Source: Chloroflexi bacterium GWB2_54_36 (GTDB lineage: Bacteria; Chloroflexota; Anaerolineae; Anaerolineales; Anaerolineaceae). From it: a stretch of DNA of 64,000 nucleotides. The translations under genes were made by a program, and so were the position numbers. The notes beneath the pieces are model-generated. The model searched no databases. It was given only the letters and a program-made list of their open reading frames with translations, and was not told the DNA's origin. Location of the stretch: contig MGMG01000094.1 of NCBI GenBank assembly GCA_001796355.1, positions 1 through 64,000 on the forward strand, written 5' to 3'. Below are positions 1 to 64,000 of the stretch, piece by piece (positions within the stretch are counted from its first letter, which is position 1; the number at the start of each line of letters is the position of its first letter).

Positions 1-68
1 CGCTCATGCCTTCCTCCATTCCCATTATAGATTCTCCTTAACTGGCTGTCCATTTTTTCGGGGGAAGT

Positions 69-630
69 TCACTCTGTGAGTGAACGAAGTGAAGGGTCTC
101 TCAGCAAATCGGAGAGATGTTTCGCTGCGCTCAACATGACAAAACATTTCATCCAGCCCAACAATCTGTCATCCTGCCCACAGGGCAACATGACCCAACC
201 TGTCACCCTGAGCGCAGCGAAGGGTCTCCCGGCCGAATGTCGAGATGTTTCGCTGCGCACAACATGACATAAGAGCGTGTTTCTGCACCCTGATTAAATA
301 ATTGTCACCCTGCCCGACAGTTGCCACCCTGCCCGATAATCTGTCACCCTACCCGCAGGGCACCCTGTGGGTGAACGAAGCGAAGGGTCTCCCGACTGGC
401 TCCGAGATGTTTCGCTTCGCTCAACATGACATAAGAGCGTGTTTCTGCACCCTGATTAAACAATTGTCACCTTGGCCTTGGGTTGTCACCCTGCCCGACA
501 ATCTGTCACCCTGCCCGCAGGGCACCCTGTGGGTGAACGAAGTGAAGGGTCTCTTAACAAATCGGCAAGATGTTTCGCTGCGCTCAACATGACAAAACAT
601 TTCATCCTGCCCGCAGGTCACTCTGTTAGC
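69..630. repeat. degenerate tandem repeats, ~162-bp period
   Basis: At least four copies of a module are visible. Each has a GAAGGGTCTC core (starting at 91, 219, 382 and 544) followed about 20 nt later by a variant of GAGATGTTTCGCTGCGC and then CAACATGAC. The spacings are 128, 163 and 162 bp. Copies 2 and 3 also share a nearly identical stretch of about 55 nt after CAACATGAC (about 261-315 and 423-477). A partial fifth unit lies near 608-650. All six frames can be read through parts of it, but the short ORFs have no protein-like character. It looks like an intergenic repeat family, not genes. Confidence 0.75.
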
Positions 631-658
631 GAGCGAAGTGACGGGCACATGACTACCC

Positions 659-3637
659 CTATTCAGTGGGCAATGAACGATCAGCGGTTTCGATTCGATT
701 GCGGCCGGCGGCTTTAGCGCGATAGAGCGCTTGATCGGCGGCCTGCAACAACTGACTCGATGTCTTCCCATTTGTTGGGAATTCGACAAGCCCCCCTGAA
801 ATCGAAATCCCGCTTAATTCTTTGCCATTGGAGGAAAGATTCAACTGATCGATCTGGGTTCGTAATGCATCCATTCTTTGCCAGGAATCACTTAACGTGG
901 AATCGGGCAGGATGATAACAAACTCCTCGCCGCCGTAACGACAGGCTATATCGCCCACACGAGCTTGAGATTGCATAAGCCTGCCGATATTTTTCAAGAC
1001 CTCATCGCCGGCTTCATGTCCGAAATTGTCATTGAAATTCTTAAAGTGATCGATATCGATCATGATAACGCCAAGCGATGTGTGCTTATGTTCTGCCAGC
1101 CTGATTTCGCGGTCAAGCGTTTCTTCCATGTAGCGCCGGTTGTACAAATTAGTCAAGTGGTCGCGCACGGACTGTTCGTAGAGTTTTTCGCGCATATCCA
1201 TGTTCGTCAATGCTAATGATATGGTCTCAGCGATAATCAAAGCAATTTTCTTCCTGTTCTCGGAAGAAAATGCTTCTTCCAGTTCATCCGCAGCGTCCGA
1301 GGTGATCAGGGAGAATAATCCCCGAGTTACCCAATTGGATACCAGTGGAATGCACAAAGTGGAGGTTGGCGCGTAGGGATTCAAATGCTCACATACGATT
1401 CCATCGCCCTCTGTGTTGAAATTGTGTATTCGACCCTTTCGCAATGCCCAGCAGGAATCCGATTCAAATTCCTGCTCGTTTACTTGTGCCATTTTCCCCG
1501 AATTGGCTATGGTTTTGAACTTGTTAAGGGAAGGATCGAGTTCATACAGGATGCCACTGGTGTTTTTGAATATTAGCGAAAGATGACTGCTGATAACGGA
1601 GAAAATTTCCTGCCTGGTTTCACATAATTGGAAAAGGTTGCTCATATCATTGACCAGCGAAACCATGTTATTGAGCTCTTCCAATTGATCGTTGGAACGG
1701 TCCAGTTCCTTGTTCTTCTGCGCCAACGCCTTTGTATTCTGCTTTTCCCTGGTAATATCCCTGGCAGAAACAAGCCTGCGGTATTGGTTCTCTTGTTTAT
1801 CGCGTATGATTTCTGAACTCAATAATATGTCAGTCCGTTCACCATGCAGCGTCAGGTTGACCGTTTCACCAGAAAAATGGGTCTTCCCTTCGGCGATAGC
1901 GACCATTTCATCAATGAGAGATGGCAGCGTCTCCTCGCAATATATTTTATTAACATTCTCCAGTAATTCACCTTTCGATTTGACCTGATATAAGTCCAAA
2001 GTCGCCTGGTTGAAATCGATTACTTCCGCCAGATCCATATATTCATAAACCAACTGGGGGGCGTTTTCGAAATATGACCTCAAATTGTTCACGCCGGAAA
2101 GTTGTAATTCATCAATTTTAGCAACAAGGCGCGAGATATCTTCCTCCCAAAGTGAAATCGGAGAATATTTAAAAATATTTCTAAATCTTTTTTCACGAAC
2201 CTGTAGCGCCTCGCTCATTCTTTTTTGTTCAGTGATATCGCGTGAAATCCCCAGAACTGACTGTATGGAGCCATCGGTTGCTCTTATAGGAAAAAGGCCA
2301 GTGCTCATCCAGATGATTTGAGAAGGAAATGGGATGCTGGAAGTTTTCCATACCGGTTCCCCTTTATTAAAAACATGCTGCACATTCACTTTTAGATTCT
2401 TCGCCAGCTCTGACGGGAACAAATCAGTTATTGATTTGCCTTTCATTTCCTCCGCATTCATTCGAAACAAATTGGCCCCATAATCATTCACATATTCCAC
2501 ACATCCCTGCCGATCAATAATGAAAAGGGAATCCTGGAATGCTTCAACTAATGTCCGGTTCCATTCTTCGCTTGCAGCCAGACTTTTATTGTTATCTTCC
2601 AATACTTCGAGCATGGCGTTAATATCGGATGCCATCCGGGTTACTTCGTCATTCCCGCTCACTCGAACTCTTTTGCTGAGATCGCCGGGATTAATCAGCA
2701 TTTTGAGATCTTCACTAAGAAGTGAAAACTTTTTTATCACTGACTTGTTCAGAATTATTAAAGTAGCTATGATCAACAAGAGGCCTATCGCTATATGGCT
2801 CCCAATAAAAAACAAGATACTCCTGAAACCCTGATTATAGACATCTCGTTGCATGCTAATTTTCAAAATCAGAGCTGGTTGCCCGTAGATGTCTTCAAGA
2901 ATGCTGTAACCAGCGATTAAATTATTGTTGATTGTTCGAACCAGGGTGTTATTCTCCCCAGGTTGCGTTGCCACCAGTTCCGCCATTACCGCGGAACTTT
3001 CAGCCGAATCGAATGGGAGCATCGCAACGGTTAAATCGGTCCTTTCGGACAGTTGTTGAATTTGAACCTCATCCAGATGGCGCCCCATGAGCAAAGTTCC
3101 ACGGCTGGGACCTGCTTCTTCGCTTGTCAGTATGGGTTGAAAAGCGACCAGCATGGGTCCTTCTGGCAGCAAAAGGATGCCGGTATGACCGCTGTCTGAA
3201 TTGGGATGCACAAGTAAAGGGCCTTCGCCTGTTAAATGCTCGATAAGGCTTGAAGGTACAGCTACGGCTTTATTGTTGATTAAGTCAAACGCCTTCGCGT
3301 ATACAATCGTCCCAGAGGAATTAACATAGATCATCGCGTTGAGACCCAATCCGCTAAAAGTCCCATCTACAAGATTAGATTGAATATAATCATCATTTCG
3401 GTCTTCGATAAAGTTGTATGTATCATCCCAGATAGCCCAATCACCGGCAATGGCCGAAAGGTTTGTCATATCCTGCGAAATTGCATTGAACGCCCGCCCA
3501 GCATTCTCACGCATCATGTCTTCTTCCAGCAAACGATAACGCTCGAGAAGCCATGCGCTGGCTATTATCACAAAGAGCACGAGATATATTATGAACAATG
3601 ATCCTGCAATAACCCATGTTTTCTTATACAAAGACAT
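659..3637 (-). CDS. membrane diguanylate cyclase (CHASE4-HAMP-PAS-PAS-GAF-GGDEF)
   Basis: A 992-residue sensor that should make cyclic di-GMP from two GTP. In order: a membrane helix near residues 8-29, an extracytoplasmic CHASE4-like sensor (its conserved WAIWDDTY-type stretch is present), a second helix near 272-294, HAMP, a clear PAS domain from about 360 to 480, a second more divergent PAS-like region, a short coiled coil, a GAF-like domain (about 670-820) and a C-terminal GGDEF domain. The active-site motif is GGEEF, starting at residue 902. An intact RxxD inhibitory site (R893-D896) lies five residues before it, so product inhibition is expected. The input ligand is unknown. It is a single gene with no partner beside it; the only other c-di-GMP protein here is the GGDEF-EAL protein at 33-35 kb. 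Confidence 0.9.
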   Translation of the reverse strand: MSLYKKTWVIAGSLFIIYLVLFVIIASAWLLERYRLLEEDMMRENAGRAFNAISQDMTNLSAIAGDWAIWDDTYNFIEDRNDDYIQSNLVDGTFSGLGLNAMIYVNSSGTIVYAKAFDLINNKAVAVPSSLIEHLTGEGPLLVHPNSDSGHTGILLLPEGPMLVAFQPILTSEEAGPSRGTLLMGRHLDEVQIQQLSERTDLTVAMLPFDSAESSAVMAELVATQPGENNTLVRTINNNLIAGYSILEDIYGQPALILKISMQRDVYNQGFRSILFFIGSHIAIGLLLIIATLIILNKSVIKKFSLLSEDLKMLINPGDLSKRVRVSGNDEVTRMASDINAMLEVLEDNNKSLAASEEWNRTLVEAFQDSLFIIDRQGCVEYVNDYGANLFRMNAEEMKGKSITDLFPSELAKNLKVNVQHVFNKGEPVWKTSSIPFPSQIIWMSTGLFPIRATDGSIQSVLGISRDITEQKRMSEALQVREKRFRNIFKYSPISLWEEDISRLVAKIDELQLSGVNNLRSYFENAPQLVYEYMDLAEVIDFNQATLDLYQVKSKGELLENVNKIYCEETLPSLIDEMVAIAEGKTHFSGETVNLTLHGERTDILLSSEIIRDKQENQYRRLVSARDITREKQNTKALAQKNKELDRSNDQLEELNNMVSLVNDMSNLFQLCETRQEIFSVISSHLSLIFKNTSGILYELDPSLNKFKTIANSGKMAQVNEQEFESDSCWALRKGRIHNFNTEGDGIVCEHLNPYAPTSTLCIPLVSNWVTRGLFSLITSDAADELEEAFSSENRKKIALIIAETISLALTNMDMREKLYEQSVRDHLTNLYNRRYMEETLDREIRLAEHKHTSLGVIMIDIDHFKNFNDNFGHEAGDEVLKNIGRLMQSQARVGDIACRYGGEEFVIILPDSTLSDSWQRMDALRTQIDQLNLSSNGKELSGISISGGLVEFPTNGKTSSQLLQAADQALYRAKAAGRNRIETADRSLPTE

Positions 3638-4132
3638 TGTGGCGGCCTTTTATGAAGCAATCAGACTATCGATAACAATTCGTGGTAACGGTGCAACATT
3701 ATTGCCAAAATAGCCTTTAGTTTGTTCGCGCATATCCTGCGATTTGTCCTTCCTGGCATTGCTGACCGATACGGCCAACCTGAGATAAACGTATTCCATG
3801 CACCAACAATAACAAGGTTGGAGCAACCAGAGTCACCTGGCAACTCATCAGTCCTACAGGCGTTCGCTACCGTACCGCTTTTTCATGCGGCAAATTGAGA
3901 GATCACAAAGCCAATTTCGACCTTTCGACATACGATTCGCTGGCGCCGAGGGAAATCGACTGAACGCATTCTTCAATTGGAATTTCAATTCTGGAATTTC
4001 TTGTCACACTATTATGCAATAAAATTCCGGAATTTCAATCCGCAATTAAGAATAAGGCAACCAGACTCGTCATAATTTTTCGATTTAGGTCTAGCGAAAG
4101 TATGATTCGATCGTTCTCTGTTGCTAATCGCA
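3638..4132. other. intergenic region, no gene recognised
   Basis: About 500 bp between the diguanylate cyclase start and the protease terminator. It is AT-rich toward 4000-4080 and holds three short direct repeats of GGAATTTC (near 3980, 3995 and 4032), some preceded by TT or CC. A 60-codon open frame on the minus strand (3661-3843) has no recognisable protein features. I see no RNA gene. Confidence 0.4.
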
Positions 4133-4168
4133 AAATGTCCCCGGTAGGGATTGCCGCCGGGGACATTT
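4133..4168 (-). terminator. rho-independent terminator of the S8 protease gene
   Basis: A perfect 12-bp inverted repeat, AAATGTCCCCGG (4133-4144) and CCGGGGACATTT (4157-4168), with a 12-nt loop. It starts 25 nt past the protease stop codon on the minus strand and ends in a short T run. Confidence 0.7.
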
Positions 4169-4193
4169 GTAGAAACATGGGTTAGTTTGCGGA

Positions 4194-5381
4194 TTACGGA
4201 ACCAGCGAGTAAAGCAGCAGGTTGAGGGAGCCTCTTCCGGCATTGCTGACTACGTTAGGGGTTGCTGCGCCCTTGATGGCAGCGGCAACGGTTGAAGGCG
4301 CAGCAGTGGGATTGGCCGACAAATACAGGGCTGCAACGCCTGCCACATGCGGAGTGGCCATCGATGTTCCGCTAATCGTATTGGTGGCTGAATTGCCGCC
4401 GATCCAGGCAGAGGTGATGCTTGAACCCGGTGCAAACAAGTCGAGGCAGGGACCGTAATTCGAGTAGGAAGCGCGCGCATCGGTGCTGGTTGTCGCACCG
4501 ACGGTCAAAGCGGCCGGGACGCGCGCCGGGGAGAATTTACAGGCGTCGCGTTTGCTGTTTCCGGCAGCAACTGCATAGGTTACGCCCGCATTGATCGAAT
4601 TATTGACCGCTGTATCGAGCGCAGTGGAAGCGCCGCCGCCCAGACTCATATTCGCGACAGCCGGGTTAGCATGGTTTCCAGCCACCCAGTCAACGCCCGC
4701 GATGACGCCCGAGATGGTTCCGGAGCCGCTGCAATTCAACACGCGCACTGCATACAGCGAGACGTCCTTGGCCACGCCGTAGGTTGCGCCGCCGACTGTC
4801 CCGGCCACATGGGTTCCATGACCGTTACAGTCAACACCGTTCCGTCCATCGCCGACCGAGTCAAAAGCGACGCTGGCCCTTCCGCCGAACTCGCTATGCG
4901 ACGCCTGGATGCCGGTATCGATAATATAAGCACTGACGCCAGCGCCCGTGCTGTTATAAGTATAGGTATTGTTGAGCGGCAGTGAATGCTGATCGATCCG
5001 GTCAAGGCCCCAGGTCGCTGGCGATTGAGTGGTATCGATCGTGACGGTCTGGTCGACTTCAATGTATTCCACGTTTGGATTATGGACCAGCCCGTTGAGC
5101 GCCTGCTCAGGCAGAGAGGCAGCAAAACCGGTCAGTGCTGTGGTATAGACAAAATGGACGGATGCCCCGTTACCGCGCGCCTGTTCAATCGTTCGACCCA
5201 CGCCTTCACCGGCGGTTCCCGCTTTGAATACAACGATATATTCGCCTGAAATTGCATCCGGTGAATCGGCGCCATAGATTGGTGCTGAACGCGGCCCCGA
5301 CCCTTCTGCGAAGGAAGGTTGGGTATTGGTTAGCGCGACCACCAGGACAATAAGCATCAACCAAAACTTTAGAGTGCGCAT
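4194..5381 (-). CDS. secreted subtilisin-like serine protease (S8, proteinase K type)
   Basis: A 395-residue preproprotease. The N-terminal signal peptide (basic start, hydrophobic core, likely cleavage after SFA near residue 25) is followed by an inhibitor I9-type propeptide (about 46-115) ending in VEYIEVDQ. The peptidase domain follows. The catalytic triad is complete: Asp155 in IIDTGI, His188 in [10 protein letters not shown] and Ser340 in [12 protein letters not shown], with the oxyanion Asn275 in AAGN. Length and motif order fit proteinase K-like enzymes. There is no C-terminal domain, so the mature enzyme should be a free extracellular protease of about 280 residues. Its peptides could feed the two amino-acid-type ABC transporters further along; that link is inference. 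Confidence 0.93.
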
Positions 5382-5562
5382 GGATTTCTCCTTATCTATG
5401 AAAATATATGCCGAAATAAAGCGGGAAGGTCATTACCGCCGCTTTAAAAAAAAGAAACAACTTACGATGTCGTCATAGACCAAAACCAGTCAATTAATGA
5501 ACAATCGCGCGTTGCTTTGAATAACTATTTTATTATAAGGGTATATATGAGATTTTCAATAG

Positions 5563-5604
5563 GGTATCTCAATAATTGGGTTGCAACCCCTGATTATTGA
5601 TACC
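5563..5604. promoter_or_regulatory. long imperfect palindrome upstream of the LuxR/MalT-like gene
   Basis: GGTATC..AATAAT on the left and ATTATTGATACC on the right pair with a 2-nt bulge around the centre GGGTTGCAACCC, itself a perfect palindrome. It lies about 87 nt before the chosen start of the regulator at 5691. It could be an operator for a dimeric regulator or a cruciform/hairpin in the leader; no U-tract follows, so it is not a terminator. Confidence 0.5.
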
Positions 5605-5690
5605 ATACCTGACCTCACAACAGGTTCTCGGGAAAAACCATGCGCTCTCGTCCCCGGCTAAATTTGACGCGATGTATAATCGATTTCAGA

Positions 5691-8477
5691 ATGGTTGTTT
5701 CCCTGCTGTCCACCAAACTCTATATTCCACCGGCTCGGGCTGACGGCGTCGTGCGACCTCGCCTGACCCAAAAATTACAGGGCGGGTTACAACAGCCAGG
5801 TAGTTTCGCCCTACTTTCCTGCCCGGCAGGGTTTGGCAAAACGACCCTGTTGAGCGAATATGCAAACCTGCAAAAGGGGACGGTCGCCTGGCTATCCCTG
5901 GATGAAAGGGATAATGACCCGATCCAATTCTGGCCATATCTCATTGCAGCCTGTCAAACCGTGCACAGCGCGGTGGGAGAAACGGCATCAATGCTGTTTC
6001 AAACACCGCAACCGCCGCCAGATGATGCTGTCGCAACCATCCTGATCAATGATCTTGCCGGGCTTAACCATAACCTCACCCTCATTTTGGATGACTACCA
6101 CACCATTCAGAACGAAGCCATCCATTCCGCATTGGTTTTCCTCCTCGAACATCTGCCTGAAAAGCTCCAGATCGTGGTGTCCACGCGAATCGACCCACCC
6201 TGGCCGCTGGCGCGCTTTCGCGTTCGAAATCAGTTGGTCGAATTACGTGCCCAGGACTTGCGCTTTACTGCCAGTGAAGCCGCAACGTTCCTCAACCGCA
6301 TGATGGGGTTGGATTTGACCGCAGCAGACGTGTCCGCTCTGGAAGCGCGCACGGAAGGATGGGCCGCCGGCTTGCAATTAGCCGCCCTCTCCATGAAAGG
6401 GCGCAGCGACATTGCGGGGTTCGTCAAGGCTTTCACCGGCAGTAATGTCTACATTTCAGAATACCTGGTGGAGGAAGTGCTTAAACGCCAACCCAGGGAA
6501 GTGCAAGAGTTCTTACTGCAGACCTCGCTGCTGGAACCGCTGAATGCAGAGTTATGTGAAGCAGTCACAGGTTGTATGGATGGTCAATCCATGCTGTTGG
6601 CATTATATCGAGCGAATCTCTTCGTCGTCTCAGTAGATGACGAATGCAAATGGTTTCGTTATCATCACATGTTTGCTGATTTGCTCCAGTCGCGCATCCA
6701 ATGGAGCCTGCCGGCTGAGGCCATCGAGGCGTTACACCAACGAGCTGCGGATTGGTATGGGCAGGCAGGCTTAATTCCGGAAGCAATCGAACACGCCCTG
6801 GCAGCGAAAGATTATGCCCGGGTCGTCAAATTAGTCGAAAGAATCGCTCTGCCAATGATCCTTCAGGCGCATGTGAGGACGGTCGAAAGGTGGCTGAAGG
6901 CCATTCCGAAAGAACGCGTTGAGAAGAGCCCGAAAATTAATTTGGCTTTTGCCTGGCTGAATTTATTGCGCGGTTCAGTGAATCAAATCTCTCCATTCCT
7001 CGAACGTTTGAAAACTATCTTTTCCGACCCCGGCGCAAGTGACCTGGGGCCATCTCTTCAAGGTGAATGGCTTGCTGTGCAATCCAAATGGTCGAGCCTG
7101 CAGGGAAAGCAGGAAGAAAGTCGGGATTTAGCCAGCCAGGCGCTGCAGATTCTGCCTGAGGAAGATTTCCTTGTGCGCAGCATCGTCTATGTGAATCTGG
7201 CGACCACCTACGAACAGATGCTGGATTACAACCATGCAGCCGAGACGTTCCAGATGATCGTCCGGAATGCGAGAGCGATAGGCGACTCTACCTTCGAAAC
7301 GCTTGGGATTTCTGGACAGGCACGCATGGAACTAATGCAAGGCCGGCTTCACCTTGCATTTGAGATCGCTTCCGAGGGCATCAAACGGATGGAGGACTCC
7401 GGGAAAATAACTCCCTTCGGTGCGACTCTGTATGGAGAGATAGGACAAATCAATTATTACTGGCACCAACTCGTCGAAGCCCAGAAGTATTTGCGCCAAT
7501 CGATTTCCTCCAGCGGGCATAGCGGCTATAGCGATCCGGAGATTTTCAACCACGTGATGCTTTCCCGCATGGCACAGATGGAAGATGACTGGGAAGCCGC
7601 CGCCCAGGAAGTAACCAAAGCCCATGAACTGGCTCAACGGATTCCCCCGGCAATGATACGAGAAGAGCTGATCTCCCAACGTGTTCGCGTGGAGTTGGCA
7701 TTTGACCGCCCCGAAACGGCTCAAGCCATCCTCCGACCGGAAGGATTTACCTTCGCGGACGCCTTCAGTTTTCCCGATCTTGCGCCTGGTTCCGCTGTCA
7801 CCAATCCGGTTGGATTATTGTATAACAGTGCATTACGGATCCTTTTATCTCTGGCCAGGTTAAAACAGGACCAGTTGAATCTAAAACGCGGGATCGAGCT
7901 GGCCGATATCATACTTGCCGGAGAACTCCAATGCCGCCATATTCCAATCGCCTTGGAAACGCTATTGCTGCGCAGTCAGATGCATGCGGCGATGGGGGAC
8001 GATGGCCGCAGACTGAAGGATATAGCCGCAGCGCTGGAACTGGCCGAAACGGAAGGTTTTATCAGCGTTTTTGTCGAAGAAGGGCGGCCCATCCACGAAG
8101 GTCTGAGAGCCCTGTCTCAACACGATTCCTCAGGATCAACCCACCCGGATTATATTCAAAAGATTTTGGCTGCCTTCCCGGCATCCCTGCGCTCGATTAA
8201 AGAAACCGGCAAACCCATTGCGTTGAACTTTACGGTCGATAAAAAAGTTGCGGAATTGGATGCTCCTTTGGTGGTGCCATTGACCCATCGTGAAGTGGAA
8301 GTCCTGCAGCTCATCGCTTGCGGCGACTCGAACCAGACGATTGCCAGGAAGCTGGTCATCACCGTTAGCGCAGTGAAGAAACACACCGGCAATATCTTCG
8401 GCAAACTGAACGTCAACAGCCGCACCCAGGCTGTTGCCCGCGCCCGGCAGCTCCAATTACTGCCCACCGACCGATAA
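5691..8477 (+). CDS. MalT-like LuxR-family ATP-dependent transcriptional regulator
   Basis: A large STAND-type regulator of 928 residues from the chosen start. I start at the ATG at 5691 (MVVSLLSTKL) because MalT-type proteins begin with this LLSTKLYIP stretch; an in-frame ATG at 5640 would add 17 residues. A P-loop (CPAGFGKTT, residues 44-52) and a Walker B-like ILDDYH mark the NTPase. The middle is helical, tetratricopeptide-like sensor sequence. The C-terminal 65 residues are a LuxR-type helix-turn-helix (LTHREVEVLQLIA ... NQTIARKL ... VKKHTGNIFGKL). Such proteins bind an inducer and ATP, oligomerise and activate nearby promoters. The effector here is unknown; the downstream membrane protein and the SDR/flavodoxin genes are possible targets. 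Confidence 0.9.
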   Translation: MVVSLLSTKLYIPPARADGVVRPRLTQKLQGGLQQPGSFALLSCPAGFGKTTLLSEYANLQKGTVAWLSLDERDNDPIQFWPYLIAACQTVHSAVGETASMLFQTPQPPPDDAVATILINDLAGLNHNLTLILDDYHTIQNEAIHSALVFLLEHLPEKLQIVVSTRIDPPWPLARFRVRNQLVELRAQDLRFTASEAATFLNRMMGLDLTAADVSALEARTEGWAAGLQLAALSMKGRSDIAGFVKAFTGSNVYISEYLVEEVLKRQPREVQEFLLQTSLLEPLNAELCEAVTGCMDGQSMLLALYRANLFVVSVDDECKWFRYHHMFADLLQSRIQWSLPAEAIEALHQRAADWYGQAGLIPEAIEHALAAKDYARVVKLVERIALPMILQAHVRTVERWLKAIPKERVEKSPKINLAFAWLNLLRGSVNQISPFLERLKTIFSDPGASDLGPSLQGEWLAVQSKWSSLQGKQEESRDLASQALQILPEEDFLVRSIVYVNLATTYEQMLDYNHAAETFQMIVRNARAIGDSTFETLGISGQARMELMQGRLHLAFEIASEGIKRMEDSGKITPFGATLYGEIGQINYYWHQLVEAQKYLRQSISSSGHSGYSDPEIFNHVMLSRMAQMEDDWEAAAQEVTKAHELAQRIPPAMIREELISQRVRVELAFDRPETAQAILRPEGFTFADAFSFPDLAPGSAVTNPVGLLYNSALRILLSLARLKQDQLNLKRGIELADIILAGELQCRHIPIALETLLLRSQMHAAMGDDGRRLKDIAAALELAETEGFISVFVEEGRPIHEGLRALSQHDSSGSTHPDYIQKILAAFPASLRSIKETGKPIALNFTVDKKVAELDAPLVVPLTHREVEVLQLIACGDSNQTIARKLVITVSAVKKHTGNIFGKLNVNSRTQAVARARQLQLLPTDR

Positions 8478-8507
8478 TTCCTGGTGATTTAATCTTTCCC
8501 CAAACGG

Positions 8508-8541
8508 GCAGGTGTACTTTGGTACACCTGCTATTTCTTTT
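8508..8541 (+). terminator. rho-independent terminator after the MalT-like gene
   Basis: A perfect 10-bp stem, GCAGGTGTAC (8508-8517) and GTACACCTGC (8522-8531), with a 4-nt loop, followed by the T-rich TATTTCTTTT. It lies 31 nt after the stop codon, so the regulator is probably monocistronic. Confidence 0.85.
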
Positions 8542-8631
8542 AACCCGCTGTAAAAAACACCACTTTGGTTCAGTGACACCTGATTGAGAGCAGCTTATAT
8601 TACGTGTAACAAAAAATTAAGGAGTAGTCAA

Positions 8632-9366
8632 ATGGAAGAACAAGTGCAAGCAATAAAAATGGGTAAGTTCATAACTGAAAACGACAATTCCAGTTGGAAG
8701 TCGCTTTACAAAATGGGTGGGTTCGCAGCTCTGCTCTCGCTCGTTTTTTTTCCAATCCAAATCGCTGTTTACCTGATTAATCCGCCTCCAGATACGGTGG
8801 TGGGTTGGTTTAATCTTTTCAATGAAAGGCCGCTTATCGGGCTCCTCGACCTGGACTTGTTGTTGGTGGTTGATCAAGTCCTTGTAATGCTGATCTTTCT
8901 GGCGCTATATGTTGTCCTTAGACAAACCAGTAAATCCTTGATACTCATCGGACTCATGTTTGGCCTGGTCACGACGGTGCTTCTCATTGGGTCAAATCCA
9001 GCAATTGCTATGCTCACTTTGAGCAACCAGTATTTCTCCACAGTAAATGAAACCATACGAACGATGACACTGGCAGCCGGTCAGGCAATGATTACTAACT
9101 GGACAGGTTCGGCGTTCCATACCAGTTACATTTTAGGCTCCATAGCAGCTATCGTCATTTCAGTGGCGATGCTCCACAATCGATCATTTAGCAAGGCCGC
9201 TGCATATCTGGGAATTCTGTCCAATGTGATTGCCTTTGGTTTATACATCCCGGTAATCGGCGTTTATGTTTCAATTTTTTCGGTTGTGATCCTGTGGTTC
9301 TGGTATCTCTTGATCGCCCTTGACCTCATCAAGCTGGGAAAAAATCCTGAACGAGCGTCAAAATAA
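8632..9366 (+). CDS. multi-pass membrane protein, DUF4386-like
   Basis: A 244-residue integral membrane protein from the ATG at 8632, which follows an AAGGAG ribosome site about 7 nt upstream; an in-frame start at 8584 lacks one. Six or so hydrophobic segments are visible, roughly at residues 33-52, 66-95, 105-125, 155-180, 190-215 and 218-235. The stretch GLLDLDLLLVVDQVL resembles DUF4386-type membrane proteins, but I assign that by eye only. No catalytic motif is apparent and the function is unknown. It sits between the terminated regulator gene and the SDR gene, all on the same strand. Confidence 0.75.
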   Translation: MEEQVQAIKMGKFITENDNSSWKSLYKMGGFAALLSLVFFPIQIAVYLINPPPDTVVGWFNLFNERPLIGLLDLDLLLVVDQVLVMLIFLALYVVLRQTSKSLILIGLMFGLVTTVLLIGSNPAIAMLTLSNQYFSTVNETIRTMTLAAGQAMITNWTGSAFHTSYILGSIAAIVISVAMLHNRSFSKAAAYLGILSNVIAFGLYIPVIGVYVSIFSVVILWFWYLLIALDLIKLGKNPERASK

Positions 9367-9458
9367 ACGACCATATCAGGATTGGCGCTTTGTCTTTGGG
9401 CTGCCTTGACTAGTTTTATGCGCAGCAAGAATTTAAGGAATGAATGAAAGTAGGAGAA

Positions 9459-10280
9459 ATGAATAAAGTTGTTTTGATAACAGGCTGTTCTACGGGCATC
9501 GGGCGCGATCTGGCGCAACGACTTTCACAGTCAGGTTATATCGTTGTTGCGACGGCCAGAAATATGGAAACCATGGATGGTCTGGTTACCGCGCTAAAGC
9601 TCCCATTGGATGTGACGGATCCAGAATCCATTCAGAACGCGGTTGCTGCCACCCTCAAGCGTTTTGGCCGAATCGATGTTCTGGTGAACAATGCCGGGTA
9701 TGCCCAGGTTGGCGCTATCGAGGAACTCACCGATGACCAAATCAGGCAGATGTATGAAGTCAATGTATTTGGGGCCATGCGCATGATTCGGGCGGTCGTT
9801 CCCCATATGCGTCAGCAGAAAGCCGGACGGATCATCAACATCAGCTCGATTGCCGGCAAGATGGTCACTCCGGTAAACGGTTCGTATTCGTCAACTAAAT
9901 TTGCCCTGGAAGCCCTGAGCGACGCTTTGCGACTGGAGTTAGCGCCTTTCGATATTCAGGTCGTTCTTGTCGAGCCGGGTGCGATCAAGACTAATTTTGA
10001 TCAAACAGTGCATGCTCATGGAGACGAGATTGTGTCAAACCCCGCATCCCCATATCGATCGTTCTACCGAAAGTACCAACAAGTATCGGACAGAATGCGT
10101 GGGCAAGAGCCCGGGCCACAAGCGGTTTCCAAAGTGATCCAACAAGCGCTGGAATCGTCGAAGCCTAAGGCGCGTTATTTGGCTGGCGTTGCCATGTCTG
10201 GAAGATTAATCATTAATTTGCGGGATCTGGTATGGGACTTGGTCGTCCGGCAAATGTTTTCAATTATCCCCCAGGAGTAA
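9459..10280 (+). CDS. short-chain dehydrogenase/reductase
   Basis: A classical SDR of 273 residues. The start at 9459 follows AGGAGAA; an in-frame ATG at 9444 is upstream of that site. The Rossmann cofactor motif TGCSTGIG is at residues 8-15, followed by NNAG, the catalytic Ser in the ISSIAG stretch, and the Tyr/Lys pair in YSSTK. The residue after the second strand is in an ATARN context, which favours NADP(H), but this is not decisive. Substrate unknown. It ends 2 nt before the Tat-flavodoxin start, so the two are probably cotranscribed. Confidence 0.9.
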   Translation: MNKVVLITGCSTGIGRDLAQRLSQSGYIVVATARNMETMDGLVTALKLPLDVTDPESIQNAVAATLKRFGRIDVLVNNAGYAQVGAIEELTDDQIRQMYEVNVFGAMRMIRAVVPHMRQQKAGRIINISSIAGKMVTPVNGSYSSTKFALEALSDALRLELAPFDIQVVLVEPGAIKTNFDQTVHAHGDEIVSNPASPYRSFYRKYQQVSDRMRGQEPGPQAVSKVIQQALESSKPKARYLAGVAMSGRLIINLRDLVWDLVVRQMFSIIPQE

Positions 10281-10282
10281 AG

Positions 10283-10954
10283 ATGCAAGCAAAATCCATC
10301 TCACGCCGTGACTTTATAAAAGCCGCTGGAATTGTCCTGGGCGGCACAGCACTCGTCGGTTCAGGGCTAACTGTTTTAGATGCCCCCCAGCCAGTTGTCA
10401 CTTACCCTGAATATACCTTTGGAGAAGAAAATATGTCAAAAAGAATTTTGGTCACCTATGCCAGTCAGGCCGGTTCCACTGCCGGCGTTGCCGAAGCGAT
10501 CGGTAAATCTCTGGCCGAGGGCGGCGCGCAGGTGGATGTGCTGCCGATGAAAAATGTCAACGATCTGGCGCCCTACCAGGCGGTCGTGGCGGGTAGCGCC
10601 ATTCATGGGCAGCAATGGCTGCCGGAGGCTATGCAATTCATGCGCGATCACCAGTCTGAGCTCTCCAGAAAGCCATTTGCTTCTTTCATGGTATGTATCA
10701 CCCTCTCCATGGCCAATGCAGGTCAATACCTGGAAGGCGTAAAGGGGTGGATGAGCCCGGTGCGCGAACTGGTGCATCCCGTTAGTGAGGGTTATTTTGC
10801 CGGTGCCCTGGATTTCTCCAGGCTGCCTTTCTCATTCAATGTGCTTGCGATGCGTATTGCGGTTCTGTTCGGCGTGTGGAAGGAAGGCGATCACCGGAAT
10901 TGGAAAGCCATTCGCGCCTGGGCTGAAAGTACCCGGCCTTTGCTGCTTAAATAG
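10283..10954 (+). CDS. Tat-exported flavodoxin-domain protein (HemG-like)
   Basis: A 223-residue protein starting at the ATG at 10283, behind CCAGGAG. Residues 1-35 form a twin-arginine signal (SRRDFIKAAG followed by a hydrophobic glycine-rich core). From residue 52 a flavodoxin domain begins: the FMN phosphate loop TYASQAGSTAGVAEAIG, then the VVAGSAIHGQQW stretch. The domain resembles the flavodoxin-like protoporphyrinogen oxidase/menaquinone-linked group (HemG-like). Flavodoxins are normally cytoplasmic, so a Tat signal on one is unusual. An internal ATG at 10433 would give a flavodoxin without the signal. Redox partner unknown; possibly the SDR or a membrane quinone. Confidence 0.82.
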   Translation: MQAKSISRRDFIKAAGIVLGGTALVGSGLTVLDAPQPVVTYPEYTFGEENMSKRILVTYASQAGSTAGVAEAIGKSLAEGGAQVDVLPMKNVNDLAPYQAVVAGSAIHGQQWLPEAMQFMRDHQSELSRKPFASFMVCITLSMANAGQYLEGVKGWMSPVRELVHPVSEGYFAGALDFSRLPFSFNVLAMRIAVLFGVWKEGDHRNWKAIRAWAESTRPLLLK

Positions 10955-10962
10955 GATGCCCA

Positions 10963-11181
10963 ATGAACAATCCGTACGCCTATGAAATTCGGATTGAAGG
11001 ACACCTTACGGATCAATGGTCTGATTGGTTCAACGGGCTGGTGATTAACTTCGCTGCCGATGGGAAGACGACCTTGAGCGGGATGTTAGCGGATCAAAGT
11101 GCGCTGCTCGGCGTGCTCAACAAGATTCATGCTCTCAATTTAACAATAATCTCCGTGAAACGGTCAGACCCTGAGAATTGA
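10963..11181 (+). CDS. small conserved-looking protein, 72 residues
   Basis: Starts 8 nt after the flavodoxin gene, on the same strand. The sequence reads as a compact alpha/beta domain: an RIEGHLTDQWSDWFNGL stretch, a short strand pair with TTLSGMLADQSALLGVLNKI, and an acidic end. I recognise this layout as typical of small uncharacterised proteins of environmental bacteria but know no function. Reading-frame quality and operon position support a real gene. Confidence 0.75.
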   Translation: MNNPYAYEIRIEGHLTDQWSDWFNGLVINFAADGKTTLSGMLADQSALLGVLNKIHALNLTIISVKRSDPEN

Positions 11182-11362
11182 TTGTTTATCTGCTTGATTA
11201 GCCATCCTTTTGTCCTCAGCTTGCGGGTGGCCGGTAGTCCTTGCCTGCCATCTTGATCGCAACCGCTACCTCTCATTCGTGACAGGAATTTACACTAGAA
11301 ATAAACAATCACATGACCTGCCTGCCCTCGGGTGTCTTATTTATTTTCTGCATGGATTACGA

Positions 11363-12418
11363 TCAGGCGCCAGGGGGCGGCCGTTTGACCAGGTCCCGCA
11401 ACGCGCTTTCAAGAACCCCCACGGCTTTTTGATATTCCGCCAGAACGATCGATTCGTTCGGGGTATGGTCTAAAGCTGAATCGCCTGGCCCGTATACCAG
11501 GGCAGGGCACTGCCAGGCCGGTGCGACGATATTCAAATCAGCCGTTCCAGTCTTATAGACAAACGAAGGGGTTCCGCCTGGAGCCCGTATCCCGCTCAAG
11601 AAAGACCGTACCAGCAAAGTGTTCTTCTCACACACCCAGGCAGGAATGGCATATCCTATTGGGGCAACCTCAGCGCCATCAGCCAGATCATTCAGCTTGA
11701 TATACCAATCTTCCGGAGATACATCTATTGGCAGGCGTGCGCCCAGAGTCAAGCGCGCCCACTGCTCGTAACCATCCTGTCCGGATTTCAATCCGCGTAA
11801 TGTGGGTAGAATCTTATCGAAAACGCGGGATTTGACCGCATTAAATTGCTCTGCAAAAGCCTGAACCGCCAGCCATATTTTCACCGCGGCTTCGCTGGCC
11901 GTCTGCTCAGCGCTGGCGCTATGCGACTGCTTTTGCCGAACCGTCACCGTTGCCAGGGCAGTCCCTTTATACCCCAGAGCAACCCGATCCCACCGGTTTG
12001 GCTCACCGATAATCGCGAAATCCGGCCGGTACTGGTCCACGACAAACCGCGCGCCTTCTGAATTTCGTTCCTCCTCGACCGCGCCGATCACAACGAACTG
12101 CCAGCCGTCCGTTTCACCCAGGCGCGCCACCGCATCCACAAAACACGCCAGCGGGCCCTTGGCATCCACTGCGCCGCGCCCGTACAATACGCCATCCCGC
12201 ACCCGCACGGATATTTTCCCGGGGACGGTATCGATATGCCCTAACAGCACCACTTGCCGCAGTCCGCTGCCCACCACTCCGACTGCATTTCCAGCCGCGT
12301 CGGTAAATGCCTGTTGGTAACCGAGGTCTTTCATCCGCGCAACCAGCCATTCCACCGCTGCCCGCTCCTGTCCGGATGGGCTGTACTGGGAAACCAGTCC
12401 AATCAAAGTATCCATCAT
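11363..12418 (-). CDS. lysK: [LysW]-lysine/[LysW]-ornithine hydrolase
   Basis: An M20-family metallopeptidase that releases lysine or ornithine from the LysW carrier, the last carrier-bound step of both pathways. Metal-site motifs are present in order: GHIDTVPG, the bridging Asp in GRGAVDAKG, the catalytic EE in [14 protein letters not shown], and the late His in ALDHTPNE. The start is one of two adjacent ATGs (12418, 12415) just past GGCAGGGA; a TTG seven codons earlier is in frame. About 350 residues, normal for LysK. It is the last gene of the arginine operon and should serve the lysine pathway too, since no second copy is here. Confidence 0.9.
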
Positions 12419-12459
12419 CCATCCCTGCCGGGAAAGCAATTTAACATAAGATTCAACGA

Positions 12460-13647
12460 TTAATCTGCGGTGGATTGCTGTGCAGCCAAGTTTTCGTTAA
12501 GGAGCACTTCCGTCAGGCTGGCTGCGACCTGGTCCAACTGCTCGTAGGTGATTACCAGTGGGGGCAGCAGCCGGATGACCGTCAGGCCGGCGTTCAAGGC
12601 AATGATGTGTTTTTCCTGCAAAGCTTTGAGGTATGGCGTAACCTTTTGTTTCATCTCGATGCCGATCATCAATCCCAGGCCGCGCACCTCGCGAATATTC
12701 GAACAGGGAATCGCCTTCAATTTTTGCATCAAATAGGCCCCCTTTTCCTCCGCCTGGGCGGCAAGATCCTCTTCCTCGATGACGCTCAACGCCGCCAGTG
12801 CAGCCGCGCAGGCAAGCGGGTTTCCGCCAAAGGTCGAACCATGAGTGCCAGGTACGAGGTTTTTTACCTGTTCGCCAATCAGCACTGCGCCCATGGGCAC
12901 TCCGCCAGCCAGCGACTTGGCGCAGCATAGCAAATCCGGGGTGATGCCGTAACGCTGGTAGGCGAACAATCTGCCTGTGCGCCCAAACCCGCTTTGAACT
13001 TCATCCATGATAAGCAATGCCCCGCGGCTCGAACAAATGCGCCGGGCTGCTTCCAGGTATGCAGGATCAGCCGGATAAACCCCTCCTTCACCTTGTACCG
13101 GTTCAAGGATAACCGCCGCGGTGGCATCCGATACCGCCTTATCCAGCGCTTCGATATTGTTGTAACTCACGTGTTGAAAATCCGGGACCAGGGGCAAAAA
13201 GGGTTCGCGGTACTTCTTGTTCCAGGTGGCAGAAAGTGAACCCAGCGTGCGCCCGTGAAAACCGCGCATGGCCGCCACGATCCCGCTCCGGCCGGTGGAT
13301 AAACGCGCAAATTTTATCGCCGCTTCCACAGATTCCGTGCCGGAGTTGCAGAAAAAGACCCGTTCCAGACCAGGAGTCAGACTGGTTAATTTTTCCATCA
13401 GTGCCGCGCGTTGATCATTGGGAAAGGTTTCAAATAGCGTGATCAACTTACCGGCCTGTTCAGCGATTGCGGCAGCCACTTTAGGGTGAGCATGCCCCAG
13501 ATTGGCCACGCCGTGCCCGGAAGAACAGTCAATGTATTCGTTTCCCTCCTCATCCCAGAGGGTCGCCCCCTGCCCGCGCACAAAGGCGATGGGTTGTTTG
13601 GCATACACCCCGGATGTGTATTTGGCTTCCATTTCAATGATATTCAT
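12460..13647 (-). CDS. lysJ: [LysW]-aminoadipate/glutamate semialdehyde aminotransferase
   Basis: A class III PLP aminotransferase (395 residues) of the ArgD/LysJ type that aminates the carrier-bound semialdehyde to LysW-lysine or LysW-ornithine. Visible motifs are the N-terminal WDEEGNEYIDCSSGHGVANLGH, FFCNSGTESVEAAIKFAR, IMDEVQSGFGRTG, and the PLP lysine in CCAKSLAGGVPMGA. The start at 13647 follows GGGAG; an in-frame TTG four codons upstream is less likely. It is placed as LysJ and not ArgD because lysW, lysX, lysY, lysZ and lysK surround it. Confidence 0.92.
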   Translation of the reverse strand: MNIIEMEAKYTSGVYAKQPIAFVRGQGATLWDEEGNEYIDCSSGHGVANLGHAHPKVAAAIAEQAGKLITLFETFPNDQRAALMEKLTSLTPGLERVFFCNSGTESVEAAIKFARLSTGRSGIVAAMRGFHGRTLGSLSATWNKKYREPFLPLVPDFQHVSYNNIEALDKAVSDATAAVILEPVQGEGGVYPADPAYLEAARRICSSRGALLIMDEVQSGFGRTGRLFAYQRYGITPDLLCCAKSLAGGVPMGAVLIGEQVKNLVPGTHGSTFGGNPLACAAALAALSVIEEEDLAAQAEEKGAYLMQKLKAIPCSNIREVRGLGLMIGIEMKQKVTPYLKALQEKHIIALNAGLTVIRLLPPLVITYEQLDQVAASLTEVLLNENLAAQQSTAD

Positions 13648-13724
13648 CGCATCTCCCAATAAAGCATGCCCCGCCGCTCCAACTAAAAGAAATGATTCAG
13701 CAGCCTGGCCATCACCTGATAAAT

Positions 13725-14561
13725 TTATTGAATCAACGTGCCGGATCCGCCCAGAGCGCGGGTAACCGGTTGTTGCACTCGCCCATCGGCGATAATGACC
13801 CGACCGACCCCGCCCTGTAACGCCTCACCAGCGCCCAAAACCTTCTTTTTCATGCGTCCCTGCGCCATATCTAAAGCGGCCGGTAGTTGAAGTGGGGAAA
13901 CATGTTTTATCACGGTCGACTCGTCGGGAAATTTCTCCATCAGGCCGGTAACAGCCGTGAGCAGTATCAGGGTATCCGCTTTCAGCGCTGAAGCAATCAT
14001 GGCCGCAGCTCGGTCAGCGTCCACGTTGAGCGCTTCACCCTTTGGACTGACTGCCACCGGGGCAATGACCGGCAAATAGCCTGCTCCGAGCAGCATCTCC
14101 AGCAATCCGGCGTTGACCTGCTCGATCTTGCCCGTATAATCATCGCGAATAAGTCGGCGTTTTCCGGCTTCCACGCTCTGAATCACCTCTTTGCGCGCCG
14201 CTACCATTAATCGTCCATCCATACCGCTCAAACCAAAAGCGCAGACGCCCAGACCGTGCAGTTGCTCGGTCAAAAGCGAATTGACTTTGCCGTTGACGGC
14301 CATCAGAAACACTTCCAGGGTGGAACGGTCGGTATAGCGGGAGGTGTACCCGGAAGGCGAGGTGATAAACCTCGGGGGAGTACCCAACGCTTCTCCCAGG
14401 GAGGTGGCTTCCGCAGAGCCGCCATGCACCAGGACCAGCCGGTAACCCTGCGACAGCAGTTCCACTGCATCCGCGCAGATTGCTGAAAAATCTACCCCCT
14501 CCGTACCTCCCAATTTGATCACCAGTGTTTTCGCCAAATTTGTGCTCTCCAATCGATCCAT
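13725..14561 (-). CDS. lysZ: [LysW]-aminoadipate/[LysW]-glutamate kinase
   Basis: An amino acid kinase-family protein (278 residues) that phosphorylates the side-chain carboxylate of carrier-bound aminoadipate or glutamate. It begins with the kinase motif VIKLGGTEG, followed by LVLVHGGS and the stretch SGYTSRYTD, typical of LysZ as opposed to acetylglutamate kinases. NVDADRAAAMIA and a C-terminal MKKKVLGAGEAL also fit. It lies 18 nt after lysY. Confidence 0.92.
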   Translation of the reverse strand: MDRLESTNLAKTLVIKLGGTEGVDFSAICADAVELLSQGYRLVLVHGGSAEATSLGEALGTPPRFITSPSGYTSRYTDRSTLEVFLMAVNGKVNSLLTEQLHGLGVCAFGLSGMDGRLMVAARKEVIQSVEAGKRRLIRDDYTGKIEQVNAGLLEMLLGAGYLPVIAPVAVSPKGEALNVDADRAAAMIASALKADTLILLTAVTGLMEKFPDESTVIKHVSPLQLPAALDMAQGRMKKKVLGAGEALQGGVGRVIIADGRVQQPVTRALGGSGTLIQ

Positions 14562-14579
14562 TCTGATTCATCTGCGCCG

Positions 14580-15614
14580 TTAAGCCGGGTGCAGGCCGGG
14601 GAAGTCCAGGCCGGTCATCTCGTCCCAGCCCTTCATCAGGTTCAAGCATTGCACTGCGGTTCCTGCAGCGCCCTTCATTAGATTGTCGATGGCGCAGATC
14701 GAAACAACATGTCCATTTGATTCATCCAGCTCGAAACCGATATCCGCGTAATTGGATCCGGCTACGATTTTGGGTTCGGGAACCCGGTAAATCCCGCGTT
14801 GTTCTTTCACCACCCGGATGAAAGGGTTTTCATTCGCGGCTGCCCGGTAGGCCTTCCACAAATCCTTGTTCGCGGTTCCCGGCTTGACTTTGGCATGCAC
14901 CGTCGCCAGTGCGCCGCGCACCAGATCGACGGCCGTCATGGTCAACGACACATCCTGAATACCGGTTTCCTGAATGACTTCCGCGGTATGACGGTGCCCA
15001 AAAGCGGAAAATGTGCGGATGACGTTGGCGCGTTCTGCATGCAGCGATCCGGCATTGCCCTCTGCCCCCGATTCGGAGGAGCCGACCTTGATCTCGCTGA
15101 TGACCGGTGCAGAAAGGTCGATTAACCCGGCCTGGACAAGCGGGAGCAGCGCCAGGTTGCTGGCTGTGGCGTTACAGCCCACGCCAGAAATATAGCGTCC
15201 CTCCATTATCTCCGAGCGGTGCAGTTCTGGCAGTCCATATATAAATTTTCCCAGCCATGCAGGCGCCGCATGTGAGACGCCGTACCATTTTTCATACAAT
15301 GCAGCATCCTTCAGCCGGAAATCTGCCGAAAGGTCGATGATCTGCGAAGCCAGGGCAGCATACTCGTCGATCTTTTTTTGCGCCTGTCCATGAGGCAGCG
15401 CCAGAAAGAGCACATCTACCGGTTCCAATTGGGCCGGGTCGGTAAACTTAAGCTGCGTGCGCTTGCGCAAGTTGGGATGCACCTGATAGACATACTCACC
15501 CAGATGCGAACGGGAGGTTACCTGCTTCACCTCCACCTGGGAGTGACCGAGCAGCAAACGCAGCAATTCTCCACCGCCGTAACCCGAACCGCCCACAATT
15601 GAAACGCTAATCAT
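14580..15614 (-). CDS. lysY: [LysW]-aminoadipyl/glutamyl phosphate reductase
   Basis: An NADPH-dependent acyl phosphate reductase of the ArgC type (344 residues from 15614). N-terminal Rossmann motif GGSGYGGGELLRLLL; the catalytic Cys is in SGVGCNATA; the Asp in LSADFRL and the C-terminal region with RGIYRVPEPK and NLMKGAAGTAVQ are typical of the family. The ATG at 15614 gives the usual start four residues before the Rossmann strand; a GTG at 15626 is in frame and possible. Confidence 0.92.
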   Translation of the reverse strand: MISVSIVGGSGYGGGELLRLLLGHSQVEVKQVTSRSHLGEYVYQVHPNLRKRTQLKFTDPAQLEPVDVLFLALPHGQAQKKIDEYAALASQIIDLSADFRLKDAALYEKWYGVSHAAPAWLGKFIYGLPELHRSEIMEGRYISGVGCNATASNLALLPLVQAGLIDLSAPVISEIKVGSSESGAEGNAGSLHAERANVIRTFSAFGHRHTAEVIQETGIQDVSLTMTAVDLVRGALATVHAKVKPGTANKDLWKAYRAAANENPFIRVVKEQRGIYRVPEPKIVAGSNYADIGFELDESNGHVVSICAIDNLMKGAAGTAVQCLNLMKGWDEMTGLDFPGLHPA

Positions 15615-15653
15615 TTTTACGCTCACTTTCCGTAGGATTCAGACTCATGGTCT

Positions 15654-16517
15654 TTATTTTTTTGCCACTTCCAGAACGTAATTCACGATCTCATCCGCAA
15701 TGTTCACGCCGCTAATGGGCTGTGCGGTGTGAAATTCCATGGTGTGATTCACCTCGTTGACCAGCAGCCCTTTTTCAGGATGCTCTACCAGATCGACAGC
15801 CAGCACGCCGCTGCCCACTGCCTGAGCCGCCCGCAAGCACAACGATTCGATCTCCGGTGTAATGGGGCAAATCTCACCCTCACCGCCGCGGGCAGTGTTG
15901 GTGATCCAGTGGTCCGACTTGCGGTAAATGGCCGTCAGCACCCGGTCCCCCACCATAATGGCGCGAATATCCCGCCCGGGTTTTTTAATGTATTCCTGAA
16001 TGTAAAAAACCGAATGCTGCACCGAGCCAAGCATGGCTTTATGTTCCAGCAACGCCTCGGCAGCATCGCGGTCGTTTATTTTTGCCAGCAGCCGGCCCCA
16101 CGATCCGACCACAGGTTTCAAAACCACCGGGTAGCCAAAGGCCTCGATTGCCTCCAGCGCTGCCTCGGGGGTGAAAGCAGTCGCGCTGTGGGGTTGGGGT
16201 ACACCGGCTCGGGCCAGGGCGGCACTGGTCATTAATTTGTCGCCGCAGATTTCTGCAACTTTAGCAGTGTTCACGGTCGTGATTCCGAAGGCATTCAACA
16301 TCCGCAGTGCATATAACCCGCTGTTGTAACTGATGCTGCGTTCCAGGACGGCGTCGAAAGCGCACCATGCAGCTGGGTTTTGCAGATCGAAGGAAATCCC
16401 GCGGTCATCCAGTCGATCGTAATCCAGGCCACGCTTTTCTAAAGCACCGAAAATCCATTTCTCTTCGACGCGCACCCGCGAGTAGATCACCCCAATTCGT
16501 AATCTTTTTGGCATCAT
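15654..16517 (-). CDS. argX: LysX-family ATP-grasp ligase, probably glutamate-LysW ligase (ArgX)
   Basis: An ATP-grasp enzyme (287 residues) that joins an amino acid to the C-terminal Glu of LysW, the first carrier step. Family motifs present: [43 protein letters not shown] and [10 protein letters not shown]. The start is one of two adjacent ATGs (16517, 16514) after AGGAG. After MEF this copy reads [11 protein letters not shown], whereas the paralogue at 19739-20587 reads [11 protein letters not shown]. This copy lies with argG/argH, so I assign glutamate as its substrate; this rests on position and is not proven. Confidence 0.85.
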
Positions 16518-16574
16518 CGTTTTCAACTCCTACCCGGTCATTTTACGAACAGTAAAAGGCTGCTACTCAGCTTG

Positions 16575-16745
16575 CTATTCACCCCAATCTTCCTGTTCCA
16601 TAGGCGCAAGGTTTACCTCGGCCGGATCTAGCCCGGTCACCTCAAGATCTACACCGCAGTCGGAACACACGATGATTTCACCAACCTCGGTACTGGCGTC
16701 CAGTGTAATTTCAGCTTCACATTCTGGGCAAGAAACGGTATTCAT
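16575..16745 (-). CDS. lysW: LysW amino-group carrier protein
   Basis: A 56-residue acidic carrier, short enough to be missed by gene finders. Two CxxC zinc knuckles (CPEC at residues 6-9 and CSDC at 27-30) form the zinc ribbon, and the protein ends in EDWGE, the canonical LysW tail whose terminal Glu receives the substrate amino group. Its start codon overlaps the argH stop by four bases (ATGA, 16742-16745), so translation is probably coupled. It protects the amino group through LysZ, LysY and LysJ in both lysine and arginine synthesis. I see only one copy in the window, so both pathways should share it. Confidence 0.96.
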   Translation of the reverse strand: MNTVSCPECEAEITLDASTEVGEIIVCSDCGVDLEVTGLDPAEVNLAPMEQEDWGE

Positions 16746-18118
16746 GATTGATCTCCTTGGATAATTGATTTAGCTTTTTGAATTTGTTGAAAAACTGCTG
16801 TTGGGGATGTCCCACCTACAGCAGATCGTCGGGCGATTGAAACCATTGGGTCGAAGGCCTGAGCCAAATCCGCCTCGAACGGACCCGCGCTTTTCCATTC
16901 TGCAAGGGAAAGTTGTTCCAGGCTGACTCCTTTTTCGGCCGCCAGATGGACGGCTTTCCCCACTGCCGCGTGAGCGTCGCGGAACGAAACCCCTTTGCGA
17001 ACCAGATCATCTGCCAGGTCCGTCGCCAGCATGGTGGAGTCAATGGCTGCCCGCATGCGCTCCGATCGGACGGTCATAGTCTCCAATGCCTGGCCCAGAA
17101 TGGGCAGCACCGCCAGCAGGTTGTCGGTGGCTTGAAAGACCGGAACCTTGTCCTCTTGCAAGTCTTTGTCATAGGTGGAGGGCAGCCCTTTGAGCGCTGC
17201 CATTAGCCCGGTCAACATGCCAATGAGCGTCCCGGCCTTGCCGCGCGCCAGTTCAAACAAGTCCGGATTTTTCTTCTGCGGCATCAGGCTGGAGCCGGTG
17301 GAGTAGGCGTCGTCAAGCTCAAAGAAGCCAAACTCGGCGGTGGTAAACAACACGACGGCTTCGGAAAGCCTGCTCAGGTGCAGCCCCATCATTGCTGCGC
17401 AAAACAGGTATTCGGCGGCAAAATCGCGATCGGAAACAGCATCCAGGCTATTGGGAGCGGGCAGGTCAAAACCCAGAGCTTCGGCCAGGGCAACCCGGTC
17501 GATCTCGAAAGCCGTCCCGGCTAACGCGCCGCAGCCCAGCGGTAAGACCGCCACCCGGTCACGCAGGTCGGTCAGGCGGTCCCGATCGCGTTGCAGCGGC
17601 CAGAAATGACTCATGAACCAGTGCGCGAGAGTGATTGGCTGCGCGCGTTGCAGGTGAGTGTAACCCGGCATCAACACGCTCTGGTTGCGTTCTGCCACGG
17701 TCACCAATACCTTTTGCAAACCCTTGATGGCTTGATCCAAAAGCGGGAGGGTTTCCAGCATCCACAGGCGGAAGTCCGTAGCGACCTGGTCGTTGCGGCT
17801 GCGTCCGGTGTGCAGCTTTCCAGCAACCGGGCCAGCCAGTTCGCCCAAACGCCGCTCGACCGCCGTGTGAATATCCTCGTCAGATTGGGCAAAAAGGAAG
17901 GCGCCGCTGCTGAACTCATCAGCAATGGCATTCAGCCCGCTGGTGATGACCGCATTTTCGTCCGGTGAGAGCACTTTCGCCTTCAGGAGCGCCCCTGCCC
18001 AGGCAACGCTGCCGCGCACATCCTGCAGCGCCAGGCGCTGATCGAATGGCAGGGATGTATTGAAGTCCCAGGCCTGTTCATTGAATTTGCTTGAAAAACG
18101 TCCGCCCCAGAGGGTCAT
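16742..18118 (-). CDS. argH: argininosuccinate lyase
   Basis: Splits argininosuccinate into arginine and fumarate. About 458 residues in the aspartase/fumarase fold, with the family signature GSSLMPQKKNPD and the conserved stretches LWGGRF, GRSRNDQVATDFRLW and GYTHLQRAQPI. Starts at one of two adjacent ATGs (18121, 18118) preceded by AAAGGAG; a GTG at 18148 that overlaps argG is less likely. The gene lies between argG and lysW and overlaps lysW by four bases. Confidence 0.96.
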   Translation of the reverse strand: MTLWGGRFSSKFNEQAWDFNTSLPFDQRLALQDVRGSVAWAGALLKAKVLSPDENAVITSGLNAIADEFSSGAFLFAQSDEDIHTAVERRLGELAGPVAGKLHTGRSRNDQVATDFRLWMLETLPLLDQAIKGLQKVLVTVAERNQSVLMPGYTHLQRAQPITLAHWFMSHFWPLQRDRDRLTDLRDRVAVLPLGCGALAGTAFEIDRVALAEALGFDLPAPNSLDAVSDRDFAAEYLFCAAMMGLHLSRLSEAVVLFTTAEFGFFELDDAYSTGSSLMPQKKNPDLFELARGKAGTLIGMLTGLMAALKGLPSTYDKDLQEDKVPVFQATDNLLAVLPILGQALETMTVRSERMRAAIDSTMLATDLADDLVRKGVSFRDAHAAVGKAVHLAAEKGVSLEQLSLAEWKSAGPFEADLAQAFDPMVSIARRSAVGGTSPTAVFQQIQKAKSIIQGDQS

Positions 18119-18140
18119 CATCGCTCCTTTGAACCTGGCA

Positions 18141-19412
18141 TCAGTCACGCTTGAACTTGGAATAGTCTGGTTTGGGCATATCCAGTCCTGCTACGGGCAA
18201 GCCGTTGAGCGCCTGGACTTTCATACTCAGCCCAAACAGGCGGATGAAACCCTCCGCGTGGCTCTGATCGTAGACATCTTCCTGTCCGAAGGTGGCGAAA
18301 TCTTCGCGGTACAGGCTAAAGGGACTCTTGCGGCCGGCGCTGATGATATTGCCTTTATAGAGCTTCAACCGGACTGTGCCAGTGACAGGGCCCTGGGTGC
18401 TGTTCACAAAAGCATCCAATGCCTCGCGCAGCGGGGTAAACCACAACCCGTTGTAAGTCAGTTCGGCATATTTGTTGGCGACCCCTTGTTTGAAGTGCAG
18501 GGTTTCCCGGTCCAGCACCATCGACTCTAGATCCTGGTGGGCGTAGAGCAAGATGGTTCCACCGGGGGTCTCATATACACCGTGCGACTTCATTCCAACC
18601 AGGCGGTTTTCCACCAGATCTGCACGGCCAATTCCGTGCGCGCCACCGATGGCATTCAAGGTCTCGATCACCTTCGCAGGGGACAACTTTTCGCCATTAA
18701 CCGCTACCGGATCCCCGCTCTCGAACTCAATTTCCACATACACGGGTTCATCCGGCGCATTCTCAGGCGAGGTGCTGAGCTGGAACATGCTCTCTTCAGG
18801 TTCGTTCCATGGATCCTCGAGCAAGCCGCCTTCATGCGAAAGATGCCAGAGGTTCGAATCGCGGCTGTAGATGGCTTTTACGGTGGCCGTCACCGGCACA
18901 TTGTGTTTGGCGGCATAGTCTATGGCATCCTCGCGTGAGGAGATTTCCCATTCTCGCCAGGGGGCAATGATCTTCAGACGGGGATCTAAAGCCATCACGG
19001 TCAGTTCAAACCGGACCTGATCGTTGCCCTTGCCGGTCGCTCCGTGCGCCACGGCATCCGCACCCACCTCATGAGCCACATCCACCATGTGTTTGGCAAT
19101 CAGAGGCCGCGCCACTGAAGTACCGAGCAGGTACTTATGCTCATATACAGCGCCGGCTTTCAGCATGGGAAAAATATAGTCACTGGCAAGCTCATCGCAC
19201 AGGTCATGCACAATCAATTGGCTGGCGCCGCTGTTGAGCGCTTTTTGCTCCAATCCGCCTAAATTCTCATCGCTCTGACCTACATTGGCGCAGAAACACA
19301 CAACTTCGCAACCATAATTTTCCTTGAGCCAGGGGACGATTACCGATGTGTCGAGCCCGCCCGAGTAGGCCAGGACGACTTTTTTGACTTGCTGTTTTTT
19401 AGGTGCCTTCAT
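18141..19412 (-). CDS. argG: argininosuccinate synthase
   Basis: Condenses citrulline and aspartate with ATP. 423 residues, slightly longer than usual because of a lysine-rich N-terminus. The ATP pyrophosphatase loop AYSGGLDTS, the [13 protein letters not shown] stretch and the [14 protein letters not shown] region are all present. Start at 19412 with GGAGG 8 nt upstream. It is the first gene of an eight-gene operon and lies directly behind a leader with promoter, leader peptide and terminator (19441-19634), so the operon is probably controlled by arginine supply. Confidence 0.97.
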
Positions 19413-19440
19413 TAACTAAACCTCCGAATCTGGATGGATC

Positions 19441-19474
19441 AAAAAAAACAGCCCTCCTGTGAAGGAGGGCTGTT
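19441..19474 (-). terminator. rho-independent terminator within the argG leader (attenuator)
   Basis: A perfect 12-bp stem: on the minus strand AACAGCCCTCCT, loop TCAC, AGGAGGGCTGTT, then eight T (stem 19447-19474, T run at 19441-19448). It lies between the arg promoter and argG, pointing toward argG, so it can only act as a conditional terminator. The opposite strand has no T run after the stem. Confidence 0.9.
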
Positions 19475-19509
19475 ATGCTGACTTTTACTGGTATTTCAGT
19501 ACGTTCTAT

Positions 19510-19567
19510 CCGTCGTCAATAACAAGATATCCCAACCTTCAGAGGGGAAGTGGGTAACGGACGACGG
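19510..19567 (-). promoter_or_regulatory. alternative RNA stems of the arginine attenuator
   Basis: In transcript order: CCGTCGTC (19567-19560, inside the Arg codons), CCCACTTC (19554-19547), GAAGGTTGGG (19540-19531) and GACGACGG (19517-19510). The first pairs perfectly with the fourth, and the second pairs with the third inside it. GAAGGTTGGG can instead pair with CCCTCCTTC (19469-19461), which includes most of the terminator's 5' arm: eight base pairs around a small bulge. That pairing is a plausible antiterminator. This is read by eye; energies were not computed. Confidence 0.7.
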
Positions 19568-19596
19568 GTACGAGGGAACGACTTCGTGGTGAACAT
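19516..19596 (-). CDS. arginine leader peptide, 26 residues (candidate)
   Basis: A 26-codon ORF between the arg promoter and the terminator. Codons 9, 11 and 12 are all Arg (CGT), giving P-R-T-R-R-P. The Arg codons lie just before the CCCACTTC arm, so a ribosome stalled there would cover that arm and free GAAGGTTGGG to form the antiterminator. A ribosome that reaches the stop at 19516-19518 would cover GAAGGTTGGG and let the terminator form. The ATG lies only about 13 nt past the -10 box, so the message may be almost leaderless. No homologue was looked up. Confidence 0.7.
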   Translation of the reverse strand: MFTTKSFPRTRRPLPTSPLKVGISCY

Positions 19597-19606
19597 ATTG
19601 GGGCGA

Positions 19607-19634
19607 ATTTTACCACCTATATGAGATTAGTCAA
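19607..19634 (-). promoter_or_regulatory. promoter of the arginine operon
   Basis: On the minus strand, TTGACT (19634-19629), a 16-nt spacer and TAAAAT (19612-19607). Transcription would start near 19599, giving a leader of about 190 nt before argG that contains the leader peptide and the terminator. Confidence 0.75.
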
Positions 19635-19738
19635 TAGCAAATCGACCCGGATTTAAAATTCGTCCGTTAACCTATTAAATTGGCCATCATTTGGCAGGCA
19701 ACATATCTACTCCCTGGGTTTCGCTGAATGATTGGCGG

Positions 19739-20587
19739 TCAAGCCTGGCTTTTTGCCTGGGCGATCACATATTCAACCATTAAGGCTGGAATATTGACCC
19801 CGGTAGTGGTGATGCTGTTACGGAATTCCATGGTGTGGTTCACCTCGTTGACCGTCAGACCGTTCTCGGTTTCGAAAACGTCAATCGCCAGCAGACCGCC
19901 GCCCATGGCTCGCGCGGTGCGGCGGCAAATTTCACTGAGTTCAGGCGTAAGCGGGCAGTTCGAGGCAATCCCACCGCGCGCGGTGTTGGTGATCCAGTTT
20001 TCGGAAGTGCGGTAAATGGCCGCAATGGGTTCCTCACCCACCACGAACGCGCGGATATCCCGGCCAGGTTTGTTGACGTATTCCTGAACGTAAAAAACCT
20101 GGTGGTTCACGCCAAGAGCGGCTTTGTGTTCGATGAACCCCTCAGCGGATTGGCGGTCGTCGACCTTGGCCAGCAGGCGCCCCCAGGAGCCGATGACCGG
20201 TTTGAGTACACAGGGATAACCGAGCGTTTCCACGGCCTGGAGCGCGGAGTCTTCATCAAAAGCCATCAAGACCCGTGGGGTGGGGATATTCTCCCGGACG
20301 AGAATCTGGCTGGTGACATACTTGTCGCCGCAGCGCTCGGCCACCTGAGCGGAATTAACCACCATGACGCCATTGGCTTCGTATATTTTCGAAATATACA
20401 GCCCGCGCGAATAGGAAACGGAACGCTCAAAGAGCACATCCACCGGCTCATCCAAATGGGAAATATCAAAAAAACAGTTGCCGTCGTTGATCCGGACGAG
20501 ATGGACATCCTGGTGTTTTTCCAATTCATCCAGCAGGTATTTTTCTTCGACGCGCAGTCGGGTATATAAGAAACCAACATGGATCAT
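19739..20587 (-). CDS. lysX: LysX-family ATP-grasp ligase, probably 2-aminoadipate-LysW ligase
   Basis: A second LysX paralogue (282 residues) that attaches an amino acid to LysW. Shared motifs: [43 protein letters not shown] and [10 protein letters not shown]. After MEF it reads [12 protein letters not shown], which I recall as closer to Thermus-type LysX than the copy in the arginine operon is. It overlaps the homoisocitrate dehydrogenase stop by four bases (ATGA), and as the last gene of the lysine operon it should act on 2-aminoadipate. Substrate assignment is inference. Confidence 0.87.
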
Positions 20588-21639
20588 TCTTTACCTCCAA
20601 ACCCATTCATTCTGTGCGCCAGACCCGCATCCAGTTGGGTATGCAATTGCCGGATAACGATTTGCGTAAAATCCCGGGTGGATAAGCTGCCGCCCAAATC
20701 CGGTGTGGTCTGCCCGGAGGCGATGCAGGCATCAACAGCGCTGCGCAGTTGGGCGGCATGGGCGGGCTCGCCGATATGGTCGAGAAGCATGGCGGCTGCC
20801 ATGAAAGTGGCAGTCGGATTGGCGATCCCTTTGCCTGCCAGGGCTGGCGCGCTGCCATGAACCGGCTCGAACACAGACGCCTGCAAGCCGATATTCCCTG
20901 AAGCCGCCACACCCAACCCGCCAACGAACATGCAGGCTTCATCCGAGAGGATGTCGCCGAACAAGTTAGTCGTCACAATCACTTCGAACTGTTCCGGCGC
21001 GCGAACCAGTTCCATAGCGCAGGCATCCACCAGCAGTTCTTGCATGAGGATGGTCGGATATTCTTCGGCTACTTCAAGCGCTACCTGACGGAAAAGACCG
21101 CAGGTCTGGCGCAGGACATTGGCTTTATGAACGACATGCACCTTTTTTCGTCCTTGCAGTACGGCAAGCTCGAAAGCCTTACGAAGGATGCGTTCCGAGC
21201 CGCGCCGGGTGATGACCCGCTCCGTGATCGCCCGATTGCCATCCTCCTCGACCCGCTCGATGCCAGCGTACAGCCCTTCGGTGTTTTCGCGGACAAACAC
21301 CATGTCGATGCCTGGCCTGGAGGACGGGTGGCGGATGGAATGAATCGGTCGGAGATTGGCGTAAAGTTCAAGCTCCTGGCGCATGCGCACCACCGGCGAA
21401 AAATAACCGGGGATGTTGGGAGGAGTGGTCACAGCGCCAAGCAGAGCGGCATCCGATGCGCAAATGGCCTCCAGTGTGGTAGGCGGCAGCGGGGTGCCAT
21501 GCCGCTGGTAAGCCGAGAAGCCGATCTCAGCCCGGGTAAATTCCAGGTCGATCGGCAAGGCTTTCAATACCTGTTCGGCGCGCTCGACCATCTCAGGCCC
21601 GATGCCGTCGCCAATGAGCAAACAAATCTGGTAACCCAT
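20584..21639 (-). CDS. homoisocitrate dehydrogenase
   Basis: A beta-decarboxylating dehydrogenase (351 residues) of the isopropylmalate/isocitrate family, oxidising homoisocitrate to 2-oxoadipate. Seen: N-terminal [11 protein letters not shown]; the substrate-loop stretch [30 protein letters not shown]; the Lys in [10 protein letters not shown]; the metal Asp pair in [11 protein letters not shown]; and [18 protein letters not shown]. Isopropylmalate dehydrogenase (leuB) is the alternative, but the neighbours are a RAM-domain homocitrate synthase, a homoaconitase pair and lysX. Confidence 0.87.
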
Positions 21640-21648
21640 TCTTCTCCT

Positions 21649-22146
21649 TTATGCCATCAACTCTTGAACATCATGGTTTTTGAGGAAATTGACGATGCCC
21701 CCGGCTTCCGCGATCTTTATGACGAAGGCTGGCAGCGGGCGGGCCTGATAGACATGTCCATTGGTCAGGTTGTGAATTTTTCCGGTGACAAGATCGACCT
21801 CGATCTCGTCGCCTTCAGTGATATCCGCTGCAGCCGCCGAACATTCCAGGATTGGCAGGCCGATATTGATGGCGTTCCGGAAGAAAATGCGGGCGTAGGA
21901 CGCGGCGATGACGCATTTGGCCTGCGAGCCTTTGATTGCCACCGGGGCATGCTCGCGCGAAGAACCACAGCCAAAGTTTTGTCCGCCTACGACCACGTCG
22001 CCCGGCTTGACCCTGGCGGCATAGTCGGGTTTCACCTCGCAGAAAACGTTTTTGGCAAGTTCGAGCGGGTCGATCGTGATATTGAACCGGCCGGGGATGA
22101 TTTCATCGGTATTCATGTTTTCGCCAAAAGTCCAGGCTTTTCCCAT
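21649..22146 (-). CDS. lysU: homoaconitase small subunit
   Basis: A 165-residue LeuD-like swivelling domain, the small subunit of the hydro-lyase that isomerises homocitrate to homoisocitrate. Contains [25 protein letters not shown] (substrate-binding loop) and [17 protein letters not shown]. It lies 27 nt after lysT. Isopropylmalate isomerase small subunits look alike; the assignment depends on context. Confidence 0.87.
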
Positions 22147-22173
22147 ATCAAGCTCCTTGTTATGAATTACAGG

Positions 22174-23424
22174 TCAGGCCAGGTAAGGCCGGGGATCGGT
22201 GATTTTGCCGGTCAGAGCAGCAGCCGCAGCGGAAGCCGGGCTGGCAAGATAAATTTCTGACAGCGGGCTGCCCATGCGGCCGATAAAGTTGCGGTTCATG
22301 GTGGTCAGAGCGCGTTCGCCGGGAGCCAGCACGCCGCCGTGCCGGCCGATGCAGGCGCCGCAGCCGGTGCCGGTTACGGTGCAGCCGGCATCCATCAGGA
22401 TTTCGATCAGGCCATTTTGCATGGCTTTTTTATAAATTTTCGTCGAGGCAGGCGTGACGATCACGCGGGTGTGCGGATGCACGGTTTTACCCTGGAGGAT
22501 GCCGGCCACTATTTCAAGGTCTTCATAACGCGCGTTCGTGCAGGTGCCGATATAGACCTCATCGATCGCCAGACCTTCGACTTCTCGCAGAGCTTTGGCG
22601 TTGTCCACATCCGGGTGGCAGGCCACCTGCGGCTCGATGGTCGAAACGTCGATGGCAATGATTTTTTCATACTGCGGGTTTACCGGGTGGATCGGTTCAT
22701 AACTTCCCTGCGCGCGTGTCTCAGCCGCCAGGTAAGCCAGGGTGGTCGCATCCGCTGCGATCAGCCCGCATTTGGCGCCAATCTCAGTGGACATGTTCGA
22801 AAGGACGATGCGCTCGTGCACCGGCAGACGGTCGATATAATCGCCGCCAAACTCGATGGAACGGTAGGTCCCGCCGTCCATGCCAAGTTTACCGGCAATG
22901 AAGATCATCACATCCTTGGCAAAGACACCCGGCTGGGTCGTGCCGCTCAACTCAATCCGGATGGTTGGGGGAACGCTGAACCAGCACTTGCCGGTTACCC
23001 AAGCCACGCCGATTTCGGTCGAGCCGAACCCGGCGCCAAATGCGCCCAATGCGCCGTAGGTGTTGGAATGCGAATCCGCTCCAATCACAATTGCGCCGGG
23101 GATAATAAAACCCTCTTCGATCATCACCTGGTGGCAAACGCCCTGGTGATAGAACTGGCTGATACCCTGTTCTTTCATAAAATCCAGTCCCTTTTTTTGG
23201 GCTTCGGCAGCCAGCAGGTTTGGCGCCGGGTAGGCATGATCAAAATGGATAACGATTTTATTTTTATCGAATATCGGCTTCCCGATTTCCCGAAAGGCTT
23301 TGATCGCCAGCGGGGTAGTGTTGTCGTGGCTCATGATGGTATCAACATCCACAAGCACGATTTCGCCGGCTTGCACCTCGCGCCCGACTTTGCGGGATAA
23401 AATCTCTTCAACCAATGTTCCCAT
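22174..23424 (-). CDS. lysT: homoaconitase large subunit
   Basis: The [4Fe-4S] large subunit (416 residues). Start at 23424 behind GGAGGCAATA, within the last 17 bases of the lysS frame. The cluster cysteines are in IGTCTNARYEDL and GTGCGACIGRHGG, and the GADSHSNTYGALGAFGAGFGS stretch is typical of the aconitase family. Function with LysU: homocitrate to homoisocitrate. LeuC is the alternative by fold only. Confidence 0.9.
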   Translation of the reverse strand: MGTLVEEILSRKVGREVQAGEIVLVDVDTIMSHDNTTPLAIKAFREIGKPIFDKNKIVIHFDHAYPAPNLLAAEAQKKGLDFMKEQGISQFYHQGVCHQVMIEEGFIIPGAIVIGADSHSNTYGALGAFGAGFGSTEIGVAWVTGKCWFSVPPTIRIELSGTTQPGVFAKDVMIFIAGKLGMDGGTYRSIEFGGDYIDRLPVHERIVLSNMSTEIGAKCGLIAADATTLAYLAAETRAQGSYEPIHPVNPQYEKIIAIDVSTIEPQVACHPDVDNAKALREVEGLAIDEVYIGTCTNARYEDLEIVAGILQGKTVHPHTRVIVTPASTKIYKKAMQNGLIEILMDAGCTVTGTGCGACIGRHGGVLAPGERALTTMNRNFIGRMGSPLSEIYLASPASAAAAALTGKITDPRPYLA

Positions 23425-24814
23425 TATTGCCTCCATTGCCATTTGCAAAATATTTTTTAAGAATCACGCGCGTCTCGGTGCGTTTCACGCCTGCTACTGT
23501 GCGCAATTGATCGATCAGATTGTTCAGCGCCATCACGTTATCGACATTGACGATAGCGCTGATGTCATAATCGCCGGTGACCTCGTAAACGTTGTTGACC
23601 TGGTGGAAGCCGCGCAACCGGCGCACTACAGAGGGGATATACACGTGTGATTCGGTCTCCACCATTACCAGTGCATGGATGTCGTGAGGGATGACATCGA
23701 TTACGCGGCCGGTTACCTGTTCGGCGATATCGATTATGTCGGTATCAAAAAGCTGTTTGCTGTTTTCGTCGAGGTTCTTGATGCGAGAGACGATCACTTC
23801 CAGTTCTGCCGGGCTGACCTCGATTCCATATTCATCCAGCCTGGCAGCCACCGCGCTTTTGCCGGTGTATTTGTCGATGACGATTTTTCGTTCGCGTCCC
23901 AAAAGGGCGGGATCGAAAGGTTCATAAGTACGCGAGTCTTTCAAAACCCCGTCGGTATGAACCCCGCTTTTGTGGGTGAAGGCATTCTGCCCGGTGATGG
24001 GTTTGTTGGGCGCCAGAAAAAACCCTGAAACTTTTTCGATGTAATTGGAGACGGGCATCAAGGGCAGGATGTTATACTGCTCGACCCTTTCCAGGTTGTT
24101 TAATGCCAGAATGGTTTCAGCCAGATCGGGGATGCCGGCGCGTTCACCCATGCCGTTGACAGTAGTATGAATGCAGTCGGCCCCGGCGCGGATACCCGCC
24201 ATGGCATTAGCCAGCGCCAGCCCGTAGTCATTATGGCAATGCAAATCAATTTTGCAGGGCAGGAGGTTTTCCCGTAGCGCGCGAACCTGTTCGTACATGG
24301 CATGCGGCTGCATGATGCCCAATGTGTCGGCAAAGCTGATCCGGTCAGCTCCAGCCTGAATGGCGACATTGCAAACCCTGACAAGGAAGTCAAAATCAGT
24401 GCGGGTGGCATCCTCAGGCGTATAGCGAACCTTGAGCCCCAGGCTGCGGGCGTAGGTAATCTGCTCGCGAATAATCTGGATGGCTTCATCTGGCGTCTTA
24501 TGAAGCTTGGCGTCCAGGTGGATTTTCGACGTGGCGTAGAAAATCGCCACCCGGTTGGCGCCGCAGGCTTTGGCTTTGTCGATCCCTTTTTTTGTTGCCA
24601 TGGAATGCGCCACGATTTCAGCTTTTAATCCCAGCCCGGCGATCTTTTCAACTGCAGTAGCAATACCGGGTGATACGCACGGGTCGCCGGCCTCGATCAT
24701 CTCCACGCCAACCTGGTCCAGCAGGCGAGCAATTTCCAACTTTTCCTTTAAGGTGAAACTGACGTACGGAGTTTGTTCGCCTTCGCGCAGGGTGCTGTCC
24801 AAAATTTCAACCAT
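23408..24814 (-). CDS. lysS: homocitrate synthase with C-terminal RAM domain
   Basis: The first committed enzyme of lysine synthesis through 2-aminoadipate: acetyl-CoA plus 2-oxoglutarate to homocitrate. 468 residues. The DRE-TIM barrel begins with [12 protein letters not shown] and has the metal ligands in DLHCHNDYGLALANAMAG. After the barrel and linker, roughly residues 375-455 (VIPHDIHALVMVETESHVYIPS to VKRTETRVILKKYF) form an Lrp/AsnC-type RAM domain, as in archaeal homocitrate synthases where it senses lysine. Start 24814 behind CGAGGAC. It is the first gene of the lysine operon, behind its own promoter, leader ORF and terminator. Confidence 0.93.
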   Translation of the reverse strand: MVEILDSTLREGEQTPYVSFTLKEKLEIARLLDQVGVEMIEAGDPCVSPGIATAVEKIAGLGLKAEIVAHSMATKKGIDKAKACGANRVAIFYATSKIHLDAKLHKTPDEAIQIIREQITYARSLGLKVRYTPEDATRTDFDFLVRVCNVAIQAGADRISFADTLGIMQPHAMYEQVRALRENLLPCKIDLHCHNDYGLALANAMAGIRAGADCIHTTVNGMGERAGIPDLAETILALNNLERVEQYNILPLMPVSNYIEKVSGFFLAPNKPITGQNAFTHKSGVHTDGVLKDSRTYEPFDPALLGRERKIVIDKYTGKSAVAARLDEYGIEVSPAELEVIVSRIKNLDENSKQLFDTDIIDIAEQVTGRVIDVIPHDIHALVMVETESHVYIPSVVRRLRGFHQVNNVYEVTGDYDISAIVNVDNVMALNNLIDQLRTVAGVKRTETRVILKKYFANGNGGNNGNIG

Positions 24815-24839
24815 AATTGTCCTCGAACAGATTTAAAGT

Positions 24840-24871
24840 AAAACGCGCTCTCCGGTATCGGAGAGCGCGTT
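24840..24871 (-). terminator. terminator within the lysS leader
   Basis: A perfect 13-bp stem on the minus strand: AACGCGCTCTCCG, loop ATAC, CGGAGAGCGCGTT (24842-24871), followed by TTACTTT. It lies 27 nt before the lysS start and downstream of the promoter at 25036-25064, so it is conditional. The same stem is intact in the duplicate at 30882-30911. Confidence 0.8.
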
Positions 24872-24908
24872 GGGTTACAGGGTTTGACCGGGCGGAATCC
24901 GCCAGTGT

Positions 24909-25025
24909 TTAGCTTGACCTGTTTAACCAATAACTGCCCACGTATCCGATCGCCGAAGATCCAGATGTGGGCTGGCGCTTAGCCTTGGCCTCAAAAGCAA
25001 CAGGGATGTTCACGGGGCTTTCCAT
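24909..25025 (-). CDS. candidate leader ORF of the lysine operon, 38 residues
   Basis: An ATG-started ORF of 38 codons with AGGA 4 nt upstream, beginning about 11 nt past the -10 box and ending 38 nt before the terminator stem. It has two Lys codons close together (codons 14 and 16, AAG GCT AAG CGC). A stem GCCCAC/GTGGGC (24970-24965 with 24941-24936 in + coordinates) lies just after them. In the duplicate the frame is intact, and of three changes two are synonymous. I found no convincing antiterminator, so the mechanism is open. Confidence 0.4.
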   Translation of the reverse strand: MESPVNIPVAFEAKAKRQPTSGSSAIGYVGSYWLNRSS

Positions 25026-25035
25026 AATGTCCTGG

Positions 25036-25064
25036 TTTATACACAGTTATGCAGGATATGTCAA
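25036..25064 (-). promoter_or_regulatory. promoter of the lysine operon
   Basis: On the minus strand, TTGACA (25064-25059), a 17-nt spacer and TATAAA (25041-25036): a near-consensus housekeeping promoter. In the duplicate both boxes are unchanged while much of the spacer has diverged, as expected if the boxes matter. Confidence 0.85.
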
Positions 25065-25069
25065 GCCTT

Positions 25070-25788
25070 TTAAGAAAAGTTGTAGAGAATTTATGAAGAG
25101 AAGCTCCCATCCCGAACAGGGCGTTGAGCACTGTGTAATCCTGTCTGCGAGTTACGTCTGCGTGCTGATTGGGTAAAAAGGCAAACCAGCTCCGTAATAA
25201 GCCTAGTTTCAAAGAAGGCAAAATTTTTCATCCCAGTCAGATCTCCGTATGCTTCTCGCAAGACAACCTGGGTTAATATCAACTCCATGTGGAATTCGAC
25301 AAGCACCTGTATTCCGTTCCCGATATCCTGATCCACCAGGAAGTTGATATTCATGGCACAAAACATATGATGGAGGTCTTTTACAAAGGTAAATAGGGCG
25401 CTATCCATCCCCGCAGCTTAAAGCCTGGGCGCGTTTCGACTTTGCATGAGTATATGTCATCCAATCACCAATTTGTGGATCAGGTCAATGCTATACAACT
25501 CCTACAAGGGCCGAAGCGGTAGGTTCGCAGACTACTAATTTTATTAACGCAACGCTCAAATCACACCCATTCCCAGAACAAGCCTATTGCTCTTGTCTGG
25601 GGGTCCTTAGCCTGGCAAAAATATACCCATATTCCCGGAATAATTCATTGCCAGCCCGTTGCCAACCTGTCCATGCTTGCCCAAGCCTGCAGTCCAGGTG
25701 ACCTCGGCTCAAATCTTGCTCCCCGAATGGATGACATAATGTCAATTAATTGCTAACAATCGTTACTATTTCGGGTGATTAAAATCCT
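25070..25788. other. intergenic region, possible gene remnant
   Basis: About 720 bp between the lysine promoter and the first transporter promoter. A 105-codon open frame on the minus strand (25091-25408) has some protein-like sequence (LVDQDIGNGIQVLVEFHMEL) but no recognised family or ribosome site. It may be a decayed gene fragment. Nothing else is supported. Confidence 0.35.
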
Positions 25789-25794
25789 TATAAT
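25789..25794 (+). promoter_or_regulatory. -10 element of the first ABC transporter operon
   Basis: A consensus TATAAT with no good -35 (TTACTA with a 20-nt spacer is the best). Transcription would start near 25802, immediately before the hairpin at 25805. A second TATAAT at 25858-25863, after the hairpin, could be an alternative -10. Confidence 0.5.
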
Positions 25795-25804
25795 ACTTGT
25801 AGTA

Positions 25805-25855
25805 GCCTCACTAGGGTAGGAAATTTCCTCCGTTGCAATAGTGAGGCATTTTTTT
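25805..25855 (+). terminator. terminator-like hairpin at the 5' end of the transporter mRNA
   Basis: GCCTCACTA (25805-25813) and TAGTGAGGC (25839-25847) form a perfect 9-bp stem, with an inner palindrome GGAAATTTCC (25819-25828), followed by A and seven T. It lies between the -10 box and the substrate-binding protein start, so it may attenuate the operon or cap the mRNA end. No leader ORF fits before it. Confidence 0.7.
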
Positions 25856-25882
25856 AATATAATTTGAAAGGAGACCAGAGGA

Positions 25883-27088
25883 ATGAAGAAGAGTATGTCC
25901 CTGTTTCATGTTTTGAGCATCTTGCTGGCTTTATCATTGCTGTTATCAGCCTGCGCGCAGACGCCTACCACAGAGCAGCCGCAGGTTGAAGAGCCCACGG
26001 CCGCCGCGATCCCCGACGTGATCCCCGACGTGATCAAGATCGGGGTGAACGAAACCATGACGGGCTGGGGAGCCGCCTATGGCGATATGACCTGGAAAGG
26101 CATCCAGTTGGCGCATGATACCAAGCCCACCGTGCTTGGCAAGCCTGTCGAGCTGGTGCTGGTGGACAATAAGAGCGAAAAGAGCGAAGCAGCCTTGGCT
26201 GCCCAACGCCTAGTCGAGGTAGATAAAGTGGTTGGCGTTGTGGGCGTCAACTCCAGTTCGATGTCCATGGCCCAAAATGAAGTCCTGGAAAAGGCTAAAA
26301 TCCCCTCTATGGCGACTGCAGCCACCAATCCCCTGGTAACTCAGGGCAAACTCTACGCCTTCCGTGCCGCCTTTATTGACCCCTTCCAGGGCCAGGCGGC
26401 CGCCAAGTTCGCTGTGGAAGAATTGGGCGCCAAGACCGCCGTGCTTCTAGTCGATATTGCCCTGGATTACCCCGTGGGCCTGGCCAATTACTTCCGCTCT
26501 AATTTCATCGCCTACACAGGAGATGAGAAGAGCATCCTCTCTTATCAGTCCTTCCAGACCGGCGACCGGGATTTCACCGCACAATTGACCCAGATTAAAT
26601 CCCTCAATCCGGATATCGTCTTTGCGCCTAACGAGTATGCCGAGTTAGCCGCTATCCTGCAACAAGCAAAGCAGCTTGGCATCACCGCCACCTTCCTGGC
26701 AGGCGATTCGGCGGATGTGCCCGAGTTGGTGCAGATCGCTGGTGAGAACGCTGAAGGCTTCATGTACACGGCTCAATTCCATCCGGATGCCTTCACCCAC
26801 CCCGAAGCAGCCGCCTTTGTAGAGGCCTTCCGCGCCAAATATAACATTGACCCGGAGACCTTCTCGGTAACGGGCTTTGACGGCTATATGCTACTCCTGG
26901 ATGCGATCGAACGCGCTGGCTCGGTGGATCCAGAAAAGATCCGCGAAGCGCTCCTACAGACCAAGTTCACCGGGGCGCGCGGTGTGACCGTGTTCGATGA
27001 GAACCACAACGGCATCTTGGCTGTGCCAGTGATTGAGATCAAAGACGGCAAGAAAGTCTTTCGCTATCTGGTTTCACCAGGTGATTAA
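25883..27088 (+). CDS. ABC transporter substrate-binding lipoprotein, LivK-type (system 1)
   Basis: A 401-residue periplasmic-binding protein of the type I Leu/Ile/Val-binding fold. Lipoprotein signal with lipobox LLSAC (Cys24), followed by a Pro/Thr/Glu-rich linker. The mature domain begins IKIGVNETMTGWGAAYGDMTWKG, where family members usually have a P-L-T-G stretch; here it is E-T-M-T-G. GAGACC/GGAGACC gives the ribosome site. Members bind amino acids, amides or ureides; the ligand cannot be read from sequence. It is the first gene of a five-gene operon. Confidence 0.92.
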   Translation: MKKSMSLFHVLSILLALSLLLSACAQTPTTEQPQVEEPTAAAIPDVIPDVIKIGVNETMTGWGAAYGDMTWKGIQLAHDTKPTVLGKPVELVLVDNKSEKSEAALAAQRLVEVDKVVGVVGVNSSSMSMAQNEVLEKAKIPSMATAATNPLVTQGKLYAFRAAFIDPFQGQAAAKFAVEELGAKTAVLLVDIALDYPVGLANYFRSNFIAYTGDEKSILSYQSFQTGDRDFTAQLTQIKSLNPDIVFAPNEYAELAAILQQAKQLGITATFLAGDSADVPELVQIAGENAEGFMYTAQFHPDAFTHPEAAAFVEAFRAKYNIDPETFSVTGFDGYMLLLDAIERAGSVDPEKIREALLQTKFTGARGVTVFDENHNGILAVPVIEIKDGKKVFRYLVSPGD

Positions 27089-27107
27089 TCGTTTCTAATC
27101 TAGTCAA

Positions 27108-27152
27108 TTGGGGTTTTGCGGGACATCAACTACTGCAAAACCCCAATTTTAT
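27108..27152 (+). terminator. partial terminator between binding protein and permease genes
   Basis: TTGGGGTTTTGC (27108-27119) and GCAAAACCCCAA (27135-27146) form a perfect 12-bp stem followed by TTTTAT. As the four following genes have no other evident promoter, this probably lets some transcripts through and raises the ratio of binding protein to permease. Confidence 0.8.
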
Positions 27153-27214
27153 AACCGGACTGGCGTGCGGTCTTTTCAGATCGTGAGGAGATCGCCGCGG
27201 AAGGTGAGGGTTGG

Positions 27215-28108
27215 ATGGATTTTGAACTGTTTATGCAATTCCTAATTAATGGGATTGCCCTAGGCAGCCTGTATGCTCTAATTGCGATCGGCTACACCAT
27301 CATCTATGGCGTGGTGCAACTGATCAATTTCGCCCATGGTGAGTTCTTTATGGTGGCGGCGTTTATCACCATGTGGGGAGTCTTCCGCTACCAAATCCCC
27401 TGGTACTTCTCTTTCGCAATCGCGGTGGTGGTGGTCGTGGGGCTGGGCCTTTTGGTAGACCGGGGCGTATATCGCCCCCTGCGTGAGCAGAAAACCTCTT
27501 CGTTTATCGGCGCCATCAGTGTTTCATTTCTGTTGCAGAACTTATTTGTGGTTTTATTCACTTCGCGGGCCAAGCCGTTCCCACATCCGGAAATCCTGGA
27601 CCAGGTGCTGAACTATGGGACAGTCGCATTGCCGGTTGTCAATATTTTCATCGTTGCGGTTTCGATCATTTTATTCACCCTGCTTTTTATCCTGGTGCTC
27701 TATACGGATGTCGGCCGGGCGATGCGCGCTATCTCCAAAGATATCGAGGTGGCGCAGTTGATGGGCATAAACCACAACCGGATCATTGCTTTTGCATTTA
27801 TCCTGAGCACCACCTTCGCCGCCGTAGGAGCTTTTATGTACTGCTCCAAATTCCCGTATGTTGATCCCTTCACCGGGGTCATCCCTGGCCTCAAGGCTTT
27901 TATCGGGGCAGTAATGGGCGGCATTGGCAGCATCCCCGGCGCCATGGTGGGCGGGTTTATTCTAGGCATGGGCGAGATAATGATCGTAGCCTTTTTCCCC
28001 GACCTGACCGCTTTTCGGGATATTATCGCTTATATCATCTTGATTCTGTTCCTGCTGTTCCGGCCGGGCGGGATTTTTAACGTGCGCATGAGAGAGGAGA
28101 AGGTCTGA
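27215..28108 (+). CDS. branched-chain-type ABC permease, LivH-like (system 1)
   Basis: 297 residues, eight or so membrane helices. Family stretches: GIALGSLYALIAIGYTIIYGVVQLINFAHGEF at the N-terminus and GRAMRAISKDIEVAQLMGIN, the cytoplasmic coupling loop. One half of the transmembrane channel, with the LivM-like protein 1 nt downstream as the other half. Confidence 0.93.
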   Translation: MDFELFMQFLINGIALGSLYALIAIGYTIIYGVVQLINFAHGEFFMVAAFITMWGVFRYQIPWYFSFAIAVVVVVGLGLLVDRGVYRPLREQKTSSFIGAISVSFLLQNLFVVLFTSRAKPFPHPEILDQVLNYGTVALPVVNIFIVAVSIILFTLLFILVLYTDVGRAMRAISKDIEVAQLMGINHNRIIAFAFILSTTFAAVGAFMYCSKFPYVDPFTGVIPGLKAFIGAVMGGIGSIPGAMVGGFILGMGEIMIVAFFPDLTAFRDIIAYIILILFLLFRPGGIFNVRMREEKV

Positions 28109-28109
28109 T

Positions 28110-29174
28110 ATGTTTCGCCTTCCAACCCGATCAACGATGCTTTCTTGGGGTTTAGCGGCAGTCTTGTTGCTACTGGCTTATATTGGCGAATCCGCTCTGG
28201 ATGATTACGTCATTCGTATCCTGAATATGTGGGGAATCTACGTTATCCTCGTGACCAGCTTCGATCTGGTCTATGGGATTACCGGACAGTTCTCGCTGGC
28301 GCATGCCGGTCTGGCTGCTATTGGAGCCTATACCGTTTCGCTGCTGACTTTGCCTCCTGACGCCAAGCTGATGAGCTTCTTGCTCCAGGCGCCCCACCCG
28401 TTGATCAGCAACGCCCAGTGGCCGCTCCTTCCGGCGCTTCTTTTAGGCGGCGTTTTGGCCGCCCTGGTGGGTTTTATGATCGGCGCGCCTGCGCTGCGCC
28501 TGCATGGCGATTATCTGCTGATTGTGACTTTTGGTTTCTCCGAGATCATCCGCCTGTTCCTGATCAACATTCCCAGTATCACAAATGGCGCCATGGGGCT
28601 GAAAGGAGTGCCTTACCTGAGCGGCCTTAGATGGACGGTTGCGGCGGTGATCTTGGCTGTGTTTCTGACCAACCGGCTGATCACCAGCAGCTATGGGCGC
28701 GCCTTGAAATGCGTACGCGAGGATGAAATTGCTGCTGAAGCTGTGGGTGTGAACCTTTACCGGCATAAGACTCTGGCTTTCGTCTTTTCTTCTTTCTTTG
28801 TTGGGATCGCTGGGGGGTTGTTTGCAGAAATTCTCGGCACCGTGGACCCTAACACCTTTCGCCCGGCGTTGACTTATGCCGTGATCACGATGGCGATTTT
28901 AGGTGGTCTTAAAAGCCTGACCGGGGGGGTGATTGCCGCGGGGATCTATACGGTTATGTCGGAATTGTTGCGCACGGTAGAAGCACCGCGCATGATCTTC
29001 AGCTATAACTTCCCTGGCTTGCCCGGTTTGCGCCAGCTCGCCTTCGCTGTGATGCTCCTGGTGTTGATCTTGTTTGCCCAGCGTGGCTTGATGGGCTCCA
29101 ATGAATTTTCCTGGGATTGGCTGCTATCCAGGTTCAAACGCCCCGGCACCAAGAAAGAGGGGGGTGAAGCGTGA
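28110..29174 (+). CDS. branched-chain-type ABC permease, LivM-like (system 1)
   Basis: 354 residues with multiple membrane helices. Seen: YGITGQFSLAHAGLAAIGAYT, GDYLLIVTFGFSEIIRL and the coupling loop GRALKCVREDEIAAEAVGVN. It overlaps the next gene by four bases (GTGA). Partner of the LivH-like permease. Confidence 0.93.
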   Translation: MFRLPTRSTMLSWGLAAVLLLLAYIGESALDDYVIRILNMWGIYVILVTSFDLVYGITGQFSLAHAGLAAIGAYTVSLLTLPPDAKLMSFLLQAPHPLISNAQWPLLPALLLGGVLAALVGFMIGAPALRLHGDYLLIVTFGFSEIIRLFLINIPSITNGAMGLKGVPYLSGLRWTVAAVILAVFLTNRLITSSYGRALKCVREDEIAAEAVGVNLYRHKTLAFVFSSFFVGIAGGLFAEILGTVDPNTFRPALTYAVITMAILGGLKSLTGGVIAAGIYTVMSELLRTVEAPRMIFSYNFPGLPGLRQLAFAVMLLVLILFAQRGLMGSNEFSWDWLLSRFKRPGTKKEGGEA

Positions 29175-29932
29175 GCCTGCTAAACATTTCTAATCTGACC
29201 ATGCAGTTTGGCGGCCTGGTGGCAGTTTCGGACTTCAACCTGGAATTGAAACAAGGCAAGATTGCCGGGTTGATTGGACCCAACGGCTCAGGCAAGACAA
29301 CGGTGTTCAATGTCATCACGGGTTTTTACAAACCTACTCAGGGCAATCTCTTTCTGGATGGGAAAGAGATCACCAATCTCACCCCCGACCGCATTACAGC
29401 GATGGGACTGACACGCATTTTCCAAAACAGCCGTGTGTTCCGCGATCTGTCTGTGTTTGACAATGTGATGATTGGTCACCATATCCGCATGCGCTCCAGC
29501 CCGGTGGCAGCCGTGCTTCGCACGCCTGGCTATTCTGCCCATGAAAAACGCGCTATTGACCAGACCATGCTGCTATTGGAGCAGCTCGACCTGGCAGTGC
29601 ATGTGAATGAAAAAGCTGGTGCATTGCCCTATGGCTTGCAGCGTAAGCTGGAAGTGGCGCGGGCACTTTCTACCGAACCGAAAGTGTTGCTCCTGGATGA
29701 ACCCGCTACCGGGTTGAGTTCTGAAGAAAAGGACGAGATGATCGATTTTATCCTCAAGGTGCGCCAGGATTACGGCCTGACAATTTTATTGATCGAACAC
29801 CATATGCGGGTGGTGATGGGCATCTGCGAAGAGATCTCAGTCCTGAATTACGGCAAGACCATCGCCACCGGTAACCCTGTTGAGATACAGTCAAACCAGG
29901 CAGTTATCGACGCCTATCTGGGGGAGGGATAA
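29171..29932 (+). CDS. branched-chain-type ABC ATPase, LivG-like (system 1)
   Basis: 253 residues starting with GTG, overlapping the livM-like stop. Walker A GPNGSGKTT, a Q-loop in TRIFQNSRVF, a variant signature (LPYGLQRKLEVARAL in place of LSGGQ), Walker B VLLLDEPATG and the switch His in IEHHMRVV. The signature variant is usual for LivG. Confidence 0.93.
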   Translation: MSLLNISNLTMQFGGLVAVSDFNLELKQGKIAGLIGPNGSGKTTVFNVITGFYKPTQGNLFLDGKEITNLTPDRITAMGLTRIFQNSRVFRDLSVFDNVMIGHHIRMRSSPVAAVLRTPGYSAHEKRAIDQTMLLLEQLDLAVHVNEKAGALPYGLQRKLEVARALSTEPKVLLLDEPATGLSSEEKDEMIDFILKVRQDYGLTILLIEHHMRVVMGICEEISVLNYGKTIATGNPVEIQSNQAVIDAYLGEG

Positions 29933-29934
29933 GC

Positions 29935-30639
29935 ATGCTACGCATTGAGAATTTAAATGTCCACTACGGCGGCGTGCATGCCATCCAGGATCTGAACATC
30001 GTGGTGCCTGCTGGTAGCATTGTCACCTTGATCGGGGCCAATGGCGCCGGTAAAAGCTCCACCTTGCGTAGTATCTGCGGGCTGGTAAAGAAGGTCACAG
30101 GCCAAATCATTTATGATGGCAAAAATATTGTCGGTGTCCAGCCGTATGACCGGGTAGGATTGGGGATTGCCATGGTCCCCGAGGGGCGGCGTGTCTTCAC
30201 CAACCTGACGGTCCTGGAAAACCTGCGTTTGGGGGCATACTCGCTTAAAGATAAGAGGTATGTCGGGGAGGATCTGGAAAAGGTCTACCAGCTCTTCCCG
30301 CGCCTTAAAGAGCGCCTGAAACAGCGCGCCGTAACCCTCTCGGGTGGTGAGCAGCAGATGTTGGCGGTTGGGCGCGCTTTGATGTCGCGCCCGCGCCTTT
30401 TGTTGATGGATGAACCCTCCCTAGGGTTGGCGCCAAACCTGGTGAAAGAGCTCTACCAGACGATTGACCAAATTCACCGAACTGGCCTCACTGTGCTGGT
30501 GGTGGAGCAGAACGCCCGCCTGGCTTTGAAGCTGGCGGATTATGGATATGTGATGGAGGTGGGGCAAGTAGTGCTTCAAGGCCTGAGCGCCGATCTAGCT
30601 GAAGATGAAGGAGTCAAAAAAGCCTATATCGGGGCTTGA
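29935..30639 (+). CDS. branched-chain-type ABC ATPase, LivF-like (system 1)
   Basis: 234 residues. Walker A GANGAGKSS, MVPEGRRVF, signature LSGGEQQM, Walker B LLLMDEPSLGLAP and VVEQNARLAL. It starts 2 nt after the LivG-like gene and is the last gene of the operon. The duplicated lysS fragment begins 26 nt downstream on the other strand. Confidence 0.93.
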   Translation: MLRIENLNVHYGGVHAIQDLNIVVPAGSIVTLIGANGAGKSSTLRSICGLVKKVTGQIIYDGKNIVGVQPYDRVGLGIAMVPEGRRVFTNLTVLENLRLGAYSLKDKRYVGEDLEKVYQLFPRLKERLKQRAVTLSGGEQQMLAVGRALMSRPRLLLMDEPSLGLAPNLVKELYQTIDQIHRTGLTVLVVEQNARLALKLADYGYVMEVGQVVLQGLSADLAEDEGVKKAYIGA

Positions 30640-30665
30640 GCACCAAATAAACGTGAGATCCATCC

Positions 30666-30854
30666 TCAGAAAACCCTCACCTTGTCTAACACTGCAGTAG
30701 CAATACCGGGTGATACGCACGGGTCCCCGGCCTCGATCATCTCCACGCCAACCTGGTCCAGCAGGCGAGCAATTTCCAGCTTTTCCTTTAAAGTGAAACT
30801 GACGTAAGGGGTCTGTTCGCCTTCGCGCAGGGTGCTGTCCAAAATTTCAACCAT
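30666..30854 (-). pseudogene. truncated homocitrate synthase fragment
   Basis: The first 55 codons are identical in protein sequence to lysS at 24814, then the frame runs into unrelated sequence and stops after 62 codons. It keeps only the start of the barrel ([12 protein letters not shown]), so it cannot be active. It has six nucleotide differences from lysS over 164 bp and none changes the protein. Confidence 0.92.
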
Positions 30855-31109
30855 AATTGTCCTCGAGCAGATTTAAAGTAAAACGCGCTCTCCGGTATCG
30901 GAGAGCGCGTTGGGTTACAGGATTTGACCGGGCGGAATCCGCCAGTGTTTAGCTTGACCTGTTTAACCAATAACTGCCCACATATCCGATCACCGAAGAT
31001 CCAGATGTGGGCTGGCGCTTAGCCTTGGCCTCAAAAGCAACAGGGATGTTCACAGGGCTTTCCATAATGTGCTGGTTTATACACAGGAATAGGAGATATG
31101 TCAAGCTTT
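30691..31109. repeat. right copy of the ~420-bp direct duplication, with orphan promoter, leader and terminator
   Basis: Matches 24651-25069 in the same orientation. It keeps TTGACA-17-TATAAA (31104-31076 on the minus strand), the 38-codon leader ORF (one Ala to Val change), the 13-bp terminator stem and the lysS start. In this copy the leader stem is longer (GCCCACAT/ATGTGGGC). Transcription from here would read toward the livF-like gene on the opposite strand. Confidence 0.92.
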
Positions 31110-31210
31110 TTATGGAAATTTCTTGAAACTATTCCTAAATTCGAGGATTAGCTGTCCAAACGACCGCTCTCTTTGTTCTCCCTGCGATGATTGTTGCCGG
31201 GAAGCCCGCA

Positions 31211-31243
31211 CCTACCGGTAGGGGACGGGTTCCACCCCGTCCC
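31211..31243. repeat. small palindromic intergenic element
   Basis: A perfect 12-bp palindrome CCTACCGGTAGG (31211-31222) followed by a GGGACGGG/CCCGTCCC stem (31222-31229 with 31236-31243). GC-rich and unlike its flanks; probably an interspersed repeat. It lies beyond the 3' end of the zinc-ribbon gene and could also act as its terminator, though the T run is poor. Confidence 0.5.
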
Positions 31244-31299
31244 GTATATATGGGAGATTACTTTTGGGACGACCCCACCTGGCTAATGAATTCGGCCGG

Positions 31300-32508
31300 T
31301 TATTCCTTTGGAGGAGTCAGCGGCGTCCAGGACTGGTTCGAGCCGATATTGGGGTTGAAATTGGGGTCATCGCTCAAAATGTACTCGCCCAGCGGTGTCG
31401 ACCAGGCCTGGGTATACCCGGACGGGAGCTCAATGTTCTGACCGGTATTCGGGTCATAATAAGGGTCCACGCCGCGGATGGCCTGACTGAAATTTTCAGA
31501 CATCCGGTCGTAGGCGGCGGAGCGCTCCTGCCAGCCTTTCATATTCATATCGCTGATCTCATTGAAAGTGTGGCTTATCTGGCGGGACAGTGCGCCAATT
31601 TGGTCGATGGAGCGCAGCGTGTTATTCGTCAAACCTTGAATGACCTGCTGAACGACCTCCGTCCAGGCCGGGTTGAGCTTGATCGAAGTGGCAATCGCCC
31701 GATAGAGATCGGCGTAACTTTCCAACCGTTCGCGGCTGGATCGGAAACTGGTCACGTGTCCCATACTCCAGTAGATATTTTCCATATTGCCAAACATGCC
31801 CGGAGCAAGGATACGGGTGTATTCCGCCACCCCGGACATTTCTTCAGCCACGGGCTGGTTATTGAGCGTGTAATGCAAGCGCATCCGCACCGAGTCGGTC
31901 GAATACTGCCCACCTTGCGCCTGGTTAGCCTGCTCATGGGTGACAAACTGCTGCAGCTCCGTGGCCGGTCCTTCATCGACAATCGCCAGATCGGACATCC
32001 TGCGGTAGCGCGGCAGGACAACCTGGTGCATCACTTCGCGAGCCGCCTGCGGCTTGCGGACTTCATAGCCAAAATAAAGGCTGCCCGCTGGCATGCTCAT
32101 TTGCATCATAAAATTATTCGTCCAGGTGAAATATAGAACTGGAAACGCCTCGAAAACTTCCGGGTTGTCAGGATTGGCAATTTGGAGACTGATTTGAACC
32201 GGTGCGGCTGGGCGGGTGGGCACCCATGTGACGCCGCCGCTCACCTGCCAGCCTTTGGGTACCAGAATAGAAAAAGCCTCCAGGCCGGATTGAGGATCAT
32301 AATATGCGAATGAGTTGAGGGTCAGGCCGTTAACGACAGTACTGGAACTTTGCCGATTGCCAGATTGAGCCCCCTGGCTGGCGGCAGATCGCTTCAGAAT
32401 CAGCTTTGCCCCGCAGTACTGGCAAGTCAGCTTATCCCCTTCATCCTGAAGGGTCGCGCCGCAACGGGGGCAATCCAGACGGATAAATTCATTCTGATTA
32501 CTTGGCAT
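31300..32508 (-). CDS. zinc-ribbon protein of unknown function
   Basis: 402 residues. The N-terminus has a CPRC...CQYC zinc ribbon (residues 14-33), a Ser/Gln-rich linker, then a mixed alpha/beta region beginning LEAFSILVPKGWQVSGGVTW and a long helical C-terminal part ending in an Asn/Pro-rich tail (DPYYDPNTGQNIELPSGY). No signal peptide or membrane helix. Start behind GGGGAGGAATCGCC. I do not recognise a function; the VPKGW stretch recalls domains that handle exported lipoprotein-like proteins, but this is weak. Confidence 0.8.
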   Translation of the reverse strand: MPSNQNEFIRLDCPRCGATLQDEGDKLTCQYCGAKLILKRSAASQGAQSGNRQSSSTVVNGLTLNSFAYYDPQSGLEAFSILVPKGWQVSGGVTWVPTRPAAPVQISLQIANPDNPEVFEAFPVLYFTWTNNFMMQMSMPAGSLYFGYEVRKPQAAREVMHQVVLPRYRRMSDLAIVDEGPATELQQFVTHEQANQAQGGQYSTDSVRMRLHYTLNNQPVAEEMSGVAEYTRILAPGMFGNMENIYWSMGHVTSFRSSRERLESYADLYRAIATSIKLNPAWTEVVQQVIQGLTNNTLRSIDQIGALSRQISHTFNEISDMNMKGWQERSAAYDRMSENFSQAIRGVDPYYDPNTGQNIELPSGYTQAWSTPLGEYILSDDPNFNPNIGSNQSWTPLTPPKE

Positions 32509-33070
32509 AGGCGATTCCTCCCCAACCGGTTTTGGGTTCCATACTACATAATAATGATACTTTACGAAGAAAATGTAAAGTGGCTAATGGAGATTCTGCC
32601 TAAACTGAGCTGTTCCAGGACGAACGAGTACTGAACTAAACAGGGTTTCCGAATAGATATACTGGAATGTTAAGGCTAGGATTACCGCCATGAACTTGCA
32701 AGCGAAGCGAGTTCTGAGGACGACCGAAGGGACTTCTGTGCACAAGCGAGGCAGGTGCTGTACATAAGCGAATCCTGTGGACGATCCTTCAGGGGATAGC
32801 CGCCTACCTGTATTTGCGACCTACTCTGTGCAGCTTTGGCTGGTCTATGGCAAGCGCTTTTTAGTTTTTTGTGCGGTAATTCATAGGGTGTGCTTTCCGC
32901 AGGACGCTGTGCGCAGCGTGCCAATCCATGCATAAAATCCGGCATGGGCAAGGCTCTGGACGTCGGATTAATCCGTCCAGGCCGGTCAGCCGAACCGGCG
33001 TTGGAGCACAAATCGTAGGTGTGGTGCAGCCATAACTCACCCCACCCTGCTTTCTATGGCCCATCATTTA
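32509..33070. other. intergenic region, no gene recognised
   Basis: About 560 bp between two divergently ending genes. It has several short GC-rich hairpins (for example GGACG/CGTCC near 32957-32981 and GCCGGT/ACCGGC near 32982-33000) and repeat-like AAGCGA stretches (32701-32770). The open frame on the minus strand (32682-33011) is not protein-like. A structured RNA cannot be excluded. Confidence 0.3.
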
Positions 33071-35446
33071 TTATTCTAATTTGGCAAACGACGTACCCAA
33101 CAAAGCCGTTGCCGCTTGACTATCAACCGGCTTTGCAATAAGGAATCCCTGTACGTACTCACATTTCATCGCCTCAAGGTTGGACAGCTGGGCTTCTGTC
33201 TCCACACCCTCCGCAATCACTTTCATCCCGAGGCTATGTGCCAGAGCCAAAATCGTCTGAACGATCTCTGAACCGCTGCTGCCAGTTCCGAGTTGGCTGA
33301 TGAAAGTACGATCGATCTTGAGCATGTCAATCGGCAGCGTGTGCAAGTAACCCAGTGATGAATATCCCGTGCCAAAATCATCAATTTGCACCTGGATGCC
33401 TAATTCCCGTAACCGCAAAAGTAATGCCGAAGTAAAATCGAAATCTTCAACGATTAAGCTTTCTGTCAGTTCCAATTTTAAACTACTGGCATTCAATTTG
33501 TTTTTATGCAGAATTTCAGTAATCTTTTCAACCAAATCGATTTGGGCGCATTGCTTGTTCGACAAATTTACGTTAATTGTCAAAGGTGGGTCGGCAGGAT
33601 ACTGTTCCTGCCAGGCGCGAATCTGGCGGCATGCCTGATCTAGAACCCAGTAACCGATCGGAATAATCAGCCCGATATCTTCAGCAGTGGGAATAAACTC
33701 TAATGGAGGAATGAGACCCCGCGTTGGATGCTGCCAGCGCACCAACGCCTCAAATCCGACGATGCGGTGGGTTGCCAGATCAAGGATTGGCTGGTAGTGA
33801 ACAATAAACTCGTGGTTATCTACAGCTTTCCGCAGGTCAGCCTCGAGTTCCCGATGCGTCATTACGCTCTCAAGCATCTTTGGGTCGAAAATTACATATT
33901 GACCTCGGCCTTGTCGCTTGGCTTGATACATTGCAATATCAGCATCGCGCAAGATATCCTCCGGCCGTTCGTATCTAGCGTCGCCGAACACAATGCCCAT
34001 ACTTACGGATACAAATACCATCTTGCCTTCAAAATCAGACGGCATTGCCAGTTCGCGGAGGATCCGATTCGCAACCTGAATGTAATCTGTGGGGCTATCA
34101 TGGTCTTCAAGCATGACGACAAACTCATCGCCTGCCAGACGCGCGACAGAATCTTCACTGCGGACGCAGGCTGCTAAACGGCGTGCGCTTTCGATCAGCA
34201 ATAAGTCCCCGACATTGTGGCCCAGGCTGTCATTCACCACCTTGAAACGATCCAAATCGATAAAGAATAAGGCAAAGGTAAAATTCTTGTGCCGCCTGGC
34301 GCGTTCCATCGCATGTGTTAGACGATCCTTAAATAAAACCCGATTAGGCAAATTCGTAAGCGGATCGTGTAGGGCGGTATACACGAGTTGCTCTTCCATG
34401 CGCTCGCGTTCCTTGAGTTCGACTACCAGTTGCGCGTTGACCTGACTGAGCTGGGCGGTACGTTCGGCAACCTGCTGTTCCAGCGTGGAAGTCAGTATCT
34501 GGAGACGCTCAATCATATGGTTCAAGTAGATATTCAATTCGCCAAATTCGTCCGAGTAGGATACCTCGATGCGGCGGCTGAGGTCGCCTGTTTCGACCAC
34601 TCGAAATAAGTCGATCAACTTGCGGAAGGGGATGGAGAAATAGGTTACCAGCCGGAAAGATAGGAATACTCCCACGACAATTGCGCCAACGCCTGAATTC
34701 ACGATAATTAACAAGGAAGTTCTCACGAGCTGGGGGGAACGAGAAACATCCGAAAATATATGATTCATCTGGTGATAGGCAGCGGGTATCGTCAAAAGCA
34801 GGCTAATGAGCGCCACCCCAATAATGGCAATCGATAATTTCACCCATATCCGCATGCCTTTCAAACCGGTCAGTTGGGTTTCAAACTGTTTGGGGAGCAA
34901 GGCATGGATAACAGGCTTGAATAATTGATCGAGGACTAGAATTCCAACGATAAGGTTTACCAGGCTGGCTGCCACCGCCGCCAGGCTGAGTTGAATGATA
35001 TGCTCAAAGCTGAGATTCAGACTGAAATATCCAAATACTAATGTGGGTACCAGTACCAAAATAATGAGCCCCACGAATTCGAATAGGATATAAATATTGG
35101 ATGCAGTATTCGCTTGCTTCCAGGCACGTTTTTCTTGCTCTGGGTCGATATTGACTGCCCCCGGTTTACCTATTTGAGAAAGATGAATTAATAAATCTTT
35201 ATTAAATAGATAAAATTGTCCGAGCAGCAGGGCATTCCTGACCAACACGGCAATGCTGCCAACCACCAACAGGCTCATACCCTGGGCTGTGCTAAATTCT
35301 GCGTTTTGCTGGGCAGGCATTGCAGTCAACAATATTAGCAATGGAGTATTGACAATTTGCATGAACAAAAGCAATAGGATCGGATACAACCCGCCCGCGC
35401 GATTGAAAAGTTTCTCAGAGAATGAAGGAGAACTTATTTTGTTCAT
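33071..35446 (-). CDS. membrane GGDEF-EAL protein (c-di-GMP turnover)
   Basis: 791 residues from the ATG at 35446 (preceded by GGGGA; the ATG at 35458 has no ribosome site). The N-terminal 270 residues contain about six membrane helices, followed by a HAMP-like linker and short coiled coil, GGDEF (about 365-525) and EAL (about 540-785). The GGDEF signature is AGDEF, a substitution also known in active cyclases. The EAL domain keeps FEALVRW and DDFGTGYSS with the conserved Asp pair, so it should hydrolyse c-di-GMP. Net direction of activity is uncertain. Confidence 0.9.
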
Positions 35447-35883
35447 ATAAATCCCCATGTGTTCGAAAAGTCCAAAAAATTATTAGACAAGTAATTCGAC
35501 GATCTTCAGCCCAGAGATGATATTTCCAATATCAAATATTATTCCATCAGTTCTCAGTTCTGTCCACCGATTTTCCCAGCATGGCGCGGGTCGCTTAAAT
35601 CGTGAAAGATGATCTTTGATAGATAACTTTGGACTAGCGCCACACTTGGCTCCGGATTAATTCTCAGATACAACCTCCATTACTTTTGGCCATTTGAGAA
35701 TACCCAGGTGTCTCGCAAATCAACAACTCAAAGTCTGGTTGGATTTACCAACCATATCACCGAGTGCAGAGGAAATATTTAAATAAGGCAAAGTTGAATT
35801 TCTTTATACGGACAGTCATAATCATTTTCACCCAAAATCGTCAAATTTGATGACATTCTTCGCTAATATTTCAGGAAAAACGC
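35447..35883. other. intergenic region, no gene recognised
   Basis: AT-rich spacer between the divergent GGDEF-EAL and second transporter units. No ORF, RNA gene or repeat is supported. Confidence 0.4.
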
Positions 35884-35911
35884 TTGACTTTTGTATGGGC
35901 GGCGCTATAAT
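35884..35911 (+). promoter_or_regulatory. promoter of the second ABC transporter operon
   Basis: TTGACT (35884-35889), a 16-nt spacer and TATAAT (35906-35911). The start would be near 35918, leaving a long 5' leader of about 310 nt before the binding protein gene. Confidence 0.8.
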
Positions 35912-35929
35912 TCTATATATGCGAATTGC

Positions 35930-35946
35930 ATTCCACTATTCGGAAC
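35930..35946 (+). promoter_or_regulatory. probable IclR operator at the second ABC transporter promoter
   Basis: ATTCCACTATTCGGAAC, with TTCC-N7-GGAA symmetry. TTCC begins 20 nt after the -10 box, exactly as at the IclR gene's own promoter (44891-44909), and both share ATTCCA..TAT..GGAA. Position past the start site suggests repression. Confidence 0.65.
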
Positions 35947-36171
35947 ATCGCTGAAATCCCCCCTGTTTCACAAGTAAATAACCCCGCCTGTATTCACGAC
36001 TGAGTTGAGCCAATATTTCTCTGATTATTGACGCATGCTTTTTGTTTTTGGGTTGTAGGTGCTCTTATCCTCCCTCGGGAAAATTTTTGTTTTCCTGAAA
36101 TAGTGTGTTTTTAACCCGTCCAGAGCGAGGCGATCAGCGTAACGATCGAAGGAGGTGACAGGAATCAATTT

Positions 36172-36240
36172 ATGCGTCCCATCGATTTTCATCAACCTGT
36201 TCAATCGACTTTCGTAAGGAGGAACAATGAAGGACCGTAA
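36172..36240 (+). CDS. possible upstream ORF overlapping the second binding protein gene
   Basis: A 22-codon ORF (ATG at 36172, TAA at 36238-36240) overlaps the binding protein start at 36227 in another frame. A strong AAGGAGG lies upstream but about 15 nt from the ATG, too far for good initiation. It could couple translation of the next gene or be chance. Confidence 0.25.
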   Translation: MRPIDFHQPVQSTFVRRNNEGP

Positions 36241-37519
36241 GTTCAGTACTGTACTTCTGACGCTGGCGATGATCTTTGTCCTGTTGGCCGGGGCATGTAC
36301 GCCAGCAACACCTGAGGCTCCAGCCGCCCCAACTGCGAAAGCACTTCCGGATGAAATCGTGGTGGGCGTTGTTCAGCCCCTCACCGGTTCATTCGCTGTC
36401 TTTGGTAAAGAAGGACAGATCGGTGCTGAGTTAGCCATCAAGCATATCAATGAAGCCGGCGGCATTAAATCAATGGGCGGCAAAAAACTCAGGATCGTGG
36501 TGGAGGACGCAGGCGGTACCGCTGACTCAGCCAAACTGGCCACGGAAAGCATGATCAGCAAGAACCGTCCTGTTGCCATCCTGGGTGAATATATCAGCCG
36601 CTTTGTTATGGCCGCTTCGGAAGTGACCGATCGCGAAAAAGTGATCTTGATCGCGGATGCGCTGGTACCTCAAGTTACGCAGATGGGTCGCCAATATCTA
36701 TTCCGCCCTGGTCCCACAGCGACCAACCATGGCGCCATGGCCTATCAATTTGTCAAAGAGACTGCTGCGGCGGCAGGAGTTGAGGTGAAAACTCTGGCTA
36801 TTCTGAACGAGGATTCAGCTAACGGCCGCGCGAACTCGCTGGGCGCCACCGAAGCAGCCTTGAAGGATAAAGTCTCGATCGTGACGACGCTGGAATACCC
36901 CTACGACATCACCGACGCCACCCAAATCGTCCAGCAGTTGGAGAAGGCCAATCCCGACGTCATTATCCACACCCCCTACTTCAATGACGCGATCGTATTC
37001 GGCAAGGCTTTCAAAGAGACTGGTTACTATCCAAAATTCATCGCCGGTGCGGGCGCCTGTGGTTATGTCGATCCCGCCTCGATTGCAGCGCTGGGCGATG
37101 CGGCCGAAGGCATTTCGATGACCTTCAGCTACAATCCTGCCAAAGACACCCCGCAGAATAAGAAGTTCGTCGGTGAATACAAGGCTACGTACGGTTACAT
37201 CCCCACCGAAGGCGCGGGCATGAATTACTACGACGCCATGGTCCTGTACGAAGCATTGGAGTATTCCGGCACGAACTTCCCGGATGATCCCCTCAACCCG
37301 GACAATTTGCGCGCGTCCTTCCTGGCGCTCGATCTGACCTCCGGCCCAGCGGTGGAGACCTATCCCGGCAATCAGATCAAATTTGACGCTACCGGCCAAA
37401 ACCTGTTCCCTGGTGTGGTTGTGCTGCAGGTCCAGAATGGCCAACCTGTAGTGGTTTATCCACCCGATGATGCCGAAGCCAAACCGGTCTTCCCGAACCC
37501 TTACTACGTGGCAAAATAA
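36227..37519 (+). CDS. ABC transporter substrate-binding lipoprotein, LivK-type (system 2)
   Basis: 430 residues, with signal peptide and lipobox LAGAC (Cys24), then a Pro/Ala-rich linker. The mature protein begins EIVVGVVQPLTGSFAVFGKEGQIGAELAIKHINEAGGI, the standard type I binding-protein opening with PLTG. AAGGAGGAACA gives a strong ribosome site. It heads a second full LivKHMGF-type set. The neighbouring amidinotransferase, racemase and hydroxylase genes suggest the ligand is a nitrogen compound degraded by that cluster. Confidence 0.93.
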   Translation: MKDRKFSTVLLTLAMIFVLLAGACTPATPEAPAAPTAKALPDEIVVGVVQPLTGSFAVFGKEGQIGAELAIKHINEAGGIKSMGGKKLRIVVEDAGGTADSAKLATESMISKNRPVAILGEYISRFVMAASEVTDREKVILIADALVPQVTQMGRQYLFRPGPTATNHGAMAYQFVKETAAAAGVEVKTLAILNEDSANGRANSLGATEAALKDKVSIVTTLEYPYDITDATQIVQQLEKANPDVIIHTPYFNDAIVFGKAFKETGYYPKFIAGAGACGYVDPASIAALGDAAEGISMTFSYNPAKDTPQNKKFVGEYKATYGYIPTEGAGMNYYDAMVLYEALEYSGTNFPDDPLNPDNLRASFLALDLTSGPAVETYPGNQIKFDATGQNLFPGVVVLQVQNGQPVVVYPPDDAEAKPVFPNPYYVAK

Positions 37520-37578
37520 GTTCCAAATCACCTGTTCAGACTGAATAACTTAACTCAAGGTCTGGACGTCACGGCAGA

Positions 37579-37617
37579 TGGCTTTCCCCGGGAGATGAAA
37601 TTAACCGGGGAAAGCCA
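37579..37617 (+). promoter_or_regulatory. strong hairpin between binding protein and permease genes (system 2)
   Basis: TGGCTTTCCCCGG (37579-37591) and CCGGGGAAAGCCA (37605-37617) form a perfect 13-bp stem without a T run. As in system 1, a stable hairpin follows the binding protein gene and could block 3' decay of its mRNA. Confidence 0.7.
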
Positions 37618-37665
37618 GGTAAGCGGTTTTGGCTGCTACCCATTCCAATAAGGATTCTAAATAAG

Positions 37666-38529
37666 ATGTTTGAAACTGCCACTCAAGGGATTATCACCGG
37701 TATTTTGATGGGAGCAATCTATGCTTTGATTGCTCTTGGGCTCTCCATTGTTTTTGGCATCATGAACGTCACGAACTTTGCCCACGGTGATTTTGTGATG
37801 CTTTCCATGTATCTCTCTTTCGCCGTGGGATCCGCCCTGGCCTGGGACGCTGTGGCTACACCATTGATCACAGCTCCACTCATGTTTTTATTTGGCATTA
37901 TCACCTATTACCTGCTCATTGACCGAACGCTGCGTCAGATGTATGTGGTTCAGTTGGCAGTAACCGTGGGTCTCCAGATCTTAATGCGCTCGGCGGCATT
38001 AATTATTTGGCAAGCTCAACCCCGCGCTTTGCAGTATTCATTCATCCAGGGCAATATTCAAATCGGAGATTTCCAAATACTGACCTCCCGCCTTTTTTCG
38101 GCGGTGGTCAGTCTCATTTTTATTGCGGGTATGGCTTATTTCTTGAGTAAGACCTGGGCAGGACGGGCCATGCGCGCCGCTTCGGACGATCTGGGCGCGG
38201 CTTCGTTGATGGGCGTCAATTATCATAAAACTTATGCCCTCACATTTGCAATCGGTTCCAGTATCACCGCCCTGGCAGGTGGATTGGTGATGAGTTTCCA
38301 ACAAACCGATCCGGTTGGCGGCATCCGTTTTGGCCTGTTGAGCTGGGCCGTGCTGGCGCTGGCAGGTTTGGGCTCGCTCCCCGGACTAATCGTAGCCGGC
38401 ATCATCGTCGGCGTCGTCGAATCGCTGACGGTATCCTTCTTCGATCCCCGCAGCCGGTTATTGGGCGTCTACGCAATCTTTATTCTGGTACTCTGGCTGC
38501 GGCCCAGAGGGCTCTTTGGGAGGCGCTAG
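37666..38529 (+). CDS. branched-chain-type ABC permease, LivH-like (system 2)
   Basis: 287 residues, multiple helices. GILMGAIYALIALGLSIVFGIMNVTNFAHGDF and the coupling loop GRAMRAASDDLGAASLMGVN identify the family. Its stop codon TAG shares its last base with the GTG of the next gene. Confidence 0.93.
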   Translation: MFETATQGIITGILMGAIYALIALGLSIVFGIMNVTNFAHGDFVMLSMYLSFAVGSALAWDAVATPLITAPLMFLFGIITYYLLIDRTLRQMYVVQLAVTVGLQILMRSAALIIWQAQPRALQYSFIQGNIQIGDFQILTSRLFSAVVSLIFIAGMAYFLSKTWAGRAMRAASDDLGAASLMGVNYHKTYALTFAIGSSITALAGGLVMSFQQTDPVGGIRFGLLSWAVLALAGLGSLPGLIVAGIIVGVVESLTVSFFDPRSRLLGVYAIFILVLWLRPRGLFGRR

Positions 38530-39554
38530 TGAATGTCAAAAATTTATTTAATCCGCGGAATATTCTTATCCTGATCGGGGTTGGGATCGCGCTGGCAATC
38601 CCACTGATTTTCAATGCAAGCCAATACGTGATGTTGCTGATGACCACAGTGCTCTTGTATGCCATCCTGGCCAGCGCATGGAACATCATTGGCGGCATGG
38701 CCGGCCAGCTTGATCTGGCAGCGGCAGCCTACCTCGGCCTCGGCGCCTTTACCACCGGTACACTGTTGATCCGCTGGAACATCACCCCCTGGGTGGGAAT
38801 GTTCCTCGGGGGCCTGGTTGCGACCGCCCTGGCGATGCTGATCGGGTTCCCTTTATTCGGCTTCAAGGTCAAGGAGTTGTGGTACGCTCTTTCTTCATCC
38901 GCACTGGTAGTTGTGCTGCAATCGCTGTTCATGATGTGGAACGAAGTAGGCGGACCCACCGAAAAATATTTACCTATTGGAACCTCGCCGTGGTACAGCC
39001 TGCGCTTCAACGATTACATGCCGTATTACTATCTCATGCTGATCATCCTGGTGGTCGTGCTGCTGGTCAACCGTTGGATCCGCTACTCAAAACTCGGGTA
39101 TTCCCTCCTGGCGCTGGGCGAAGATGAAGACGCAGTGGAGGTCCTGGGCGTTAATTCCCAGTCATCCAAACTCAAAGCGCTGGCTATTTATGCATTTATC
39201 TGTGGTGTGGTCGGTGGGATATTTGCCAGTATCTACGGATACGTTCATCCCGCTTTCTTTGACACCTCCATGAGCATGGAAATTGCGATCCTGGGTATCG
39301 TCGGCGGAATGGGATTTATTTATGGACCGGCGCTGGCAGCGATTGTCATGGTCAGCTTCCGCGAGGTCCTGCGCGCCAGCCTGGGCAGCCAGTTGGCCGG
39401 GTTATACCTGGCAGTCTATGCGATCATATTGATTGTGGTTGCCTTGTATCAACCGCGTGGGATTGCGCCCCTTGTCGAGCGTGGGATAAAGAAAGCTCAA
39501 ACCTATTTTGTGGAGTTAACCCGTGGACGTAGAGCCGATATTAAAAGTCACTAA
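38529..39554 (+). CDS. branched-chain-type ABC permease, LivM-like (system 2)
   Basis: 341 residues starting with GTG. Contains GGMAGQLDLAAAAYLGLGAFT, where most LivM proteins have G-Q-x-S-L-G/A-H: here S is D and the His is replaced, so the channel may favour a different substrate. It overlaps the LivG-like gene by 32 bases. Confidence 0.92.
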   Translation: MNVKNLFNPRNILILIGVGIALAIPLIFNASQYVMLLMTTVLLYAILASAWNIIGGMAGQLDLAAAAYLGLGAFTTGTLLIRWNITPWVGMFLGGLVATALAMLIGFPLFGFKVKELWYALSSSALVVVLQSLFMMWNEVGGPTEKYLPIGTSPWYSLRFNDYMPYYYLMLIILVVVLLVNRWIRYSKLGYSLLALGEDEDAVEVLGVNSQSSKLKALAIYAFICGVVGGIFASIYGYVHPAFFDTSMSMEIAILGIVGGMGFIYGPALAAIVMVSFREVLRASLGSQLAGLYLAVYAIILIVVALYQPRGIAPLVERGIKKAQTYFVELTRGRRADIKSH

Positions 39555-40266
39555 TCTCACAAAGAAGTTCGGCAACCTGGTCGCCGTGAATCGCGCCAGT
39601 CTCGAGGTGAACCGCGGCGAAATCGTCGGGTTAATTGGACCAAACGGCGCCGGAAAAACGACTCTCTTCAACGCGATCTCCGGCTTATATCGACCCGAAG
39701 AAGGCACAGTCTTCTTCAAGGGAATGAATGTCACCAACTGGCTGCCGCACAAAATATGCAAGCTGGGAATGTCGCGCACCTTCCAGGTTACCCGCGCATT
39801 TACGCATATGACCGTCGAAGATACCGTCCGGGTGGGCGCATATAATCGCTTCAATGAAAAAAATGTACAGGATAAGGTAGACCAGGTCATCAAAGTTTGC
39901 GATTTGGTCGATATTCGCAAGCGGGTCTGCGAAGATTTAGGCCTGGCTTCCTTACGTAAAGTCGAACTGGCGCGCGCGCTGGCAACCGAACCAGAAATGC
40001 TCTTGCTGGACGAAGCGGGAGCCGGATTGAATGCCACCGAGCTGGCAGTCTTCATGGATTTGATCAAGAAGCTGAACCAGGAAAGTCAGATCACTTTCTG
40101 TGTGGTCGAACATGTTATGCAAATGGTAATGGGATTGTGCCAGCGGATTGTCGTGCTTGATTCCGGCGAAATTATCGCGGCCGGCACGCCCAATGAGATC
40201 AGCAACAATGCGAGAGTCATCGAAGCCTACCTTGGAAAGCGAGCCGTCCATGCTAGAAATCAATAA
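39523..40266 (+). CDS. branched-chain-type ABC ATPase, LivG-like (system 2)
   Basis: 247 residues, GTG start behind GGAG. Walker A GPNGAGKTT, Q-loop TFQVTRAFTHM, the non-standard LASLRKVELARAL in the signature position, Walker B LLLDEAGAG (Ala-Gly in place of the usual Pro) and the switch His in VEHVMQM. The DEAG variant is unusual. Confidence 0.92.
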   Translation: MDVEPILKVTNLTKKFGNLVAVNRASLEVNRGEIVGLIGPNGAGKTTLFNAISGLYRPEEGTVFFKGMNVTNWLPHKICKLGMSRTFQVTRAFTHMTVEDTVRVGAYNRFNEKNVQDKVDQVIKVCDLVDIRKRVCEDLGLASLRKVELARALATEPEMLLLDEAGAGLNATELAVFMDLIKKLNQESQITFCVVEHVMQMVMGLCQRIVVLDSGEIIAAGTPNEISNNARVIEAYLGKRAVHARNQ

Positions 40267-40951
40267 TCTGAATTCGGGTTATGGAAAAGTGTCGGTCTTG
40301 CGGAATGTGACCTTCCATGTCGATCAAGATGAAATGGTCGCTATTATTGGGCCAAATGGAGCCGGAAAAAGCACACTGCTTAAAACGATCTCTGGCTTGG
40401 TACGGGCGCAATCGGGGGAGGTTAAATTCGAGAACGACAATATCTTCTGCCTTTCTCCGGATCAGGTCGTGCGGCGCGGCCTTGCATACGTTCCGGAGGG
40501 CGGGCGCGTCTTTCCGAATATGACGGTTCTCGAAAACCTGATGATGGGCGCATACAGCAACCAGGGCATCCTTAAAACCGGAATTCTCGATGAGATTTAC
40601 ACTTTGTTTCCGATTTTGAAAAATCGCAGCGCCCAATTTGCGCGCACCTTGAGCGGCGGCGAACGCCAGATGCTGGCAATTGGGCGCGGGCTAGTCTCAC
40701 GCCCCAAACTGATCATGCTCGACGAACCCTCGCTGGGGGTTGCCCCCAAGCTCGTCGATGAAATTTATGAAAAAATTCACGCCCTGAAACGCATCGGATT
40801 AACCGTACTCCTGGTTGAACAAAACACAGGCTATGCTCTGGAATTGGCTGACCGCGGCTATGTCATCGAGAATGGCCAGATCGCAATGGAAGGCACTGCT
40901 TCCTATCTGTCATCCAGCGACCACATTAAGAAATTCTACCTGGGTCTTTAG
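40250..40951 (+). CDS. branched-chain-type ABC ATPase, LivF-like (system 2)
   Basis: 233 residues from the ATG at 40250, within the last codons of the LivG-like gene; upstream in-frame starts would place it deep inside that gene. Walker A GPNGAGKST, YVPEGGRVF, signature LSGGERQM, Walker B LIMLDEPSLGVAP and VEQNTGYAL. Last gene of the operon. Confidence 0.93.
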   Translation: MLEINNLNSGYGKVSVLRNVTFHVDQDEMVAIIGPNGAGKSTLLKTISGLVRAQSGEVKFENDNIFCLSPDQVVRRGLAYVPEGGRVFPNMTVLENLMMGAYSNQGILKTGILDEIYTLFPILKNRSAQFARTLSGGERQMLAIGRGLVSRPKLIMLDEPSLGVAPKLVDEIYEKIHALKRIGLTVLLVEQNTGYALELADRGYVIENGQIAMEGTASYLSSSDHIKKFYLGL

Positions 40952-41138
40952 ATCCATGTGAGTTTAGGATAGAGAACGCTGCAATGTACCTGACATTTTC
41001 TGTCTATGAGTAACTGGAACTATACGTTTGCGCCCCCTTCCATCAACGCGGGAGGAGAGGTTAACGCTCCTCCTCCTAGCTTAACCCAACTTTATTCTTA
41101 ACAAAGGATTTGAAAAAATCCCCAAAAAAGGAGTTGAC

Positions 41139-42173
41139 ATGGAACAGACTTACGCAAATTTACTCAAACAAATTCCTCTTTACCGCCCAGGAAAGCCTCC
41201 TTTAAGCTATTTTGATAGCAATTACATGGAGGAATTCGAGAAGACCTGGCATCGCAGTTGGGGTGGTCAATCGAGTTATGCCAGGCTACGCGCGGTTATT
41301 GTGCATCGTCCAGGACCGGAAGCTGCCTTTGGAGAAGAGGATCCCGATTATCTAAACTTACCTTCAGGTTCAATTAACCTACAAAGGATGCAAGCGCAAC
41401 ACAATGAGTTTGTCCGGGTCTTAAACGAAAATGGGGTTGAAACAATCCCGCTCAATGCTCAACAACCAATCCTTGGGACGTACGGTATTCCACTTCGCAG
41501 CGCAACATACACTCATGAGACCCTGATGGTCAAAGGGGGTGCAATTATTTGTCGTTGCGTCCCTGGTTATAAGCGGGGCCTGGAATATTATCAATCAAAA
41601 ACCATCGGCGGTTTAGGTTGTCCGATCGTATATACAGTGCATGGGATGGGTTTCTTTGAAAGTAGCAACGCAGTTTGGTTGGACAAGAAAAGTCTTCCTT
41701 TGGCAATAAGCCAACGTTCGAATTTGGCGGGAGTTCAACAAGTGGCTTCGATTGTCCGGGAATTTGGCGTAGAAGACACTCACATTGTGCATTTACCGGG
41801 TCCACTTAATACACGCAAAGCCCAAACAGGCAGTGGAGGTGGGGCATTCCACCTCGATATGGTCTTTGGCGTAGCTGCACCAAAAATTGGGGTAATCTAC
41901 CCACCGGGAGTGGGATACGAATTCATTGATTATCTTCTTCACCAGAAAGATTTCGACCTTATCGAAATCCCGGAGGAGGAGGTAAATGGGTGCCCATCCA
42001 ACTTCCTGGTATTGGAACCTGGAAAACTGGTTATGCCCGCTGGTAATCCTTATGTAACTGGCGAATTGCGAAAACGGGGCATTACTGTCATCGAATTAGA
42101 TATGAGTGAGTTCACGAAGGGAGGAGGAGGGCCCACCTGTATCACAATGCCGTTGATACGGGATGAGGAATAA
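41139..42173 (+). CDS. amidinotransferase/arginine deiminase superfamily enzyme
   Basis: 344 residues of the guanidino-group modifying (pentein) fold: dimethylarginine hydrolase, amidinotransferase or deiminase type. The catalytic His is in AFHLDMVFG and the nucleophilic Cys is near the end, in GGPTCITMP (about Cys334); the N-terminal LRAVIVHRPGPE and GTYGIPLRSATYTHETLMV fit the fold. The substrate (arginine, methylarginine, creatine-like or another guanidine) is not determined. The AAAGGAG start lies 187 nt after the second transporter operon, whose ligand it may act on. Confidence 0.83.
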   Translation: MEQTYANLLKQIPLYRPGKPPLSYFDSNYMEEFEKTWHRSWGGQSSYARLRAVIVHRPGPEAAFGEEDPDYLNLPSGSINLQRMQAQHNEFVRVLNENGVETIPLNAQQPILGTYGIPLRSATYTHETLMVKGGAIICRCVPGYKRGLEYYQSKTIGGLGCPIVYTVHGMGFFESSNAVWLDKKSLPLAISQRSNLAGVQQVASIVREFGVEDTHIVHLPGPLNTRKAQTGSGGGAFHLDMVFGVAAPKIGVIYPPGVGYEFIDYLLHQKDFDLIEIPEEEVNGCPSNFLVLEPGKLVMPAGNPYVTGELRKRGITVIELDMSEFTKGGGGPTCITMPLIRDEE

Positions 42174-42391
42174 AACCTGATTTGTAGGGTAAGGTCACAA
42201 CCCGAAGTGAATGTCAGGTTATTAACTCTTGCCTAAAGATTAATTTCAAGGCAGCCCATTACTGGCGTAATGTGGGCAGGATCACCCTCTTCAGCGGCTC
42301 GGTCTTTATCTGGATCAGGAAGAAAAATTACCCTCCTATCTAGGAACTGGTCGAGTTGATATTCCAGAGGATTATCGCACAAGGATAAGGT

Positions 42392-43666
42392 ATGGCGACC
42401 GGCATTTCTCTTCCATACGGGAAACAACATATTTCCTTCAATGTGCCTGACGAAAATCTGGTCGGCGTACTCTGGCCATCCGCCATTGAGGCCTGTTCGA
42501 ATCCTCACCAGGAAATCGAACGAGCACTGGACCATCCCCTTGGCACGCGGCGGGTCGAGCAGATCGTATCCGCCGGAGAAAAAGTTCTGATCCTGGTGGA
42601 TGATTACACCCGCGCGACGCCGGTTCCGTTGATCCTGCCGCATCTGCTCGAACGCTTAAGATCCCGCCAGGTTCGTGACGAAGATATCACCCTGCTGGTT
42701 TCGACCGGCACCCACCGCCCTTGCAGTGAGAGCGAACTGCGCGAGAAGTTGGGCGAAGAACTGTACGGCCGCTACCGAACCGAACAACATGATTGTACCG
42801 ACCAGAGCAGCCAGGTATTCCTGGGCTTGACCAGCCGCGGAACTCCGGTGTGGGTAAACCACCTGCTGTTGGAAAGCGACCGCATTTTTGGGATCGGCCA
42901 TATCGACCCGAGTGATTATGCCGGTTATGCGGGCGGCTGGAAACTGATTGTGCCCGGTGTCGCGGCTCTGGAAACGATCGATAGCAATCATGCGCTGGCC
43001 GTCTTGAGCTTCCGGCATTACGGCAGCGTCGATCTGCCGTGCAGACAGGATATCAATGAAGCCGGCGGGATGGTTCGAGTGGACCAATTCATCAATGTGG
43101 TGCTCTGCCAGGATGGCCAAATTGGGCGTGTTTTCGCCGGTGCGCCGGCAGAGATCCATAGCGCCGGAGTTAAACTGGCCAAACAGGTGTATGAAGTAGA
43201 ATGTCCCGGCCTGGTTGATATCGCTGTTGTCTCGGCCTACCCCTACGATGTGGACTATTATCAGGCCATCCGCGCTGTTGAGTATGCAGACGTCATGGTG
43301 CGCCCCGGGGGGAGTATCCTTGTCGTGGCGCCTTGCCCGGACGGGATCGGCAGCGAGGCCTTTTATCGACTGCTGGCAGCCCCGGACCGACATCCTGACG
43401 ATTTCCTGCGTAACATTGCCAGCCGCAACGGCAAGGTGACTTACAATGTCCTTGGCTATTTCCTGACGCTCATCCGCGCCGAAAAACAGGTATATGGGTA
43501 TATGCCCGGCATTACGGGTCCGGAGTTGGAAGCTATCGGAATCCACCCGGTCGACTCACTCCAATCGGGCGTAGATGCCATCTTACAATCGCACGGTACA
43601 AAAGCGCGTCTGGCGGTCTTACCGGTGGGCTCGGCAACCATCCCGCGTTTAGTGAACACTCATTAA
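42392..43666 (+). CDS. LarA-family 2-hydroxyacid racemase
   Basis: 424 residues of the nickel-pincer racemase family (DUF2088 N-domain). The catalytic histidines appear in STGTHRP and GHIDPSDYAG, and the cofactor-anchoring Lys in GGWKLIVPGV. LarA-like proteins interconvert enantiomers of lactate, malate, tartrate-like or other short 2-hydroxyacids. No larB/larE/larC genes for cofactor synthesis lie here, so those must be elsewhere. The next gene is an Ldh2-type oxidoreductase, so the pair would racemise and then oxidise one 2-hydroxyacid. Confidence 0.85.
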   Translation: MATGISLPYGKQHISFNVPDENLVGVLWPSAIEACSNPHQEIERALDHPLGTRRVEQIVSAGEKVLILVDDYTRATPVPLILPHLLERLRSRQVRDEDITLLVSTGTHRPCSESELREKLGEELYGRYRTEQHDCTDQSSQVFLGLTSRGTPVWVNHLLLESDRIFGIGHIDPSDYAGYAGGWKLIVPGVAALETIDSNHALAVLSFRHYGSVDLPCRQDINEAGGMVRVDQFINVVLCQDGQIGRVFAGAPAEIHSAGVKLAKQVYEVECPGLVDIAVVSAYPYDVDYYQAIRAVEYADVMVRPGGSILVVAPCPDGIGSEAFYRLLAAPDRHPDDFLRNIASRNGKVTYNVLGYFLTLIRAEKQVYGYMPGITGPELEAIGIHPVDSLQSGVDAILQSHGTKARLAVLPVGSATIPRLVNTH

Positions 43667-43735
43667 AGCTCACACTGAAGATTTACATCGGCAGATTTCA
43701 CAAACGAAGAACGGCTGGATAGAAAAGGAAAATAC

Positions 43736-44839
43736 ATGGAAACCGAGTTCACACGGGTAGGGAAAGAACAATTAAGAGCGCTCTGCATCCAGGTTATGCA
43801 AAAACTGGGTGAAACGGAGGGAAATGCCAACATCATTGCGGATGTTCTGCTTGCTGCAGACCTGCGTGGAATTGACAGCCACGGTGTCGCCCGGCTTGGT
43901 ATGTACGAAGGGTTTATCCAAAGCGGTGTAATCCACACCAACGTTGAACCGAAACTGCTGACGGAGACTCCAACCACTGCCTTAATCGATGCAGGCGGGG
44001 GTATGGGCCAACCGGTTTCGTACCGCGCGATGAACATGGCTATCGAAAAAGCCAAAGCTTATGGCATGGGTTTCGTAACGGTGCGTAACTCGAACCATTA
44101 CGGCATTGCCGGTTATTACGCCATGATGGCGCTGGCGCATAATTGCATCGGCCTGTCCATGACCAATTCGCGCGTGTTTGTCGTGCCAACCTTTGGGCGT
44201 GATGCGATGTTGGGAACCAATCCGATCGCGGTGGCTGCGCCCGCTGGCAAGGAAAGACCTTTCGTTCTTGACATGGCCACCAGCACCGTGCCATTTGGCA
44301 AGATTGAAGTTTACAACCGGCTGGAAAAACCACTCCCTGAGGGGTGGGCATCGGACGAAAACGGGGTGCCAACAACAGATGCGGCCAAGGTCATTCAGAA
44401 CGCCAATTCTCCGGTAACCCGCGGCGGCCTGGAGCCTTTGGGTGGGAACGGTGAGTTGCTCAGCGGCCACAAAGGCTACGGTCTGGGGTTGCTGGTTGAG
44501 GTTCTGTGTGGTGTGTTGCCAGGGGCATTGTATGCCAATCAGGTTTACCCGCATACCGAAGATGGCAAACCCTTGCCGGCCGGGCTCGGACACGTTTTCG
44601 GCGCCCTGCGCGTGGATGCATTCCGACCGGTGGAAGAATTTGCTGCTTCGATGGATGACCTGCAGCAAAGAATGAAGAATTCCGCGAAAGCTGCCGGGCA
44701 GGAGCGGATCTATATTCACGGGGAGAAGGAATATGAGCAGATCGAACGCAGGTCAATTGAGGGCATACCCTTGAATCCCAAAGTGCTGACTGATCTCGAA
44801 AAGATAGCAAAGCGTTACGATGTTGAATTCAGGCATTAA
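43736..44839 (+). CDS. Ldh2/MDG-type malate, lactate or ureidoglycolate dehydrogenase
   Basis: 367 residues of the Ldh2 family, NAD(P)-dependent enzymes with a non-Rossmann fold. Family stretches: ADLRGIDSHGVARL, RNSNHYGIAGYYAM, MTNSRVFVVPTFGRDAMLGTNPIA, DMATSTVPFGKIE and GHKGYGLGLLVE. Members oxidise L-malate, L-lactate, sulfolactate or (S)-ureidoglycolate. With LarA upstream and ureide-type enzymes downstream, a 2-hydroxyacid or ureidoglycolate is likely. Confidence 0.87.
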   Translation: METEFTRVGKEQLRALCIQVMQKLGETEGNANIIADVLLAADLRGIDSHGVARLGMYEGFIQSGVIHTNVEPKLLTETPTTALIDAGGGMGQPVSYRAMNMAIEKAKAYGMGFVTVRNSNHYGIAGYYAMMALAHNCIGLSMTNSRVFVVPTFGRDAMLGTNPIAVAAPAGKERPFVLDMATSTVPFGKIEVYNRLEKPLPEGWASDENGVPTTDAAKVIQNANSPVTRGGLEPLGGNGELLSGHKGYGLGLLVEVLCGVLPGALYANQVYPHTEDGKPLPAGLGHVFGALRVDAFRPVEEFAASMDDLQQRMKNSAKAAGQERIYIHGEKEYEQIERRSIEGIPLNPKVLTDLEKIAKRYDVEFRH

Positions 44840-44844
44840 GATAC

Positions 44845-44873
44845 TTGACACCCCAGTGGGAATTTGATAATAT
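44845..44873 (+). promoter_or_regulatory. promoter of the IclR regulator gene
   Basis: TTGACA (44845-44850), a 17-nt spacer, TAATAT (44868-44873). It begins 6 nt after the Ldh2 stop codon and drives the regulator and probably the aminotransferase behind it. Confidence 0.85.
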
Positions 44874-44890
44874 TCTATATAGTAGAACTT

Positions 44891-44909
44891 AATTCCATTA
44901 TATGGAATT
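44891..44909 (+). promoter_or_regulatory. palindromic IclR operator (autoregulation)
   Basis: AATTCCAT-TAT-ATGGAATT, a perfect 8-bp inverted repeat with a 3-nt centre. TTCC starts 20 nt after the -10 box. IclR-type regulators use TTCC-centred palindromes of this length. A degenerate copy with identical spacing lies at the second transporter promoter. Confidence 0.75.
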
Positions 44910-44947
44910 TACAAATTCCCCGCTTTACCAAGTTCCCCAATCACCTT

Positions 44948-45727
44948 ATGGAAAACTCTGCGGTCAAAACCATCGATCGTCTCGTAGATCTCCTGGATTA
45001 CTTCACCCAGGGGCACGATGCTGTGTCTCTGGCGGAGTTGAGCGAGCATCTCGAGTTGCCAAAAAGCACGCTTCACCGCTTCCTGGTTAGCCTTGAATCC
45101 CACGGCATTTTGCGTAGGGGTGCGAACGACAAAAAATGGCGCCCGGGTTATCACTTGATTGTGTGGGGCAGCGTCGCGGCTGAAAATTCCGTAATTCGGG
45201 AGATTGCAAAACCTTTCATGGCTGAATTGGTGACGGCTTCAGGTGAAATGGCCATTCTAACCGTTTATCATGCCCATGAAGTCGTCTGTATCGAAATGAC
45301 CGAGACCAACCACCCTGTGCGTTTGAAAATGAAGGTTGGCGAACAACGCGCAGCGCACGCTGGAGCTTCTTCTAAAGCCTTGATTGCCTTCCTGCCAGAA
45401 GAGGAAATCATGGCGATTGTCAAAGATAAGGGCTTGCCGAAATTATGCACCAACACCATTACGGATGTTAATGCGCTGAAAGCCGAGCTGGCTCGAATCC
45501 GGAAGCAGGGTTATTCACACAGCCTGGAAGAAACCGATCCCGGCGCATGGGGTGTTGCCACGCCTGTCCGGGATTGGACAGGTCGGGTTGTAGGCGCGTT
45601 AGGTCTGGCCGGCCCTACGCTGCGCTACAGCGAGGATAAAGTCAAAGAATATGCTGCTTTGTGCCGGGAATACGCTGGCCGCATCGCAACTGCTTTAAGT
45701 GCACCCGGCCAGAACGGCAATAATTAA
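44948..45727 (+). CDS. IclR-family transcriptional regulator
   Basis: 259 residues. N-terminal winged helix (VKTIDRLVDLLDYF ... SLAELSEHLELPKSTLHRFLVSLESHGIL) and a C-terminal effector domain (GAWGVATPVRDWTGRVVGALGLAGP). Starts at the ATG at 44948; the frame is open to 44864 but that lies before the transcription start. The effector is probably a small acid or amide from the surrounding catabolic cluster. Its operator at its own gene and at the second transporter operon makes these its likely targets. Confidence 0.9.
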   Translation: MENSAVKTIDRLVDLLDYFTQGHDAVSLAELSEHLELPKSTLHRFLVSLESHGILRRGANDKKWRPGYHLIVWGSVAAENSVIREIAKPFMAELVTASGEMAILTVYHAHEVVCIEMTETNHPVRLKMKVGEQRAAHAGASSKALIAFLPEEEIMAIVKDKGLPKLCTNTITDVNALKAELARIRKQGYSHSLEETDPGAWGVATPVRDWTGRVVGALGLAGPTLRYSEDKVKEYAALCREYAGRIATALSAPGQNGNN

Positions 45728-45765
45728 TAAAAATTCTGAAAGTTGACGCGGAGGATATCGAAAAA

Positions 45766-46854
45766 ATGAAGGATAGGTTGATCCGTTTCACCCGTGGCGT
45801 TCCCCCCACCGAAAGTTTTGATCCCGATCAACTGGTGGAGTGCACGAAGTCGGTTCTGGCTCAATACTCCGATGTGGTCTTACAATATGGGCCCTCGCGC
45901 GGGTTTGCCCCGCTGCGCCAGCAACTTGCGCAGCAAAATAACGTTGAACTACAGCGTGTGATTCTGGGCCAGGGTTCGCTTAACCTGCAGGATATGAGCG
46001 CGCGCGTCATGCTTAAACCTGGCGATTTGGTCTATGCTGAAAATCCTTCATACGACCGCGCTTTAACAGTTTTCAAACGCGCTGGCGGGCTAATTAAAGG
46101 CTTTCCGCTCGAGCAAGACGGCTTGAACGTTGACGCAGTCGAAGCCAGTTTGAAAAGCGGAGACCGACCTGTTATTTTCTATATTATTCCCGATTTTCAA
46201 AACCCCAGCGGAACCGTGCTCTCGTTCGAAAAAAGGCAGAGAATAGCCAACCTGGCGCGCGAATACGAATTTTGGATCATCGAAGACTCACCTTATCGCA
46301 ATTTGCGTTACCGCGGCCAGGATGTACCCTCGATTTTTGATCTAGCTCCGGATCGCGTTTTTAAAATGTCTTCCTTCAGTAAACTGATCTGCCCGGGGCT
46401 GCGCGTGGGTTATGTAATCGCGCCTGAGGGTATGGCGGACCCGATCGCTCGCTGGGCTGAGGACTCCTACATTAATAGTAGTTATCTCAATCAAGCCATT
46501 GTTTACGATTACCAGCAGCGTGGCTGGCTCGAACCCCACATCCAATGCCTTAAGGATCTTTACCGGCAGCGTCTCGATGCCTTGCTCAAAGCGCTCGACC
46601 AGCACATGGCGTCCACTGCCACCTGGTGCAGAACCGAAGGCGGCTTCTTTGTGGGTGTCACCCTCAAAGCCAATGTGAAGGCGGATGATTTGCTCAAACG
46701 CGCCGAAGGAGCTAATCTGCAGCTTTCAGACGGACGGAACTTTTTCACTCATGCCGGCGGCGATCAATTTATCCGGCTGCCCTTCTGCGCGCTGACGCCC
46801 GATGAAATTGAAGAAGGCGTGGCCCGGCTGGCGCAGGTCGTCAATACCTTTTAA
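45766..46854 (+). CDS. class I/II PLP aminotransferase, LysN-like
   Basis: 362 residues. The PLP lysine is in SSFSKLICPGLRVGY; IIEDSPYRNLRY and LQYGPSRGFAPLRQQLA fit the MocR/LysN/KAT-type fold-type I enzymes without the DNA-binding domain. Preceded by GCGGAGG. Such enzymes move amino groups to or from 2-oxoadipate, aromatic or branched 2-oxoacids. As the lysine pathway here needs a 2-aminoadipate aminotransferase that is not in the lysine operon, this gene is a candidate; its position in the catabolic cluster favours degradation. Confidence 0.85.
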   Translation: MKDRLIRFTRGVPPTESFDPDQLVECTKSVLAQYSDVVLQYGPSRGFAPLRQQLAQQNNVELQRVILGQGSLNLQDMSARVMLKPGDLVYAENPSYDRALTVFKRAGGLIKGFPLEQDGLNVDAVEASLKSGDRPVIFYIIPDFQNPSGTVLSFEKRQRIANLAREYEFWIIEDSPYRNLRYRGQDVPSIFDLAPDRVFKMSSFSKLICPGLRVGYVIAPEGMADPIARWAEDSYINSSYLNQAIVYDYQQRGWLEPHIQCLKDLYRQRLDALLKALDQHMASTATWCRTEGGFFVGVTLKANVKADDLLKRAEGANLQLSDGRNFFTHAGGDQFIRLPFCALTPDEIEEGVARLAQVVNTF

Positions 46855-46891
46855 TCGCATCAAAATAATCCTGCACATACATGGAGGTCTT

Positions 46892-47821
46892 ATGGTAAAC
46901 CTGGAAGGCAAAGATATTCTCGATGGGGCGCAGTTTTCCCGGGAAGAAATTGATTTCACCATGGCGGTGGCCGATGATTTTCGCAAGCAGCTCAAGGAAA
47001 AGCCGGCGATCGACTTGATGAAAGGATATGTCCTGGCTTCGCTCTTTTTCGAGCCCAGCACGCGCACCCGGTTGTCTTTCGAGACCGCCATGCACCGTCT
47101 GGGTGGTAACGTGGTCGGGTTCTCTTCAGCCGAGTCCACTTCCACCGCCAAGGGAGAAACCCTGGCCGATACGATCCGCACCGTGGACCAGTATGCGGAT
47201 ATCATCGCGATGCGCCACCCGCAGATCGGTTCCGCCAAAGAAGCCGCTGCCGTCGCCAAAGCGCCGGTACTGAACGGCGGCGACGGCGCCGGGCAGCACC
47301 CTACACAGGCCTTGCTTGACCTGTACACGATCAAGAGCGAGCGCGGGCGTGTGGATGGAACGACCATCGTACTGTGCGGAGATCTCAAGAATGGACGCAC
47401 GGTCCATGCTGGCGTGGAAATTTACAAGCACTATAACTGTAAGTTGATTATGGTCGCCCCGGATCAGTTGAAAATGCCGGCGGAAATTCTCGCCAAGCTG
47501 CGGGATCACGGCGTCGCGTTCGAAGAGACCACCGACCTGGAAGCCGCCCTGGCCAAGGGTGATGTACTTTACATGACGCGCATCCAGAAAGAGCGCTTTG
47601 CCGATCCGGCTGAATACGAACGCCTGAAAGGCAGTTACATTCTCACCCGTGAGATGGTGGAACGCATCCAACCCAAACTGACAATCATGCACCCGCTGCC
47701 GCGCGTGAATGAAATTACCACCGATGTCGACAGCTTGTCCAATGCGGCCTATTTTCGCCAGGTAGGCAACGGCGTATTTGTCCGAATGGCATTAATCGCA
47801 TCCGTAATGGGCAAAGTGTAA
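46892..47821 (+). CDS. pyrB: aspartate carbamoyltransferase catalytic chain (PyrB)
   Basis: 309 residues starting at the ATG at 46892 behind GGAGGT. Carbamoyl phosphate loop SFFEPSTRTRLSFETAMHRLG, the 80s-loop Lys in STAKGETLADTI, GQHPTQALLDLYTI and the C-terminal MHPLPRVNEITTDVD all match PyrB of the E. coli type and not ornithine carbamoyltransferase. No pyrI or other pyr gene is nearby. It may be biosynthetic PyrB placed here by chance, or serve a carbamoyl step in ureide breakdown, as carbamoyltransferases beside xanthine dehydrogenase and hydantoinase genes do in the E. coli yge region. Confidence 0.9.
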   Translation: MVNLEGKDILDGAQFSREEIDFTMAVADDFRKQLKEKPAIDLMKGYVLASLFFEPSTRTRLSFETAMHRLGGNVVGFSSAESTSTAKGETLADTIRTVDQYADIIAMRHPQIGSAKEAAAVAKAPVLNGGDGAGQHPTQALLDLYTIKSERGRVDGTTIVLCGDLKNGRTVHAGVEIYKHYNCKLIMVAPDQLKMPAEILAKLRDHGVAFEETTDLEAALAKGDVLYMTRIQKERFADPAEYERLKGSYILTREMVERIQPKLTIMHPLPRVNEITTDVDSLSNAAYFRQVGNGVFVRMALIASVMGKV

Positions 47822-47908
47822 GGGTGTCCCGGTCATTCCGATTTTTTCTGCTCCCGAAAGGATCGGGAGGGTACAGGGAAACCCTGCATTATCTCCGGAG
47901 GAAATCAT

Positions 47909-50272
47909 ATGGAGAATAAGAACTTTCAAGTTGTTGGACAAATCACCCCGCGTAAGGATGGGGTGGCGCGTGTAACCGGCCAGGAAAAATACACGGTCGA
48001 TATGACGCTCCCGCGCATGCTCTACGGGCGAACTGTTTGCTCACCTTACGCCCATGCGCGCATCAAATCGATCGACACCAGCGCCGCAGAGGCGATGGGA
48101 GCCGTCGTTCTGACCTTCAAGGATATTCCCCCCATTCGCTACAACGAACGCATCATCACCGTCGAGTGGGCCCTGCACAAAGATCATTACATCCTGGCCG
48201 ATAAAGTCCGCCGCATGGGCGAACCGGTTGTTGCTGTAGCCGCTGAGACGGAAGCACTGGCAGAAAAAGCTGCCCGGGCGGTCAAGGTTGAATATGAACC
48301 CTTACCGGTGCTCATTGATCCAAGAGAGGCCATGAAGCCCGGGGCCGCGCCGCTGTACGACACGGTTATGTACGGCGACAAGGAAATTAAAATCGAAAAT
48401 AACATCGCCTGCACGCGTGACGTAATCGAGGGCGATGTTGACAAAGCGTTTGCAGAATCCGATGTTTTCGTTGAGGGTACTTTTAAAACCCACAAAATTT
48501 ATCACGCACAAATGGAGCCAAAATCCGTGTTGTGCCGCCCGGAACCCGACGGCGGTATCACGGTCTGGGCTACCACCCAATCCATCCATAACACACGCAT
48601 TGTCCTGGGCCAGATCTTCGATATCCCCTTGAGCAAGATCAATGTCAAACGTATGGCGGTTGGCGGGACATTTGGATCGAGTATCCAAATGAACTCGGTC
48701 GTTCCGATTGGGGTAGCCTTAGCCCTCAAGGCCCGCCGGCCGGTCAGGCTGACCCTGACCCGCGAAGAAGACATGCACGATCACGGGCGCTTTGGGACGG
48801 ATGCCCACATCAAGATCGGCGCCAAAAAAGATGGAACTCTGACCGGGGTCGAAATGGAAATGATCGCAGATCTCGGCGCGCATATCATTCAGGGATATTC
48901 ATTCCTGGGAGTGTCCATCGGCTGGGTTGTTTCGCTCTACCGTCTCCCCAATGTGCGCTACAAAGGCGTTGGCGTTTATACCAACAAGGCTCCCGGCTGC
49001 GCCATGCAGGGCTATGGAAATCCCCAGGCCACCCTGGCGATCGAATCCCTGTTAGACGAACTGGCAGAGAAACTGGGCATAGACCCCCTTCAGTTGCGCT
49101 TGAAGAATTATGTCGGCCTTGGCATGACCTTCTGGGGCCAAGGGCCAATGGTGCGCTCGATCGTTTGGAGTGATGGGGTGCCCGAACTGTTGGGCAAAGG
49201 CCAGGAAATTATCGGCTGGGATAAGCGGGAAAGCCCCGACACAAAAAGCGGACGCTTCCGGCGTGGAATTGGGCTGGGACGCGGTTTCCATACCACCAGC
49301 GCCGGCGCTCCCCAACCCGGCGATGTAATCGACTTCTCCGGCGCGCTGGTCAAAGTTAACCAGGACGGCTCAGTGGACGTGGTTACCGCCATGGTCGATC
49401 ACGGCGGCGGCACGTGGGAAGCCATCGCCAAACTGGTAGCCGAGACCCTGTGCGTTCCGTTGGATAAGGTCAATGTGGTGCCCTCGGATACTTTCTCGAC
49501 CGTTTACGATGTTTGCACCCATGCCACCCGCGGCACATACGCCGGCGGCGGAGCCGCCGTCAAAGTGGCCGAACAGGTGAAGAAGGAGATCTTCGAAACA
49601 GCCGCGCATTATTTGAACGTCCAACCCGATGCGCTCAAGCTGCGCATGGATCATGAGCAAGGCCAGGCTGTGATCTATGTCCCTTCCATTCCGGATAGAA
49701 AAATGACGCTCAAGCAGTTGGCTTCGCGCACCTGGTCCGAGAGCTGGAAGACCATCGCGGCCGTAGATAGCTACCGCCCGACAAACTGCCCGCCGGCCTA
49801 TGTGACCATCTTCCTGGAAATCGAAGTTGACACCTGGACGGGTGCCGTGCGCACGCTGCAGACTGCCCTGGGGGTGGACTGCGGCACCGTGGTCAACCCG
49901 GATGGAGCGGTTGGCCAATTGGAAGGCGGCTTATCCCGCGGTCTGGGCATGGCGCTCTATGAGGATAACGAATGGAACGACCAGGGACAACTTCTATCCA
50001 AAGGTTATTGGGTGGATGCCAAAACTCCGGGAATAATGGAAAGCCCGGCTTTGAAAGACCTCAACACGCATTTTGCCGATACCTACGAGCCTACCGGCCC
50101 CTTAGGAGCCAAGGGCATCGGTGAAGCTGCCCTCAACCCCGTCCCGGCGGCCTATGCAAACGCCATTTACAACGCCATCGGCATCCGTTTTTACGAACTG
50201 CCGATCACCCCGGAAAAAATTCTGGGAGCCTTAATGGAACAAGAAAACATGGTGAAGGAGGGGGTGCATTAA
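47909..50272 (+). CDS. molybdenum hydroxylase large subunit 1, divergent
   Basis: 787 residues, xanthine dehydrogenase/CO dehydrogenase large-subunit family, binding molybdopterin cytosine dinucleotide. N-terminal ald_Xan_dh_C-type domain (ARVTGQEKYTVDMTLPRMLYGR), followed by Moco domains. The usual GGGFGGKE is replaced by GGTFGSSIQ (about residue 251) and AFRGFGxPQ by AMQGYGNPQ (about 366). The catalytic Glu is kept in KGIGEAAL (about 739). These changes surround the active site, so its substrate probably differs from that of subunit 2. The next gene, overlapping by 1 base, supplies its FAD and 2Fe-2S domains. Confidence 0.9.
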   Translation: MENKNFQVVGQITPRKDGVARVTGQEKYTVDMTLPRMLYGRTVCSPYAHARIKSIDTSAAEAMGAVVLTFKDIPPIRYNERIITVEWALHKDHYILADKVRRMGEPVVAVAAETEALAEKAARAVKVEYEPLPVLIDPREAMKPGAAPLYDTVMYGDKEIKIENNIACTRDVIEGDVDKAFAESDVFVEGTFKTHKIYHAQMEPKSVLCRPEPDGGITVWATTQSIHNTRIVLGQIFDIPLSKINVKRMAVGGTFGSSIQMNSVVPIGVALALKARRPVRLTLTREEDMHDHGRFGTDAHIKIGAKKDGTLTGVEMEMIADLGAHIIQGYSFLGVSIGWVVSLYRLPNVRYKGVGVYTNKAPGCAMQGYGNPQATLAIESLLDELAEKLGIDPLQLRLKNYVGLGMTFWGQGPMVRSIVWSDGVPELLGKGQEIIGWDKRESPDTKSGRFRRGIGLGRGFHTTSAGAPQPGDVIDFSGALVKVNQDGSVDVVTAMVDHGGGTWEAIAKLVAETLCVPLDKVNVVPSDTFSTVYDVCTHATRGTYAGGGAAVKVAEQVKKEIFETAAHYLNVQPDALKLRMDHEQGQAVIYVPSIPDRKMTLKQLASRTWSESWKTIAAVDSYRPTNCPPAYVTIFLEIEVDTWTGAVRTLQTALGVDCGTVVNPDGAVGQLEGGLSRGLGMALYEDNEWNDQGQLLSKGYWVDAKTPGIMESPALKDLNTHFADTYEPTGPLGAKGIGEAALNPVPAAYANAIYNAIGIRFYELPITPEKILGALMEQENMVKEGVH

Positions 50273-51729
50273 TGGATAAACACGCTCCCAACGAAATGAC
50301 GAATTCCCATCTACTGGTGCGCAATTTCGATTATCTGGAAGCTTCCACCATCGGAGAAGCGCTGTACTGGCTAGAACAATATGACGGCCGGGCGCGGCTG
50401 CTTGCCGGTGGCACCGACTTGATCGTTTTGATGAAGATGGAACGCCTTAACCCCGGTGCGATCATCAACATCACCAAGATTCCGGGCCTGAACGAGATTA
50501 AAGTGAATCCCAACGGCTCCGTGGAGATCGGTCCGTTGGTGACCATCCATACCCTGGCCATGCATCCGCATATCCGGGTTAACTTCCCGGGTTTGGCTGC
50601 CGCCTGCCTTTCCTTTGGCAGTACGCAGATCGAGACAATGGGCACGATTGGCGGCAACCTTTGCAATGGCTCTCCTGCCGCGGATACAGCTCCGGTTTTA
50701 TTAACCCTGGGAGCAGAATTGACGCTTGCCAGCCGGCAGGGTAAACGCACGCTTTCGCTGGAAGCATTCTTCCTTAGTCCCGGAAAAACCGACTTAAAGC
50801 CAACCGAAATGCTGGTTGGGATCACGCTTCCCGCCCCCGAACCGGGCTCGACCAGTGTCTTTCTGAAAGCGTCGCGCGTCGTGGCTGATCTGGCAAAGGC
50901 CAGTCTGGCGATTGCTTTTACCCGCCAGGGCGAGCGCATTACTGGCTGCAAGGTTGCCATGGGATCGGTCGCGCCAACACCGATTCTGCTGCCCAACGTG
51001 GCGGAAACGCTCAACGGACAGATTTTCAGCCAGGATTTACTGGCAGATGCCGGCAAATTGGTAGCTGAAACAATTTCTCCAATTGATGATGTGCGGTCGA
51101 GCGCCTGGTACCGCCGGCGAATCGCGAATGTCCTGCTCCAGGATGCCATGAACCAGGCCTGGCCTCTCGCACTGAATCCAAAACCAGCCAGTGTTGCTGC
51201 ACCTCAGGCGAATGGTCACCACCACCTGCCGCTCACTAAAGCATTGGGAACAGACCACCTGACTGAGGTAGAGCTGACTGTCAACGGTTGCAAGACTAAA
51301 GTCTGGGTAGCCGCCAACGAACTGCTCCTGAACGTGCTGCGCGAAAAGCTCGAGTTGACTGGCACCAAGTATGCTTGCGGCATCGGCGAATGCAGTGCAT
51401 GCACCGTTCAAATTGATGGCAAACCCATGCTTTCCTGTCTGGTTTTGGCTATTTCAGCCGCCGGGAAGGAGATCACCACGGTCGAAGGGTTACAAGACCC
51501 TAAAACGGGTGAGCTGGATCCCCTGCAAGAGGCTTTTATCGAAAACACCGCCTTCCAATGCGGCTATTGCACGCCTGGGATCCTGATGACCGCCAAAGCC
51601 TTACTCAACGAGACACCAGACCCCGATGAAGGACAGGTCCGGCATTATCTGCGAGGTAATAACTGCCGTTGTACTGGTTACGCCAGCATTGTACGGGCTG
51701 TCCTTAGCTGCGCCGATCACCAGGAATAA
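50272..51729 (+). CDS. fused FAD-binding and 2Fe-2S subunit of molybdenum hydroxylase 1
   Basis: 485 residues. Residues 1-290 form a CoxM/XdhB-type FAD domain (LLAGGTDLIVLMK, TIGGNLCNGSPAADTAPVL). A short linker (residues 300-320) leads to a CoxS/XdhC-type domain with both 2Fe-2S clusters: CGIGECSACTVQ...C and CGYCTPGI...CRCTGY. These are separate polypeptides in most CoxMSL-type enzymes, including the second set 10 nt downstream, so the FAD-then-FeS fusion is unusual. Both cluster motifs and the FAD motif look complete. Confidence 0.9.
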   Translation: MDKHAPNEMTNSHLLVRNFDYLEASTIGEALYWLEQYDGRARLLAGGTDLIVLMKMERLNPGAIINITKIPGLNEIKVNPNGSVEIGPLVTIHTLAMHPHIRVNFPGLAAACLSFGSTQIETMGTIGGNLCNGSPAADTAPVLLTLGAELTLASRQGKRTLSLEAFFLSPGKTDLKPTEMLVGITLPAPEPGSTSVFLKASRVVADLAKASLAIAFTRQGERITGCKVAMGSVAPTPILLPNVAETLNGQIFSQDLLADAGKLVAETISPIDDVRSSAWYRRRIANVLLQDAMNQAWPLALNPKPASVAAPQANGHHHLPLTKALGTDHLTEVELTVNGCKTKVWVAANELLLNVLREKLELTGTKYACGIGECSACTVQIDGKPMLSCLVLAISAAGKEITTVEGLQDPKTGELDPLQEAFIENTAFQCGYCTPGILMTAKALLNETPDPDEGQVRHYLRGNNCRCTGYASIVRAVLSCADHQE

Positions 51730-51739
51730 AGGAGGCGTC

Positions 51740-52606
51740 ATGCAATCTGAGATTGAACTCCACCACCCCAAAAATCTGGCTGAGGCTTTGACCCTGCTTG
51801 CGCATTACGGACCGGATGGGAAACTGCTGGCCGGCGGCACCAACATGGTGGTCGAACTGCGCGATGGGCACCATAATGGCAAATCGCTGGTCGATTTGAG
51901 CCACCTCAAGGAACTACGCGGAATCAGCAAGCAAGATGGGTACATCGTAATCGGCGGTGGCACAACCATCACCGAGCTGATCGACCACCCGCTCATTGGC
52001 GCTCATGCTGGGATCCTCAGGGAAGCTGCCCGTTTATTTGCCAACCCGTTGGTACGCAATCGCGCCACGGTCGCTGGCAACCTGGTCGATGCTTCACCGG
52101 CAGCAGACACGGCTCCCCCGCTGTTGGCACTGAATGCTGAGGTGCAGTTGATGAGCCAGGTCGCCACCCGCTGGATCAAGCTGGAGGATTTTATCACCGG
52201 GGTGCGAAGAACTTTACTTCAGCCGGGCGAATTGCTGTATGCCATTCGCTGGCCGGTCCCCTCTGCCAGGAGCGCTGGCGCTTACACCAAGGTTGGCCTG
52301 CGCAAAGCAGATGCCATCTCGGTTCTGAGCACGGCAGTGATGGTGGAGCTGGATGATGTCGGGGTATGCCAACAAACAAGCATTGCTCTAGGCGCTGTCT
52401 CCCCAAAACCCTTCCGCGCTCACGAGGCTGAAGCGCTGCTGAAAGGCAAAGTATTGGACTCCGCGCTGATCGCAGAAGCTGCCCGTCTGGCGGCCGAATC
52501 AACCCGCCCGATCGATGATATTCGCGGGACTGCTGCCTATCGCAAGCGCGTCGTCGCGGTAACCGTGCGACGCCTGTTGACCAAAGCTGTAGAGGTATTG
52601 AAATGA
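51740..52606 (+). CDS. FAD-binding subunit of molybdenum hydroxylase 2
   Basis: 288 residues from the ATG at 51740 behind AAGGAGG. CoxM/XdhB-type: LLAGGTNMVVELRDG and ATVAGNLVDASPAADTAPPLL carry the FAD-binding loops. Passes electrons from the 2Fe-2S subunit to the acceptor. It overlaps the next gene by four bases (ATGA). Confidence 0.92.
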   Translation: MQSEIELHHPKNLAEALTLLAHYGPDGKLLAGGTNMVVELRDGHHNGKSLVDLSHLKELRGISKQDGYIVIGGGTTITELIDHPLIGAHAGILREAARLFANPLVRNRATVAGNLVDASPAADTAPPLLALNAEVQLMSQVATRWIKLEDFITGVRRTLLQPGELLYAIRWPVPSARSAGAYTKVGLRKADAISVLSTAVMVELDDVGVCQQTSIALGAVSPKPFRAHEAEALLKGKVLDSALIAEAARLAAESTRPIDDIRGTAAYRKRVVAVTVRRLLTKAVEVLK

Positions 52607-53085
52607 AACCCCAAATGATCACGCTCCATATTAATGGGCGCACCCATTACGTTGCGCTCAATCCAAACCTGACGCTGCTGGTTGCGCTGCGTGACCTGGG
52701 CTACACCGATGTCAAGTCCGGCTGTGAAAAAGGTGACTGCGGCGCCTGCGCCGTATTTTTGAACGGTGTTGCCGTCAACAGTTGCCTCGTCCTGGCAGCG
52801 CAGGCCGATGAGGGCGAAATCCTCACCGCAGCCGGTCTTGGCACAAGCGAACATCCCCACCCCTTGCAAACCGCTTTCTCCGATGCAGGCGCCATTCAAT
52901 GCGGCTACTGCACGCCCGGAATGATCATATCGGCCAAGGCGCTTCTGGATCACAAACCACATCCAACCGACGCAGAAATTCGCGACGCGATTTCGGGCAA
53001 TCTTTGCCGCTGCACCGGTTATGCTCAGATCATCCAGGCCGTTCAGTCCGCGGCTGAAAAGATGGATGCTGGAGGTGAGGGATGA
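52603..53085 (+). CDS. 2Fe-2S subunit of molybdenum hydroxylase 2
   Basis: 160 residues, CoxS/XdhC-type. The plant-type cluster ligands are in CEKGDCGACAVFLNG...C and the second cluster in CGYCTPGM...CRCTGY. Overlaps both neighbours by four bases, so the set is translated together. Confidence 0.93.
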   Translation: MKPQMITLHINGRTHYVALNPNLTLLVALRDLGYTDVKSGCEKGDCGACAVFLNGVAVNSCLVLAAQADEGEILTAAGLGTSEHPHPLQTAFSDAGAIQCGYCTPGMIISAKALLDHKPHPTDAEIRDAISGNLCRCTGYAQIIQAVQSAAEKMDAGGEG

Positions 53086-55397
53086 AATATCAGGTGAAAC
53101 CCCTTCCCCAGGTCAACTTGCCTGAACTACGCACGGTAGGCAAACCTCTGCGTAAGGTGGACGCCATGGGCAAAGCCGTCGGCGATACCGTCTATGCCGG
53201 CGACTACTCCATGCCGCGCATGTTGCACGGGAAAGTTTTTCGCAGCAAGCAGTCTTCCGCTCGCATTACCCGGCTGGATGTCAGCAAAGCCCGTGCCTTG
53301 CCTGGCGTCGCCTGCGTCATTACTGGTTTCGATGTGCCTAATGCCAGGTTGGTCAGTGACATGCCCGGGCAGACCGGTCAAAAACAGCGCGCTGGCTCGG
53401 ATGTGCCGGTATTGGCCAGCGAGCAGGTTCGCTTTTACGGCGAACCAATCGCGTTGGTCGCTGCGGAAACCCTGGAAATTGCAGATAAAGCCCTGTCGTT
53501 GATCGAGATCGATTATGAACCCCTGCCTGGGGTTTACGACCCGCTTGAGGCCATGAAACCCGGCGCTCCAATAGTCACTCCCCCCGATAATATCGTCGCC
53601 CGCTGGAAGATTCGCAAAGGCGACGTGGAATCCGGCTTTGAACAGGCGGACCTGATCGTAGAAAACACGTTCCGTATTCCTTACCAGGAACATGCTTACC
53701 TGGAGCCGGAAGCCGGCGTTGCGTGGATCGATGAGCGCGGCGCAATCACGATCCGCGTTTCCACCCAGGTGATCGAGCACTTCCGCACGATCGCCCGCGC
53801 AGTGGGCGTCCGGCAGAACAAGATTCACATCCAGGGGACCATGGTGGGCGGCGGGTTTGGTGGCAAGGAAGACATCACGATCGAGATCTACCTGGCCTTG
53901 CTGGCCAAACACACTGCTCGCCCGGTAAAAATGGTCTATACCCGCGAAGAATCTTTCCTGGCGCATGCCAAACGCCACCCGTATGTCATCAAGCATCGCA
54001 CGGGCGTCAAAAAAAATGGCCAGATTACCGCCTCAAAAATCGAAATGATTTCCGATTCAGGCGCGTATCCCTATCTCTCGCCTTACGTTCTGCTCTACAC
54101 CACAGTAATGGCTCCCGGGCCTTACCGCATCAATAATGTACAGGTCGATGCAATCTCGGTTGCTACCAATAATCCTTATACCAGCGCCTTCCGCGGCTTT
54201 GGCGGTCCGCAGGCTTGCTTTGCCTACGAACAACAGATGGATGACATTGCCCGCCAGTTGGGCCTGGACCCGCTGGAAGTGCGTAAGGTGAACTTTTTGC
54301 GCACGGGCGATTGCACTGCCACCGGGCAGGTGATCGAAAGCGCTACCTGGCTGGAAGAGACCGCCACGCGTGCGATGGCGGCTTTGGGCGAGCAAACCCC
54401 GGATTACGGCTCAGTAAAAATCGGTCAGGGCTTTGCATCGTACTTCCAGAGTTATGGCCGCATAACCTGGATGCACGACACATCCCAGGCCTGGGTCGGC
54501 CTCGAACTGGATGGCACAGTCACCATCCGTGCGGGCGTGCCGGACTTGGGTGCCGGACAGGCCAACAGTTTATGTCAGATTGCCGCCGAGGTACTGGGAG
54601 TTCCACTCGAACGGGTTACCATCTACACCACGGATTCCGCGCTGACGCCCCTTTCAGGCACTTCAACCGCCACCCGCCAGTTGTATATGTCGGGTAACGC
54701 TGCCCTGATGGCTGCCACAGCTGTGCGCAATGTGCTGCTCAATCGCGCCTCCAAGTATTTCGAGGAAGATATTGAGGCGCTCGACATCGCGGATGGCAAA
54801 GCCTTTATCAAGAGCGACCCTTCCCAGACGCTCGATCTGGTAGACCTGGCAAAAATGTGCGCTTCTGAAGGCATGCACCTGTCCAATCTGGCGCTCTTTA
54901 AGGCGCCCTTCACGGACCCGATCAACCCCGAAACCGGCCAGGGCCAGGTTTGGCCCGATTTTACCTTTGGCTCCTTTGCGGTCGAAGCGGCTGTCGACAC
55001 CGAGACCGGCGAGGTCACCATTCTAAAGGCTGCCGCCTGTCATGATATCGGCCGGGCGATCAACCGGGCGGCGGCGGAAGGCCAGATCATCGGTGGCGGG
55101 ATGCAGGGTCTTGGCTATGGTCTGATGGAAAACTTGATCGTCAAAGAAGGCGTGATCAAGACTCCATCCCTGACCGAGTATCTGATCCCAACCTCGATGG
55201 ATTACCCCGACATTCAGGCCATCATCCTGGAATCGGGCACCGGGCTTGGCCCATTTGGCGCCAAAGGCATCGGCGAGCCTTCTCTGACGCCAGCCGCGCC
55301 CGCTGCAGCCAGCGCCATCGCGAATGCGCTCGGCGTCTCCATCCCTGAAATCCCGATAACACCGGAAAAAGTTCTGGCCGCGCTCGAACGAGCCTGA
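53082..55397 (+). CDS. molybdenum hydroxylase large subunit 2, xanthine dehydrogenase-type
   Basis: 771 residues. Standard Moco motifs are kept: GGGFGGKED (about residue 254), AFRGFGGPQACFAYEQQMDDIA (about 370) and the catalytic Glu in KGIGEPSL (about 732). The FRGFGGPQ form points to a xanthine dehydrogenase-type hydroxylase for N-heterocycles and not to CO dehydrogenase (AYxCSFR). The exact substrate is not known. It ends 26 nt before the dihydropyrimidinase-like gene. Confidence 0.92.
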   Translation: MKYQVKPLPQVNLPELRTVGKPLRKVDAMGKAVGDTVYAGDYSMPRMLHGKVFRSKQSSARITRLDVSKARALPGVACVITGFDVPNARLVSDMPGQTGQKQRAGSDVPVLASEQVRFYGEPIALVAAETLEIADKALSLIEIDYEPLPGVYDPLEAMKPGAPIVTPPDNIVARWKIRKGDVESGFEQADLIVENTFRIPYQEHAYLEPEAGVAWIDERGAITIRVSTQVIEHFRTIARAVGVRQNKIHIQGTMVGGGFGGKEDITIEIYLALLAKHTARPVKMVYTREESFLAHAKRHPYVIKHRTGVKKNGQITASKIEMISDSGAYPYLSPYVLLYTTVMAPGPYRINNVQVDAISVATNNPYTSAFRGFGGPQACFAYEQQMDDIARQLGLDPLEVRKVNFLRTGDCTATGQVIESATWLEETATRAMAALGEQTPDYGSVKIGQGFASYFQSYGRITWMHDTSQAWVGLELDGTVTIRAGVPDLGAGQANSLCQIAAEVLGVPLERVTIYTTDSALTPLSGTSTATRQLYMSGNAALMAATAVRNVLLNRASKYFEEDIEALDIADGKAFIKSDPSQTLDLVDLAKMCASEGMHLSNLALFKAPFTDPINPETGQGQVWPDFTFGSFAVEAAVDTETGEVTILKAAACHDIGRAINRAAAEGQIIGGGMQGLGYGLMENLIVKEGVIKTPSLTEYLIPTSMDYPDIQAIILESGTGLGPFGAKGIGEPSLTPAAPAAASAIANALGVSIPEIPITPEKVLAALERA

Positions 55398-55423
55398 GCG
55401 ATTGAAATGAAACAAGGGTGACT

Positions 55424-56782
55424 ATGGACATGGCTTTCGACATACTGCTTAAAGGTGGGATAGTTGTCGCCGGGACCGGCATCAGCAAGGCCGATGTTGG
55501 CGTAAAAAATGGAAGCATCGTCGCGCTTGGACCGGATCTTTCCGCCGAACACGCGCGTGAAGTACTGGATGTGACCGGCAAATATATCTTCCCCGGGATT
55601 ATTGACGTGCACGTCCACCCGGTGTACCTTGATGACGTAGAGGCCAGCTCGCGCGTCGCAGCTTACGGCGGCACAACCACCCTGCTGCATTTCGCCTACG
55701 CCCGCACCGGGGAAAGCCTCTACGAACAGGTAGAGAAGATGCTGCTGGATGGTCAGCGCCGCTCTCTGCTTGATTTTGGTCTGCACGGCGGCATGTTCGA
55801 AGCTCCCCGGCAAGTGCCTGAGATTCCAAAGGTAATGGAACTGGGCGTCCGCACCTTCAAGTTCTTCCTGACCTATCTCAAGCAGGGCTGGTATACCGAC
55901 GATTACCAGTTGATCAAAGCGATGGACATCCTGGCGGAGCGCAGCGGCATGGCGATCGTGCACTGCGAAAACGGCGGCGCCATCGATTACCTGGAAGATA
56001 AATATCTCAAGGGACCGAATGCTTCAGCCAGGTTCTTTAATGCCTCGCGCCCGGCTGCGCTGGAAGAAGAAGGCATTTTCCGCACCATTCGCCTGGCTGA
56101 GGTGGTGGGCTGTAAGGTCTATATTCCTCACGTAACCGCCGAGCGCGCTCTGCGTCCGATTCGCATGGCGCAGCAAGAGGGCTTGCCCGTTTATGCCGAA
56201 ACCTGCCCGCAGTACCTGAACCTGACGCAGGATATCATCGAAACCCGCGGCGCACTGGCAAAAATTGGCCCGCCCATCCGCTCAGCTAGCGATAATGAGG
56301 CGTTGTGGGCTGCCCTGCGCGACGGCACACTTTCAGTCGTGGCTTCAGACCATGCCCCCAAGGCCAAAGATGTGAATGGCGATTTTCTGGTGCAGGGTTT
56401 TGGCTCACCGCAAATCGAAACATTGCTGCCTATGACCTACCTGGGCGGCGTCAACGCAGGTCATCTCAGCCTGGTGCGTCTGGTGCAGGTATTATGCGAG
56501 AACCCGGCGCGTATCTTCGGCCTGTTTCCGCGCAAGGGCAGTATTACGGTTGGCGCAGATGCCGATCTGGTCGTATTTGACCCGAACCGCGAATTTACCA
56601 TCCGCGCTGAAAACCAGCACAGTAATGTAGGTTACACCCTTTTCGAGGGGCGCTCAGTATTAGGTTGGCCTGAGATGTCGTTCCAGCGCGGCAAGCGCGT
56701 TCTCTGGAACGGCGAAATTGTCGCTGAACCTGGCCAGGGTCAATTCCTGCCCACCCTCGAGAATTGCAGCGAGCCGGTTTAG
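55424..56782 (+). CDS. dihydropyrimidinase/hydantoinase/allantoinase-family amidohydrolase
   Basis: 452 residues, binuclear-metal amidohydrolase that opens cyclic amides or ureides. Metal ligands: HVH in DVHVHP (about 61), the carboxylated Lys in TFKFFLTY (about 145), HCEN, the His in PHVTAERAL (about 235) and the Asp in SDHAP (about 308). I start at the ATG at 55424; GTG at 55418 is in frame. As the last gene of the 47.9-56.8 kb operon it would cleave the ring made by the two hydroxylases. Whether it acts on dihydropyrimidines, hydantoins or allantoin cannot be decided here. Confidence 0.9.
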   Translation: MDMAFDILLKGGIVVAGTGISKADVGVKNGSIVALGPDLSAEHAREVLDVTGKYIFPGIIDVHVHPVYLDDVEASSRVAAYGGTTTLLHFAYARTGESLYEQVEKMLLDGQRRSLLDFGLHGGMFEAPRQVPEIPKVMELGVRTFKFFLTYLKQGWYTDDYQLIKAMDILAERSGMAIVHCENGGAIDYLEDKYLKGPNASARFFNASRPAALEEEGIFRTIRLAEVVGCKVYIPHVTAERALRPIRMAQQEGLPVYAETCPQYLNLTQDIIETRGALAKIGPPIRSASDNEALWAALRDGTLSVVASDHAPKAKDVNGDFLVQGFGSPQIETLLPMTYLGGVNAGHLSLVRLVQVLCENPARIFGLFPRKGSITVGADADLVVFDPNREFTIRAENQHSNVGYTLFEGRSVLGWPEMSFQRGKRVLWNGEIVAEPGQGQFLPTLENCSEPV

Positions 56783-56854
56783 CAACTCACCTGCGCCTGA
56801 AGTACAGGAACGAATCGCGGCCGGCATGTTTCAGTCGGATGGACATTTGTCATA

Positions 56855-56884
56855 TTGACTTTATGTTATCCGTTTTCCTATAAT
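56855..56884 (+). promoter_or_regulatory. promoter of the GntR-HisC-IorAB-ACD unit
   Basis: TTGACT (56855-56860), an 18-nt spacer and TATAAT (56879-56884). The start would fall near 56891. Confidence 0.8.
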
Positions 56885-56890
56885 GAATTA

Positions 56891-56908
56891 TAAATTGTGC
56901 ACAATTTA
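56891..56908 (+). promoter_or_regulatory. palindromic GntR/FCD operator
   Basis: TAAATTGTGCACAATTTA, a perfect 18-bp palindrome at the predicted start site. TTGT-centred palindromes such as this are typical for FCD-type GntR regulators, and such a gene begins 150 nt downstream, so autorepression is likely. Confidence 0.8.
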
Positions 56909-57059
56909 CATGGATGGCTCATCAGCCATCTCGTATAGGTGCATGCTATAAAGAATACCTGTTAAGAAGATTTCCAGCGCAGGCTGGAAGAGCGCCAACT
57001 TCGGCTGCAATCGAATAGGTTCCCACAGCATATCGCAGTGAATCCCTGAAAGTCAGCAT

Positions 57060-57755
57060 ATGCTTATGAACACCACCCCCAAAAAACCCACGAATGTAAA
57101 ACCCAAACATGCAGACCTTGCCAGCATCGCCTACGATTCCATTCGCGAGGCGATCATCACCGGGCGGATCAAGCCCGGGGAACGGATGGGGCAGGTCGAA
57201 ATTGCGCGAGAATTAGGCGTAAGCGAGCGGACGGTTCGCGAAGCCTTCGCGCGCCTGGCTGCCAAGGGACTGGCAACCCATGAGCCTTTTAAAGGGGTCA
57301 AGGTCGCTGCATTATCGCTGGACGATTTGCATGAAGTGTATGTGATGCGCGCCCTGCTGGAAGGCCGGGCCATGGAGCTGGCAGCCAGCCGCATTAGCCC
57401 AGAGGACGTGCAAAAAATGCGCGAGTTGCTACCCCTGACTGTGGCCGGGAACCTGCCAGATTCCGTGAAACAAGCACAAGCCGCCAACCGCGATTTTCAT
57501 TGGATCGCCATCCGGGCATCCGGCTCCCGAATATTAGCAACCATTCTGGAGCAATTATGGGAATTGATGTTTGCCTATGACCTGTTGTATCCAAACACAG
57601 ATGAAGTAGATATCAGCAAGAATGATTTCACCCAACATGGCGAGCTCATAGCCGCCCTTGAAGCCGGGGACGGGCAAAAGGCAGCTCAAATCAATACAGA
57701 ACACATCACCAAGACCATTCAGATCTTGATCGCGCATTTGAAAGAGAAAACTTGA
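57060..57755 (+). CDS. GntR-family regulator with FCD domain
   Basis: 231 residues. N-terminal winged helix (ASIAYDSIREAIITGRIKPGERM ... ARELGVSERTVREAFARLAAKGLA) followed by an FCD effector domain (residues about 95-220). ATG at 57060 or 57066. Likely represses itself and probably the aminotransferase-Ior-ACD genes that follow 100 nt downstream. Confidence 0.92.
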   Translation: MLMNTTPKKPTNVKPKHADLASIAYDSIREAIITGRIKPGERMGQVEIARELGVSERTVREAFARLAAKGLATHEPFKGVKVAALSLDDLHEVYVMRALLEGRAMELAASRISPEDVQKMRELLPLTVAGNLPDSVKQAQAANRDFHWIAIRASGSRILATILEQLWELMFAYDLLYPNTDEVDISKNDFTQHGELIAALEAGDGQKAAQINTEHITKTIQILIAHLKEKT

Positions 57756-57854
57756 CCTCATACTGATCTTCTCAGTCGTTAAAACTTTGATGGGATGCTT
57801 GCAGGAAATACATGAATCCTTTCCATATTCACCAGAACCAGCCAGGGAGAGCCA

Positions 57855-58973
57855 ATGATCGATATCCATAAAATCACACGGCAGGCCATTCTCGACATCA
57901 AGGAATATGTGCCCGGAAAGCCCATCGAAGAGGTTAAACGGGAGTTAGGCCTGGAAGACGTGATTAAACTATCCTCCAACGAGAACCCGCTCGGGCCTTC
58001 CCCCATGGCGCTCCAGGCAATGATCGATGAAATTAAAGAAAATGTTCATTATTACCCGGAACCCCAATCTCCCCTGCTGGTGGAAAAACTGGCCCGGATA
58101 TTCCAGCTCAAGCCCAATCAGTTCTTTGTCAATAACGGCGTCGATGGCGTCCTCTCCATGATCGCTATGGCCTTTATCGAATCCGGCGACGAGGTTGTGA
58201 CCAGCCAGTATTCTTTTTTCTCATACCAAAGCGTCACATCCCGCATGGCTGGCAAGATGATCTTGGTTCCTCAAACTCAGGATCGTCGTTTTAATATAGA
58301 CGGCATCATCGCAGCGCTAACCCCAAAAACGAAAATCGTTTTCTTATGTAACCCGAATAATCCAACCGGGACCATCACCTACCGGGATGAGTTCGAACGG
58401 CTGCTCGCTGCCGTTCCGGAAAACTGCCTGCTGATTTCCGATGAAGCTTACTATGAATATGTCGATCACCCCGATTACCCGCAAACAATCCCGTATTTAA
58501 AAGATCACTCCAACCTCATCATCACCCGCACTTTTTCGAAGGTTATGGGGCTGGCCGGAGTACGCGTGGGCTATGCCATTGCCCACGAAAGCATCATTCG
58601 GATTCTGCAAAAGGTGGCCGATGCTTTCCCGGTTAATCGCGTCGCCCAGGCCGGGGCGCTGGCCGGGTTGGATGATCGGGAATTCATTGACCGCAGCGTT
58701 CGTACTGCAAAACAAGGCCGCGACCAGCTTTACCAGGGGCTTTCGAAAATGGGCCTGGCAGCCACCCCCAGCCACACGAATTTTATCCTGGTGGATCTGG
58801 GTATTCCCGCCGGCCCAGTCTATGAGGCCATGTTAGCCCAGGGCGTGATCGTTCGCCCGCTTGGTCCCCAGGGATTGCCCACCTGCCTGCGCATTACCGT
58901 TGGCACGCCTGACCAAAATGAACGCGCTTTAGCTGCATTGGAGCGTGCACTGCAAGTTCGAGTTGGAGGGTAA
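57855..58973 (+). CDS. HisC-like aminotransferase (histidinol-phosphate/aromatic type)
   Basis: 372 residues, class I/II PLP aminotransferase of the HisC family. Seen: IKLSSNENPLGPSP, YPEPQ, the Asp in LISDEAYYEYVDHP and the PLP Lys in TRTFSKVMGLAGVRVGY. Preceded by AGGGAGAGCC. No other his genes are nearby. HisC-type enzymes often act on aromatic amino acids, and the next genes degrade aryl-pyruvates, so an aromatic amino acid aminotransferase is more likely than histidine synthesis. Confidence 0.87.
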   Translation: MIDIHKITRQAILDIKEYVPGKPIEEVKRELGLEDVIKLSSNENPLGPSPMALQAMIDEIKENVHYYPEPQSPLLVEKLARIFQLKPNQFFVNNGVDGVLSMIAMAFIESGDEVVTSQYSFFSYQSVTSRMAGKMILVPQTQDRRFNIDGIIAALTPKTKIVFLCNPNNPTGTITYRDEFERLLAAVPENCLLISDEAYYEYVDHPDYPQTIPYLKDHSNLIITRTFSKVMGLAGVRVGYAIAHESIIRILQKVADAFPVNRVAQAGALAGLDDREFIDRSVRTAKQGRDQLYQGLSKMGLAATPSHTNFILVDLGIPAGPVYEAMLAQGVIVRPLGPQGLPTCLRITVGTPDQNERALAALERALQVRVGG

Positions 58974-58974
58974 T

Positions 58975-60837
58975 TTGAAAAAGCTGATCACCGGAAACGA
59001 AGCGATTGCTTATGGCGCGCTGCGGGCTGGCGTTAAAGCCGTCACGGGTTATCCCGGCACACCTTCGACGGGCTGTCTGTCCAGCCTGTTAGCCATGGAT
59101 CTCGTTGACACCCACGTCGAGTGGAGTGTTAATGAGAAAGTCGCGCTGGAAGTCGCGACCGGGGTGGCCTGGAGCGGGCATCGCGCATTATGTACCATGA
59201 AAATGTCCGGCCTGAATGTGGCCTATGACACCCTCATCTCAGTCGCCTACTCAGGCTGTGATGGCGGTCTGGTCGTGTATGTTGCCGACGATCCTGGCGC
59301 CAGTGCTGGCATGTGCGAGCAAGACTCGCGTTCCTTCGCGGTGATGGCGGATATGCCCATGCTCGAACCGGCTACGGTTGCCGAGACCTACGAGCTGACC
59401 AAATTTGCATTTGAGCTTTCGGAAAGAATCAAAGGCCCGGTATTCCTGCGTCTGGTCACCGGCATTGCCGACTCATACGCCGAAGTAGAGATCGAGGAGC
59501 CGGTTCTGGTTTCGCAGGCTGCCCCCCTGCTGATCAAGGATATCCAGCGCTACACCAAGGCCGGGGCGGTCATTGCCACCAACCAGCACCGGGATTTAAT
59601 TCAGCGCCTCGAGCAGGCCGGGCAAATTACAGACGAGGCCAAAATTAACAAGCTTAGCCTGTCCAGGAAACCCGGCGGACTGGGCATCCTGGCTTCCGGA
59701 ATCGCTGCCGCGTACCTTGAGGAAGGGTTCGAGGCAGCCGCCCCTTTCGGGTTTAATCGAGAGGACGTCTCCACCCTCGAAATAAAAGTTGTCCATCCAT
59801 TCCCTGCCGCCGAAGCGCGCAAAATGCTCGCGCACTGCCAGACGATCCTGATTCTGGAAGAACTCGAGCCGCTCATCGAGCGCGGCATGTACGTGGAAGC
59901 GCAAAGGATGGGTTACCGCGGAAAAATTACCGGAAAGCTCGACGGGGTCTTTAGCCGCATCGGTGAGTATGGGGTTCCGCAGGTCGTCCAGGGCATCGAG
60001 TCCGTGCTGCGCCTTGGGATTCCGGAGAATTTGCTAAGCGGAAACACCCAGGCTCTCAAGCTGGCTGCCGCGCGCCCCATCACGGTTTGCGCCGGCTGTC
60101 CGCACCGCGGCACCTATATCGCCATTGATAAAGCGATCAAGAAGCTGCGATTGAAGAAAAATGAAGTCATGGTTACGGGCGATATCGGCTGCACCATCCT
60201 CGGCATGAACCCGCCTTTTGACCTGATCTGGACCGAGATTTCGATGGGCGCCAGCGTGAGCCTTGCGCAGGGCTATGTCCATGCCGGCGTGAAAACGCCC
60301 GTGATCGCCACCATCGGTGATTCGACCTTTTTCCACGCCGGGATTGCCGGTCTGGTCAATGCCATCCAGCATCAGATTGACCTGACCCTGGTAATTATGG
60401 ACAACCGTTGGACGGCCATGACCGGCATGCAGGTCAATCCCGGCACGCCCTGCAATAACGGCGCGAGTACCTACCAGGAAATCGATATTGCCCGCATCAT
60501 CCCGGCACTGGGCATCGAACATTTCTGGACGGTGGACCCCTTTGATGTGGAAGAAACAGCCGGGGTGATCCATCAGGCAATGACCCTGCCGGGCGTTAAA
60601 GTCGTGCTGGCCAGGCAGGAATGCGCCATCCAGGCCCAGCGGCAGGGAAAACAGGCCGGCAAAGTTCACGTGGTCGAAGAAAACTGCAACCTTTGCAAAT
60701 TGTGTCTGATGGTCACCGGCTGTTCGGCGTTCAGCCTTGGCGCGAACGCCATCGAGATCGACCCGGAACTGTGCTACGGCTGCGGGGTTTGCATCGAAAC
60801 CTGTCACCATGACGCCCTGGTAGCGGAGGAAGTATGA
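58975..60837 (+). CDS. iorA: indolepyruvate:ferredoxin oxidoreductase alpha subunit
   Basis: 620 residues from a TTG at 58975, placed 4 nt after GGAGGG and 2 nt past the aminotransferase stop; a GTG at 58945 is in frame but overlaps. The PP and pyrimidine domains of a TPP enzyme are seen: GYPGTPSTGCL, GDIGCTILGMNPPF and GDSTFFHAGIAGLVNA. The C-terminal 55 residues carry two [4Fe-4S] ferredoxin motifs (CNLCKLC...C and CYGCGVCIETC). It oxidises aryl-pyruvates with CoA to aryl-acyl-CoA, CO2 and reduced ferredoxin. Confidence 0.95.
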   Translation: MKKLITGNEAIAYGALRAGVKAVTGYPGTPSTGCLSSLLAMDLVDTHVEWSVNEKVALEVATGVAWSGHRALCTMKMSGLNVAYDTLISVAYSGCDGGLVVYVADDPGASAGMCEQDSRSFAVMADMPMLEPATVAETYELTKFAFELSERIKGPVFLRLVTGIADSYAEVEIEEPVLVSQAAPLLIKDIQRYTKAGAVIATNQHRDLIQRLEQAGQITDEAKINKLSLSRKPGGLGILASGIAAAYLEEGFEAAAPFGFNREDVSTLEIKVVHPFPAAEARKMLAHCQTILILEELEPLIERGMYVEAQRMGYRGKITGKLDGVFSRIGEYGVPQVVQGIESVLRLGIPENLLSGNTQALKLAAARPITVCAGCPHRGTYIAIDKAIKKLRLKKNEVMVTGDIGCTILGMNPPFDLIWTEISMGASVSLAQGYVHAGVKTPVIATIGDSTFFHAGIAGLVNAIQHQIDLTLVIMDNRWTAMTGMQVNPGTPCNNGASTYQEIDIARIIPALGIEHFWTVDPFDVEETAGVIHQAMTLPGVKVVLARQECAIQAQRQGKQAGKVHVVEENCNLCKLCLMVTGCSAFSLGANAIEIDPELCYGCGVCIETCHHDALVAEEV

Positions 60838-61433
60838 AATATGACATCTTTTTCGCCGGAGTAGGCGGTCAGGGCATTCTAACCATCGGCGAAGTGCTGG
60901 CCGAAGTCGCTCATTACAAGGATATCCCGGCCAACTTCTATCCAAGCAAGGGCATGGCGCAGCGCGGCGGTTTTGTCAAAGCGCAGTTGCGCCTGGGGCG
61001 GGAAAATGTTGGCCCGAACATCCCCCAACGGGGTGCGGATATGGTCATTGCCATGGAACAGTCCGAATCGCTCAAAGCCATCCCTTTCATCAAGCCCGGC
61101 GGCGATTTTGTCCTCTACAGCGACATCTGGGCGCCCACCGCCGTCGCTCTGGGGAAAGCCCCCTACCCCACCTTCGCCCAGATTACCGAACAAGTCAAAC
61201 TCGCCGGGGCGCGTTTGGTGCATATCGATCCCGGTCAGCTTCCCGAATACGCCGGCGAACTGGTGCACGCCAACCTTTACGTCCTGGGCGTGATCATGGG
61301 TCAGACGGCGCTTGGAACCTTGATCCGGTCGGAAGACGTGGAACATATCATCCAGACCCGCTTTAAACGCAACACCGAGGCAAATAGCTTCGCCTATCGT
61401 TCCGGCCTGGGAATGCCGCTGGTGGTTTCCTGA
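60834..61433 (+). CDS. iorB: indolepyruvate:ferredoxin oxidoreductase beta subunit
   Basis: 199 residues, gamma-type domain of 2-oxoacid oxidoreductases: FFAGVGGQGILTIGEVLAE and PSKGMAQRGGFVKAQLRLG. It overlaps iorA by four bases (ATGA). Confidence 0.94.
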   Translation: MKYDIFFAGVGGQGILTIGEVLAEVAHYKDIPANFYPSKGMAQRGGFVKAQLRLGRENVGPNIPQRGADMVIAMEQSESLKAIPFIKPGGDFVLYSDIWAPTAVALGKAPYPTFAQITEQVKLAGARLVHIDPGQLPEYAGELVHANLYVLGVIMGQTALGTLIRSEDVEHIIQTRFKRNTEANSFAYRSGLGMPLVVS

Positions 61434-63469
61434 TGGATTTTACGAGTTTCTTTAATCCCCAATCCGCCGCCATCATTGGCTCGATGTCGCCGGGGAAATT
61501 GGGCGCGATCCTAACCGAGCAAATTCTGCAGGGAGGCTACCAGGGCAAGCTCTGCGCCGTTAATCCCAAATCAGAAGGCGCGTTGGGCATCCCCGGTTAT
61601 TCTTCGGCTTCGGCCATCCCGGGCGTTCCTGACCTGGCCATCATCGTTTCCCCGGCCTCGACCGTGGCTAGCGTTCTCGATGAATGCGGCCGGTCGGGCA
61701 TCCGCTCCGCGGTGATCATCACCTCGGGTTTCTCCGAAGTGGGTAACCATGACGGCGAAAAGGAAATCAAGGAAGTCGCCCGCCGGCATGGGATCCGCTT
61801 TATCGGCCCGAACTGCGCCGGCATCGCCAACGCCGGTTTCAACTTCTTCCCCACGCTCGAAGTGCGTACGCCAGCCGGCGGAATTGGTCTGATCACCCAA
61901 AGCGGCGCTCTCGGCGGCGTTGTCCTGGGCCGGGCGCAGCAGCGCGAGCTTGGCATCTCAAAATTTATCAGCTATGGCAACGGATCCGACTTGAACCAGG
62001 TTGATTTCCTGAACTACTTGGCCGGGGACGAGGCGACCAGAGTGGTTGCCCTTTACATTGAAAGCGTGACGAACGGGCGGGCATTCATGGACGCGCTGGC
62101 TGAATGCTCCCGGCGCAAACCTGTTCTGGTCATTAAAGCTGGCCGCACATCGGCGGGCACGCGCGCCACAGCTTCGCATACCGGCTCGATGGCCGGTTCT
62201 GACGCGGTGTACGCGGCCGCCATCCGCGCCAGCGGCGCGATTCGCGTCCGCACAGTCGAATCGCTGCTCGACACTTGCGAAGGTTTCACGCGGCTTCCGC
62301 ATTTGAAGGGCAAAAAGATCGTCATCGTCACCAACTCCGGCGGCCCGGGCGTCCTGACGGCCGATCACGCGGAAGAGCTTGGCCTGAGTGTTACCGAGCC
62401 GGGAACTGACCTGCAATCCCAACTGCGCAGCTTCCTGCCGGGGCATTGTTCCTTGAAAAACCCCATCGACCTCACCGTGGAAGGGACGGAAGAAGGCTAC
62501 CGCAAAACCCTGAACAGCGCGCTCCAGGTGTACGATGCTGCCGTGGCCATCAATGTTGGCACGTCCTACCTGGACAACCTGGCGCTGGCGCGCGGCGTGG
62601 CGGATGGCGCCCGCAGCAGCGGCAAACCCGTTCTGGCGAGTTTTGTCCCAGAACAACTGATGACTGAGAGCACGAATTATTTGAAGCAGGCCGGCATCGC
62701 CTGTTACCCCAGCGGTGAACAGGCGGTCAGCGTTCTGGCAGAAATCGCCCGCTACGAAGGGCACCGCAGCAAATCGGTCAGTAAAAGGAACGTGCCAGCG
62801 GCTGTGAACGCTCGCAAGCTGCCGGGCAATGGGAAGCTGCTCGAACCGGAGGCCATGGCCTGGCTGAAAGAAAATGGCATCCCCGTACCTGATTTTTGCG
62901 TTGCCGCCACCGCAGAGGAAGCGGTACAGGCCTGCGAAAAGCTTGGCTATCCCACCGTGATGAAGGTCGTATCGCCGGATATTCTGCATAAGTCGGATGT
63001 CGGCGGGGTCATCGTCGGCATCCGCGATGCGGACGCTGCCCGCCAGGCTTTTGCAGCGATCCAAGAGTCTGCCAAGAGTAAAGATTTCCGTGGCGCGGTA
63101 CTTTACCCAATGGTCAAGGATGCGCAGGAAGTCCTGCTCGGCTTATCCACCGACCCGCAGTTTGGGCCGGTGGTTGCCTTCGGTTTGGGCGGAATCTATA
63201 CTGAAATTTTCCGCGATATCGTCCTGCGCGTCGCCCCGGTCGAACCGGAAGAAGCCATGGCAATGATCCATGAGATTCGGGGCATCAAACTGCTGCAGGG
63301 CGCGCGCGGCAAGCCGCCTTACGATCTGGCAGCCCTGGCGCAAACCCTCGCTACATTTTCCCGGCTGCCATTCATCTACCCGCAAATCAGCGAGCTCGAT
63401 CTCAACCCGGTCTTTCTCCGCACCGACGGCCTGGTCGTTGGCGATGTCAGGGTCATTGCCCAGCAGTAA
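61433..63469 (+). CDS. ADP-forming acyl-CoA synthetase, fused alpha and beta
   Basis: 678 residues. Order: CoA-binding domain (about 5-130), succinyl-CoA ligase-like domains (about 145-420) with the phosphorylated His in ATASHTGSMAGSD (about 246), then an ATP-grasp domain (about 465-678; GYPTVMKVVSPDILHKSDVGGVIVG). It converts acyl-CoA, ADP and phosphate to acid, CoA and ATP. Directly behind iorAB (one-base overlap), it should recover ATP from aryl-acetyl-CoA. Acetyltransferase-fused relatives have an extra GNAT domain, absent here. Confidence 0.92.
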   Translation: MDFTSFFNPQSAAIIGSMSPGKLGAILTEQILQGGYQGKLCAVNPKSEGALGIPGYSSASAIPGVPDLAIIVSPASTVASVLDECGRSGIRSAVIITSGFSEVGNHDGEKEIKEVARRHGIRFIGPNCAGIANAGFNFFPTLEVRTPAGGIGLITQSGALGGVVLGRAQQRELGISKFISYGNGSDLNQVDFLNYLAGDEATRVVALYIESVTNGRAFMDALAECSRRKPVLVIKAGRTSAGTRATASHTGSMAGSDAVYAAAIRASGAIRVRTVESLLDTCEGFTRLPHLKGKKIVIVTNSGGPGVLTADHAEELGLSVTEPGTDLQSQLRSFLPGHCSLKNPIDLTVEGTEEGYRKTLNSALQVYDAAVAINVGTSYLDNLALARGVADGARSSGKPVLASFVPEQLMTESTNYLKQAGIACYPSGEQAVSVLAEIARYEGHRSKSVSKRNVPAAVNARKLPGNGKLLEPEAMAWLKENGIPVPDFCVAATAEEAVQACEKLGYPTVMKVVSPDILHKSDVGGVIVGIRDADAARQAFAAIQESAKSKDFRGAVLYPMVKDAQEVLLGLSTDPQFGPVVAFGLGGIYTEIFRDIVLRVAPVEPEEAMAMIHEIRGIKLLQGARGKPPYDLAALAQTLATFSRLPFIYPQISELDLNPVFLRTDGLVVGDVRVIAQQ

Positions 63470-63695
63470 TAGCATATTGGATAGGGCTAGATTTTTATTA
63501 TCCGGTTATCCATATAGAGGCCTGCTCGTTTTTAAAAGTTGCCATTGTCGGCATAGACCCTTATCTCTTTGAGTGGAAGAATGGGTAAGGATTAATACAA
63601 TCCAACATAAAACGGGTTATTCGAAAAATCACAAAAACTGAATGACTTTAAGCACTATCCTCAGAGCAATAAACTGAGTATTGTTTGATTGTATA
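63470..63695 (+). other. intergenic spacer
   Basis: About 220 bp, AT-rich. No convincing terminator, ORF or RNA gene is seen. Confidence 0.4.
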
Positions 63696-63729
63696 TGTTA
63701 CAATATTACAATATCGTAATATTACAACA
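63696..63729 (+). promoter_or_regulatory. operator-like inverted repeat before the terminal GntR gene
   Basis: TGTTACAATATTAC (63696-63709), a 6-nt centre and GTAATATTACAACA (63716-63729): 12 of 14 positions match as an inverted repeat. It lies just before the regulator start, as expected for an autoregulatory site. Confidence 0.55.
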
Positions 63730-63743
63730 AATATTCTGGTTTT

Positions 63744-64000
63744 ATGCGAGAGGGTATGTCGACCGATTTATTTAATCGAGAAAACGGAATTCCTGTCTAC
63801 CGCCAACTGGCGGAATTTTTCAAGACTCAGATTTCCTCAGGCGTGTACCGCCCCGGGGATGTACTGCCGAGCGAGTCAGACTGTATGCGCGAATACACGA
63901 TCAGCCGGACAACCGTCCGCCTGGCCTTTGGGCTGTTAAGCAACGCCGGGCTGGTCCGCCGCGAACCCGGGATTGGCACTACAGTCATTTCACAGGTGCT
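63744..64000 (+). CDS. GntR-family regulator, truncated by the window end
   Basis: The first 85 codons of a gene that continues past the window. IPVYRQLAEFFKTQISSGVYRPGDVLPSE and MREYTISRTTVRLAFGLLSNAGLV form a GntR winged helix, followed by EPGIGTTV, the usual end of the DNA-binding domain in the HutC/FadR-like groups. The start is the ATG at 63744 or the one at 63756, which has GAGAGG before it. The effector domain is not visible, so the subfamily is open. Confidence 0.88.
   Translation, partial: MREGMSTDLFNRENGIPVYRQLAEFFKTQISSGVYRPGDVLPSESDCMREYTISRTTVRLAFGLLSNAGLVRREPGIGTTVISQV

Follow-up and report, generated by a model that had tools for sequence, protein, structure and literature searches.

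The lysine (alpha-aminoadipate) operon lysS-lysT-lysU-hicdh-lysX, on the minus strand of the window (the whole stretch of 64,000 nucleotides analysed here), is preceded by a promoter, a short open reading frame (ORF) and a series of hairpins. How might such a leader control the genes that follow it? The initial annotation of this DNA had described a near-consensus promoter, a 38-codon ORF with Lys-Ala-Lys-Arg at codons 14-17, and a GCCCAC/GTGGGC stem with a 13-bp terminator before lysS, all of which were borne out (TTGACA-17-TATAAA in the case of the promoter; Table 1), and had regarded leader-peptide attenuation of the kind reported for Thermus as possible. That suggestion is supported by the conserved ORF, its second Lys codon (K2), the terminator and an antiterminator, and the region is very probably a ribosome-mediated transcription attenuator that senses charged Lys-tRNA.

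Table 1. Positions of the leader elements, the operon genes and related features in the window.
Feature	Position	Strand	Evidence
-35 box TTGACA, leader promoter	25059-25064	-	sequence
-10 box TATAAA, 17-nt spacer	25036-25041	-	sequence
38-codon leader ORF MESPVNIPVAFEAKAKRQPTSGSSAIGYVGSYWLNRSS (ATG 25025, stop 24909)	24909-25025	-	sequence and relatives
Control region K1-Ala-K2-Arg, AAG GCT AAG CGC, codons 14-17	24975-24986	-	sequence and relatives
K2 (codon 16), invariant in relatives	24980-24978	-	
Hairpin 1:2 (anti-antiterminator); outer arms GCCCAC 24972-24967, GTGGGC 24941-24936	24936-24972	-	column counts
Antiterminator strand 2 (GGCGATCGGA...GGGC)	24936-24954	-	swap test, fold model, column counts
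Bridging hairpin P: GGTTAAACAGG 24928-24918 with CCTGTAACC 24881-24873	24873-24928	-	swap test
Antiterminator strand 3, within terminator 5' arm and loop	24852-24866	-	swap test, fold model, column counts
Intrinsic terminator, 13-bp stem 24871-24842 and T-rich tail	24835-24871	-	terminator scan, column counts
lysS, homocitrate synthase-like, first gene of the lysine operon	23408-24814	-	TIGR02146 404 bits, just under the 413.55 cut-off
lysT, homoaconitase large subunit family	22174-23448	-	
lysU, homoaconitase small subunit family	21649-22146	-	
Homoisocitrate/isopropylmalate dehydrogenase family	20584-21639	-	
lysX	19739-20587	-	TIGR02144
Arginine leader between lysX and argG: TTGACT/TAAAAT, ORF ATG 19596 MFTTKSFPRTRRPLPTSPLKVGISCY, R-T-R-R, terminator 19474-19447	19441-19634	-	
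argG, argH, lysW, second lysX/argX, argC/lysY, lysZ, lysJ, lysK	11363-19412	-	
Second leader copy with 55 lysS codons, ending in 7 unrelated codons before a stop codon	30690-31112	-	

A gap of 326 nt separates lysX from argG. The two lysX-like genes, which are 74% identical in part of their DNA (15733-16118 versus 19824-20203), are probably a LysX/ArgX pair. The leader itself is duplicated, which the initial annotation had not mentioned: positions 24651-25072, comprising the leader and 55 lysS codons, recur at 30691-31112 in the same orientation with 95.7% identity, and the leader of the second copy would drive at most a 62-codon lysS fragment. The repeats flank a 5.6-kb liv segment (branched-chain amino-acid ABC transporter). 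The relative G003 has a single leader copy, no liv segment at the same site, and elsewhere only distant liv relatives. The segment was either gained in the lineage of the window or lost in G003; single-crossover integration of a circle carrying liv genes and the 5' end of lysS would fit the duplication, as would a recombination event that removed the segment from G003. At positions 70-612 there are also several direct repeats, imperfect and 40-225 nt long.

Conservation of the leader ORF and its promoter

The initial annotation had proposed a comparison of lysS leaders across relatives, and this revealed both a conserved Lys codon and covarying stems. The comparison covered 29 lysS orthologues from Anaerolineae, taken to be homocitrate synthases of lysine operons with an identity of 67% or more. 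They comprised that of the window, 22 from named records (including L038, the locus of G003), five from further genomes and that of G009. Eight loci that were distant or from other bacteria, and two repeats of L042 and L058, were excluded. The leader was present at 26 of the 29 loci, L039 being cut by a contig end, and no leader was seen at L044 (with only 139 nt of upstream DNA), L051 and G009. A covariance model built from the hairpin part of the leader found it in the same eight genomes among 396 of the class and 400 of the phylum, seven times before lysS and once, in G231, before lysX; a close lysS was not found for G231 in the class-level set. The G231 leader (MKSPLSYEIKSKRTPTT...) has antiterminator strands that pair at -25.2 kcal/mol, and its predicted fold switches from 0 to 14 antiterminator pairs. 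The model missed the variant leader of G307.

Adding the second copy in the window, and leaving aside L039, which lacks the 5' part, gave 26 promoter-bearing entries. The -35 box was TTGACA or TTGACG in all of them, and the distance from the -10 box to the ATG was always 8 or 10 nt (10 nt in the window). A sigma-70 scan of the window did not list this promoter because it accepts a -10 box only if the sixth base is T, which excludes TATAAA. Between the -10 box and the ATG, L042, L046, L057, L072 and others share the block TAGAATaccGCCCAAt. The first T of the -10 box lies 14 or 16 nt upstream of the ATG, and a published criterion for leaderless genes is a -10-like signal about 12 bp upstream of the start codon (PMC3160421). 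A start codon so close to the -10 box suggests an mRNA that is leaderless or nearly so, with a 5' untranslated region of 0-4 nt.

The ATG, frame and stop of the leader ORF, which lies just after the promoter and is presumably translated, were kept in 26/26 promoter-bearing leaders. Far from changing freely, K2 was Lys in all 27 leaders with a readable ORF (26 entries and the G231 leader), and its third base varied synonymously between AAG and AAA. K1 was replaced by Arg in L042 and by Asn in L050 and L058. Arg followed K2 in 21 of the 27 leaders and His in two (L043, L049); the remaining four, L053-L056, have the Lys codons of K-Q-L-K-K. L049 is the leader of a cultured species, Pelolinea submarina. 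A third Lys is present in many relatives (K-S-K-R-K), and most leaders have two or three Lys within five codons, a single one of them invariant. Enrichment of Lys across the whole peptide was not significant (p = 0.09 for L103 and 0.24 for L113); the case for lysine rests on the position of the codon.

Conservation of K-x-K-R-x-P extends beyond Lys, as might be expected if this nascent peptide itself stalled the ribosome with lysine as the effector. However, the Pro codon sits in the CCC of a hairpin arm, which explains its conservation at the level of RNA, and the motif is altered to K-Q-L-K-K-[LS]-S-P in L053-L056 and to K-R-A-K-R-N-L-P in L074. In the sister leaders described below, moreover, the peptide differs from pathway to pathway but the layout is the same, and we consider arrest by the peptide very unlikely.

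Hairpins and the predicted switch

The stem of the terminator is followed by TTTTACTTT, the first TT of which closes the stem, and the lysS ATG at 24814 is 20 nt downstream of the tail. The terminator was listed by a program scan of the window and was found in 27/27 entries, so that its absence from relatives, which the initial annotation had named as evidence against attenuation, was not encountered; its limits were set by hand for L042 (where the scan had chosen hairpin 1:2), L043 and L052. The leader RNA of the window was more stable than shuffled sequences (z = -2.83, 0/200), but the real test of the leader is conservation and not the fold of a single sequence.

The same annotation had found no clear antiterminator. 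This did not hold: positions 24954-24936 pair with 24866-24852, as seen both in a swap test and in column covariation. In the swap test, strand 2 was taken as the 28 nt ending in the 3' arm of hairpin 1:2, and strand 3 as the 5' arm and loop of the terminator. Over 25 leaders (copy 2 and G003 excluded; at eight loci the ends of the strands were placed manually), strands from the same leader paired at -16.8 kcal/mol compared to -13.8 kcal/mol after swapping, a difference reached in 0/20,000 permutations, although such counts overstate independence since the leaders are related by descent. Fifteen hand-chosen representatives gave -17.41 and -14.43 kcal/mol, respectively (2/20,000). Columns were counted on a MAFFT alignment of 19 rows (A2), from which copy 2, G003, L039, L053-L056 and L074 were excluded. 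The outer stem of hairpin 1:2 was paired in 96.2% of cells, with changes on both sides in two pairs, and its inner pairs in only 85.9%. The terminator was paired in 91.4%, with both-side changes in 7 of 13 pairs, and the antiterminator in 88.8%, with both-side changes in four pairs. Partners slid out of register paired far less for all three elements, and the antiterminator exceeded every slid control in cells paired. MAFFT places gaps in the 3' strand of helix P, and we therefore assessed this helix by the swap test and not by column counting (38/20,000 with 25 leaders; 178/20,000 with 17). Hairpin P would shorten the span that the antiterminator has to bridge.

Conserved stems and a terminator ahead of a lysine gene could also belong to a lysine-binding riboswitch or another ligand-binding RNA, with the ORF incidental. 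However, no Rfam 15 family reached its gathering score in the window, where the search returned nothing beyond a weak sub-threshold match to P36 sRNA on the opposite strand. A lysine riboswitch and a T-box leader were each rejected, as their Rfam covariance models were unmatched in the window. An incidental ORF would also fit poorly with an ATG at a fixed distance from the -10 box, a K2 that is in frame in every leader and changes synonymously, and the existence of Arg, His, Thr and Phe/Tyr leaders of similar layout with matching codons. We regard a ligand-binding RNA as extremely improbable.

Attenuation by a translating ribosome requires that the position of the ribosome decide between the two folds. 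The RNA was folded as far as the terminator loop, and all bases up to and including K2 plus 13 nt were barred from pairing. Under this mask 25 of 26 leaders formed 8-15 antiterminator pairs; with no masking, 24 of 26 showed none. The exceptions were L043, with 4 pairs in either state, and L073, with 12 in either state. By the swap test, fold model and column counts, the antiterminator and the terminator are predicted to be mutually exclusive, L043 being a weak case. When the stalled ribosome was moved codon by codon, K2 fell inside the switching window in 25/26 leaders (all except L043), and a stall at the control codons is thus predicted to free the antiterminator strand in these 25; for L060, L073 and L074 the window is so wide that the position is not diagnostic. 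K1 lay outside it in most leaders, which fits its looser conservation. The worry that only two Lys codons are present is answered by position: in the fold model, it is a stall at the invariant Lys that frees the antiterminator strand.

Taken together, these results suggest the following sequence of events. RNA polymerase would start at the leader ATG or a few bases before it, and a ribosome would translate the 38-codon leader. With ample charged Lys-tRNA, the ribosome would pass the Lys codons, and strand 2 would be sequestered, either within hairpin 1:2 or beneath the ribosome itself; the terminator could then form before lysS and transcription would stop. When Lys-tRNA is short, the ribosome would stall with codon 16, the invariant Lys, in its A site and cover GCCCAC, leaving strand 2 (GGYGATCGGA...GGGC) free to pair with the 5' arm of the terminator across the bridging hairpin P. 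This antiterminator would block the terminator, and the operon would be transcribed.

An arginine leader and related leaders in Anaerolineales

The arginine genes of the window have a leader of their own (Table 1), and when the DNA upstream of argG was compared across 26 loci (25 retrieved ones plus that of the window), 21 proved to carry an R-x-R-[RH] leader. L138 and L141 had none, L137 and L140 were doubtful, and L135 was cut by a contig end. The swap test supported the argG antiterminator (18/20,000 with 18 leaders; L120, L142 and L143, as near-copies, and the doubtful ones were excluded).

This bears on the possibility that the lysine leader is a dual sensor, reading both Lys and Arg through K-x-K-R, as the lysine operon runs into the arginine/LysW set here and in G003 and may share enzymes with it. 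The lys and arg genes do adjoin in the window, Arg follows K2 in most leaders, and the Arg codon is within the switch window. On the other hand, Arg is less conserved than Lys, being replaced in L043, L049 and L053-L056, and it is kept in relatives where argG is on another contig or divergent, and so does not track the merging of the operons; from the positions of argG in the relatives, no correlation was seen between an Arg codon after K2 and an argG in the same operon. With the arg genes carrying their own Arg leader as well, dual sensing appears unlikely, and we retain a sensor of charged Lys-tRNA as the preferred reading.

We then searched four chosen genomes for the near-leaderless promoter pattern, and obtained 20 places compared to none in a reversed control; the two in the window's own genome were both not leaders. 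At ten of the 20, a short ORF with a terminator stood ahead of one of the following genes: hisD (H-L-H-F-S-H), chorismate mutase (FFFSYYFYY), aspartokinase (Thr-rich), metG (Met-rich), carA, argG and lysW (Arg; codons of the lysW leader read by eye), lysS and lysX (Lys), and pyrC, whose short ORF lacked matching amino-acid codons. A narrower pattern applied to 301 genomes of the order gave 67 places in 47 genomes and none in the control. We read 64 of these, the other three being leaders already collected. A short ORF opened 62 of the 64, and a terminator-like hairpin was present in 60 of the 62 (not in L154 and L174; weak in L198). The first genes were argG (14), aspartokinase (14), chorismate mutase (13), lysS (4), carA (4), hisD (3), another homocitrate synthase (2), a permease (2), and hisG, ilvD, lysX/argX, valS, cysM and thrS (1 each), with long ORFs in the remaining two.

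Leaders of this layout, with codons to match, recur ahead of genes for Thr, Phe/Tyr, His, Arg, Ile/Leu/Val and Lys. With target amino acids that we assigned to each gene ourselves, the codons of 56 leaders matched the downstream pathway better than in any of 20,000 label permutations, and the count was again 0 for 25 dissimilar peptides. Antiterminator swap tests on the survey leaders supported argG (23/20,000, 14 leaders), were not significant for aspartokinase (2,348/20,000, 14 leaders whose strands pair well and hardly vary), and gave no signal for the chorismate-mutase class (10,105/20,000, 11 leaders with crude strand limits).

Near-leaderless ORFs with matching codons were seen before aroH/DAHP synthase, aspartokinase, his, ilvD, carA and metG (L150-L213, L101-L117). 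L151 and L152 carry a second type of homocitrate synthase, above the TIGR02146 cut-off, with its own leader (...ELKKGKKIQ...; KKGKK). Short near-leaderless ORFs with a terminator also precede permeases of the xanthine/uracil type and pyrC (L178, L175, L117); they have no amino-acid codon bias and are perhaps nucleotide-sensing attenuators.

We tentatively propose, while giving the idea somewhat less than even chances, that one class of near-leaderless leader-peptide attenuators governs much of the synthesis of amino acids in Anaerolineales: Lys, Arg, His, Thr, Phe/Tyr, Ile/Leu/Val and perhaps Met. These would share the promoter block TTGACA-N16/17-TAgAATaccGCCCA-N1-4-ATG and have spread as copies whose control codons then changed; the window would hold one such pair in its Lys (K-x-K-R) and Arg (R-x-R-R) leaders.

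Comparison with known attenuators

The lysine leader, with its strong comparative support, led to a survey in which the pathway could be predicted from the leader codons. For a phylum most of whose members are uncultured, this offers a route, from sequence alone, to annotating small ORFs and the specificity of operons. The Lys and Arg leaders provide a natural comparison of control codons within one layout. Leader peptides here seem as a rule to be initiated on near-leaderless mRNAs, and an attenuator of this kind requires that translation stay close to transcription.

Leader-peptide attenuation was reportedly described by Tsubouchi and others in 2005 for the lysine cluster of Thermus thermophilus, likewise with a leader peptide and a terminator before alpha-aminoadipate lysine genes. 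The authors of a survey published in 2010 stated that they knew of such systems, at that time, in Proteobacteria and Actinobacteria only, and extended the list to Firmicutes (PMC2965389). A survey of RNAs in 50 genomes lists eight uORF candidates (PMC11109978), where a uORF, a terminator and an antiterminator likewise stand ahead of a gene for amino-acid synthesis (ilvB); its main text contains none of the terms chloroflex, anaerolin and lysine. In the literature searched, including the accessible parts of PMC4833913, PMC9413887, PMC2965389, PMC11857589, PMC7298713 and PMC11109978, we found no account of leader-peptide attenuation in Chloroflexota. The leader described here is very probably a classical attenuator responding to lysine, from a phylum for which we found no described case; the window also carries its arginine counterpart, and there is evidence that both belong to a wider class.

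Its three-hairpin logic is also that of the ilvBNC attenuator of Corynebacterium glutamicum (PMC11857589) and of trpL of Sinorhizobium meliloti, both from another phylum and serving another amino acid. According to PMC7298713, trpL encodes a leaderless leader peptide with the mRNA 5' end at the ATG, and so resembles the predicted start of the lysine leader as well. The classical trp and his attenuators, as outlined in PMC7298713 and PMC9413887, likewise have a leader ORF, control codons, an anti-antiterminator, an antiterminator and a terminator. Unlike these, the Chloroflexota leader is predicted to be near-leaderless, has one invariant and one or two optional Lys in place of a long run of control codons, and includes an extra bridging hairpin.
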